From Acidimicrobiia bacterium (GTDB lineage: Bacteria; Actinomycetota; Acidimicrobiia; Spongiisociales; UBA5794), in contig JABDJC010000091.1 of NCBI GenBank assembly GCA_013003395.1, positions 1 through 32,386 on the forward strand: a DNA stretch of 32,386 bases. Direction: 5' to 3'. The number at the start of each line of letters is the position of its first letter. Positions within the stretch are counted from its first letter, which is position 1. Under the pieces are notes generated by a model. The model saw nothing but the letters and a program-made list of their open reading frames with translations, did not search any database and had not been told where the DNA came from. Both the position numbers and the translations under genes were made by a program. Positions 1-32,386 of this stretch are shown here, in pieces.

Positions 1-2
1 GA

Positions 3-413
3 CGTGACGCGGCAGCCGATCTGACTGCTGAGGTGTTCACCACAGCGTGGCGCCGGATCGAGCACATGCCGACCGAGCCGGACAGTCTCCCATGGCTGTA
101 CGGCGTGGCTCGCAAGATGGTGGCCAACCACCATCGAGCGATGAAACGGCAGCGGGCTCTGCATCTGAAGGCAGTGCCTTCTACGCAGAGCGTCGGAATG
201 GCGGCGGATGATCCGATCGTCGTCCGTCGCGAACTCGAACAAATGAGACCTGACGACCAAGAGATACTGCGGCTCGCCGCATGGGAAGACCTCGGTGCGA
301 CTGAGATCGCCGCCGTCCTCGATCTGACGCCGGAGGCAGCTCGGGTTCGCCTGCATCGCGCACGTCGACGCCTCGCCGAACGCCTCGGCACCAACCTCGA
401 AGGGACCAACTGA
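3..413 (+). CDS. ECF-type RNA polymerase sigma factor (5' partial)
   Basis: Alternative sigma factor directing RNA polymerase to a dedicated promoter set. The frame is open to the window edge: upstream of the GTG at 33 it reads RDAAADLTAEVF, typical sigma region 2.2, so the track start at 33 is internal and the true start lies outside the window. Visible are the end of region 2 (TTAWRRI, then LPWLYGVARKMVANHHR, region 2.3/2.4) and a region 4 helix-turn-helix (DQEILRLAAWEDLGATEIAAVL followed by ARVRLHRARRRL). The stop TGA overlaps the next ATG (ATGA at 413), so the two genes are translationally coupled, as expected for a sigma/regulator pair. The target regulon cannot be read from the sequence. 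Family assignment is firm. Confidence 0.9.
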   Translation, partial: RDAAADLTAEVFTTAWRRIEHMPTEPDSLPWLYGVARKMVANHHRAMKRQRALHLKAVPSTQSVGMAADDPIVVRRELEQMRPDDQEILRLAAWEDLGATEIAAVLDLTPEAARVRLHRARRRLAERLGTNLEGTN

Positions 414-1465
414 TGAACGACCTCGACATCCTCAAGAACGCCAACCCGATGCCAACAACCCAAGCCCCGGCACCGCCCGACCACTTGGCCGAATCGATCA
501 TGGCCGGCGACACCATTGCCGTGCCGCGTTCTCCGGAACGCAAGAGGAACCCACTCCTCGTTGCCGTCGCTGCGGCGCTCACCGTCGTCGTGGGTATCGG
601 CGGCCTGGCCCTGGCAACCCGCGAGCGAAATGCGCCTGTCGCCAACCAGCCGACGACAAGCGTGCCATCGTTGACGGGCAACGCCCCGCCAGACAACACC
701 ACGCCACCGACAACGGTCATCGGCATCGTGCCCGATGTCGTGGCGCCTGTGGAGTGTTCGGCAACCGGAGCATCACCGTTGCAGTCGGATCCGTCGCTCC
801 CTGCTGCAGTTGACGCCATGCGCTTGGCAATTGGCGAAAGGGCGTTGTCCTGCGACTACGCAGGACTCGCTGCGCTGACGACGCCATCAACGACGTACAG
901 CTTCGGTGGCGGGAGCGATCCAGGAGGGTTCTGGCGCGAGTCGGAGAGTCGTGGAGGCAATCCGATGCTCGCAATGGTCACGTTGCTCACGCTGCCTGCG
1001 ACGATCGAGGAGTACGACGCGACGTCTGAAGCGATCGACTTCGAACGACGCAATCTGATTCTGCGGCTCGACGGCCTCGGCGGCCTGACGGATTCGGTGT
1101 CGGAACGCATCGACGGTCTGGGCGACGCCCTTTCCGCTGCTGAAACAGAAGAAGAACGCTTTGCGATTGCGGCTGAACTCTCCGTGATGGAGCAGGAGCT
1201 GGCAAACCTGCTGAGCCAGCATGACCGAATCGAGGAGCGCCTCGCCGAGCTGGACACGATCGAGGGACTGGCCAGGTACTACTCGTGGCCACCAGCGTTT
1301 GCGTATGACTCGTGGGACGAGGTGCCCGATGCCGAACGGCAGCAGATAGCGGCCCTGTACACCGATCAGGACTTGGAGTCGTTCGACCAATTCGGCTCAT
1401 ACGCCGGCTGGCGGATCGGGATCACCGAAGGCGGCGCATGGTTGTTCTTCGTGGCGGGCGACTGA
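413..1465 (+). CDS. Single-pass membrane protein, putative regulator of the upstream ECF sigma factor
   Basis: A 350-residue protein with a cytoplasmic N-terminus of about 46 residues, one hydrophobic helix (about 47-68, LLVAVAAALTVVVGIGGLAL), a Thr/Pro-rich linker and a large exported part. Residues about 205-280 are rich in Glu, Leu, Ala and Arg with heptad-like spacing (RIDGLGDALSAAETEEERF, then a MEQELANLL stretch) and probably form a coiled coil. The start overlaps the stop of the sigma gene, suggesting an anti-sigma or sensor role. I do not see the zinc-binding HxxxCxxC motif of classical ZAS anti-sigma factors, so the function is inferred from position and topology alone. The C-terminus (GWRIGITEGGAWLFF) resembles no domain I recognise. 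Confidence 0.75.
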   Translation: MNDLDILKNANPMPTTQAPAPPDHLAESIMAGDTIAVPRSPERKRNPLLVAVAAALTVVVGIGGLALATRERNAPVANQPTTSVPSLTGNAPPDNTTPPTTVIGIVPDVVAPVECSATGASPLQSDPSLPAAVDAMRLAIGERALSCDYAGLAALTTPSTTYSFGGGSDPGGFWRESESRGGNPMLAMVTLLTLPATIEEYDATSEAIDFERRNLILRLDGLGGLTDSVSERIDGLGDALSAAETEEERFAIAAELSVMEQELANLLSQHDRIEERLAELDTIEGLARYYSWPPAFAYDSWDEVPDAERQQIAALYTDQDLESFDQFGSYAGWRIGITEGGAWLFFVAGD

Positions 1466-1468
1466 CGC

Positions 1469-1825
1469 TCAGGAGCCCTTCCAGTCGCACCACGCTTTGA
1501 TCACGGCCTCCAGGTTGTCTCGATCATCAGAGACAGCCTGGAGGTCTGCAAAGCGCATCACTCTGGCCGTTTCGCCGTCACCCTCGAGGCCCTCGAAGTC
1601 GCCTGGGATCTTGGCGCCGGTGTGAAACAGCAGGCTCACGAACTTGTTCGCAGGATTGAAGCTTGCGATGTTGCCCTCGAACATGAACGTTGGAGTCGAC
1701 CACTTGATCGTCTCGGTGATGCGGTCGTCCGCCTGCAAGATGATGGTGCGCACCTCCTGCATTGCGGTCTCCATCGGATGGTTCTTGGCAGCGAACCAGG
1801 CATCGACATCAGGGTTGCGTTGCAT
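1469..1825 (-). CDS. DUF1801 (YdhG-like) family protein
   Basis: A 118-residue soluble protein matching the DUF1801 pattern: an N-terminal helix with DVDAWFAAKNHP, then MQEVRTIILQADDRITETIKWSTPTF, and later FVSLLFHTGAKIPG and ARVMRFADL. The ITE-I-KW-TPTF core is characteristic of this small alpha/beta fold. The biochemical role is not established; family members are found near stress and metal-related genes. The ATG at 1825 is preceded by AGGATGAGG, an acceptable ribosome binding site. It ends 3 bp from the convergent gene on the plus strand, leaving no room for a separate terminator. Confidence 0.8.
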   Translation of the reverse strand: MQRNPDVDAWFAAKNHPMETAMQEVRTIILQADDRITETIKWSTPTFMFEGNIASFNPANKFVSLLFHTGAKIPGDFEGLEGDGETARVMRFADLQAVSDDRDNLEAVIKAWCDWKGS

Positions 1826-1845
1826 GACCTCATCCTAAGGAAGCC

Positions 1846-2847
1846 TCACGACGCGACGAGAGCGGTCCACGTCTGCTGGCCGACGATGCCGTCCACGAGC
1901 AAGTCCGCCGCCGTTTGGAACTCGATCACCGCCTGTTGGGTCAATGGTCCAAATACGCCGTCGGAGGCGCCTGGACTCTGCCCCGCTGACGCGAGCAGGT
2001 CCTGGAGAAGGGCGACATCGTCTCCTTTGTCTCCTTGGCGCAATACCGTCGTTGGGACGACGAGATCATTCGCCGAGGTGAGGGTCTGGTACATCGCTGC
2101 CAGCGTCTGCGGCCCGACGATGCCGTCCGCCACGAGTCCATTGTCGCCCTGGAACGCTCGTACCGCGATGTCGGTGAGAGGACCGAAATCGCCATCGACG
2201 TTCCCGATCGCCAGCCCGATCAGATCGAGGCTGCGTTGGACCGACTCGACCGGCAAGCCGCTGTCTCCTTCGCGAAGCAACGCCGGGAGAGGTCCAGCAA
2301 CCTCTGCTGCGACCAGGGCGCGGTATGGATTGACGATCGCGTCGGCCGTGTCATGCAGTTCGAAGTGCACGTGTGGAGGAGTGTCCTCGGCGTTGCCACT
2401 GTCGCCGACCCATCCGATCAGCTGGCCCGCGCTGACGTGGTCCCCTGGCACGAGCCCGTCAGCGATCCCCCAAGCCGCCCCGTCGTCAGTCCCCGGCGTG
2501 TCGTTGTCGAGGTGGAGATACCACGATTCCCACCCGTCGTCGTGATCGATGACGAGGGAGCAACAGCGGTCAGGCAGCAGATCTCCTGGGTCGGAAGAGA
2601 AATTCACCAACTCGATTGTTCCGGAGGCGACCGCCACCACCGGCGTGCCTTTTGGTGCGAACAAGTCTTGCCCCTCATGCATCCCATGAGAGCGAGCCGC
2701 ACCGAAGGTGTCCGTGTAGCTGGCGCCGCCTTGCACGGGGAACACCATGTCGTAGTCGACCATCTCGCCGGGTTCAGCAGCGATCGAAGCTGCCGGCATC
2801 GATGCGATGACAACGGCGCTGAGAGCTGTCGCGATGGTGCGGCGCAA
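1846..2847 (-). CDS. Secreted M23 family metallopeptidase with two peptidoglycan-binding repeats
   Basis: A predicted exported cell-wall hydrolase cutting peptidoglycan cross-links. Residues 1-24 form a signal peptide (MRRTIATALSAVVIASMPA, small residues then AA before EPGE). The M23/LytM domain spans about 35-180, with the zinc ligand set visible: H57 and D61 in HEGQD, H112 in WYLHLD, and H159/H161 in HVHFE. Two PG_binding_1 repeats follow at about 188-255 (GDSGLPVESVQRSL, FGPLTDIAVRAFQ, GIVGPQTL) and 270-332 (GDKGDDVALLQDLL, FGPLTQQAVIEFQ, GIVGQQTW). The start is a TTG with GAGG 8 bases upstream and gives a clean signal peptide. The substrate bond cannot be told from sequence. Confidence 0.9.
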   Translation of the reverse strand: MRRTIATALSAVVIASMPAASIAAEPGEMVDYDMVFPVQGGASYTDTFGAARSHGMHEGQDLFAPKGTPVVAVASGTIELVNFSSDPGDLLPDRCCSLVIDHDDGWESWYLHLDNDTPGTDDGAAWGIADGLVPGDHVSAGQLIGWVGDSGNAEDTPPHVHFELHDTADAIVNPYRALVAAEVAGPLPALLREGDSGLPVESVQRSLDLIGLAIGNVDGDFGPLTDIAVRAFQGDNGLVADGIVGPQTLAAMYQTLTSANDLVVPTTVLRQGDKGDDVALLQDLLASAGQSPGASDGVFGPLTQQAVIEFQTAADLLVDGIVGQQTWTALVAS

Positions 2848-2893
2848 CTTGTGGACCTCGTTCGGGGCGCAGATGGTATGTCGTCTCGAGGCG

Positions 2894-3331
2894 TTATTCG
2901 TGGAAATCCGGCTGCTCAGCTTCAGAGTCGAAGCGCCAGATGAACAGCGCCTGGTCGCTCAGCCGTTTTCCACCCAGTGACGCATAGAGGGAGTGAGCAG
3001 GGGAGTTGTCCGGGCTGGTGAGCACCCACATCGAAGAGCAGCCCGATGTCAACGCCGTTGCGATGAACTCCTCGATGAGTCGTTTGGCGTGGCCTCTTCT
3101 GCGGTGACCCGGCGCCACGTCGACTTCGTACAGCAAGCTCATGGTGCCGCCGTCGACGCGGTGCATCAGGTAGCCGTGGGCCCATCCAACAACTTCGCTG
3201 TCGATCTCGCACACAAATACGACGGTGGCGGGGTCTTCGAGGTGTTGACCCGGGCCCGTGTCGCGGGATTTGAAGAGCTTGACTGCGGCTCCAAGAGCGG
3301 CTTCGTCGCCCGGTCCCAGTCGCCTGATCAT
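2894..3331 (-). CDS. GNAT family N-acetyltransferase, AAC(3)-I-like
   Basis: A 145-residue acetyl-CoA-dependent acyltransferase. The acetyl-CoA pyrophosphate loop is clear (GHRRRGHAKRLIEEF, a version of the R/Q-x-x-G-x-G/A motif), preceded by the beta strand LLYEVDVAP and followed by the C-terminal NSPAHSLYASLGG that GNATs use to close the site. The N-terminus (RRLGPGDEAALGAAVKLF) and overall layout recall aminoglycoside 3-N-acetyltransferases of class I, but many chromosomal relatives act on other amines, so no resistance claim is made. Its ATG overlaps the TGA of the xylulokinase gene (ATGA at 3328-3331), making it the third gene of that coupled operon. The real substrate is unknown. Confidence 0.82.
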   Translation of the reverse strand: MIRRLGPGDEAALGAAVKLFKSRDTGPGQHLEDPATVVFVCEIDSEVVGWAHGYLMHRVDGGTMSLLYEVDVAPGHRRRGHAKRLIEEFIATALTSGCSSMWVLTSPDNSPAHSLYASLGGKRLSDQALFIWRFDSEAEQPDFHE

Positions 3332-4812
3332 CGGCCGGACTGCCAGTCTCGAAGTGCCGGATACAGCGTCCGGTAGCGTTCATAGGGTTGCTCGTATTCA
3401 GGGACCTTCCCAGAAGGCGAAATGCTGGCGCCGAACTGCACCCACTCTGCGCAGGCTTCTGTGACGTCGGAGAACCAGCCGGTTCCGACTGCGGCCAGGG
3501 TCGCGGCCCCAAATGCGGCACCTTCTGGGGTGGTGACGGTGACGAGTTCGGTGTCGAGCACGTCAGCGATGATCTGCCGCCACACCGGGCTCTTTGTGCC
3601 GCCTCCTGAGGCCCGGATCTGGTCGACCCGTTGGATACCTGTCGAGTTCATCAGATCGACATTGTCTCGGAGGCCGAAAGCCACCCCTTCGAGGACTGCC
3701 CTCGTCAGTTCCGGTCTTCCGTGGGCGACGTTGAGGCCGACGAAGGCTCCAGCGGCGTTGGGATCGGCGTGCGGCGTGCGTTCGCCGGTGAGGTAAGGGA
3801 GGAACGTCACGCCCCCGGCTCCCGGATCCACAGCAGCCGCCTCCGAAGTGAGCGACTCGAAGTCGGCATCGGGAGCAAAGCTGTCGCGGTACCACCTCAG
3901 GCTTCCCGCAGCCGACAACATCACACCCATGAGATGCCACGTGTCCGGAGCGGCATGACAAAACGCGTGGATGGCGCCGGCGGTGTCGAATCCCGGTTGA
4001 GACGCGGCAGCGAAGATCACACCAGAGGTGCCCAGCGAGAGCGACATGATCCCTTCGGTGATGGCTCCCGTACCAATGGCGTTGGCAGCCTGGTCGCCTC
4101 CACCGGCCATGACCGGCGTGCCGGCGGCCAAGCCGGTCTCGGCAGCCGCTTCGTTGGTCACGTGGCCAGTGGTCGACGGACCTTCGAACGTCGGAGGGAA
4201 GAGGCCGATGTCGAGTTCGAGCTTGTCGAGCAGTTCCGGGGACCAGGTGCGCGCCGCGAGGTCGAACAAGTGCGTGCCAGATCCGCCGGCCCGATCGGTG
4301 GCATGCGAATCCGTCAGCTTGAGGCGCACGTAGTCCTTCGGCAACAGCACGTGGCGGATCCGATCGAAGACCGCAGGCTCATGATTGCGAACCCACAACA
4401 GCTTCGGCGCGGTGAACCCGGTGAGTGCGTCGTTGCCCGTGATCTCGACCAGACGTTCTCGACCGACACGCGTGCGCATCTCGTCGCACTCGACTTGGGT
4501 TCGCTGGTCGTTCCACAGGATCGCGGGACGCAGCACGGCGTTCGACTCATCGAGCAGCACGAGGCCGTGCATCTGCCCGGTCATGCCGATTGCGGCGATG
4601 TCTCGACCAGCGAGGCCTGCAGCTCTCAGTGCGGTGGCGACCGCTTCACGGGTCGCAGCCCACCAAAGTTCCGGATGTTGCTCGCTCCATCCCGGCTGGG
4701 GGACGTGATAGTCATACTCGGAGACCCCTGTCGCGACGACCTGCCCCGAGGAATCGACGACGATGGCCTTCGTCGCGGTGGTCGACGTATCGATTCCCAT
4801 CACGTAGCTCAC
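3328..4812 (-). CDS. xylB: Xylulokinase (FGGY family carbohydrate kinase)
   Basis: Phosphorylates D-xylulose to xylulose 5-phosphate using ATP, feeding the pentose phosphate pathway. From the GTG at 4812 it is 494 residues, normal for XylB. Motifs: N-terminal phosphate loop GIDTSTTATKAIVVD (7-20), GMTGQMHGLVLLD (76-88) with the xylulokinase-type QMHG, ILWNDQRT (98-105), GGGDQAANAIG with D240 as the likely catalytic base, SLGTSGVI, YLTGERTPHADP, and the C-terminal ATP site GGGTKSPVWRQI. The track start (4884) is too far upstream. GTG at 4812 forms a GTGA overlap with the stop of the upstream gene, which settles the start. FGGY kinases vary in substrate, but the QMHG and ERTPH signatures favour xylulose. 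Confidence 0.92.
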   Translation of the reverse strand: MSYVMGIDTSTTATKAIVVDSSGQVVATGVSEYDYHVPQPGWSEQHPELWWAATREAVATALRAAGLAGRDIAAIGMTGQMHGLVLLDESNAVLRPAILWNDQRTQVECDEMRTRVGRERLVEITGNDALTGFTAPKLLWVRNHEPAVFDRIRHVLLPKDYVRLKLTDSHATDRAGGSGTHLFDLAARTWSPELLDKLELDIGLFPPTFEGPSTTGHVTNEAAAETGLAAGTPVMAGGGDQAANAIGTGAITEGIMSLSLGTSGVIFAAASQPGFDTAGAIHAFCHAAPDTWHLMGVMLSAAGSLRWYRDSFAPDADFESLTSEAAAVDPGAGGVTFLPYLTGERTPHADPNAAGAFVGLNVAHGRPELTRAVLEGVAFGLRDNVDLMNSTGIQRVDQIRASGGGTKSPVWRQIIADVLDTELVTVTTPEGAAFGAATLAAVGTGWFSDVTEACAEWVQFGASISPSGKVPEYEQPYERYRTLYPALRDWQSGR

Positions 4813-5651
4813 GAGTCGAGCACCCCCGCTTCTCGCAGTGCCGTGACCGGATCGTTGGTTCCCACCCGGTGCAGTTCCCACCATTCATCGTGGGATGTCG
4901 TGGCGGACGGTTCGAGGTCGACCAATGGACCAAGTGTCTCCAGTTCGACGAACTCGCTGTTGGCATAGATCTGGCCCGATGCTCCTCGATCGACGTAGGT
5001 CGCGTCCGGCTGATGCGTCACCCGTTTGATGAACATCGTCTTGCCAGCCAGGTACGCGAGCCATCCCCTGGTGAGTGGAGTGCCGACCTTCAGTGGTGTT
5101 GCCTGGTCGCCAGAAACCATCACCACTCCGTTGCGATGGGAAAGCGCGCCGAGGTCGGTGTACGGCCATGCGACGAGTTCGCGGTTCGGCTGGAGTCCGT
5201 GGGCGTCCGACAGTCGGTCGTCGAGCGGCATGATGGCCACGCCTCCTGGAACGAGTTGGGTGACTGCCCACGGCGCAAGGCGGATGGTCGTGTCGCTTCG
5301 ATTGGTCAACCGATGCGTGACCTCGACGCCTTTTGTGCCGGCCGAGACGGAGATCGAACGCTCGATCGGGAATTCTGCAGGCGCGGGCTGCACCGCGCTC
5401 ACGGTGCGAGTCGCGGATGTGACGACACATGGAGCGTCATCAGGTACGTAGGTTCGCTGCGGCACTTCCGGTGCCGTCCAGAGACGATGTCCGCCACGCA
5501 GCTGAAAATCGCGCCCGTCTTCCAGACGAATCGACGCGTCGGGAAGCTCGACGAGCAGGTTTGCACCACCACGTAATCCGTAGTGGCTGATCCGTGGACC
5601 GGCGTCCGTGAAGACTTCGAGTTCGTATGTATCCGTGGTGAATCGTGCCAA
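4809..5651 (-). CDS. DUF4380 / aldose 1-epimerase-like protein
   Basis: A roughly 280-residue beta-rich protein of the galactose-mutarotase-like fold. Characteristic is GGHRLWTAPEVPQRTYVPDD, the DUF4380 signature, after DAGPRISHYGLRGGANLLVE. Late segments RGWLAYLAGKTMFIKR and the ELETLGPL-type strand also match the family. It probably binds or epimerises a sugar, but no catalytic activity is established for DUF4380. The track opens at a GTG (5711) without a ribosome binding site. I prefer the TTG at 5651, preceded by AGGA at 6-base spacing and placing the N-terminus (MARFTTDTYELEVF) at the first domain strand. It is the first gene of the operon with xylulokinase and the GNAT gene (GTGA overlap), suggesting a role in handling the same sugar. 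Confidence 0.75.
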   Translation of the reverse strand: MARFTTDTYELEVFTDAGPRISHYGLRGGANLLVELPDASIRLEDGRDFQLRGGHRLWTAPEVPQRTYVPDDAPCVVTSATRTVSAVQPAPAEFPIERSISVSAGTKGVEVTHRLTNRSDTTIRLAPWAVTQLVPGGVAIMPLDDRLSDAHGLQPNRELVAWPYTDLGALSHRNGVVMVSGDQATPLKVGTPLTRGWLAYLAGKTMFIKRVTHQPDATYVDRGASGQIYANSEFVELETLGPLVDLEPSATTSHDEWWELHRVGTNDPVTALREAGVLDS

Positions 5652-5751
5652 TCGGTGTCCTGCTCGCCGAGCCAGAGCGGAAACGCTACTACCGGCGTCC
5701 ACCCGAGCCACGCCGTAGGATCGAAAGAGTGTCGAGACGCAGGAGAGTCCA

Positions 5752-6228
5752 ATGGACGAGCATGCAGCTGGTACGACTCATGAGCACGGGGCCCATTCCG
5801 ACGCCGTCCACGAGCCGCGCAGTGCTCCGGCAACGCTCAGGCTGGCGGTGCTGGCGTACTCGGTCGTCAACGTAGGCTACGGCCTCCCGATGCTCGTCTG
5901 GCCAACGTTGTTGTGGGGGACCATCGCCGGAGCATCAGGAGCGGCACGCGATGGACTCGTGTCTGTGCGATGGGCGGGAGCCGTCCTGGTCGCGCACGGA
6001 ATCGGCGCCATTCTCGTGTTCCTCCGACCAAAGGGTCAACGGACCTACGTCACGGCTATGACGCTGCAGGTCACCCTGGCGGCTATCGCCATCGGTGCGT
6101 CGATCGTGCTCGGCGAGCTCGACGTGCTGGCAGTCTGGTTCCGCTTCGTGTCCCTCATCGTCGTTGGCCTCACCGCGATCTACCTGTGGATAGCCAGATG
6201 GCGTGCCCGCGAGTTGCTCGGCACCTGA
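5752..6228 (+). CDS. Small four-helix integral membrane protein, function unknown
   Basis: A 158-residue protein with a His-rich polar N-terminus (HAAGTTHEHGAHSDAVH, which could bind metal) and four hydrophobic helices: about 29-50 (LRLAVLAYSVVNVGYGLPML), 72-92 (VRWAGAVLVAHGIGAILVFL), 99-119 (VTAMTLQVTLAAIAIGASIVL) and 126-147 (VWFRFVSLIVVGLTAIYLWI). It ends in a short basic tail. I do not recognise the family. The ATG has a good AGGAGA site 5 bases upstream. It is transcribed divergently from the xylulokinase operon and converges on the 6-phosphogluconate dehydrogenase gene with a 12-bp gap. A link to sugar metabolism would be guesswork. Confidence 0.75.
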   Translation: MDEHAAGTTHEHGAHSDAVHEPRSAPATLRLAVLAYSVVNVGYGLPMLVWPTLLWGTIAGASGAARDGLVSVRWAGAVLVAHGIGAILVFLRPKGQRTYVTAMTLQVTLAAIAIGASIVLGELDVLAVWFRFVSLIVVGLTAIYLWIARWRARELLGT

Positions 6229-6240
6229 GCACAGCGTTGG

Positions 6241-7149
6241 TCAATCCACCTTCTGCACGGCGTGGCCGCCGAATTGCTGGCGCATTGCCGCGAGCAATCG
6301 GTCGCTGAACTCGACGTCATCACGAGAAGCCAGGCGACGCATCAGCGCCAAAGCGATCACAGGAGTGGCGATGTTCAAGTCGATCGCTTCGGCAACGGCC
6401 CATCGTCCTTCGCCCGAGTCGGGAACGAACGGCGCGATGTCGACCATCGTCGGATCCTCCCTCAGCGCGTCTGCCGTCAACTCGAGGAGCCAGGAGCGCA
6501 CCACGGACCCGAACTCCCAGATGTCCGCAATCTCGGCGAGATCCAGTCCGAACTCTTCCTTTGCCTGCATGACGGCGAAGCCCTCGGCGTAGGCCTGCAT
6601 GAGTCCGTATTCGATGCCGTTGTGCACCATCTTCACGAAGTGCCCAGCTCCCGACGGCCCGGTACGACCCCAACCCTTGTCGGTGGCCGGCGCCAACGCT
6701 TCGAAGATCGGACGTAGCGATTCCACGGCGGATTCCGATCCGCCGACCATCATCGAGTATCCCTCGGCGAGGCCCCAGATTCCGCCGCTCGTGCCGACGT
6801 CGACGTAGTGAATTCCGGCATCGGCCAGCGCCGTGGCGCGCGCCATCGTGTCCTTGTAGAACGTGTTGCCGCCGTCGATGAGGCGATCACCAGGCTCGAG
6901 GAGAGGCACGAGTGCCTCGATCGTCATGTCGACGGGTCGACCGTGGGGGACCATCATCCAGATCGCCCGCGGTGCGGAAAGCTTCGATACGAGCTCCTCC
7001 AGGGAGTGTGCGCCCTCGGCGCCTCGCTCGACAACGTCAGCAATCGACCGCGCGTTGAGGTCGTAGCCGACAACCCGATGACCGGCGTTTACGAGGCGCT
7101 CGCTCATGTTGGCGCCCATCTTGCCGAGGCCGATCATTCCGAGTTCCAC
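6241..7149 (-). CDS. gnd: 6-phosphogluconate dehydrogenase (decarboxylating), short type
   Basis: Oxidative decarboxylation of 6-phosphogluconate to ribulose 5-phosphate. At 302 residues it is the short form (GndA/YqeC type, often NAD-linked) rather than the 470-residue enzyme. The Rossmann motif GLGKMGANM starts at residue 7, IDGGNTFYKDT lies at about 91-101, YVDVGTSGGIWGLAEG holds the substrate-loop SGG, and GAGHFVKMVHNGIEYG carries the catalytic lysine K173. The track start at 7161 is a GTG lying in the ribosome binding site region. The better start is GTG 7149, with GGAGG at 7155-7159 and 5-base spacing, giving MELGMIGLGK. It follows the EF-G-like gene on the same strand by about 75 bp. 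Confidence 0.92.
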   Translation of the reverse strand: MELGMIGLGKMGANMSERLVNAGHRVVGYDLNARSIADVVERGAEGAHSLEELVSKLSAPRAIWMMVPHGRPVDMTIEALVPLLEPGDRLIDGGNTFYKDTMARATALADAGIHYVDVGTSGGIWGLAEGYSMMVGGSESAVESLRPIFEALAPATDKGWGRTGPSGAGHFVKMVHNGIEYGLMQAYAEGFAVMQAKEEFGLDLAEIADIWEFGSVVRSWLLELTADALREDPTMVDIAPFVPDSGEGRWAVAEAIDLNIATPVIALALMRRLASRDDVEFSDRLLAAMRQQFGGHAVQKVD

Positions 7150-7223
7150 TGCTACCTCCACTTGGCGAGCCGGACGCCGACCCTACCGCGCCGGGCTGAG
7201 GCGCAAGGCTCGACGCACTGGCT

Positions 7224-9284
7224 TCACTCCTCCGTTGAAGCAGTGAGGTGCTTGACCACCTGCGGCGGAGCAGGCTCGTAGTGCGCATGCTCGGCGACGA
7301 AGGTGCCCCGACCCCCGGTCAGCGATCGTAAGTCGTTCGCATACCGCATGATTTCGGAAGTTGGCACGAGCGCCGTGATGGTCTGGGCGTCGCCAAGTGC
7401 CGCCTGAGTTCCCTCGATACGGCCTCGGCGCTGGTTGATGTCACCCATGATGTCGCCCTGGTAGGCACTCGGAACGGTCACGTACATGCGCGAGATCGGT
7501 TCGAGGAGGCTCGTCCCGACCTGAGCGATGGCTTCACGGAAGCCGGCGCGCGCCGCCATCTGAAACGACATCTCCGATGAGTCGACGGAGTGATACTTCC
7601 CATCGACGACGCTCACCCGCATGTCGACCACCGGGTAGCCGAACTTGCCCCCGTACGACATGGCTTCCTGAAGTCCCTTGTCCACTGCGGGTATGAACTG
7701 GCGTGGAATCGATCCACCTTTGATCTTGTCAACGAACTCGTAGCCGGTGCCTCCGGGCAGCGGTTCGAATTCGAGCATGGCCACGCCGAACTGGCCGTGG
7801 CCGCCTGACTGCTTCTTGTGCTTGCCCTCGACGTTCACGGCACGGGTCAACGTTTCGCGGTAGGGGACCTTCACGTCGTCTGTCTTGACTTCCAGATTGA
7901 ATTTGCGGGCGATCTTTTCGAGAGTGACCGCTAGATGCACCTCGCCCATTCCTTTGAGCAAGGTTTGCTTCGTCTCGTCACTTCGCTCCAGAACGAGGGC
8001 AGGGTCCTCGTCGAGAATTCGTGACAGCGCGTCTCCGAGCTTGCTCTCGTCTGATTGATTCTCGACGTAGATGGCAGTCGCCAACGACGGTTCGGGGATG
8101 GGGCGTTTCGTCACCGACACCGGCTTGTCTTTGGGGGCGAGCGTGTCGCCGGTCATGGTCGTGGTGAGTTTCGCCACTGCGCCGATGTCTCCAGCGGGTA
8201 TCGACGGCAGGCTTTCTTGTTCTTTTCCGCGCATCGTCATGATGCCCGACAGACGACCGTCGCTGCCGGCCCGGTGGTTGTAGAGGTGGTCGTCTGGTGT
8301 GAGCGTCCCGGACAACACCTTGAACAACGAGATCCGACCGACGTATGGGTCAGCGATCGTCTTGAACACGAACGCGAGGGGATCGCTCTGCGGGTCGGCC
8401 TCGATCGCCACAGCCTGGTCTCCGGCCTTGATTTCGGCAGCTTCGCGATCCCTCGGTGACGGGCCGATTTCACAGATGAAATCGGCCAGCCGATCGACAC
8501 CAATCGGGACGGTTGCGGATCCGCAGGTGACGGGAAAGACTTTCGCGGCGGCGATTCCTTTGGCCATCGTCCGTTCGAGCACCTCGGGACTCGGTACGTC
8601 GCCGTCGAGATACGCCGCGAGGAGGTCGTCGTCGGCAACGACGATGCCTTCGACGAGGGCGTCGTGAACCTCGTGCTCCTGTTCTTCCATCTCGGTGGGG
8701 ATGGGGCCTTCGCTCGCCGAGCCCGAGTCGTACAGATACGCCTTGTCTGTGAAGAGGTCGGCCACGCCGTGGAAGGATGCGCCGGAACCGATGGGTAGTT
8801 CGATAGGCGCGATTCCTGCACCAAATTTGGACCTGAGCTCCTCCAGCGTCCGGTCGAACGACGCCCGATCCGAGTCGAGCTTGTTGATGAACAACATGCG
8901 CGGAAGGTTCAGCTCTTCAGCCATTCGCCAATGGACTTCGGTCTGAGGTTCGACTCCATCGACCGCACTGACCACGAATACGGCAAGGTCGGCGACCCAG
9001 AGGGCGGCGCGCACTTCACCGATGAAGTCGGCATACCCGGGCGCGTCGATCAGGTTGATCTTGAACCCCTTCCAGACGAAAGGAGCCAGCGCCATCGAGA
9101 TGGACATCGTGCGCTTGTGTTCCTCTGGTTCGAAGTCCGTGACCGTGTTGCCGTCCTCGACTCGACCCAGCCTGGTCGTGAGACCGGCGCGGAACAGGAG
9201 CGCCTCTGCGAGCGTCGTCTTGCCAACAGCGTTGTGTCCAAGCAGCACGACGTTGCGGATCTTGTTTGGCGCGAAACTCTCCAC
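7224..9284 (-). CDS. Elongation factor G-like translational GTPase (EF-G2/FusA2 type)
   Basis: A 686-residue relative of translocase EF-G. GTPase motifs: P-loop GHNAVGKTT (16-24), DAPGY (80-84), NKLD (134-137) and GSA of the G5 loop (VTCGSATVP). Domains II to V follow, including GEVHLAVTLEKI of domain III, YRETLTRAV and SGGHGQFG of domain IV, and the domain V strands LEPISRMYVTVPSAYQGDIMGDINQRRGRI. The switch I region reads EEHKRTMSISM instead of the RGITI of true EF-G, as in the actinobacterial second EF-G-like proteins, whose role is unclear. The track start at 9323 lacks a site; GTG 9284 has GGGAGG eight bases upstream and gives MESFAPNKIRNVVLLGHNAVG. The housekeeping fusA is probably elsewhere. 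Confidence 0.9.
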   Translation of the reverse strand: MESFAPNKIRNVVLLGHNAVGKTTLAEALLFRAGLTTRLGRVEDGNTVTDFEPEEHKRTMSISMALAPFVWKGFKINLIDAPGYADFIGEVRAALWVADLAVFVVSAVDGVEPQTEVHWRMAEELNLPRMLFINKLDSDRASFDRTLEELRSKFGAGIAPIELPIGSGASFHGVADLFTDKAYLYDSGSASEGPIPTEMEEQEHEVHDALVEGIVVADDDLLAAYLDGDVPSPEVLERTMAKGIAAAKVFPVTCGSATVPIGVDRLADFICEIGPSPRDREAAEIKAGDQAVAIEADPQSDPLAFVFKTIADPYVGRISLFKVLSGTLTPDDHLYNHRAGSDGRLSGIMTMRGKEQESLPSIPAGDIGAVAKLTTTMTGDTLAPKDKPVSVTKRPIPEPSLATAIYVENQSDESKLGDALSRILDEDPALVLERSDETKQTLLKGMGEVHLAVTLEKIARKFNLEVKTDDVKVPYRETLTRAVNVEGKHKKQSGGHGQFGVAMLEFEPLPGGTGYEFVDKIKGGSIPRQFIPAVDKGLQEAMSYGGKFGYPVVDMRVSVVDGKYHSVDSSEMSFQMAARAGFREAIAQVGTSLLEPISRMYVTVPSAYQGDIMGDINQRRGRIEGTQAALGDAQTITALVPTSEIMRYANDLRSLTGGRGTFVAEHAHYEPAPPQVVKHLTASTEE

Positions 9285-9431
9285 GGCCTTGGCCTCCCTC
9301 AATTCGCTCGGGCAAGTGCGCACAGGCTAACGAAATCCTGCTCCCGGCTCCCGGTGCTTGTCCCGCGAGTTCGGAAACGGTGCCAAACCTTTACGCTGGG
9401 AGCCGAATCGTCACCCAGCGGAAGGTTCCTG

Positions 9432-9986
9432 TTGAAGATCGACAACGAGTTCGAGGTTGCCCGGCCGCCTGACGTGGTGTGGGCGTTCTTTCAAGATGTG
9501 CCAGGAGTGGCGAGCTGTCTTCCAGGCGCTGAGTTGACGGAAGACCGGGGAGATGGCACGTATGCCGGCATCGTGTCCGTGAAGCTCGGACCGATGAACG
9601 CGACGTTCGAAGGTCAGGCCAGTCTGACGCCAGACGAGTCGACCCACTCCGCACACCTGGAGGGCAAGGGCGCCGACCGCAAAGGTGGAAGTCGCGGGTC
9701 GGTGAAGGTCGACTATCGGCTTGTGGCGACCGATTCTGGCGGCACCACCGTCATCGTCGAAGCCGATGTCTCGCTGGCGGGTCCGGCTGCCCAGTTCGGG
9801 AGAACGGGCATCATCAATGAGATGTCGAACCGGCTCGTATCCGATTTCGTTGCCTGTCTCGAGGCAAAGCTAGAAGCTGAGACACCCGAGCAAGCTGCGG
9901 AGATCGAGGCAGGCGAGGTCAACGGATTCAAATTGCTGCTCGCGAGTTTGGTTGCCTGGCTCAAGAAGATTCTGAGGAGATCATGA
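9432..9986 (+). CDS. coxG: CoxG-like SRPBCC family protein
   Basis: A 184-residue protein of the CO dehydrogenase subunit G (CoxG) family, a START/Bet v1-like fold that in the known cox system helps recruit the dehydrogenase to the membrane. The pattern is typical: FEVARPPDVVWAFFQDVPGVASCLPGAE at the N-terminus, then GTYAGIVSVKLGPMNATFEG and a strand ending in AGPAAQFGRTGIINEMSNRLVSDFVACLEAKL. A C-terminal hydrophobic helix (FKLLLASLVAWLKKIL) could be a membrane anchor. The track ORF starts far upstream in antisense sequence. TTG 9432 with GGAAGG six bases upstream gives MKIDNEFEVARPP. Its TGA overlaps the next ATG (9983). It lies about 5 kb from the coxSLM operon, not inside it. Confidence 0.88.
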   Translation: MKIDNEFEVARPPDVVWAFFQDVPGVASCLPGAELTEDRGDGTYAGIVSVKLGPMNATFEGQASLTPDESTHSAHLEGKGADRKGGSRGSVKVDYRLVATDSGGTTVIVEADVSLAGPAAQFGRTGIINEMSNRLVSDFVACLEAKLEAETPEQAAEIEAGEVNGFKLLLASLVAWLKKILRRS

Positions 9987-10390
9987 CGATCGAAGATGCG
10001 CCAGATCCGCGGCCGCGACTTTGGGACCGGCTGTCCGGAAAGATCGGCGTCATCTTGACCGGCGCCGTAACGTTTTCGCTCTTGATCACGCCGGTGTCGA
10101 CCCAAGGCACCGACACCGTCGACGGCGTGTCAACCACGGAGACGATGTCACTCATCCAGTCTGAGGGATGGGGGATTGCCGTGGTGTTGATGGTTCCGTT
10201 GCTGCTGGCCCTGGTCGCAGCTTTCGGGCGGGGCTTCATCGCCGCGACTGGCCTGGTCATGCTGGCGGTGCTCGTGATTCTGGCTCTGCCGACGATCGGT
10301 CTGTTCTACATTCCTGGTTTGATCGCTCTGGGAATTGCGTTCTTCAGAAGCCGACGAAGCGCTCGAGACGCCGGAGCCGCCGCGCTGTGA
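9983..10390 (+). CDS. Small three-helix membrane protein coupled to coxG
   Basis: A 135-residue protein with three hydrophobic segments: about 22-37 (IGVILTGAVTFSLLIT), 65-83 (GIAVVLMVPLLLALVAAFG) and 85-119 (a long apolar run, FIAATGLVMLAVLVILALP and more). Between the first and second is a Thr/Ser-rich loop (TQGTDTVDGVSTTETM). The tail is basic (RSRRSARD), probably cytoplasmic. I do not recognise the family. The start ATG overlaps the stop of coxG (ATGA), so the two are co-translated. A membrane partner for the CoxG-like protein is a reasonable inference, not shown by the sequence. Confidence 0.75.
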   Translation: MTIEDAPDPRPRLWDRLSGKIGVILTGAVTFSLLITPVSTQGTDTVDGVSTTETMSLIQSEGWGIAVVLMVPLLLALVAAFGRGFIAATGLVMLAVLVILALPTIGLFYIPGLIALGIAFFRSRRSARDAGAAAL

Positions 10391-10456
10391 CGGCGCCGAC
10401 ACGCCGGCCGACTGCATCCCAATAATTCCGATCGGGCGCACCCACGCGAACAGGTA

Positions 10457-11653
10457 CTAGGGATGTTTCTGCTTTATCGCGCCAGTACCGTCTGTGACGG
10501 TCGGCTCGCTGACTCGTCTGTCCCACTGTCCGAAGATCAGCGCAGTGGTCGCGGCGATGACTGCCAACGTGAAGTACGACGTCCGATACCCGAAGCGTTC
10601 GATCAAATACCCGACCAGCGGCCCACCGATGATGATCCCGAGCGGGAAGATTGCGGAGAAGATCCCGAGACCGGCGCCACGGTTTCGATCGGGTGAGCGG
10701 GAAACCGTCAGCGAGTTGAGGATCGGGAATACGAATCCGTGACCGGCACCGGCGAAGACCCCGGCCAGCACGACTCCAGCGTCAGTTGTGGCCGCGCCCA
10801 GGAGTGCCGTTCCGACAGCCAAGGTCAGCAGCGCGGCTGCCAGCATTCGAGACTCTCCCAGCTGCGCCGGGAGACGCCGACCGGTGACACGTAACAGGAT
10901 CGCGGTCCCGCTGTACGCGCTGAAGAACATGCCGACACTCCCGATGCCCACGTCGTCGACGAAGGTGCGAACGAACACGAAGAATCCAACGAGGACTATC
11001 GAGAACATGAGGGTTGTGGCCCATATCGGACGAAGGCGACGCGACCGGAGAAGGTCGAACGCCCCGCGGGGGTCCGGTGCCTCTGAGGTGGGTCGTTGGT
11101 CTCGAAGTGGCAGAGCCGTGATCAAGCCCACTCCGGCAATACCGGAGGCAATGATCCACAGACCAGAAAAGCCGTACCTGCTCAGAACAAAGTCGCCGAT
11201 CAGACCGCCGATGGCGATGGACGACTGACCGGCCACGCCGAAGATCGAGATTCCTTCGGTCCGACGTCCGACAGGAATCACATCGGCTGCGTGAACCAGC
11301 ATCGTGGTCATCAGGAGCGCCTCCGCGACGGTGTGAAGAACCGTGACGAGTACCACGAGTGGTCCGATGGTCGACAGCGTCAGGTGCAACGCGACGGAGG
11401 CGATGTTCACGACATGACCAGCCAGGATCAACGGTCGGCGCCCGAAGCGGTCGATGGCGACGGCGAGTCCGAGGCGGAGGAATACTGCGCCTATCGACGC
11501 AAATCCGAGCAAGGCGCCGATGGTCAGCTCGCTGGCTCCGAGGTCTCTCAAGAAGCCAGAGAGATGCAAGAACACGGCGAAGCTGACGCCTTGGAAAAAG
11601 AATGAAGCGAAGGTGAACGCGAACTGCGGCGTGAAGAGCCGGTTGTCGTGCAT
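10457..11653 (-). CDS. Major facilitator superfamily transporter
   Basis: A 398-residue permease with about 12 predicted membrane helices, the usual MFS size. The motif-A-like loop between helices 2 and 3 reads RLGLAVAIDRFGRRPLILAG (a G-x-x-x-D-R-x-G-R-R pattern). A central cytoplasmic loop (LPLRDQRPTSEAPDPRGAF, about 180-200) separates the two six-helix halves, and the second half contains GAGHGFVFPILNSLTVSRSPDRNRGAGLGIF, common in MFS exporters. The substrate cannot be assigned. It is divergent from the metallo-beta-lactamase/Rieske gene (117-bp shared upstream region) and converges on the coxG pair. The start is ATG 11653. Confidence 0.88.
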   Translation of the reverse strand: MHDNRLFTPQFAFTFASFFFQGVSFAVFLHLSGFLRDLGASELTIGALLGFASIGAVFLRLGLAVAIDRFGRRPLILAGHVVNIASVALHLTLSTIGPLVVLVTVLHTVAEALLMTTMLVHAADVIPVGRRTEGISIFGVAGQSSIAIGGLIGDFVLSRYGFSGLWIIASGIAGVGLITALPLRDQRPTSEAPDPRGAFDLLRSRRLRPIWATTLMFSIVLVGFFVFVRTFVDDVGIGSVGMFFSAYSGTAILLRVTGRRLPAQLGESRMLAAALLTLAVGTALLGAATTDAGVVLAGVFAGAGHGFVFPILNSLTVSRSPDRNRGAGLGIFSAIFPLGIIIGGPLVGYLIERFGYRTSYFTLAVIAATTALIFGQWDRRVSEPTVTDGTGAIKQKHP

Positions 11654-11770
11654 CAGCGCAGGCTATACCGGCCGCGTCGAGCTCGAATCACCCGTCGGTG
11701 GATAGGTGCCGGGAGTGGAGTCGAGTACCGAAACTAGGATCGTCACGGCTTCGACCCTTGAGGAACAGAA

Positions 11771-13324
11771 ATGCGTATCAGTTCTATCGGACATGCCGGG
11801 TTCGAGATTCGTTCTGGTAGCGCGACAATTCTCGTCGACCCATGGTTTTCGCCCGAGGGAGCGTTTCTCGGATCCTGGTTCCCGTACCCGAACAACGAGC
11901 ATCTGCTCGAGCGTGACATCTTTTCGCCGGACGCAATTGTCATCTCTCATGAGCACCTCGACCACGTCGATCCATGGTTCCTTGCTCGGGTGCCGCGCAA
12001 CGTACCGGTGTTCATACCGAAATACCCCTCTCAGGCACTGCCCACCAAGATCCTGAGCGGTGGCGAGCGCAGGATCACGGAGGTCGAGGAGTGGGTCGAG
12101 ACCGAGGTGGCGCCTGGCTTACGGGTCTTCTTCATATCGGAAGAGTCTCCGATGAACCATGACTCTGCGATGGTCATCAGGACCGATGAGAAGGTGCTGC
12201 TGAACCTCAACGACGCCCGCCTGACACCCAGCCAGATAAGAAATGTGAAGGCCAATGTCGGCGGAAACATCGATGCTTTGAGCATCCAGGGCGCCGGTGC
12301 TTCTTGGTTCCCCGTCTGCTACGACTACGACGACGCACGGCGACGGGAACTGTCGGTTGCCAAGCGCAAGGCCAAACTCACCTACGTGGCCACGGTTCAC
12401 GAGATCGCCGAACCAGTGATGACCCTGCCGTTCGCGGGACCTCCCGCGTTTCTCGATGACGCGCTTCGGCATGTGAACGTCGAGATGGGACCGGAAGGCA
12501 TCTTTCCCGACCAGGAACAAGTGGCCGAATGGATGGCACAGCAGGGGATAGCGGACACTGCGGTGCTCTTGCCGGGCGATGTCTGGGACACCACTTCCGG
12601 CTCCATCGAGCGCGATCCGCACTGGGCTGACTTTCGCTTCGACCATCGCGAGCTGTACATCGCCGGCTACGCCGAGCGCCGCAAAGCGGACCTCGCCCGG
12701 TTACATGCGAGATATCCGACACCGGACCGAGACCTGTGGGAGGAGTTCAACGCCTATTTCGATCGAGTCCTGGCGATGAGCCCGTACTTCAACGAGAACA
12801 TCGACATGAAGGTGGGATTCGAACTGAAGGGTCCTGGCGGCGGCGATTGGTCCGTGGACTTCAGGCCGGGCCACGAAGGGATCACCCGGGGAACTCAGGG
12901 ATGTCACTACGTGTACACATTCGAATCTCGATGGCTGCCTCCGATTCTCGACGGATCGATCCCGTGGGAGGACTTCTTCCTGTCCCTGCGATTCACGGCG
13001 CGGCGAGATCCGGATCACTACAACGATCACCTTCTCGGGTTGCTGAAGTTTGCCTGGCCTGATGCGCTGGACGCCGTCGAGGAGTACGAGACGAGGGAGC
13101 GGGACCACGAAACGATCGACGTGCATGTCGACGGCAAGACGTATCGAATTCAACGGTTCTGTCCGCACGCCAACCAGGACCTCGCCGAAACGGGCGTGCT
13201 CTTGGAAGGTGGGATCCTCCAATGCCTCGGACATCATTACGAGTTCGATCTCGCCACCGGCGAATGCATCAACGGTAGGAGTCGCCCGCTCGAGTCCACC
13301 TTGATCGAAGGCCCCACCAGCTGA
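11771..13324 (+). CDS. Metallo-beta-lactamase/Rieske two-domain protein, CMP-Neu5Ac hydroxylase-like with reversed domain order
   Basis: A 517-residue protein. The N-terminal metallo-beta-lactamase domain (about 1-290) begins GHAGFEIRSGSATILVDPW and has a complete metal motif in SHEHLDHVD (H60, H62, D64, H65) and NLNDAR near 145. A middle region (about 290-440) carries LSLRFTARRDPDHYNDHL. The C-terminal Rieske [2Fe-2S] domain (about 445-510) has C464-P-H466 and C485-L-G-H488, the full ligand set. Several blocks resemble CMP-N-acetylneuraminate hydroxylase (GGxxSGFP-like GAGASWFP, a KRKAKL stretch before LPFAGPPAFL, RDPDHY), but CMAH has its Rieske domain at the N-terminus. An oxygenase-type role is inferred; the substrate is unknown. 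The start has AGGA six bases upstream. Confidence 0.85.
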   Translation: MRISSIGHAGFEIRSGSATILVDPWFSPEGAFLGSWFPYPNNEHLLERDIFSPDAIVISHEHLDHVDPWFLARVPRNVPVFIPKYPSQALPTKILSGGERRITEVEEWVETEVAPGLRVFFISEESPMNHDSAMVIRTDEKVLLNLNDARLTPSQIRNVKANVGGNIDALSIQGAGASWFPVCYDYDDARRRELSVAKRKAKLTYVATVHEIAEPVMTLPFAGPPAFLDDALRHVNVEMGPEGIFPDQEQVAEWMAQQGIADTAVLLPGDVWDTTSGSIERDPHWADFRFDHRELYIAGYAERRKADLARLHARYPTPDRDLWEEFNAYFDRVLAMSPYFNENIDMKVGFELKGPGGGDWSVDFRPGHEGITRGTQGCHYVYTFESRWLPPILDGSIPWEDFFLSLRFTARRDPDHYNDHLLGLLKFAWPDALDAVEEYETRERDHETIDVHVDGKTYRIQRFCPHANQDLAETGVLLEGGILQCLGHHYEFDLATGECINGRSRPLESTLIEGPTS

Positions 13325-13386
13325 CCCTCGCCGACTGCGTCGATGAGAGCGCTCCTCGTTCTGTGATGCGGTGTCGCTAGGGTCAG
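13321..13386. repeat. Inverted repeat upstream of the OsmC-like gene
   Basis: CTGACCCT (13321-13328) and AGGGTCAG (13379-13386) are perfect 8-bp inverted arms 50 bases apart. They sit between the stop of the Rieske gene and the OsmC ribosome binding site. The role could be a weak terminator or regulator binding; the arms are short enough for chance. Confidence 0.3.
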
Positions 13387-13405
13387 CCACTCACAGGAGG
13401 TGGCC

Positions 13406-13873
13406 ATGTCGGACGTGAAGTACACCGCAAACGTCAAAGTCGAACGGTTGCGAGGGCCGATGCGAAAAGCCTGGCTACCGGCTCGAGATGAGCACATCAC
13501 CTTCGGCGTACACAGCGACATCGCCGAGCATTACAACGTTGCTCCGGACGACTTCCCACCGGATGCCACCACCCTCGACTATGTGATCGCAGCTGCCGCC
13601 GGTTGACTGACGGGAACCTTCGGGGGCGCGCTGGAAGCGCGCGGCATCAATGCAAGCGACGGAAATCTCGTCTCGGACACCGTCGGCGAAGTCGAGCTCG
13701 ATGGCAAGGTGCTGGTCATCAAACGCATCAAGACGACCTACACGTTGGCGGGCGTCGCGGTCGATGACAGAGAAACGGTTGCGCGAGTGCTCGAGTTCCA
13801 CGCCGATTTCTGTCCTGTCGCTCGCAGCATCGGCGGGTGCATCGACATCACCACCGAAGTCGAGTACGTCTGA
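13406..13873 (+). CDS. OsmC-family peroxiredoxin-like protein, putative selenoprotein (in-frame TGA read as Sec67)
   Basis: A 155-residue OsmC/Ohr-like thiol peroxidase if the TGA at 13604-13606 is read through. The track stops at this TGA, but the same frame continues without a break as LTGTFGGALEARGI to EVEYV and ends at TGA 13871-13873. In OsmC proteins the peroxidatic cysteine sits at the start of the central helix after an Ala-rich strand end (AA-x-x-C); here IAAAAG-TGA-LTGTF puts TGA exactly at that cysteine. The second redox cysteine is present as C136 in HADFCPVARSIGG. The ATG at 13406 has a perfect AGGAGG (13395-13400), so the track start at 13400 lies on the Shine-Dalgarno. A SECIS-like hairpin follows the TGA. 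The alternative is a nonsense mutation or sequencing error at a Cys codon (TGC to TGA). No selA, selB or tRNA-Sec is in the window. Confidence 0.8.
13604..13606 (+). other. In-frame TGA, putative selenocysteine codon
   Basis: This single TGA interrupts an otherwise intact OsmC reading frame precisely at the catalytic cysteine position. Upstream residues are IAAAAG, downstream LTGTFGGALEARG. Both halves keep family features, and no frameshift is needed to join them. Confidence 0.78.
13626..13642 (+). promoter_or_regulatory. Putative bacterial SECIS hairpin downstream of the OsmC TGA
   Basis: GCGCGC (13626-13631) pairs perfectly with GCGCGC (13637-13642) around the loop TGGAA; a seventh U-A pair is possible, leaving a GGA loop. 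The apical loop starts 25 bases after the TGA. Bacterial SECIS elements lie within the coding region just after UGA, with an apical loop roughly 16-37 bases away and a G among its first loop bases. Both conditions hold. Because GC-rich DNA makes chance hairpins common, this alone would be weak; its position gives it weight. Confidence 0.6.
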
Positions 13874-13881
13874 ACTCGACT
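13858..13881. terminator. Terminator-like hairpin between the convergent OsmC and YgjV-like genes
   Basis: AGTCGAGT (13858-13865) and ACTCGACT (13874-13881) form an 8-bp stem around an 8-base loop. The hairpin overlaps the downstream stop of the OsmC frame (13871-13873) and the stop of the opposite gene, so it could serve both. There is no clear T-run. Its place at the downstream stop, not at the in-frame TGA, fits the gene ending at 13873. Confidence 0.45.
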
Positions 13882-14509
13882 AACGGACGGCGACGAGGTT
13901 CTTGACGTAGACATCGCCAGAGCGGACGAAACCCATCTTCTCGAGATACGCCACGTGCTCACGAGCACCCGGATTGCTCCACGCCTTGTCGCAGCGGCTG
14001 TCGGCGAACAGGCCGGAGGAATCGGAGAACAGGAATCTCCCGATCTGGAAATCGCGATACTGCGGTATGGCGAAGTCGAGCAGCACCTCGACTGATTCGT
14101 CCTCGCACTTTCGCCCGATGAACAGGCCGGCGGGGATGGTGTCTCGCAGCACGAACGACGCAACCCAGTCTTCGGCGGGCGTGGGATCGAATTCGGGCTG
14201 ATACCGCTCGATCTCGTCCCGATGGAAATCGAGGAAGTACGCCAGGTATTTCGAGTCGTGGCTCACTGCCAGCAGCTGAAAGAACTCCTTGTTGGGAGAT
14301 CGCAGCGACCACAGGAAGTAGACGTGGATACCGGTGATGATGATGTTGACGAGCGCGATCGGTACCGCACCGATGAGAAACCCATAGGTGGTGAACGTGA
14401 TCGAGCCTGCCAGGCCGAACAGCCTGAGCTTGATGAGAGACGTGCGGGTGATCGACAGGACGATCAGACCGGACGCGATGTACCCCACGACTTCGAACCA
14501 CGTGTTCAT
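13880..14509 (-). CDS. YgjV-like membrane protein with C-terminal acetyltransferase-like domain
   Basis: A 209-residue fusion. Residues 1-70 hold three hydrophobic helices (FEVVGYIASGLIVLSI; RLFGLAGSITFTTYGFLIG; IALVNIIITGIHVYFLW) in the arrangement of the YgjV/Imp-YgjV family. Residues about 80-209 are soluble: FRDEIERYQPEF is replaced here by HRDEIERYQPEF, followed by AGLFIGRKC, LLDFAIPQYRDFQIGRFLF and HVAYLEKMGFV. The latter two resemble the acetyl-CoA loop (x-P-x-Y-R-D-x-x-x-G-x-x-L) and the C-terminal YxKxGF of GNAT enzymes. Whether the second domain is active is unclear, since the central loop lacks the usual basic Q/R-x-x-G-x-G/A form. It is convergent with the OsmC gene with a 6-bp gap. 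Confidence 0.75.
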   Translation of the reverse strand: MNTWFEVVGYIASGLIVLSITRTSLIKLRLFGLAGSITFTTYGFLIGAVPIALVNIIITGIHVYFLWSLRSPNKEFFQLLAVSHDSKYLAYFLDFHRDEIERYQPEFDPTPAEDWVASFVLRDTIPAGLFIGRKCEDESVEVLLDFAIPQYRDFQIGRFLFSDSSGLFADSRCDKAWSNPGAREHVAYLEKMGFVRSGDVYVKNLVAVR

Positions 14510-14560
14510 GGCGCAAGCGTAGGCCTACCTCTTGAACGCCGGCACTGCGTCGCAAGATCT

Positions 14561-14593
14561 GGTCGGGTTCCCGCCACATGCGAGAACCCGACC
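14561..14593. terminator. Hairpin downstream of coxM, probable terminator of the coxSLM operon
   Basis: GGTCGGGTTC (14561-14570) and GAACCCGACC (14584-14593) form a perfect 10-bp GC-rich stem with a 13-base loop. It lies 15 bases beyond the coxM stop (14608, minus strand) in the gap before the YgjV-like gene. No T-run follows on either strand, which is common for high-GC actinobacterial terminators. Confidence 0.55.
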
Positions 14594-14607
14594 GACCGGT
14601 CTGCCCC

Positions 14608-15408
14608 TCAGGCTGTAGCTGCGATTGCTCGTCTGGCGAGCACGCCGGCAAGGTGCACTCGATACTCGCCGGACGCGTAGGTGTCTCCCATCGGATCCGT
14701 GATTGCGGCCGCAACCGATGACATCACCTCTTCGTCGGTTCCCATTGGACCTGTGACTTTCGTGGGAGTTGCCGAGGCGCCGCCGATCACGACGGTTTGT
14801 CCGCTGTCGGAGCGCACCGCGCACACACCGACAACCGCATACGCCGACGCAGGATGACGGTGCTTCTGATAAGAAGCCTTGGCGCCGCCGGCGAGCTTCG
14901 GCACCGTCACGGCGGTGATCAGTTCCGTCTCCCCGAGTGCCGTCTGGAACAGGTCGACGAAGAAGTCGGCGGCTCCGACGTCCCTCGACCCATTGGGCCC
15001 TTGGATGTGCACTGTTGCTCCGAGAGCCACGAGCACGGTTGGATAGTCGGCAGCTGGATCGGCGTGCGCGATCGAGCCTCCAATGGTCCCTCGATTGCGG
15101 ACCTGCGGGTCCCCGATCATCCCAGCGGTCTGACACAGCACAGGCACCGAAGCCTGCACGAGGTCGGACTGGTTGACTTCGGTGTGCGTAGTCGTCGCGC
15201 CGATTCGAAGGCTGTCGCCCTCGTCGGTGATGCCGCTGAGGTCCGGAATCCTCCCGAGGTCGATGAGCGCGTCAGGCTGGGCCAGACGCATCTTCATCAC
15301 CGGAATCAAGCTGTGGCCGCCGGCCAGTGCTTTACCGCCTTGTTGGAGCAAGGCAAGTGCCGCATCGACGGATTCGGGACGGTGGTAGTCGAATTTCGCT
15401 TTGTGCAT
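14608..15408 (-). CDS. coxM: Molybdenum hydroxylase medium (FAD-binding) subunit, CoxM-like
   Basis: FAD subunit that passes electrons from the iron-sulphur subunit to an acceptor. From ATG 15408 it is 266 residues, slightly shorter than characterised CoxM (about 288). FAD-binding motifs are both present: AGGHSLIP (29-36) and TIGGSIAHADPAADYP (108-123). The start MHKAKFDYHRPESVDAALALL is the classic CoxM N-terminus. The track ORF begins too far upstream at 15522. ATG 15408 has AGGAGG at six-base spacing, partly inside the end of coxL, whose stop is only 10 bases upstream. It is the third gene of the S-L-M operon and is followed by a strong hairpin. Confidence 0.92.
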   Translation of the reverse strand: MHKAKFDYHRPESVDAALALLQQGGKALAGGHSLIPVMKMRLAQPDALIDLGRIPDLSGITDEGDSLRIGATTTHTEVNQSDLVQASVPVLCQTAGMIGDPQVRNRGTIGGSIAHADPAADYPTVLVALGATVHIQGPNGSRDVGAADFFVDLFQTALGETELITAVTVPKLAGGAKASYQKHRHPASAYAVVGVCAVRSDSGQTVVIGGASATPTKVTGPMGTDEEVMSSVAAAITDPMGDTYASGEYRVHLAGVLARRAIAATA

Positions 15409-15418
15409 CTCGCCCCTC

Positions 15419-17773
15419 CTATGCCTTCGCCTCTTGGATTGCCCGCCAGACCCGTTCGGGGGTGAGTGGCATGTGCACCTGTTCCACCCCGAGAGGAGCG
15501 AGAGCGTCGAGTACCGCGCCATATATGGCCGGCGTCGACCCGATGGTCCCGGTTTCGCCGATTCCCTTCACGCCGAGTGGATTCACATCGGTCGGCGTGA
15601 CCGTGTGCCCCAACTCGAATTTCGGAAAGTACTCGGCTTTGGGTATGGCGTAATCCATGAGCGAACTCGTGAGTAGCTGCCCGTCTTCGCTGTACTGCAC
15701 ACCCTCCCACAGCGCCTGGGCGACACCCTGAGCGATGCCGCCGTGGATCTGGCCCTCGACGATCATCGGGTTGATCTGCGGTCCGCAGTCATCAACCGCG
15801 ATGTACCGCTGAAAGTCGATCTCTCCGGTGTCGGGATCCACCTCGACCACCGCAATGTGGGCGCCGAACGGATACACGAAGTTCGACGGGTTGAAGAAGG
15901 CCGAGGCCTCCAGACCGGGCTCCACTCCGTCAGGCATGTTCCACGCCGTGTTGGCCGCAAGGGCGATGTCCTGAATGGTCATCGACGACTCGGGCGAACC
16001 TCTCACATAGAACTTGCCGTCCTCGAATTCGATGTCGGCGGTCGACGCCTCGAGGAGGTGGGCTGCGATCTTGCGGCCCTTGTCCTTGATCTTGTCGATC
16101 GCCCCCATCATGGCTCCACTGGCAACTGGCGTGCTCCTGCTGCCGTACGTGCCCCAACCCATCGCCGTCTGCGCGGTGTCGCCATACTGGACATCCACGT
16201 CTTCAGTGGGTACGCCGAGTTGATCGGCCACGATCTGGGCGAACGTCGTCTGCTCACCTTGGCCGTGCGGGTTGATGCCAACCATCAGTCGGACCTTGCC
16301 AGATGGATGGAAACGGACGATTGCGCTCTCCCACAGTCCGCCTCCGAACCCGACGGCACCTGCCACCTCTGACGGCCCGAGACCGCAGATCTCCGAGTAG
16401 GTACAGACGCCAATGCCGATGTAGCGGCCCTCGGCTCGTGCAGCCGCTTGTTGGGCACGCAGCTCGTCGTATCCAGCCATGTCCTTGGCCTTGTCGAGCG
16501 CCGCTTGGTAGTTGCCCGTGTCGTAGATCAGGCCCGTCGCCACCTCATGTCCCTCAGTGAAAGGTGGAATGAGGTTCTTCTCGCGTATTGCGACCGGATC
16601 CATGTCGAGCTTTTTGGCCACCAAGTCGACCAATCGCTCGACCATGAACGTTGCTTCGGGTCTGCCCGCTCCCCGATACGCATCGACCGGTGTCGTGTTG
16701 GTGAACATTCCGTACACGTCCTCGTGGATGTTTGGAATCGTGTAGGCGCCCGACAGCATCAAGCCGTGCAAGATCGTTGGTACCCCGGTCGACGCCGTTG
16801 AAAGGTATGCGCCGAGGTTGGCCCAGACCTTGGCGCGTAGACCCGTGATCGTGCCGTCGCTCTTTGCAGCCATCTCGACGTCCTGGATGTGGTCGCGACC
16901 GTGAATCGTCGCCTGGAAGTTCTCGCTTCGCGTCTCGGTCCACTTGACCGGTCGGTCGAGTTGCTGAGACGCGAAGATCGTCATCGAGTCTTCTGGATAG
17001 TGGGGGATCTTGCTCCCGAATCCTCCACCGACGTCCGGGGCGATCACTCGGATCTTGTGTTCGGGAATGCCAGTGTCGAGGGACAACAAGAATCGAACGA
17101 TGTGCGGATTCTGGCTCGTCGTCCACAAGGTGAGTTCGCCCATGCCTGACGACCATTGCGCCAATGCTGATCGAGGTTCCATCGCAACCGGGACGAGTCG
17201 TTGGTTGATGATTCGCTCACCTACGACGATGTCGGCCTCGTTGAAGGCCGCCTCGACATCGCCCCCTGAGACCGTCCAATGGAAGCATTGGTTGTTCGGG
17301 GCGTCATCGTGCAACTGTGGGGCACCATCGGCGTGTGCCTTCTCCCCATCGGTACATGCCGGTAGCTCGTCGTAGTCGACCTCGACCACCATTGCGGCAT
17401 CCTTCGCCACGTAGTCGTCATCGGCCACCACGATCGCGACCGCGTCTCCGACGTAGCGGACCTTGTCGATCGCTATTGGCGGGTGGTTGGGCGTGACGGT
17501 TCCCGCGTCTGGGACTACCCACGCGCAGGGGATTCCGCCAAAGCCGGCGTCGACCATGTCCTGTCCGGTCCAAACGCCAAGCACTCCGGGCATTTCGAGC
17601 GCGGCGCTGGTGTCGACCGACACGATGTTTGCGTGCGCGTACGGTGAGCGGACAACAGCGAGATGCACCATGCCGGGCAGCACGAAGTCGTCGGTGTACT
17701 TCGCCTGGCCGGTGATCATCCGCGGATCTTCGAGGCGACGTTGGTCATGGCCAAAGGGCCGAATAGCCGTCAT
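15419..17773 (-). CDS. coxL: Molybdenum hydroxylase large subunit, form II CoxL-like
   Basis: Catalytic molybdopterin cytosine dinucleotide subunit of the xanthine oxidase family, 784 residues, full length. It opens with [20 protein letters not shown]. Cofactor motifs include DVGGGFGSK (about 246-254), [18 protein letters not shown] and [15 protein letters not shown]. The conserved catalytic glutamate is in [14 protein letters not shown] (about 737). The active-site loop at 365-371 is AYRGAGR, the form II signature; true CO dehydrogenases (form I) carry AYRCSFR with the Cu-binding cysteine. So CO oxidation is not established, and another aldehyde or N-heterocycle substrate is possible. The start overlaps the coxS stop (ATGA, 17770-17773). 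Gene order S-L-M is also that of form II operons. Confidence 0.93.
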
Positions 17774-18321
17774 TCGTGGCTCCTCGCTGCTGCGCGAGCT
17801 TCAGCTTCACGCAGCGTCTCGTGGTGGGCGGCGGGGTCCGCTTCAAACGGACTGTGGGCGACACCCATGTCGTTCGCGGCGGCTTGGACCGACTTGACGA
17901 TGTTCTCGTAGCCGGTGCAACGACAGAGGTTGCCTTCGAGGCCGTGGCGCACCTCGTCGTCGTTCATCTCGCCGCGCTCTTCGACAAGCTTGATCGCCGC
18001 CATGATCATGCCGGGCGTGCAATAGCCGCACTGAAGTCCGTGGTTGTCTTGAAAGGCGGCTTGCATCGGATGTAGAGCAGACGGTTTGCCGATGCCTTCG
18101 ATCGTGGTGACCTCGGATCCGTCGGCCTGGACGGCGAGCACTGTGCACGACTTGACCGCTTTGCCGTCCAAGTGAATGGTGCATGCGCCACATTGAGTGG
18201 TGTCGCAGCCGATGTTCGTGCCGGTCATTGCGAGGTGATCGCGGATGAAGTCAACGAGAAGGAGCCTCGGTTCCACGTCTCTCGTGTACGTCTTCCCGTT
18301 TACGCGTACGTTGATGTCCAC
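17770..18321 (-). CDS. coxS: Molybdenum hydroxylase small subunit, [2Fe-2S] CoxS-like
   Basis: Iron-sulphur subunit carrying two [2Fe-2S] clusters between the molybdenum and FAD sites, 183 residues from GTG 18321. The plant-type ferredoxin cluster ligands are C39, C44, C47 and C59 ([16 protein letters not shown], then KSC). The second cluster uses C98, C101, C133 and C135 ([10 protein letters not shown] and [11 protein letters not shown]). The track start (18369) has no ribosome binding site. GTG 18321 has GGAGG ten bases upstream and gives [22 protein letters not shown], the usual N-terminus. About 25 extra C-terminal residues ([12 protein letters not shown] and a charged Ala/Arg/Glu tail) exceed the family norm. 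It is the first gene of the operon; its promoter should lie in the 158-bp gap to the cyclase gene. Confidence 0.93.
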
Positions 18322-18479
18322 TGAGACGTGACCTCCATCAGATTGCGTCGGCGTGCTGCACCGCTTCACACGACCTGACGTTGCCCTTGAGCCCCCGTCG
18401 AGCCGTCCTTCGACACTACCGAGGTGAATGCGCTGGATGTCGAGAAAACGCGCTGTTGTGCGTTCGGGCAGCTGTGCGG

Positions 18480-21400
18480 TCAGCGAACTTCGGCGTCTGC
18501 GTACGGAATGTCGGCCGTTTCAACAACTCCTAGCGCAGCAAGCCGGTCGTTTGCATCATCGCACCACGCATCGTCAACACCGGCTCGACGCGACCACCTG
18601 CTGAGCGCACGAATTGTCAGCGCTAGTTCGTAACCGGCGTCGCCAGCCGTCGCCAGGTCGAGACTCCGGTCGAAAGCCTCGCGGGCAAGCTCGAGGTCGT
18701 TGCGTTGCATGAGGGCGTACCCGAGCGCTCGCTCGGCCGCCGACAGGAGGCTCGGTGGACCGTCGGTCCCGAGTTCAGCCAGCAGTTTTTTGGCCGCGTC
18801 CATGGCGTCCTGCGACATTTCCGCCATGACGAGGTTCTGCATCAGCCTGATGCGCGTCTCGACCACGTATCCCGAAGCGCCAAGCAGCTCGAACTGCTCG
18901 AGTGCGGTGGTGAGCAGCGTCCGACCTTCATCGAGTTGGCCGCGACGCGTTTCCAATCGTCCGAGGTTGGCAAGCGCCACCCATTCCAGCCAATAGCCTG
19001 CGGCTCTCGAGACTCTGATCACGTTCTTGAGCATGATCTCTGCCTCGTCCCATCTACCTTGGTCAGACAGGATCTCTGCGACGTTGTTCTCGGCCACCGC
19101 CGCCCCCATCGCATCGCCGGCTCTTTCGCGCGCCAGGCGGGAATTCTCCCAACTCTCGAGTGCCCCGTTCCAGTCGCCGGCCCAGTACTGCTCGACGCCA
19201 CGATTGTTGAGGACGTCCGCTTGTCCAACAAAATCTTCGAGCCGTTCGAAGATGGCCAGCGCCTTCTCGGAGGTTTCCAGGTCGGTGGCTCCCGTTGCGA
19301 GAGCACGTGCGTGACTCATCAGGTGATAGGCGTGCGCCTGTTCTTTTTCGTCGTCGCCTTCGATTGCGGCTGCAAGGCCACGTTCGCAATGGGCGATGCA
19401 CTCGAGGTACCGACCTTGACGGAACCTCACTCCGGCCATCGCCAACAACGTGGCAGCCCTGAGGTGGGCGGGTGTGCTCGGCGCTTCTTCGATCCGACGC
19501 AGGCTGCGCATGAACCAACGAACTGCGGCGCTGTTCTTGCCTTCTCGTATGCGCATGAGACCGATCTTGCGCATGAGTCGGGCGTCGTCGATCGGATTGG
19601 ACTCGACAGCTCGCCGCGCCTGCTGGAGTGAGACGATCGCCGCTTGATACTCACCTGCCAGTTCGAGGCTGTCGCCCCGCGCCTCGGCCACACGACCCCG
19701 ATGTTCGGGGTCCACGGTATCGACGTGCCTGCCGGCTTCGAGCGCGTACCCGTAAAACCGCGCTGCTTCCAGGTTGGCGTACTTTGCCACCGCCTGATCG
19801 CCTGCGATCACGGCGTAGTGCCATGCCTTGTCGTAGCGATGGGCTCGCGAAAAGTGGAGGCTCAACAGCTCAGCCTGGCTGTCAGCATCCTTCCCCGCCT
19901 TGGACTCGAGGGCGGTTCCCACTTCGCCATGAATTCGCTGTCTCAACGAGAAGGGAAGCGTCTCGTACGCGACGTCGCGAGTGATGGTCTGACGGAATCG
20001 CAGTCGTCCATCGGGCATGGTCTCCAGGAAGTCCTCGAGACGCTGCCAGACCTCGTTCGACTCGGCGTCGTCGATCAGATCGTCACCCAGTCGGGTCAGC
20101 AAGTTCGGATCGAAGATCGATCCGATGACCGACGCGAACCGCAGGACACGGCGTGTCTCTGGATCGAGGCGGTCGAGCTCTGCGGTGACTGACGCCTCAA
20201 TCGAGTCGGGCAATTCGTCAGAGCTCGACGCGTTTGCTGCCATGGCCAGCAAGAACATCGGGTTGCCGCCCGACTCTCTGGCGAGTCGATTGAGGTGCTC
20301 GTTGAGGACCGGCGACGATTCGGTGGCGTGCCGAGCGAGCTCCAGGGAGGATTCCTCATCGAGAGGTTCGAGGTTCATCGAGCCGGCACCGGCCTTGTGC
20401 AATTGGGGCTCATCACTGCGAACGATGACGAGTAAGAGCGGATGTTTGTCGATCTGGCGTGTAACGGCTGCGGCAAGCTCCGTGGACGCCGGATCGAGCC
20501 ATTGCCCTTCCTCGATGACGAGAGATGTCGGTTTTTCGATCGACGCTGCGATGAATTCAGTGACCACTTCGTGGAGGCGCTGCGTCCTGAACTTTGGGTC
20601 GAGTCGTTCGACGTCAGCCGTCATCGGGACTTCGGCATCGGCAACGATGGCGAGAAGTGGAGCCCACGGAAGGAGCTGAGGCGCTTTGCGCCTCAGCCCT
20701 TCGAGAATCTTCTTCCCTGCAAGTTTCGGATCGTCGCCCCGCTGTGATCCGACCACGGTGCGCACGATCTTCCGCCAGACGAAGAACGGCGTCGCCTGCT
20801 CATACCGCTCAGCGGCCCACGTTCGCCATTCGAGCGAATCGAGGTGTTCTGCTGCGGCCTTGATGAGTCGAGACTTGCCGATGCCGGCGATGCCCGAGAT
20901 CTCGACAGTGGCTCCAGCACCAGACGCGGCGGTCGCTGCGTGGACGGAAATCAGCTGGAGTTCGGAATCGCGCCCCACGAGCGGGAACTCGGTGGTCGCG
21001 GTCCGAGGACGCGTGCCAGCGACAGCGCCGATGGCGACCGCAGAAATCGGCTCGGTCTTGCCCTTCACGGAGAACGGCTCGATCGCCGACTGCTCGAAGA
21101 GGGTGTCCGAGAATCCAAGCACGTCCTTGGTCGCGAGGATTTCGCCCGGCTGAGCGTGCGCCATCACTCGCGCCGAGAGGTTCACCGCGTCGCCGATGAT
21201 GGTGTACGTCCGGCGGAACGGGGCGCCGACGTTTCCAACGAAGACCGGACCTCGGTGAACGCCGATGCGAACCGGAACCTGCGTGCGATCTCCGATTTCT
21301 CGAACAGCACGCAACAGCCGCTCCTCGTCGTTCGCCGTTGCCCGGGGAGCCCCGGCGCACAAGATGATCTTCAGCCCGTTGTCGTCGATGTCGGTCGCCA

Positions 21401-22244
21401 AATACGTGACACCCAACTCGTGCGCCACCTGCTGAGTCAGCTCTATCACCTGGCTGAGCTGGTGTGCTGTCCCCTCGGCTCCGAGATCTCTCACCATGTC
21501 GTCGGTGTCGTCGAGGTGGATGAAGGCGATGGACACGCGTCGATGTTCACCTTCTTTGCTCGTCGAGACGGAAGCATGCAGCATCTCGGCGATGAACTTC
21601 AGCGGATCGAGGGCATCGTTGCGCTCGGTGGGGACTTCATCTGCCGGAGGCGCCTTCGCGAGAAGAAAGCCAGATCTGGTCTTTCGACCGACAGAGGACT
21701 TGGGGAGTTCGGCAGCAGTTGTCGCTGAGATCATTATCTCGCCGCCTGTGGCGGACGACTCGAGAGCTACAACGCCGGAAACGGCGGGGCCCACCGGCAA
21801 CAGGTCGAGGTGGTTGGCGCCAACCACGAAGAGGTCGAACGCTCCCGTGTTCACCCCTGTGCTCATCTTGAGGTGAACGTTTCCTGCAGAAGTCTGTAGC
21901 CGCCCGACGCTGCGCAGGCGACGTCGCATGAGCGAGGCAGCTCGGCACCCGCGACGAGCATGCTCACTGCCCTGGAACAAGAGCAACAACGCGTCTCCGC
22001 CGAACTTGAGAAGGTCGCCGCCGTAGGCATGAGCAACCGTGAGGAGCTCGGTGAAGACGGTGTTCAGAACGGAGACCACTTCTTCGGCGCCGACGCGACC
22101 GCGTCTGGCCAGCCGTTCGGACATCGCCGTGAAACCGGAGATGTCGACGAAGACCATCGTCCCCATGACGCGCTGGTAGACCTCTGCCTCGGGCCACGAG
22201 TCCAGCAATCGGGGGACGTACGTTCGATGTACGTCTGCTGACAT
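18480..22244 (-). CDS. Tandem class III nucleotide cyclase/AAA-type ATPase/TPR signalling protein
   Basis: A 1254-residue soluble regulator with the domain order of mammalian soluble adenylyl cyclase. Cyclase domain 1 (about 27-190) has FVDISGFT with metal-binding D34, and [13 protein letters not shown] with K80 and D84, but its C-terminal part reads [11 protein letters not shown], lacking the Asn/Arg pair. Cyclase domain 2 (about 235-410) lacks the first metal Asp (FIHLDDTDD; His243 is equivalent to D34) but keeps the transition-state pair in [11 protein letters not shown] (N355, R359). The two probably make one pseudo-heterodimeric site. A P-loop ATPase follows (Walker A GIAGIGKS 451-458, Walker B-like [13 protein letters not shown] near 575), then a long TPR-like helical region from about 770. 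Start ATG 22244 has GGAGGG close upstream. Product cAMP or cGMP is undetermined. Confidence 0.88.
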
Positions 22245-22386
22245 GTCCCTCCGTCAGTTGAGGCTAGTCCGATCGAGATAGACGCATTGGCGTGCCGCCG
22301 AGTCGCTCGTTCGTGTACGATGCCCGAGGGGACGGGAGAAGCTGCATATCGAGGCGTGCAGCGGTCGACAAACGGGGGTCATAGGG
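22245..22386. other. Divergent intergenic region between the cyclase and giant surface protein genes
   Basis: This 142-bp gap must carry promoters for both divergent genes. I see a GTACGAT box near 22315-22321 but no convincing -35 at normal spacing for the plus strand, and no clear operator repeat. It also contains the ribosome binding site of the cyclase gene (GGAGGG). Confidence 0.4.
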
Positions 22387-25300
22387 ATGGCAAGTATGAC
22401 GGCAGCAACTTCGCGCGGCTCGAAGTGGGCTGCTTTCGCAGCTTTGACGCTCTTGATGAGCGTTGTCGTGCCACTGCCAGCAGGGGCTCAGGTGACGCTT
22501 CCGCTCGTCGTTGACCAGAACGACGAAGGGTGCAATGACACGGCCGGTGATCCGTATTGCACCATCCAGGCGGCCATTGACGACGCAGTAGACGGCGACG
22601 TCATCGATATCGCCCCAGGTTTCTACGACCAAGAGCTCACCATCGCGAGCAAGTCCATCAGCCTCATTGGGCAGGATCGCGCTACGACCCTCATTGACGG
22701 AACCGGGTTGTTCCGCGTTCTCACCATCAGCGGCGCCCCAACGACATCGATCGAATCCGTGACCATCCAGAACGGAAACCACTGGGAAGAGTCCGCAGGC
22801 ATCTGGAACGACGGCGACCTCACCGTCACCGACGTGACGTTCGACTCCAACGTCATGGACGAAGGCAACGAATACGGCGGAGCCATCTATCACGAACTGG
22901 GCAACCTGACCGTCGTCGACTCCACCTTCATCGACAACGAGGCCTACGACTACGGCGGCGCGATCTATGTTGAAAGTGGTACTGCGTCGATCACCGACAG
23001 TCACTTCGAGACCAACTACGCCGGGGAAAACGGTGGGGCCCTGTACGTGTATTCCGGCACTGTCGAAGTCGCGGGTTCGACGTTCAGTGCCAACTTCTCG
23101 GGCGACACGGGTGGCGCCATCTACGTCTTTTCAGGTGACCTGACCATCGATGCTTCCATGTTCGTCGACAACGTGACAACCGATGTCGGCGGAGCCATCG
23201 ACACCGACTCGGCTCCGATCGTCGACATCTCCAGTTCGATCTTCACCGACAACGTTGCGAACGGTATCGGCATCTCAGCCTCGGGCGACGGAGGCTCGAT
23301 CTCGAACTTCGGTACGATGACAGTCACTGGCTCCACGTTCACCGGCGACTACGCAGAAGGATGGGGCGGGTCGATCGCCAACGACTCAACCATGACGATC
23401 AGCGACACGTCCATCTCGGGTGCGTTCGCCTCAGCCGGTGGCGGCCTCATCGACAACTCTGCGTCGCTGACGATCAATACGTCGACGTTGTCGAGCGGCG
23501 GCACGTACAACGACGGCGCGGCAATATGGAACAACGGTGACCTGACCATCACTGACACGGCGTTTGCCGACGGCTTCGCGGGCTGTGGGGAGTGTTCGGG
23601 CCGAGGTGGCGCGATCTACCACTCAGGCGACTTCGGCGGCGACCTCACGGTGACCGGCGGTTCGTTCACGAACAACACTTCCGACGGAAATGGCGGAGCG
23701 ATCGTGATCGACGGAGGTCTGAACAACGTCGTTTCGGGCGCCTCGTTCACCGGTAATGAGTCGTACTACGACGACGGCGGAGCGATCGCCGTGATCCTGG
23801 GCAGCATCGACATCGACTCGGCGACGTTCACCGGCAACACTGCTGACAGTGAAGGCGGCGGGCTGTACCACCATGCCTCTGTTGCCACGGTGACCGGCTC
23901 GACGTTCAGCGGCAACTCAGCCGGATCGTCGGGCGGAGGTATCTGGAACAACGGCACTGCGAACATCTCTGACTCGCTGATCACCGGCAACGTCACGGGA
24001 GGCTACGGAGCCGGCATCCTCAACGACCAGATCATGACCATCGATGCCAGCACGATCTCGCTGAATGTCGCAGACGGTGGCGGCGGTGGAGTCTTCAGCG
24101 TCGACCAGTTGACGATCACGAACACGACGATCAGCGAAAACGAGGCACTCGGTCTCGGGTTCCTGTTCGGTAACGGTGGAGGCATCGTCGGTGAAGCCAC
24201 CACCACTTTGGACGGTGTTGGCGTCTACAACAACGTTGCGGAAAACGACGGCGGTGGCCTCTACGTCGACGGCTCTCCTTGGGACATCTCGGCCAGCACG
24301 ATCGCAGGCAACCTCGCCGGTCGTGACGGCGGCGGCATCCACAGTGATGGCGACATCATTCTCACCAACTCCACAGTCGGCGAGAACTCGGCGATGGGCG
24401 ACGCGGGCGGCATCTACAACGAAGGCTCACTCGAGTTGCGCCACGCTGCATTCATCTTGAATCAGGCAGCCGGTACTGGCGGAGGCGTCCTCAACCACGA
24501 CACCATCACGATGTCGAACTCCGTGGCTGCAGGGAACTCGTCGGGCGGCGCGCAGGACTGCCTTGCAGGCGACATCATCTCGCAGGGCTACAACGTGATC
24601 GGCCGGCAAGGGTGTCTCGATGTGATCCTCCCGACAGACCAGGTCGGTACTTCCGAGGCGCCGATCAATCCCATGCTCAGCGGCCTTCAGGACAATGGCG
24701 GTCCGACGCTCACCTATCTGCCGCTGCTTGGCAGCCCGCTGATCGACAACGGGAACCCGATTCCCGTGAGCGAACCCGAGCCGTGGGGCTGTGAACCCGT
24801 CGACCAACGCGGTCTGAGTCGTCCGATAGGAACCAGTTGCGACGTCGGACCCCTCGAGATCGATCCCGGTGTTGTCACCGTCTCCATCAGCACGAACTCG
24901 ACCGAGGTGCTTCCCGGTGCGAGCGTCGTCGACAAGAGCGCGATCCCGAACTCCGACCTGAACTCGATCGCCGCCTCACCGGTGTCCTCGATCCCGGTCA
25001 GCTCGATCCCCGTTTCCAGTATTCCGGTCTCCTCGATTCCTGTGTCGAGCATTCCGGTCTCCTCGATTCCCGTTTCCAGTATTCCGGTCAGTTCGATTCC
25101 GGTGTCGTCCATCCCGGTGTCATCCATCGGCGTGTGCGGCGAGTCGCCTGACTGGGGCGCAATCCTTGCCGGAACTTCGCTAGCCGGACTGCCGCTGCAA
25201 ACAGTCACCTTGCAGCAGGTCCTTGCGCTCAACCCGCTTCCTGAGTGTGTGGCATCGCTCGATCTCGGCTCGATCGAATTGGGTGACTCGATCCTCGGCT

Positions 25301-28300
25301 TGCTCACTCCAGCCGCCCTGGCTCTTGGAGATACAGGTCTCGACCAACTGCCGATCGGGTCGTCGACCAATCCGATCGACGACTGGTGCGAGTTGCTCAG
25401 TCTCAACGGCTTCGACTGTGCTGCGAACAACATCACGGGAACGAGCACCATCGCAACCCTGGACATCTTGGGAGCGCCGGTCTCGTCGATCCCGGTGTCT
25501 TCGATCCCCGTGTCGTCGATCCCGGTCAGCTCGATTCCGGTGTCTTCGATTCCGGTGTCTTCGATCCCGGTGTCTTCGATCGGCACGATCTTCGATTGCA
25601 GCTCCTACGACTGCACTCAGGGAACCATCGGTGACGGTCTCGCGGCGGGAGCAGCGCTGCCCGGCCTGACACTCGGTCAGCTCCTCCTTGTCGTGGTGCC
25701 AGCGGATTCACTTCCACTGGGTCAGTTGCCTTTGAGCGACCTGAACCTGCAGCTCTACGATCCCGCCAGCCCGATCATCGACTACGTAGTGGAGTTCGAC
25801 TTCACCGGCACGTCATCATTCGCCGTCATGTCTGTCGAGCTGCCAGAAGGCTTCTTGTACATCGAAGGGTCGGCGCAGCTCATCGAGATCAATGAGGTGG
25901 AACAAATCCACGTGATCGGTGATCCGACTGTTGTCGACAATGTGCTCACGTGGTCACCGACGTTCCAGTTGAATGCGTTCTCGGACTACTTCCTCGAGTT
26001 CGAAGCACATCCGGGGCTCGTCACAGGATCGTTCGCAACGACCGCGACCGTCACTGCTTCCGACGCCCTCGCGTCTGACACCGGTGCGACCGTCACCGTG
26101 ATCCCGAACTTCGAGCCAGGTGGTGACGACCCCAACACGGCTCCGACCGTCGTGCAGAACGGTGTCGTCATCTCGCACCTGTCGACGTCGTCCGACAATG
26201 ACTTCTTCGATCTCGAAATCCCCAACGATCCGGGAACGCAGATCCGGTTGACCTTGACCCAGCAAGGATCGGACAACGACCTCGTCGTGTACAAGCCGTT
26301 CTCCGAACAGCTCAGTGCCTTCGACGATCGAGACGCCGGCGTCCCCGCCAGTCCAGTAGAAGATCCAGGTATCACCGGCATCAACCAGCAGGACAACCTG
26401 GCGCCCGAAACACTGCAGGACATCGACATCCAGTCCGCGCCTGTCTCGAGCATCTCTGCGAACCGCGACGACGCCGACGAGGAAGTCGAAATCACGGTTT
26501 CCTCGGAGGAGGCCGCGTCATCGTCGACGTACACCGTGCAAGTGACTGGGTACAACGGCGCGACGAGCGACCAACCGTATCTGCTCACCGCCGACATCGT
26601 CGACGACGTCTATGTCTCATGCTCGCCAACGTCGTTCCCGTTCGCTGATCCAGGCGTGCCGACCGCAACCGTTGATCTGTCAGCGTTGCCGACCGATCTC
26701 ACGACGCTGATCTTCTACAACGCTCGACGACTCGAAATGCGATACGGCGCAGCAGATGCTGCTGCGGCCGTGGCCGACATCCAGGCGTTCGTCGACCATC
26801 TGAACGGACTCGGTGACCCTGAGGTCGGTGCGCTCGGCATCGTCGCTGCGGCCATCGACGTCGAGACCGTCATCGGCATGGACATCAGCTCTCTGTACGC
26901 GGCGTGGGACGCCGATCCGTGTAACCCCGACAACGCAAACACCGTTGTGTCTGGCATCACCGGCATCGTCTCGGCCTTGCACGGCGCAGGAGCACCGCTG
27001 CGTTTCGTCACACTCGTCGGCGGCGACGAAATGATCCCGATGGAGCGTGTGCCAGACCTGACCACGCTGTCGAACGAGTCCGACTACGCAAGCACTTTCG
27101 ACACCGACACACCGCTCTACGGAGCCTTGGCGGCTGGACGCATCCTGTCTGATGATGCATACGTCGACGTCGATCCAATCCCGTGGCTTGGTCGCACGCT
27201 GTTCGTTCCTGACCTTGCTGTCGGTCGACTGCTCGAATCGCCGGCTGAAATCAGCGCCGCGCTCGAGCTCTTCGTGACGAACGATGGCCTCCTCAATCCG
27301 CAGTCGGCGCTCGTGACCGGCTACGACTTCCTGGCTGACGGGTCGCAGGACGTGGCGACCGCGTTGACGGACAGCCTTGGCACCGCTCCCGACACGTCGC
27401 TGATCAGCGACACGTGGGGATTGACCGAACTCGTCGACACCTTCCTACCGCCGGTACCGACGCCGTTGGTCGACGTCGCTTCGGTCAACGCCCACTACGA
27501 CCACTATCGGGCGCAACCTGCCGATGCTGGCAGCGGCTTGTTCGAAACGGCCGACCTGATCGCCAACGGCACCGACCCGACCACGGGCGACTCTCGTCTC
27601 ACCAACCAAATCGCATTCTCGATGGGTTGCCACTTCGGTCTCAACGTTGCGGACAACGCGTTTGCTGCGGGTGATGTGCGGGCCCAGGACTGGATGCAGG
27701 TGTATGCGCAGCACGGAGCGATCTCTGTCGGCAACACCGGCTACGGATACGGCGACACTGCTGCTGCAGCGCTTTCTGAGCGACTCATGACGTTGTTCGC
27801 TGAGCGCCTCGACGGTTCGATGGCTATCGGCGAAGCGTTGACGTTTGCGAAGCAGGAGTACGTCGGCGGGCTTGGTCTGTACGGCGTCTTCGACGAGAAG
27901 GTGCTGACCGAAGCGACCTTCTACGGCATTCCGTTCTACGGTCTCGGCACCGGCGGCACGTTGCCGCCGGCACCGATTCCATTCGATGCCGAGGTCGATC
28001 CGGTGACGGGTCTCGATACGTCCACCATCGAAGTGAGCGGAATCGACTTCAACAGTGCGCTCCCTGTCGATGACACCGTGCGAGTCGTCACCGGCTACGA
28101 CGTCACCGACGTTGTGGGCGGCGGAGCGCCAGCCGGCGAAGCGCCACCAGCACGCAATCAGGTGACGCATTACCGGCCGATTCAGCCGCTCATTCAGATC
28201 GACGTGACGCCGGATCCCGCCGACGGTAAGGCCCACGGCGCGCTGATCGAGACGTTGACCAGCGTCGACACTGGCGGCATCTCGCCTGTGGTGTCGCGTC

Positions 28301-30708
28301 CTGTCATCGACCTGACCGCCAACGAACCAGCGTACGACTTCGCTGATACGATCTTCCCTGCCGTGTTCCACAGCGTCACGCACTTCCGCACGCCAACTGG
28401 CGAGCGCCAGCGCCTCGTGCTGATTCCGGGTCAATTCTTCACCGAAGATCCCGGATCCGGAGTGGGAACCCAGCGCGACTACACCCAGTTCGGGACGAAG
28501 ATCTACTACTCGAACAGTGACGACTTCACGGCTCCGTACATCCAACTCACGGATGCATTCGTTGCCGGCGGAGTGGTTGAGTTCAACATCACCGCGGACG
28601 CCGGGGCCGGCGACTCGGTGCAGCGAGTGTTTGTCCTGTTCAAGGACGACACCGGCGTCTGGACGCCGCTCGACCTCACCGGCTCGGGCAACGGCGCCTG
28701 GAGCGGGAGTGCGGCGGGAGTTGTCGGTGATCGCATCGAGTACTTCGTTCAGGTCGTCGACGAGAACGGCAACGTTGCGGTATCGACCAACAAGGCCCGG
28801 TTCTTCACAGCCCGATTGGTGGATGTGAATGCGGTTCCGCAGTCGACCTCGGAAGGTGCGGAAGTCTCGCTGCTGACCTCATTCACGGTGCCAAGCTCGG
28901 TGGTTGGACCGGTGAACCTCACGATCGACTGGGGCGACGGCGCCACCGAAGTGATCGAGAACGCCACATCGCCATTCAACGCAACCCACACCTACGCCGA
29001 CAACGGCACATTCCCCGTGGTCTCGTGCATCTCCGACGACGCCGGCTTCGAAGTCTGCGACGCGACTGACGTGGACGTGGCCAACGTTGCCCCTGTTGTC
29101 GATGCCGGTGCCGACATCTCCGGATCCGAACTGACCGTGACGGTCGAGGGAACGTTCGTTGATCCTGGCCTCAACGATCCGCACTCCGTCAAGTTCGACT
29201 GGGGCGACGGAAGCATGGACGAGTTCCCGCTGGAGCAAGGTTCTCGCACGTTTGAGGGCGTCCATACGTACGCCACCGACGGGTCGTACACGGTGACCGT
29301 CACGGTCTCCGACGAGGCGGCGTCTGGTTCCGACTCGGTGGACGTGTTCATAGGCAACTCGCCGCCGGTCGTCGACGACACCACCCTGTCGGTCGATGAG
29401 AACTCGGTGCCGGGGACTTCAGTGGGCACCGTCACAGCTTCGGATCCCGATGTTGGTCAGACGCTGAGCTTCGCCATCACGGCAGGCAATGCGGGCGGCG
29501 AGTTCGCCATCGACTCGGCTACAGGAGAGATCACGGTCGACGGAGCGCTCGACCACGAATCTCAGGATCAGTACGTCCTGACAGTCGAAGCGACGGATGA
29601 TGGGACGACCCCCGCGTCCGGCTCTGGAACCGTCACCATCGACGTGAATGACGTCAACGAGACTCCAACCGTCGACGACGCCAACTTCGGCATCGCCGAC
29701 GACACGGGCATCGGTGGATTCGTCGGCACCGTGGTGGCGAGCGATCCAGATGATGGAGATTCGCTCACCTACTCGATCATCGGCGGCAACACCGGCACCG
29801 CCTTCGCCATCGACAACGCCGGCGACATCACGGTTGCGGCGCCGCTCGACGCAACGGTTCAGGACTCGTACACCTTGACCGTGCAGGTCAGCGACACCGG
29901 CGGGTTGACTGACACTGCGACGGTCATTGTCGATGTCACATCGGCAGGCGAAGCCGTCGTCATCGAATCGTTGACCATCGATCCGATCGATCCGATCGAG
30001 TTGGTCCCGAACCTCGGCGCCGACGCCACGGCGACTCTGGTCTGGACGGGTGACGCGACTGCGATCCTCATCGACTGGGGTGACGGGACACAGTCGGCGT
30101 CCACGCCGGGCACGGGAGACACGACGTTGATTGCCGACCACACGTACCTCGACACTGGCGTATTTGCCGTCACGGCCACGGTCACCGACATCTTCGGAAC
30201 CGAGCACGTTCTCGTCTACGAGTACGCAGTCGTGTTCGACCCGACGGCGGGATTCGTCACGGGCAACGGCAAGATCGATTCGCCTCTGGGGGCATACGTT
30301 CCGGATCCGTCCGTCGGTGGCGACCTGCAGGTCGGCTTCCACGCTCAGTACAAGAAGGGTGTACTCGAAGGCGACATCAAGATCGACCTCAAGGATCTCA
30401 ACCTGAAGTTCCGTTCCAAGGGCGACGAGTTGAACACCTTGGTCATCGCAGGTGACTTCGCCTACGTCGAAGGCGTGGGGACCTTTGACCAGGACGACGA
30501 CCAAATCGTCTACGAGTTCATCGTGACGCTCATCGACGGAGAGCACACCGATGGCGGTCCCGACTTGGTGAGGGCGCTCATCAGGCTCGCGTCCGACCCC
30601 ACCGTCGTGATCTACGACTCGCAGTTCGGCGACCCCGACGGCGCCGACCCGACCACCGAGCTGGCGAGCGGCAACTTGATGATCAAAGTGCTGAAGGGAC
30701 CGAGGTAG
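22387..30708 (+). CDS. Giant secreted mosaic protein: beta-helix, PVSSI repeats, gingipain-like region, PKD and cadherin-like repeats
   Basis: A 2773-residue exported protein. A signal peptide (about 1-35) has hydrophobic core WAAFAALTLLMSVVVPL and AGA before QVT. Residues about 40-830 form a right-handed beta-helix of GGAIY/GGGIWN and STFSGN-type repeats, ending in a choice-of-anchor-Q region (DNGGPTLTYLPLLGSPLIDNGN, DQRG). Ten PVSSI pentapeptides lie at 865-914 and seven at 1031-1065, separated by a Cys-containing Leu-rich spacer. A prepeptidase-like strand region lies at about 1245-1400. Residues about 1430-1870 resemble peptidase C25/gingipains, with candidate dyad H1703/H1706 (AHYDHYRA) and C1748 (SMGCHFGLN). 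PKD-like WGDG repeats lie near 2182, 2272 and 2563, two cadherin-like repeats at about 2330-2525, and a post-COAP-like C-terminus from about 2620. A cell-surface or extracellular role (adhesion, proteolysis or both) is inferred. Confidence 0.9.
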   Translation: MASMTAATSRGSKWAAFAALTLLMSVVVPLPAGAQVTLPLVVDQNDEGCNDTAGDPYCTIQAAIDDAVDGDVIDIAPGFYDQELTIASKSISLIGQDRATTLIDGTGLFRVLTISGAPTTSIESVTIQNGNHWEESAGIWNDGDLTVTDVTFDSNVMDEGNEYGGAIYHELGNLTVVDSTFIDNEAYDYGGAIYVESGTASITDSHFETNYAGENGGALYVYSGTVEVAGSTFSANFSGDTGGAIYVFSGDLTIDASMFVDNVTTDVGGAIDTDSAPIVDISSSIFTDNVANGIGISASGDGGSISNFGTMTVTGSTFTGDYAEGWGGSIANDSTMTISDTSISGAFASAGGGLIDNSASLTINTSTLSSGGTYNDGAAIWNNGDLTITDTAFADGFAGCGECSGRGGAIYHSGDFGGDLTVTGGSFTNNTSDGNGGAIVIDGGLNNVVSGASFTGNESYYDDGGAIAVILGSIDIDSATFTGNTADSEGGGLYHHASVATVTGSTFSGNSAGSSGGGIWNNGTANISDSLITGNVTGGYGAGILNDQIMTIDASTISLNVADGGGGGVFSVDQLTITNTTISENEALGLGFLFGNGGGIVGEATTTLDGVGVYNNVAENDGGGLYVDGSPWDISASTIAGNLAGRDGGGIHSDGDIILTNSTVGENSAMGDAGGIYNEGSLELRHAAFILNQAAGTGGGVLNHDTITMSNSVAAGNSSGGAQDCLAGDIISQGYNVIGRQGCLDVILPTDQVGTSEAPINPMLSGLQDNGGPTLTYLPLLGSPLIDNGNPIPVSEPEPWGCEPVDQRGLSRPIGTSCDVGPLEIDPGVVTVSISTNSTEVLPGASVVDKSAIPNSDLNSIAASPVSSIPVSSIPVSSIPVSSIPVSSIPVSSIPVSSIPVSSIPVSSIPVSSIGVCGESPDWGAILAGTSLAGLPLQTVTLQQVLALNPLPECVASLDLGSIELGDSILGLLTPAALALGDTGLDQLPIGSSTNPIDDWCELLSLNGFDCAANNITGTSTIATLDILGAPVSSIPVSSIPVSSIPVSSIPVSSIPVSSIPVSSIGTIFDCSSYDCTQGTIGDGLAAGAALPGLTLGQLLLVVVPADSLPLGQLPLSDLNLQLYDPASPIIDYVVEFDFTGTSSFAVMSVELPEGFLYIEGSAQLIEINEVEQIHVIGDPTVVDNVLTWSPTFQLNAFSDYFLEFEAHPGLVTGSFATTATVTASDALASDTGATVTVIPNFEPGGDDPNTAPTVVQNGVVISHLSTSSDNDFFDLEIPNDPGTQIRLTLTQQGSDNDLVVYKPFSEQLSAFDDRDAGVPASPVEDPGITGINQQDNLAPETLQDIDIQSAPVSSISANRDDADEEVEITVSSEEAASSSTYTVQVTGYNGATSDQPYLLTADIVDDVYVSCSPTSFPFADPGVPTATVDLSALPTDLTTLIFYNARRLEMRYGAADAAAAVADIQAFVDHLNGLGDPEVGALGIVAAAIDVETVIGMDISSLYAAWDADPCNPDNANTVVSGITGIVSALHGAGAPLRFVTLVGGDEMIPMERVPDLTTLSNESDYASTFDTDTPLYGALAAGRILSDDAYVDVDPIPWLGRTLFVPDLAVGRLLESPAEISAALELFVTNDGLLNPQSALVTGYDFLADGSQDVATALTDSLGTAPDTSLISDTWGLTELVDTFLPPVPTPLVDVASVNAHYDHYRAQPADAGSGLFETADLIANGTDPTTGDSRLTNQIAFSMGCHFGLNVADNAFAAGDVRAQDWMQVYAQHGAISVGNTGYGYGDTAAAALSERLMTLFAERLDGSMAIGEALTFAKQEYVGGLGLYGVFDEKVLTEATFYGIPFYGLGTGGTLPPAPIPFDAEVDPVTGLDTSTIEVSGIDFNSALPVDDTVRVVTGYDVTDVVGGGAPAGEAPPARNQVTHYRPIQPLIQIDVTPDPADGKAHGALIETLTSVDTGGISPVVSRPVIDLTANEPAYDFADTIFPAVFHSVTHFRTPTGERQRLVLIPGQFFTEDPGSGVGTQRDYTQFGTKIYYSNSDDFTAPYIQLTDAFVAGGVVEFNITADAGAGDSVQRVFVLFKDDTGVWTPLDLTGSGNGAWSGSAAGVVGDRIEYFVQVVDENGNVAVSTNKARFFTARLVDVNAVPQSTSEGAEVSLLTSFTVPSSVVGPVNLTIDWGDGATEVIENATSPFNATHTYADNGTFPVVSCISDDAGFEVCDATDVDVANVAPVVDAGADISGSELTVTVEGTFVDPGLNDPHSVKFDWGDGSMDEFPLEQGSRTFEGVHTYATDGSYTVTVTVSDEAASGSDSVDVFIGNSPPVVDDTTLSVDENSVPGTSVGTVTASDPDVGQTLSFAITAGNAGGEFAIDSATGEITVDGALDHESQDQYVLTVEATDDGTTPASGSGTVTIDVNDVNETPTVDDANFGIADDTGIGGFVGTVVASDPDDGDSLTYSIIGGNTGTAFAIDNAGDITVAAPLDATVQDSYTLTVQVSDTGGLTDTATVIVDVTSAGEAVVIESLTIDPIDPIELVPNLGADATATLVWTGDATAILIDWGDGTQSASTPGTGDTTLIADHTYLDTGVFAVTATVTDIFGTEHVLVYEYAVVFDPTAGFVTGNGKIDSPLGAYVPDPSVGGDLQVGFHAQYKKGVLEGDIKIDLKDLNLKFRSKGDELNTLVIAGDFAYVEGVGTFDQDDDQIVYEFIVTLIDGEHTDGGPDLVRALIRLASDPTVVIYDSQFGDPDGADPTTELASGNLMIKVLKGPR
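24979..25128 (+). repeat. PVSSI pentapeptide repeat block 1 (10 copies, 15-bp period)
   Basis: Ten uninterrupted in-frame copies of Pro-Val-Ser-Ser-Ile. The protein repeat is perfect, but the DNA is not: Ser is written as TCC, TCG, AGC, AGT or TCA and Ile as ATC or ATT in changing order. That points to protein-level constraint on an old repeat rather than recent slippage. Confidence 0.92.
25477..25581 (+). repeat. PVSSI pentapeptide repeat block 2 (7 copies, 15-bp period)
   Basis: Seven uninterrupted copies of the same PVSSI unit, about 350 bp after block 1. Codons here are more alike (GTGTCTTCGAT recurs), suggesting partly more recent duplication or conversion than block 1. Both blocks end with Ile-Gly. 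A lone PVSSI also occurs later in the protein (about residue 1351). Confidence 0.92.
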
Positions 30709-30717
30709 TACGGGGGC

Positions 30718-30742
30718 GGCCGAGGTGGGAGGCACCTCAGCC
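30718..30742. terminator. Bidirectional terminator-like hairpin between the giant gene and coxE
   Basis: GGC-C-GAGGTG (30718-30727) and CACCTC-A-GCC (30733-30742) pair with one C-A mismatch around the loop GGAGG, giving nine base pairs. It overlaps the coxE stop codon (30737-30739) in the 28-bp convergent gap. No T-run is present. Confidence 0.5.
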
Positions 30743-31888
30743 GCTGCTCCTCCTGGCCGGGAGTGTTTCTAGGAGGCGTACCAGCGAACGCAGATCGTTG
30801 ATGGTCGCGGCTGCCAGGAAGTCATCGACGTGGGGGAGGGCAATCCGTAGGCCCTGGGTCTCGGCGCTGTAGCCGGTGCGTCCGGCCAACGGATTCAGCC
30901 AAACCACACGGTGTACTGAGCGAGCGAAGCGTGCCATCTCGACTTCGAGCACTTCGGGATCTCCGCAGTCCCACCCGTCGGAGATGATGAGGGCCACGGC
31001 ACCTCCTCGGGTGAGGCGACGACTCCACTGCCAGTTGAATTCTCGGAGCGCCTCTCCGATGCGTGTCCCGCCGGACCAGTCGTTCACATGGCGTCCCACG
31101 GATCGCAAAGCCATCAGCGGATCCGGTTGTCGCATTTCGCGAGTGACTCGCGTTAGATGCGTCGCGAAAACGAACGACTCCACTTTGCCGAGTCTGCCTT
31201 GCGCGGCGTGCATGAAGTAGAGGAACATCTCGGCGTAGCGATCCATCGATCCACTGACATCAGCGAGCACGATTAGGGGTCGCCGCCGCGGCTTGCGGCT
31301 GGACATCGCCAGCGGAATGAGGTCGGCTTGCGGCGACGACAGTGAGCGGAACGTCCGTCTCATGTCGGGCACGTCGCCTCGCGACGAGGGCATCCGCCGT
31401 CTGCCGAGCGCGTCCGCCGGCCTCCACACCATCGTGGCCATGATTCGGCGAACCTCGGCGATTTCTTCAGGGGTCAGCGCCGCAAAGTCTTTGCGGCCGA
31501 GACGCTCGATGATCGAGCCTCCGACATGTTCCTGGAGGTCGTCGCGTTCCTTGCGTTTTCCAGTGTTCATCATGTCGCGGAGTACTGGAGTGACCACCTT
31601 GGCGTCCTGCCGATCGAAGATCTTCAACTCGAGCTCTGCCATCGATTTGCGGCGGTGGGTCGGTCCGCTCCCGAAGAACAGCTCGAAGGCGTCGTCGAAC
31701 GCTGGAATGTCGGCTCGGCGCACCACGGTCAGCGCGCGGAAGCCGGCTTTGAGCGCGGCTTTGTCATCCCACCCCAGGGTTGCGGCGGCACGTTGCAGAT
31801 CGAGCGTCGTCGATGGCACGACAGCGAGTCCGCTCAACCTGAGATATCGCACGAAGTGGACGAGGTTGTCGGCGAGCGCCGTCGTCAT
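30737..31888 (-). CDS. coxE: CoxE-like von Willebrand factor A domain protein
   Basis: A 383-residue soluble protein of the CoxE family, a VWA-domain partner of the MoxR-type ATPase CoxD; in studied cox systems the pair helps mature the metal site of the molybdenum hydroxylase. The N-terminal helical region (FVRYLRLSGLAVVPST, AFDDAFELFFG) is typical of CoxE. The VWA domain starts near 203, with the metal-ion-dependent adhesion site complete: DVSGSM (210-215), the SGGTRIGEAL threonine and the ISDGWD aspartate. The start ATG overlaps the stop of the ATPase gene (ATGA, 31885-31888), so they are a coupled pair. They lie over 12 kb from coxSLM, so serving that enzyme is inferred; this gene pair also occurs without cox operons. 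Confidence 0.88.
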   Translation of the reverse strand: MTTALADNLVHFVRYLRLSGLAVVPSTTLDLQRAAATLGWDDKAALKAGFRALTVVRRADIPAFDDAFELFFGSGPTHRRKSMAELELKIFDRQDAKVVTPVLRDMMNTGKRKERDDLQEHVGGSIIERLGRKDFAALTPEEIAEVRRIMATMVWRPADALGRRRMPSSRGDVPDMRRTFRSLSSPQADLIPLAMSSRKPRRRPLIVLADVSGSMDRYAEMFLYFMHAAQGRLGKVESFVFATHLTRVTREMRQPDPLMALRSVGRHVNDWSGGTRIGEALREFNWQWSRRLTRGGAVALIISDGWDCGDPEVLEVEMARFARSVHRVVWLNPLAGRTGYSAETQGLRIALPHVDDFLAAATINDLRSLVRLLETLPARRSSG

Positions 31889-32386
31889 GCGGTGATGGCC
31901 TCGACACCGTCGGCTCTGACGCGTGCGATGTCCTCCTGGTACTTGAGAATCACTCCCAGCGTGTCGTCCGCAGTCTCGGGGTTCAGCTGCGCGTGGCCGA
32001 GCACCTGAAGCGCGGCCGCCCAGTCGAGCGTTTCAGAGACCCCTGGAGGTTTGAAAAGATCCATCGTTCGCAATGCCTGCATCGCCTTGGCGAGATCGTC
32101 GGCGAGGGCGGATTCGATGCCCGGTGACTTCAGCCGCACGATGGCTGCTTCTCGCTCGAAGTCTGGATAGTCGATCCATTGGTAGATGCAGCGCCGCTTG
32201 AGCGCATCGTGGATCTCGCGAGTGCGGTTTGAGGTGATCACCACGACAGGCGGGACCAAAGCCTTGATGGTGCCGATTTCCGGAATGGACAGCTGGAAGT
32301 CGGACAAGAACTCGAGGAGATATGCTTCGAACTCCTCGTCAGCTCGATCCAGTTCATCGATGAGGAGCACGGTCCGCTTGCCGGCT
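31885..32386 (-). CDS. coxD: CoxD/MoxR-type AAA+ ATPase (5' partial)
   Basis: The C-terminal 166 or so residues of a MoxR-family ATPase; the gene runs off the window end, and the track start (GTG 32370) is internal because the frame continues upstream as AGKRT. Visible are Walker B LLIDELDRAD, the MoxR feature EFEAYLLEFLSDFQLSIPEIG, sensor 1 in VVVITSNRTREI, the arginine finger region LKRRCIYQWIDYPD and a helical lid ending in LGVILKYQEDIARV. The Walker A motif lies outside. It is translationally coupled to the coxE-like gene. Such ATPase/VWA pairs act as chaperones inserting metals or remodelling complexes. Calling it CoxD rather than another MoxR rests on the coxE neighbour and the cox genes nearby. 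Confidence 0.85.
   Translation of the reverse strand, partial: AGKRTVLLIDELDRADEEFEAYLLEFLSDFQLSIPEIGTIKALVPPVVVITSNRTREIHDALKRRCIYQWIDYPDFEREAAIVRLKSPGIESALADDLAKAMQALRTMDLFKPPGVSETLDWAAALQVLGHAQLNPETADDTLGVILKYQEDIARVRADGVEAITA

Follow-up and report, generated by a model that had tools for sequence, protein, structure and literature searches.

The window analysed here, a stretch of 32,386 nucleotides from an Acidimicrobiia bacterium (contig JABDJC010000091.1), contains an OsmC-family gene at 13406-13873 (+) whose reading frame carries a single in-frame TGA (13604-13606, +) and also ends at TGA (13871-13873). Read through the internal codon, the gene encodes a 155-aa protein, MSDVKYTANVKV...IAAAAG-U-LTGTFGGALEARGI...HADFCPVARSIGG...EVEYV, with the TGA at residue 67 (U67) in the motif G-U-L-T-G-T. 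In a profile search the product passed the curated cut-off of the OsmC/Ohr superfamily model PF02566 (39.6 bits versus 27.5, E = 7.1e-10). Its AlphaFold model has a pLDDT of 88, and the best PDB matches in a fold search were OsmC/Ohr structures (Foldseek E about 1e-8, TM about 0.7), whereas a PDB search with the sequence profile gave no match at 1e-3. The codon directly 3′ of the TGA (CTG, 13607-13609, +) is near-invariant, with CTG used for 51 of 52 Leu codons, and Cys136 (TGT, 13811-13813, +), within FCPVARS, is an invariant alignment column. We take the positions of U67 and C136 to be those of the two redox cysteines of the OsmC/Ohr family. The TGA occupies the catalytic-Cys position of the protein, and, following the OsmC/Ohr layout, Cys136 is likely the resolving residue, with Sec67 replacing the peroxidatic Cys. 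By analogy with this family, the product probably reduces organic hydroperoxides.

The gene just 5′ (11771-13324, +) combines a metallo-beta-lactamase fold, an SCP2-like domain and a C-terminal Rieske domain. The window also contains subunits of CO-dehydrogenase-type molybdenum enzymes (14608-17773, −; 8931-9983, +; 30737-31888, −), CoxG-like and CoxE-like genes at other sites, and an ORF of 2773 aa (22387-30708, +) with polymorphic membrane protein repeats and PKD and cadherin domains.

If TGA had been reassigned genome-wide to Trp or Gly, the internal codon would likewise be read through, and the hairpin described below would be unrelated to it. However, no internal TGA interrupts the window's long ORFs, and TGA is the terminator of the OsmC-family gene itself. 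The codon further aligns with Cys in relatives of family f28, and the genome carries a tRNA-Sec and sel genes, which together make reassignment exceedingly improbable.

A hairpin 3′ of the UGA codon

A 7-bp stem, GCGCGCU/AGCGCGC (13626-13642, +), starts with the 20th nucleotide 3′ of the TGA and has the pairs G13626-C13642, C13627-G13641, G13628-C13640, C13629-G13639, G13630-C13638, C13631-G13637 and U13632-A13636. It closes on the apical loop GGA (G13633, G13634, A13635; 13633-13635, +), which holds the conserved guanine and starts 26 nt after the TGA; taken as 6 bp, the hairpin has the loop UGGAA, and the gap between TGA and loop is thus 25-26 nt. This is the arrangement that the original prediction had read from the letters, a GCGCGC stem of 6 to 7 bp starting 20 bases after the TGA, with its loop about 25 bases away. 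The hairpin lacks the bulged U of the E. coli fdhF SECIS. We assessed it by folding, codon conservation and homologue comparison.

Bacterial SECIS rules specify an upper stem of 4-16 bp, a loop of 3-9 nt, a G within the first two loop bases and a minimum free energy of −7.5 kcal/mol or lower, and the published distance from UGA to apical loop is 16-37 nt (PMC13188914). With 7 bp, the loop GGA, a spacing of 26 nt and an energy of −11.2 to −12.8 kcal/mol (−12.8 in the local fold), the hairpin obeys all of them, including the spacing and loop-guanine rules to which it had been said to conform. An Rfam search across the window gave no match at the gathering threshold (best local E 5.7). Folding, which had been proposed as a check, gave stem pair probabilities of 0.95-0.99, and 0.8 for the closing U-A pair, in folds starting at or after the TGA, including those from +13 onward, the RNA left outside a ribosome stopped at UGA. 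With 24 nt of upstream sequence included, competing folds appeared and the stem probability was 0.18-0.33, a value that we discount because the ribosome would occupy this stretch.

We also compared the local fold with synonymous codon shuffles, in which the protein was held fixed and codon usage was drawn from eight neighbouring ORFs. Only 1% of shuffles folded equally well (P = 0.01) and 4.3% had an equally good rule-conforming hairpin anywhere in range (P = 0.04), but about 19% satisfied the published energy rule. In a G+C-rich genome, this pass rate means that the published rule is permissive and that one sequence proves little. The window sequence by itself is therefore no more than suggestive of a SECIS, and the conclusion rests on homologues. 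The 19% of shuffles with a rule-conforming hairpin also speak for the alternative that TGA encodes Sec while the hairpin is a by-product of the protein and of G+C-rich codon usage, the true SECIS being another or longer structure.

Codon and hairpin conservation among homologues

A scan of GTDB genomes returned 23 relatives of the gene, with TGA at the Sec position in 21, TAG in two and Cys in none, and a profile search that covered 397 genomes of the phylum identified TGA rows in 40 of them, together with seven Cys rows, all belonging to family f28. TGA is shared at this codon by 67 sequences drawn from many independent assemblies; the reading frame is kept 5′ and 3′ of it across phyla, the downstream protein is conserved and C136-P137 is invariant. 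The source assembly is a draft MAG (3.24 Mb, 82% complete), as might suit a sequencing error, a pseudogene or a true stop, with the conserved hairpin playing some other role. Against this stand the sharing of the TGA among independent assemblies, the conserved protein beyond it and a switch to TAG exactly where the tRNA-Sec has the anticodon CUA, so that we give this explanation almost no weight.

In the tree, the window sequence sits within a core clade (support 98/88) made up of 53 TGA rows and a single TAG row; no Cys row falls inside it, the Cys rows lying apart, and the OsmC gene of the window belongs to a Sec-only clade. Two distant OsmC relatives with TGA (L079 and L080, of family f39, with the motif UMMGT) fall outside the Cys rows as well, which suggests a separate gain or loss of Sec; their hairpin differs from the GCGCGC hairpin of the window.

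Comparative statistics were computed for 54 non-redundant TGA homologues and 7 Cys homologues, excluding L079 and L080 on account of their distance, their tree position and their lack of this hairpin, and the hairpin was scored as kept when at least six of the seven pairs and the loop G were present. It is kept in 48/54 Sec homologues and in 0/7 Cys homologues (Fisher p = 4e-6), a contrast explained in part by the amino acids of the stem codons, which differ too in the Cys relatives. The two refuting conditions named beforehand, no stem in TGA homologues and a stem equally present with Cys, were both decided in the prediction's favour.

The codons GGC GCG CTG GAR/GCA/GGA GCG CGY, which encode GAL(E/A/G)AR, are nearly frozen in the 54 TGA homologues. 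Where the amino acid is conserved, 72 codon columns could be scored; synonymous conservation is highest at five of them, +1, +8, +9, +11 and +7, four of which are stem codons, while +12 ranks eighth in excess codon identity. Synonymous conservation is higher in stem codons than in the rest of the gene (Mann-Whitney p = 3e-6), and it persists in sequences with Ala or Gly instead of Glu, with loop G and spacing kept. The stem codons, at which the original prediction held that protein and RNA must be satisfied together, are the most synonymously constrained in the gene. CTG at +1 was considered as a Sec-context signal and rejected, as it is also found in 6/7 Cys relatives.

The folding excess over codon shuffles is deepest directly after the UGA. 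Because the genomes are G+C-rich, whole-region folding excess and z-scores failed to tell Sec rows from Cys rows (p = 0.24, n = 7 Cys); the two are distinguished by the hairpin-specific and synonymous-site tests. Homologues had also been expected to reveal compensatory changes, and here the prediction held in part: the stem and loop G are kept, but the main stem shows no clean double compensatory change among TGA homologues, and its variation is one-sided (G-C to G-U, U-A to U-G). Support for the stem therefore comes from synonymous-site conservation and not from covariation.

Five of the six exceptions among the 54 fold into a different, longer hairpin at the same site, and L081 differs from these. 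The longer hairpin, GGGGGUGCC/GGCAUCCCC, spans about +13 to +50 after the TGA, shows coordinated wobble changes and replaces the GCGCGC hairpin in one subclade (L034, L043, L044, L046, L047 and L050). In L044, its apical loop has no G in positions 1-2. Some sequences of Desulfobacterales and Chloroflexota have an extra outer helix. Both the substitution and the added helix would suit a SECIS that is longer than, or other than, the GCGCGC hairpin, yet synonymous conservation is maximal exactly at the stem codons, even with Glu changed to Ala or Gly, and loop G and spacing are conserved, which leaves the by-product explanation improbable. We therefore favour, at a probability of roughly 95%, the reading that 13626-13642 serves as the SECIS in a gene for an OsmC-family selenoprotein, where the UGA at 13604 would almost certainly be read as Sec. 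On this reading, when the ribosome reaches the UGA, SelB carrying Sec-tRNA-Sec would bind the apical loop, with its GG, directly outside the mRNA channel and deliver selenocysteine, and the ribosome would continue through the codon to yield the 155-aa OsmC-fold protein with Sec67 and Cys136.

Selenocysteine machinery and relation to known families

The source genome contains a tRNA-Sec with a UCA anticodon, adjacent selA and selB genes (contig C12), and selD on the same contig as the tRNA-Sec; selA, selB, selC and selD are all present. The selD gene is itself a second selenoprotein gene, with an in-frame TGA at a Sec/Cys position (SHGAG-U-ACK; L110:1531-1533, G000:C47). Across the 397 genomes, tRNA-Sec was found in 34/40 genomes with a TGA-OsmC gene versus 203/357 without one (p = 5e-4). 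Four of the six TGA-OsmC genomes lacking a detected tRNA-Sec are at most 82% complete, and in a further genome (G120, 96%) with no tRNA-Sec found, selB matched over the first 251 of 581 model positions. In G185 (98% complete; TGA-OsmC locus L067), searches found neither tRNA-Sec nor selB, an unexplained exception for which contig misbinning or a missed gene may be considered.

Two homologues from Geodermatophilaceae, of Modestobacter (L037) and Blastococcus (L038), have TAG at the Sec codon, and the tRNA-Sec of both genomes carries the anticodon CUA (genes L099 and L100, labelled tRNA-Pyl by ARAGORN). Decoding of UAG as Sec by the tRNA-Sec of Geodermatophilaceae has been published (PMC5330540), and the same pairing of TAG with tRNA-Sec(CUA) in these genomes provides independent support for the codon being Sec. 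The part of that paper that names UAG-Sec cases lists FDH, UGSC-motif and AhpC genes and does not mention an OsmC case. The TAG homologues add a likely UAG-Sec gene in this family.

The SECIS of the window is an ordinary bacterial SECIS with a known mechanism, and what appears to be new is the branch of its host gene. Like the bacterial elements of PMC13188914, it is an in-coding stem-loop that matches them in early loop G, spacing, upper stem and energy, but the window family differs in its unusual nucleotide-level conservation (GGCGCGCUGGARGCGCGY) across phyla. An OsmC-like selenoprotein with the motif UxxT is known from the Sargasso Sea and GOS sets (PMC1088965, PMC2398784; NCBIfam NF041052, OsmC_like_Se), and the catalogue of PMC13188914 has one OsmC entry, with UxxT. 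The window protein shares with the former the PF02566 fold and Sec at the catalytic Cys position, but its motif is U-x-T-x-T, with Gly at +3, so that ULTG stands in place of (U/C)xxT, and it scored 14.5 bits against the NF041052 cut-off of 95. An NF041052 member (L112) reads CVLT, in keeping with UxxT, while the window subfamily reads ULTGT; NF041052 members score near noise with the profile of the window subfamily (A1), and the two profiles barely detect each other. The wide miss of NF041052 and the U-x-T-x-T motif thus point to a separate Sec-OsmC subfamily. With Ohr/OsmC peroxidases the protein has in common the fold and the two-residue redox layout, but it has Sec for the peroxidatic Cys and 10-19% identity, and the NCBIfam Ohr/OsmC models stay below cut-off; none of the NCBIfam models exceeded its own cut-off. 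The subfamily seems uncatalogued in PMC13188914 and NCBIfam, absence from these sources being no proof.

On balance, we consider it rather probable that the gene represents a second OsmC subfamily in which nearly all members contain Sec, distributed over Actinomycetota, Chloroflexota, Desulfobacterota, Myxococcota and KSB1, with a SECIS that most lineages keep nucleotide-frozen and one actinobacterial subclade has remodelled into a longer form, and with UGA changed to UAG alongside tRNA-Sec(CUA). Automatic annotation would end the gene at residue 66, and its recognition extends a peroxidase family by a Sec-only branch that lies outside current NCBIfam models. More than 50 diverse sequences are available for weighing one SECIS against its protein-coding constraint and, if the proposed history is true, the subfamily would be a natural series for SelB-SECIS recognition.
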